Under the pieces are notes generated by a model. The model ran no database searches. It was not told where the DNA came from and saw only the letters and a program-made list of their open reading frames with translations. From positions 1 through 5,693 of the forward strand of contig JAMORD010000129.1 of assembly GCA_027063755.1 (NCBI GenBank): a DNA stretch of 5,693 bases, written 5' to 3'. Of this stretch, positions 1-5,693 are shown piece by piece. Positions within the stretch are counted from its first letter, which is position 1. The number at the start of each line of letters is the position of its first letter. This stretch comes from a bacterium. GTDB taxonomy: Bacteria; Coprothermobacterota; Coprothermobacteria; Coprothermobacterales; JAADFF01. The position numbers were made by a program, and so were the translations under genes.

Positions 1-1900
1 CCTCCAGGGGGATCTCTTCTCCTTTCAGTCCTTCGGGATATCCGGTGCCATCCCACTTTTCGTGGTGATATTTCACCACATTGAGTGTGGTCTTGGGTAT
101 ACGCCTAATGCCAGACAGTAGCCTGTAGCCGTATATGACATGCTTTTTCATGATCTCAAATTCTTCTTTTGTCAGTCTTCCGGGTTTCAGGAGTATATAG
201 TCAGGTATGGCTATCTTGCCTATGTCATGAACATATGCACCCCACATGATGCCCTTTTTATCTGGAAAGTTGATGGCATCGGCCATGATAGATGTCATGT
301 ATGCCGTGCGTTCTGTATGTCCTTTCGTTTCTAAATCTCTAAACTCCAGTGCTTTACCCAAGAGGCTGAGTGTGTCTTCTTGGGTGAGAGCTATGTCGTG
401 CATGTATGCAAGATTACGTGCCATTAAAATACTGACATTGGCGATGTTAATGATATGATGTATGTCTGCTTCTGTCCATATATCCTTATGCTTTACGAAA
501 CCAATGTAATATGTTATTTTTCCTTCTCCATGCCACTCTTTACCTTTGAAGGTAAAGAGACTGTAGTTATCTACAACCCTTATGGTTCTGTCTTTGTTCA
601 AATGCATAAGTTCTTCCACGGATTTTTGAAATAACTTTCGGAGTTTATCATTGTCTGTTCCGTGTATTAGTCGTATGCGGTAAGCAAGATTGCTGGCTGT
701 AGAGTATATAGCATATGGGTTGAGTATTTGGGTTCCCTCTATAATAAGGTTAATAAATGCCTCCTTAATTTCCCTCTCTGTCTTTTGCCTATATACGGGA
801 ACGGTAAAGTTCTCTACAAGAGATGTAAGTTGTTTAATCATAGTTGTGTGTCTTTCTTCATTTTGTTTTCTCATAATCAGCTCATATGATGCTGTCATGT
901 ATGTGGCTAGGTGTTTGGCTATTTCTATGTCCATGTCATCAAAGGCTGTAGAAGTAGAGAAGCTGTCAAGGTTAAGGTCTAGAAACATATGGCCTTTAAC
1001 AATGACGGGTATCATGAGGTTGGATCGTAGCTGTAGGGCCTCAGGTAGCACATTGTTTATTGGGTCTTTATCCCTAAATGTTTCCAGTTCTTGGTCAGTT
1101 ATAATACGGGGTATGCCTTTCATGAGTTTGTCTTCTCCCTGTCCATACCACTCTATCTTGGTTATATTGGTGTCCAGTGGTGGTAAGTTTAGTAGTACAT
1201 CTTCGTCGTATCCAATAGCAGCAATAAATTTCATGCCAAGAGGGGTTTCTATAAGTGCTGATCCCTTTTCTGCTGCATCTATAAGGTCTATAGCTATCTC
1301 AAGATATTTATGGGTGATGTCTCTTAGAGATAGTGAACCTTCTGCAGATTGTAGAATAAGACATTTTCCTGCTTCTGTGGCCCGAAGTATCTTTTTTAGA
1401 TGTATGGCATTGAGATATGAGTCTAAAACTAATCCCATGGTAGGCAATATTGCTAGGGCCTTTTCAAGATCTTCTTGAGTAAAGGTGGTTTTTCTGCGGG
1501 CAAGTACAACAATTCCATGCACCTTAGGAGGTCTACCTATGAGATCGCTTTTTGGCCCTATCGGTATGAGTAGGTATTTATCATCATCTGTTTGTTTTCC
1601 TTTCAGCTCTACCCCAGGGGGAAGGTTGGCTATACTGTTGAATATAAATGGCTTGTTTGTCTTTATAACATAGTCAACAAGACGTCCTTCCTTTTTCATG
1701 TATGGTAGCACTTTGCCCTGATATATACCCCTTAGCACGGTGTAGTAGATCATCCCCGTGCTTTCAATGTTACGGGCAAAACCACTGCCAACACAGGGGA
1801 TCTTCTCTTCAAACTGCTTTACAATCCACTCTTCTACCTCTGTTTTGGAATGTGTTCTCACAAATTCCTCTACTAATTTTCGTATATTTATATCTATCAC
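1..1900 (-). CDS. GAF-GAF-GAF-HD-GYP c-di-GMP phosphodiesterase (C-terminus beyond window)
   Basis: Translating the minus strand from GTG at 1900-1898 gives 633 residues without a stop, running off the left edge. The C-terminal part is a clear HD-GYP domain, a family that hydrolyses cyclic di-GMP to pGpG/GMP in the cytoplasm. Visible signature residues are RDLETKGH (E524, H528), HDIGK (H558, D559, K562), GRLT (574-577), KKH (H587), YHHE (H612, H613) and GTGYP (GYP 620-622). The Glu four residues before the first His resembles the trinuclear-metal subclass known from Persephonella marina PmGH; the last expected Asp ligand would lie outside the window. Residues about 1-165, 195-345 and 375-505 look like three GAF-type sensor modules, each with a hydrophobic strand near its end (HGIVVLARR, NLMIPVIVKG, KITYYIGFVK) followed by a helix. 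No membrane helix is seen, so it is probably a soluble sensor-enzyme. The GTG start is chosen because GGAGG lies 7 nt upstream and no in-frame ATG was found nearby upstream. The HD-GYP call is very secure; the GAF boundaries and ligands are inferred. Confidence 0.95.
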   Translation of the reverse strand, partial: MIDINIRKLVEEFVRTHSKTEVEEWIVKQFEEKIPCVGSGFARNIESTGMIYYTVLRGIYQGKVLPYMKKEGRLVDYVIKTNKPFIFNSIANLPPGVELKGKQTDDDKYLLIPIGPKSDLIGRPPKVHGIVVLARRKTTFTQEDLEKALAILPTMGLVLDSYLNAIHLKKILRATEAGKCLILQSAEGSLSLRDITHKYLEIAIDLIDAAEKGSALIETPLGMKFIAAIGYDEDVLLNLPPLDTNITKIEWYGQGEDKLMKGIPRIITDQELETFRDKDPINNVLPEALQLRSNLMIPVIVKGHMFLDLNLDSFSTSTAFDDMDIEIAKHLATYMTASYELIMRKQNEERHTTMIKQLTSLVENFTVPVYRQKTEREIKEAFINLIIEGTQILNPYAIYSTASNLAYRIRLIHGTDNDKLRKLFQKSVEELMHLNKDRTIRVVDNYSLFTFKGKEWHGEGKITYYIGFVKHKDIWTEADIHHIINIANVSILMARNLAYMHDIALTQEDTLSLLGKALEFRDLETKGHTERTAYMTSIMADAINFPDKKGIMWGAYVHDIGKIAIPDYILLKPGRLTKEEFEIMKKHVIYGYRLLSGIRRIPKTTLNVVKYHHEKWDGTGYPEGLKGEEIPLE

Positions 1901-1907
1901 GGCTATG

Positions 1908-1915
1908 CCTCCCCT
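1908..1915 (-). promoter_or_regulatory. Ribosome binding site deciding the GTG start of the HD-GYP gene
   Basis: On the minus strand the sequence reads AAGGGGAGGC and then GTG, with GGAGG (1912-1908) separated from the GTG by 7 nt. This spacing supports GTG at 1900 rather than a downstream ATG such as the one at residue 50, which would remove part of the first GAF-like module. Confidence 0.75.
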
Positions 1916-1999
1916 TATGTATTCTACAACCTGATAGAGGCAATGGATTACATATAGAATTGGGAATGAATTTTTATGAGTTGTTTTTATAATAAAAAT

Positions 2000-2009
2000 A
2001 GGAGGTGAT
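2000..2009 (+). promoter_or_regulatory. Strong Shine-Dalgarno for the secreted stalk-domain gene
   Basis: AGGAGGTGAT is an uninterrupted 10-nt complement to the 3' end of bacterial 16S rRNA. It lies 8 nt (from AGGAGG) before the ATG at 2014. The in-frame GTG at 2005 and ATG at 2008 fall inside this site and cannot use it, so 2014 is the start. Confidence 0.85.
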
Positions 2010-2013
2010 GTTT

Positions 2014-3858
2014 ATGAAGAAAATGGTTGCCACAACTATTATTATGGCTATCGTTTTCATGACATTGCCGATAGCCGGTATTGTATGGGCGTCAGATAAG
2101 AAATATGTCAAGACAGGTACTATAGAGGCAACCTTCCCGAGGGTCTATGGTGATAAGCCCATTCATGTGAAACTGACTTACGAACTGAAAATCAATGATG
2201 ATTGGAATGATGCATGGCCCTTCTACCTGAAGTATACAGCCGTTATTAGTGGTGATAATTGGTCTAAGACAGTTCAGTGGGAAGACGATGTGGGTGATTT
2301 TGACGCTCGGATCGGTATTTGGTCTTCTTTCCCCGATCAGCTGGAGTACCGCCATGAAAAATCTCTGAAAAATCCTGATGATAAAGAAGAATATTTAGAG
2401 TATCCATCTCAGCTATTTCTTGTTATAGATGCACCACCATTCTGGGGTGGTTCTAATGTGGGATTTAAAGCGTGGGCAAATAGCCAGTTTGCCAAGACAA
2501 AGGTATATCTTGCCCTTGAGTACACGGCAGTAAGGGATCTCCGTGTGTGGTACAAGTCTGCCAAGATTGATATAAAGCCACTGAATATTCCTGATCCAGA
2601 TGGGGATAAGGTAATAGGCTACCAGTCTCGCTTGAGCTATTGGGTGATGACATCGGGAGATGGCAAATACTATTTGTCTGTTGATTTTCCACAGTATTCT
2701 TACTATGTTTTCCAATCAGGTTGGGTTGATATCCTATGGGATGACTCCCCTCTTCTCGCCGATAGTAAGTATGCATACTTCGTCTTGTTACCTAAGAGAG
2801 GTTATAGAGTCAATGAAGATATTGTCGGCTATGTATACAAGACACCATACAACGGTTCCTATATTAGACTTGTTGAAGCTCCCGGTGATAGCAATTATTT
2901 CATACCATATGCAACTGGTAGCAATATGGTGAAGAACTTACTTATTGGCAATGTTGGTGCTGAGATAGAACCAATTAAAGTTATAAAAAAGGGGCAATGG
3001 GTAAAATATGAAAATGATACAGTGAGAGCATTTATGGTGGAATATCCTTCTATCCCTTGGGGTCCTGTGTTTTCCAGCAGGGCATATGAATATTATTATG
3101 CATGGGACCAGTATGAGCCAGCGACATCTAAGTTCTGGACAGTGGGAGTGCAAAGGCAGTATACAGACAGCGAAGGTAAAGTCCAGACCACCGATTACTT
3201 TGTAAATGGCTACGGTTGTGCCGGTAGCTATAAAGGTTTCATAGAGAAGGGATTTTTATTTAAAGATTCTTATGATTGGAACTATGTACCTGCCGTTGAT
3301 AGAACACTTATGGAAAAGGTCTATAGTGTGCCCGATGGATTCCTCAATCCATGTTATGCTTCCCGTACATTCCGCTACAAATGGCTTGCCGATTGGTTCT
3401 ATAATGCCATATATCAGGATGCCAAGTATGAATATATACCCGGCAATGCATATATGGAAGTGGCGCTTGGGGATAAGCACATAAAAGCCTATCGTAGTGG
3501 CAAAGATGTGTCTCGTGATGTAGATGTACCAGCTCAGGTGGTAAACGGAAGAATGCTTGTTCCAGTAAGACACATAGCAGAGCCACTAGGTGCAAAGGTA
3601 GGCTGGGACGGCAAAGAGAGAAAAGTGACCATACAGCTCAATGGCCATACCGTAGAGATGTGGATAGACAACCCAGTGGGTAGGGTAGACGGTAAAGAAT
3701 ATACCATGCCCTCTGGCGTGCCACCGCAGATTATAAATAATAGAACGATGGTGCCTTTGAGATTTGTGGCAGAGGCACTGGGTGCCGAAGTGCAGTGGGA
3801 CTTTTATTACAAGAAGGCCATTATTAAGTATCTGCCAGACACATATCCATCTCAATAA
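2014..3858 (+). CDS. Secreted protein with C-terminal copper amine oxidase N-terminal-like (stalk) domain
   Basis: This gene encodes 614 residues. Residues 1-26 are a classic Sec signal peptide: basic MKK, a hydrophobic core, and a likely signal peptidase I site after VWA (26|27). No lipobox is present, so the product is probably exported and released or wall-associated. Residues about 481-614 form a 'copper amine oxidase N-terminal' (stalk) domain, recognised from two repeats: VPVRHIAEPLGAKVGWD (516-532) and VPLRFVAEALGAEVQWD (580-596), each preceded by a VNGR/INNR turn. Despite its name this domain does not bind copper and is common at the ends of secreted Firmicutes proteins. Residues 27-480 match nothing I recognise; they are rich in Tyr and Trp, look mainly beta-stranded, and contain only two cysteines (C402, C447) that could form a disulfide. 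No catalytic motif, SLH repeat or sortase signal is seen. The gene has its own strong ribosome site and is followed by a hairpin and then the 224-residue membrane-protein gene. Domain and export calls are firm; the function is unknown. Confidence 0.93.
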   Translation: MKKMVATTIIMAIVFMTLPIAGIVWASDKKYVKTGTIEATFPRVYGDKPIHVKLTYELKINDDWNDAWPFYLKYTAVISGDNWSKTVQWEDDVGDFDARIGIWSSFPDQLEYRHEKSLKNPDDKEEYLEYPSQLFLVIDAPPFWGGSNVGFKAWANSQFAKTKVYLALEYTAVRDLRVWYKSAKIDIKPLNIPDPDGDKVIGYQSRLSYWVMTSGDGKYYLSVDFPQYSYYVFQSGWVDILWDDSPLLADSKYAYFVLLPKRGYRVNEDIVGYVYKTPYNGSYIRLVEAPGDSNYFIPYATGSNMVKNLLIGNVGAEIEPIKVIKKGQWVKYENDTVRAFMVEYPSIPWGPVFSSRAYEYYYAWDQYEPATSKFWTVGVQRQYTDSEGKVQTTDYFVNGYGCAGSYKGFIEKGFLFKDSYDWNYVPAVDRTLMEKVYSVPDGFLNPCYASRTFRYKWLADWFYNAIYQDAKYEYIPGNAYMEVALGDKHIKAYRSGKDVSRDVDVPAQVVNGRMLVPVRHIAEPLGAKVGWDGKERKVTIQLNGHTVEMWIDNPVGRVDGKEYTMPSGVPPQIINNRTMVPLRFVAEALGAEVQWDFYYKKAIIKYLPDTYPSQ

Positions 3859-3861
3859 AAT

Positions 3862-3890
3862 AAGGGGGGCCTTTGTGCCCCCCTTTGGTT
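3862..3890 (+). terminator. Intercistronic GC-rich hairpin, leaky terminator or attenuator
   Basis: AAGGGGGGC (3862-3870) pairs perfectly with GCCCCCCTT (3877-3885) around the 6-nt loop CTTTGT. It starts 3 nt after the stop codon of the secreted-protein gene. The following tract, TGGTTTT, is interrupted, so termination on the plus strand may be partial. On the minus strand the stem is followed by ATTTTATT, so some bidirectional activity is possible. The next gene's Shine-Dalgarno begins 2 nt after this feature, leaving no space for a promoter between them. Confidence 0.75.
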
Positions 3891-3892
3891 TT

Positions 3893-3902
3893 AGGAGGTG
3901 AT
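3893..3902 (+). promoter_or_regulatory. Strong Shine-Dalgarno for the 224-residue membrane protein
   Basis: AGGAGGTGAT recurs exactly as in front of the upstream gene, again with 8 nt between AGGAGG and the ATG (3907). The in-frame GTG at 3898 overlaps the site itself and is rejected as a start. Confidence 0.85.
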
Positions 3903-3906
3903 ACGT

Positions 3907-4581
3907 ATGGGTAATGTGCTTTTCTGGATACTTGTTATAGTAGCTGTATATATTGTGTGGGTTATTTTGTCTAAGCTTATTGACACTGTAAAAAGGAAGA
4001 CTATTTACGGTGAGGGATGGACAGGTACACTGGTAGATTTTCGCTACAACATGGAGATAAAGAAAAACCGCTCTTATACCCAGCTTAGTGAAGCCTTTGC
4101 TAATCAGAAGGTTAAGTTGATTAAAGAAAATTTTGATAAGTTGGGGATAGGAAATCCTGAGGAATATGTAGATATACAGATTACCACCGAAGTTGAAGAA
4201 ACGGTAGAGGTTGAAAACGATGAAGGTGAGACAGAATATGTTACAGAGACGAGGGGATACACAGAGAAACTGGATAAGACTCAGGTAAAGGCAATATTGG
4301 AATCTGGGGAGGTACCCCGCGGTTTTGGTGCCAATGTTCACTATGAGATAGCTATACCTTATGTAGAAGAAACGCTGGAGATGACATTTGATACGCCATC
4401 GGGTAAGCGCATAGCCATTTACAAATACAAAGCCTCTCTTGACGAGACAAGTTTTCGTTTGCCTCTCAAAGAGCTAACTCAGAAGTTGAAAAAAGGTGAG
4501 AAATATACCAAACAGCCTGAGCACCAGTTTATAGATGGCCTGGAGGTCAGAGGTGCTTCGGTAAAGTATAAAAAAGCATGA
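3907..4581 (+). CDS. Uncharacterised single-pass membrane-anchored protein
   Basis: The product is 224 residues and I do not recognise its family. Residues about 4-25 form one strong hydrophobic helix, followed by the basic cluster KRK (29-31). By the positive-inside rule the N-terminus would be outside and the roughly 195-residue C-terminal domain cytoplasmic, although an uncleaved signal anchor of opposite orientation cannot be excluded. The soluble part has a helical stretch (about 55-80), an acidic Glu/Thr-rich stretch (about 94-124, including VEVENDEGETEYV) that could be a long beta hairpin, and mixed alpha/beta sequence with a basic C-terminus (VKYKKA). There are no cysteines and no catalytic motif that I can name. 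It follows the secreted stalk-domain gene by 48 bp, with the hairpin between them, and ends just before a strong terminator, so the two genes probably share a transcript. Start ATG 3907 is fixed by the ribosome site. That it is a real gene is well supported; its role is unknown. Confidence 0.88.
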   Translation: MGNVLFWILVIVAVYIVWVILSKLIDTVKRKTIYGEGWTGTLVDFRYNMEIKKNRSYTQLSEAFANQKVKLIKENFDKLGIGNPEEYVDIQITTEVEETVEVENDEGETEYVTETRGYTEKLDKTQVKAILESGEVPRGFGANVHYEIAIPYVEETLEMTFDTPSGKRIAIYKYKASLDETSFRLPLKELTQKLKKGEKYTKQPEHQFIDGLEVRGASVKYKKA

Positions 4582-4587
4582 TGCCCC

Positions 4588-4613
4588 AGGGGGTCCCCAA
4601 GGCCCCCTTTTTT
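4588..4613 (+). terminator. Rho-independent terminator after the plus-strand gene pair
   Basis: AGGGGG (4588-4593) pairs with CCCCCT (4603-4608) around a 9-nt loop and is followed directly by a run of six T (4608-4613). It begins 7 nt after the TGA of the 224-residue protein gene. The loop itself contains CCCC and could pair alternatively with the first arm. This is the best-formed terminator in the window. Confidence 0.85.
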
Positions 4614-4623
4614 CTGCATAAAG

Positions 4624-4728
4624 TTCCCCATTTGAACAAATAAATGAGCAAAATTGTTTGATTAAGCACTTTTTTGTTCATTTCCGGCTGTTTTGGTACG
4701 ATTCCCCATGGTGTAAAATGAACAAAAA
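4624..4728. repeat. Short imperfect direct repeats TTCCCCAT ... AATGARCAAAA
   Basis: TTCCCCAT occurs at 4624-4631 and 4702-4709, exactly 78 bp apart. Each is followed by a related motif: AATGAGCAAAA at 4643-4653 and AATGAACAAAA at 4717-4727. A further TTGAACAAAT lies at 4632-4641, and the reverse complement ATGAACAAAAAA lies at 4681-4670. Four related copies within about 100 bp are more than I would expect by chance, although AT-richness lowers the significance. They could be a protein-binding array or remnants of a duplicated element end. Confidence 0.45.
4671..4728. repeat. Perfect 13-bp inverted repeat with 32-nt spacer
   Basis: TTTTTGTTCATTT (4671-4683) and AAATGAACAAAAA (4716-4728) are exact reverse complements separated by 32 nt. 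The arms are AT-rich, so a stable RNA hairpin is less likely than a paired binding site or an element end. The spacer has mixed composition and contains the palindrome CCATGG. Confidence 0.6.
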
Positions 4729-5043
4729 GGGGGGATAAATATTCTCTTGGTGCTTGTGAGGGAAATTTGTCAGAAAATAATATTTGTGGGTTTGTGATGA
4801 AGCTTATATAGGGATTGATGGTTGTGCTGTTTTTCTTCAAGACAAAATCGCTTCTCATAAAATAGCACAAGCCACAGTAAGTGAAATGCTGTATACAGTA
4901 TATGGGGCTGAGTAGCAGGCATGATGTATGGTAGCCGGGTAGCCAGAGGTGGATATGGTATAGATGCAGAATGTATTTCTATTTTTCAATATGGTATTTA
5001 GATTGATATTTGCTTGAAACTTAACGACACATATTGTCACTAC

Positions 5044-5093
5044 TTTGGTGAAATTTATGCAGTGTTAATTCTAAATAACACTTTTGCACCAAA
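5044..5093. repeat. Nested inverted repeat (two-tier hairpin)
   Basis: The inner arms AGTGTTA (5061-5067) and TAACACT (5076-5082) enclose an 8-nt loop. The outer arms TTTGGTG (5044-5050) and CACCAAA (5087-5093) enclose the inner hairpin with an asymmetric internal loop (10 nt and 4 nt). It lies about 20 bp beyond the T tract of the minus-strand terminator. It might be a structured 3' element or a small-RNA fold; no promoter is evident. Confidence 0.5.
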
Positions 5094-5111
5094 ATGTATA
5101 TTGAAATTTTC

Positions 5112-5152
5112 AAAAAGGCTCCTCAGGAGGAGGCTTAAGCCTCCTCCTGAGG
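5112..5152 (-). terminator. Terminator on a perfect 32-bp palindrome overlapping the stop codon
   Basis: Positions 5121-5152 are a perfect palindrome: CCTCAGGAGGAGGCTT followed by its exact reverse complement. Read on the minus strand, the GC-rich stem is followed by AGCC and then TTTTT (5116-5112), giving a plausible rho-independent terminator. Unusually, its 5' arm is coding: the final codons of the upstream gene (Pro-Gln-Glu-Glu-Ala) and the TAA form the first half and centre of the hairpin. Confidence 0.75.
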
Positions 5153-5473
5153 TATTTCGCTTGAAAGCATTATGTGGTTGTATTTCATTTCCAGTTCTTT
5201 TAGCACCATTGTAGAGAAGAGATATTCCTTTATGGCAAATGTCATGTTTAGTATGTCGTGAAGTATGAAGGCTATGAGTGCTACAATGCCTGCCTCGTAT
5301 ATGTTAAAGCCAAGTAGCATAGTGGTAGCAACGATAATAATTGCGTAAGAGCCTTTTATTGCCGGTGTGTTCATAGATAGGTATGGTTTTACAAATATTG
5401 TGCCTTTTAGTAGTTCTATGAATCTTTCCAGTATCATGGCTATGCCTATCATCTGCCAGAGACTATGACTCAT
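5135..5473 (-). CDS. Small two-helix membrane protein, holin-like in shape
   Basis: The product is 112 residues. Two hydrophobic segments, about 42-56 (SYAIIIVATTMLLGF) and 58-78 (IYEAGIVALIAFILHDILNMT), are joined by a very short turn, suggesting a membrane hairpin. An amphipathic N-terminal helix (about 5-28) precedes them and an acidic C-terminal tail (SSEIPQEEA) follows. Small size, two or three helices and a charged tail are common to phage holins and many small membrane proteins, but I see no specific family signature, so holin is only a possibility. ATG 5473 follows directly on the TAA of the upstream gene, with GGAGG 8-9 nt before it inside that gene's last codons, so the two genes are very likely co-transcribed and translationally coupled. 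The stop codon lies within a palindromic terminator. Confidence 0.8.
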   Translation of the reverse strand: MSHSLWQMIGIAMILERFIELLKGTIFVKPYLSMNTPAIKGSYAIIIVATTMLLGFNIYEAGIVALIAFILHDILNMTFAIKEYLFSTMVLKELEMKYNHIMLSSEIPQEEA

Positions 5474-5693
5474 TTATGCCACCTCCTTTAGGTTTAAATG
5501 CAGTAAGTTGGGTGATATGCTATAGGCATTTATTACCTGTATAGCATCGTGCACTTTGCCCTTTTCTGCAAAGTATTTGGCGGCCTCAAAGGCTCCTATC
5601 TTGGGGTATTTCTTATACACCTGTTGCAGTTTTTCATTGTCTACATGCTTTTTGGCTGCGATGATGTAGTCAAAGATGATGTTAGAAGGTGGC
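5474..5693 (-). CDS. C-terminal end of an unrecognised protein (5' end beyond window)
   Basis: An open frame enters from the right edge and ends at TAA 5476-5474, giving 72 visible residues. The sequence is hydrophilic and looks helical (for example AAKKHVDNEKLQQVYKKYP, then GAFEAAKYFAEKGKVHDAI), with no membrane helix, cysteine or motif that I recognise. The repeated Ala/Lys helix pattern with AAKYFAEKGKVHDAI is loosely like helical-repeat proteins, but the fragment is too short to assign. It abuts the two-helix membrane protein gene with no spacing and carries that gene's ribosome site, so the two form an operon. It is real coding sequence judging by frame length, composition and context. 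Confidence 0.75.
   Translation of the reverse strand, partial: PPSNIIFDYIIAAKKHVDNEKLQQVYKKYPKIGAFEAAKYFAEKGKVHDAIQVINAYSISPNLLHLNLKEVA
5481..5489 (-). promoter_or_regulatory. Ribosome binding site embedded in the end of the upstream gene
   Basis: AAAGGAGGT on the minus strand lies 7-8 nt before ATG 5473. It is part of the last codons (Lys-Glu-Val) of the upstream gene, so ribosomes finishing that gene end next to this start. Confidence 0.8.

Follow-up and report, generated by a model that had tools for sequence, protein, structure and literature searches.

We conclude that residues 27-480 of a secreted stalk-domain protein form a genuine, lineage-restricted domain family mounted on a known modular architecture; the family is new and the architecture is not. 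The protein is encoded in the window (the whole stretch of 5,693 nucleotides analysed here, contig C129), which comes from a 1.5 Mb draft genome of a small-genome bacterium. A single ORF on the plus strand (2014-3858) gives a protein of 614 residues, and the interval 2092-3453, which the initial annotation had singled out, corresponds exactly to residues 27-480 counted from the ATG at 2014. The features of the protein and of its neighbourhood are collected in Table 1.

Table 1. Features of the stalk-protein gene and its neighbours (positions in the window)
Feature	Positions	Strand	Remarks
Divergent gene, GAF + HD/HD-GYP-type protein, cut by contig end	2-1900	-	its start adjoins the stalk gene in the relative too
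Shine-Dalgarno GGAGGTGA	2001-2008	+	5 bases 5' of ATG 2014; read from sequence
Signal peptide, residues 1-26, V-W-A then S27	2014-2091	+	sole strongly hydrophobic stretch of the protein
D1, residues ~27-192, predicted antiparallel beta (low confidence)	2092-2589	+	AlphaFold2; dN/dS 0.134
Possible linker, residues ~193-200, Pro/Asp/Gly-rich	2590-2613	+	one-residue indel relative to the relative; boundary inferred
D2, residues 201-480, most aromatic (Y+W ~16.7%)	2614-3453	+	two conserved Cys (402, 447)
Two-repeat stalk domain PF07833 (Cu_amine_oxidN1), residues 499-598	3508-3807	+	E 3.3e-32
Terminator-like hairpin, weak T run after it	3862-3885	+	3' of the stalk-protein gene
Downstream gene, one N-terminal TM helix + ~200 unrecognised residues, 224 residues	3907-4581	+	76% identity to the relative's neighbour

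Both ends of the protein had been described as clear in the initial annotation, as a signal peptide and a C-terminal double repeat, and both were borne out. Strongly hydrophobic windows are confined to residues 2-28, hydropathy across all 614 residues indicates no second TM segment, and the relative described below keeps the cleavage pattern (V-F-A then S). Judged by hydropathy and the V-W-A motif, the protein thus has the predicted secretion signal of a PF07833 stalk-domain protein. The stalk, whose repeats are MLVPVRHIAEPLGAKVGW and TMVPLRFVAEALGAEVQW, scores 111.1 bits against a PF07833 gathering score of 24.2, which places it in the family. Only the N1 domain is present; the catalytic domain of copper amine oxidases is absent by Pfam. 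The stalk is 89% identical to that of the relative, with a dN/dS of 0.07.

The stalk domain is a general extracellular module of the phylum, with 4-28 PF07833 matches per genome in eight genomes. Partners of the stalk sampled in the phylum include solute-binding domains (SBP_bac_1/8, PBP_like_2) and a glucodextranase C-terminal binding module, and the expectation that stalk domains carry variable partners therefore holds for this phylum. At three loci of the phylum (L018, L004 and L033), ABC-type solute-binding proteins carry a stalk domain at one terminus or the other, an unusual add-on for binding proteins.

Region 27-480 has one relative, found by scanning genome contigs. It lies on JAADFF010000033.1 (Dictyoglomota bacterium isolate L_MetaBat.91), which carries the same proteins as a contig of a same-genus genome (G001:C47). 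The two versions of the region are 81% identical in protein sequence, with pS 0.51, pN 0.11 and dN/dS 0.14 over 453 codons, and there is one copy per genome. The region is real and under purifying selection. A two-sequence profile was run against 386 genomes, seven of which belong to the order or phylum of the window, and against further sets of 54, 299 and 43 genomes (with a few overlaps) from stalk-bearing phyla; it found nothing else convincing. In all, the region was absent from ~770 other genomes, and collections of phages, plasmids and viral contigs yielded no relative of it. Weak matches in three genomes (G028, G029 and G078; E 0.008-0.07, short stretches) were treated as chance; the open frame in G028 encodes an unrelated-looking, lipoprotein-like secreted protein. 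The two profile sequences are nearly identical, so relatives below ~25-30% identity could be missed. Within what was searched, the region is restricted to one genus, in which two genomes carry it.

The gene neighbourhood, which the initial annotation proposed to survey, is conserved on both sides of the stalk-protein gene, within the genus only. The GAF-HD protein shows a genus-level expansion: two further relatives lie in tandem on G000:C177, and none occur in the seven other genomes of the order or phylum. A synteny search that used the GAF/HD gene to look for diverged homologues of the region found none outside the genus. The downstream gene has no family match in Pfam or PHROGs. Each of the two genus genomes carries a single distant paralogue of it (27-28% identity), and 58 other genomes yielded none; we regard it as a second genus-restricted family. 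Its paralogues (on C41 and C74) have unrelated genes for neighbours, and the gene pair is thus not duplicated. The hairpin between the two genes suggests that they may be transcribed separately. The window and the relative stop aligning at 4582. In the relative, a lipoprotein-like gene (L012, 3259-4179) that is absent from the window follows the downstream gene. In the window, ~550 bases (4583-5134) have no convincing gene or Rfam match. A near-perfect 14-pair palindrome, CCTCAGGAGGAGGCTTAAGCCTCCTCCTGAGG, at 5121-5152 probably terminates transcription of the minus-strand genes. Of these genes, 5138-5473 encodes a small membrane protein of 112 aa that is beyond the end of the alignment between the two genus genomes and was not found in G001 or in five other genomes of the phylum, and 5474-5692 is a partial ORF; neither has a convincing family match.

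Profile searches agree with the earlier statement that residues 27-480 match no family. There was no match over the curated cut-off in Pfam, where no CBM family was matched either, or in NCBIfam, and no family in PHROGs or PADLOC. Sub-pieces of the region gave only short chance matches at E<=10. The best match among all PDB sequences had E 0.75 over 32 residues; the CV39L lectin was rejected as a relative since this is chance level. For structure, AlphaFold2 on the whole region with the two-sequence alignment reached pLDDT 32, and this model was kept out of the fold search. The first 168 residues gave pLDDT 53 and pTM 0.55, with mostly antiparallel beta structure whose strands, in D1 residues 4-66, score ~60-74. 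A Foldseek search with this weak model returned no match at E<=0.001, and all of its matches were taken as noise on account of E>=0.29 and low TM-scores. The structure prediction and fold comparison that had been suggested as a check thus produced no significant fold match, from models that are weak, and neither kind of match that the initial annotation named as refuting its reading, by profile or by fold, turned up.

With two nearly identical sequences (Neff ~1.15), the sensitivity of profiles and of structure prediction is poor, and the region may yet adopt a fold that is already known. The initial annotation's proposal of a new extracellular domain stands as an unrecognised secreted domain ahead of a stalk; the weak models speak neither for nor against a known fold. 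We think there is an even chance that region 27-480 is a highly diverged version of a known extracellular domain (Ig-like, BsuPI-like, carbohydrate-binding or Big) that lies past the reach of two-sequence profiles, an origin that is compatible with any of the functions discussed below. The predicted antiparallel beta structure of D1 and the poor sensitivity of the searches are consistent with this origin, as are architectures in which BsuPI and Cu_amine_oxidN1 occur together (PMC3901451), although the chance-level matches of the sub-pieces and the insignificant Foldseek matches argue against it.

The composition of the region is distinctive. Tyr makes up 10.6% and Trp 4.0% of its residues (Tyr+Trp 14.5%), whereas the other stalk proteins that were sampled in the phylum have, outside their stalks, 0.8-8.2% Tyr and 0-2.6% Trp, and every one of them has a lower Tyr+Trp content. 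The aromatic content had been called high for a low-GC gene; the excess is real, and the low GC is just mildly true, as the region is 41.5% GC and not strongly AT-rich. Tyr codons are AT-rich, so the excess of Trp is the more telling. The relative keeps 60 of the 66 Trp and Tyr residues. The aromatics have no periodicity along the chain and thus give no sign of an aromatic face. Only one His (H51) and two Cys are conserved in the region, so a metal site built on His is improbable. No internal duplication between D1 and D2 was seen.

We suspect that the protein is a secreted modular protein in which region 27-480 is the outward ligand- or surface-binding part and the stalk presents it. This is the most likely of the functional readings, and we hold it tentatively. 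Cleavage of the signal peptide would leave the 454 residues of the region to act outside the cell, probably as two or more beta-rich modules. These might bind a polysaccharide, a peptide or a component of the envelope, with the conserved Tyr and Trp supplying contacts as well as a core. The two-repeat stalk would be a compact spacer or association module. A single-helix PF07833 domain homodimerises and stabilises PaSOD-1 of Paenibacillus (PMC10432803; PDB 8IMD), and in flavinylated proteins PF07833 is reported to act as a dimerisation domain (PMC11334425). In a PDB sequence search with the stalk, 8IMD was the only match, a weak one (repeat 2, E 0.64). By analogy to the comparison with E. coli amine oxidase in PMC10432803, one chain with two repeats may form a paired unit alone. 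We infer binding from the phylum's other stalk proteins, which carry solute-binding or glucodextranase-type modules and are not homologous in region 27-480. The predicted secretion signal, the aromatic excess, the dN/dS of 0.14 and the beta structure predicted for D1 with low confidence point in the same direction. Aromatic-rich beta proteins, however, can just as well be structural or enzymatic.

A structural role is somewhat unlikely and fares better than an enzymatic one. The region could be a building block of a surface coat or cell wall that is packed by its stalk and has no soluble ligand. A large, aromatic, probably beta-rich secreted region that is lineage-restricted and has no catalytic signature would fit such a block, as would the PF07833 proteins of the Gram-positive surfaceome (PMC4137172) and the dimerisation seen in PaSOD-1 (PMC10432803). 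However, S-layer homology, a sorting signal and a C-terminal anchor were not found, the gene is in no operon with envelope genes, and there is a single copy per genome. A secreted hydrolase or similar enzyme with a new catalytic domain seems doubtful. D2, at 280 residues, has a suitable size, and PF07833 occurs with wall hydrolases in the Gram-positive surfaceome (PMC4137172), but the single conserved His in 454 residues and the lack of a recognised catalytic motif argue against catalysis; acidic pairs are not judgeable from two sequences. Lastly, a spurious ORF, an assembly error or a frameshifted remnant, as presence in only two genomes might suggest, is refuted by an independent genome with an ORF of equal length and 81% protein identity at pS 0.51, by the dN/dS of 0.14 and by a good ribosome site.

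With this region, a small-genome phylum that has been little studied gains one well-supported family of extracellular domains, and structural work gains a clean target. Our results also illustrate that stalk domains in this phylum are a general scaffold on which a variety of extracellular parts is mounted. As secreted domains restricted to one lineage are common, the find is modest and should be useful to the specialist rather than surprising.

The closest counterparts are the other secreted PF07833 proteins of the phylum, which share the signal peptide, the double-repeat stalk and a separate large partner region. Their nameable partners are of the solute-binding or glucodextranase type, whereas the partner in the window matches none of these and is richer in Tyr and Trp. 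PaSOD-1 of Paenibacillus lautus (PDB 8IMD; PMC10432803) is likewise a fusion of PF07833 to a functional domain. However, its stalk is N-terminal with one helix or repeat and homodimerises, and its partner is a Cu/Zn-SOD, whereas the stalk described here is C-terminal and has two repeats. The tapirins of Caldicellulosiruptor (cited in PMC9933333) are discrete, structurally unique polymer-binding proteins of thermophiles, and we compare them by analogy only, with no claim of sequence relation. We speculate, as a long shot, that region 27-480 comprises one or two extracellular folds that are new, having arisen within the genus or changed there past recognition, and that a Tyr/Trp-rich surface lets them bind a polymer; the protein would then be a stalk-mounted counterpart of the tapirins.
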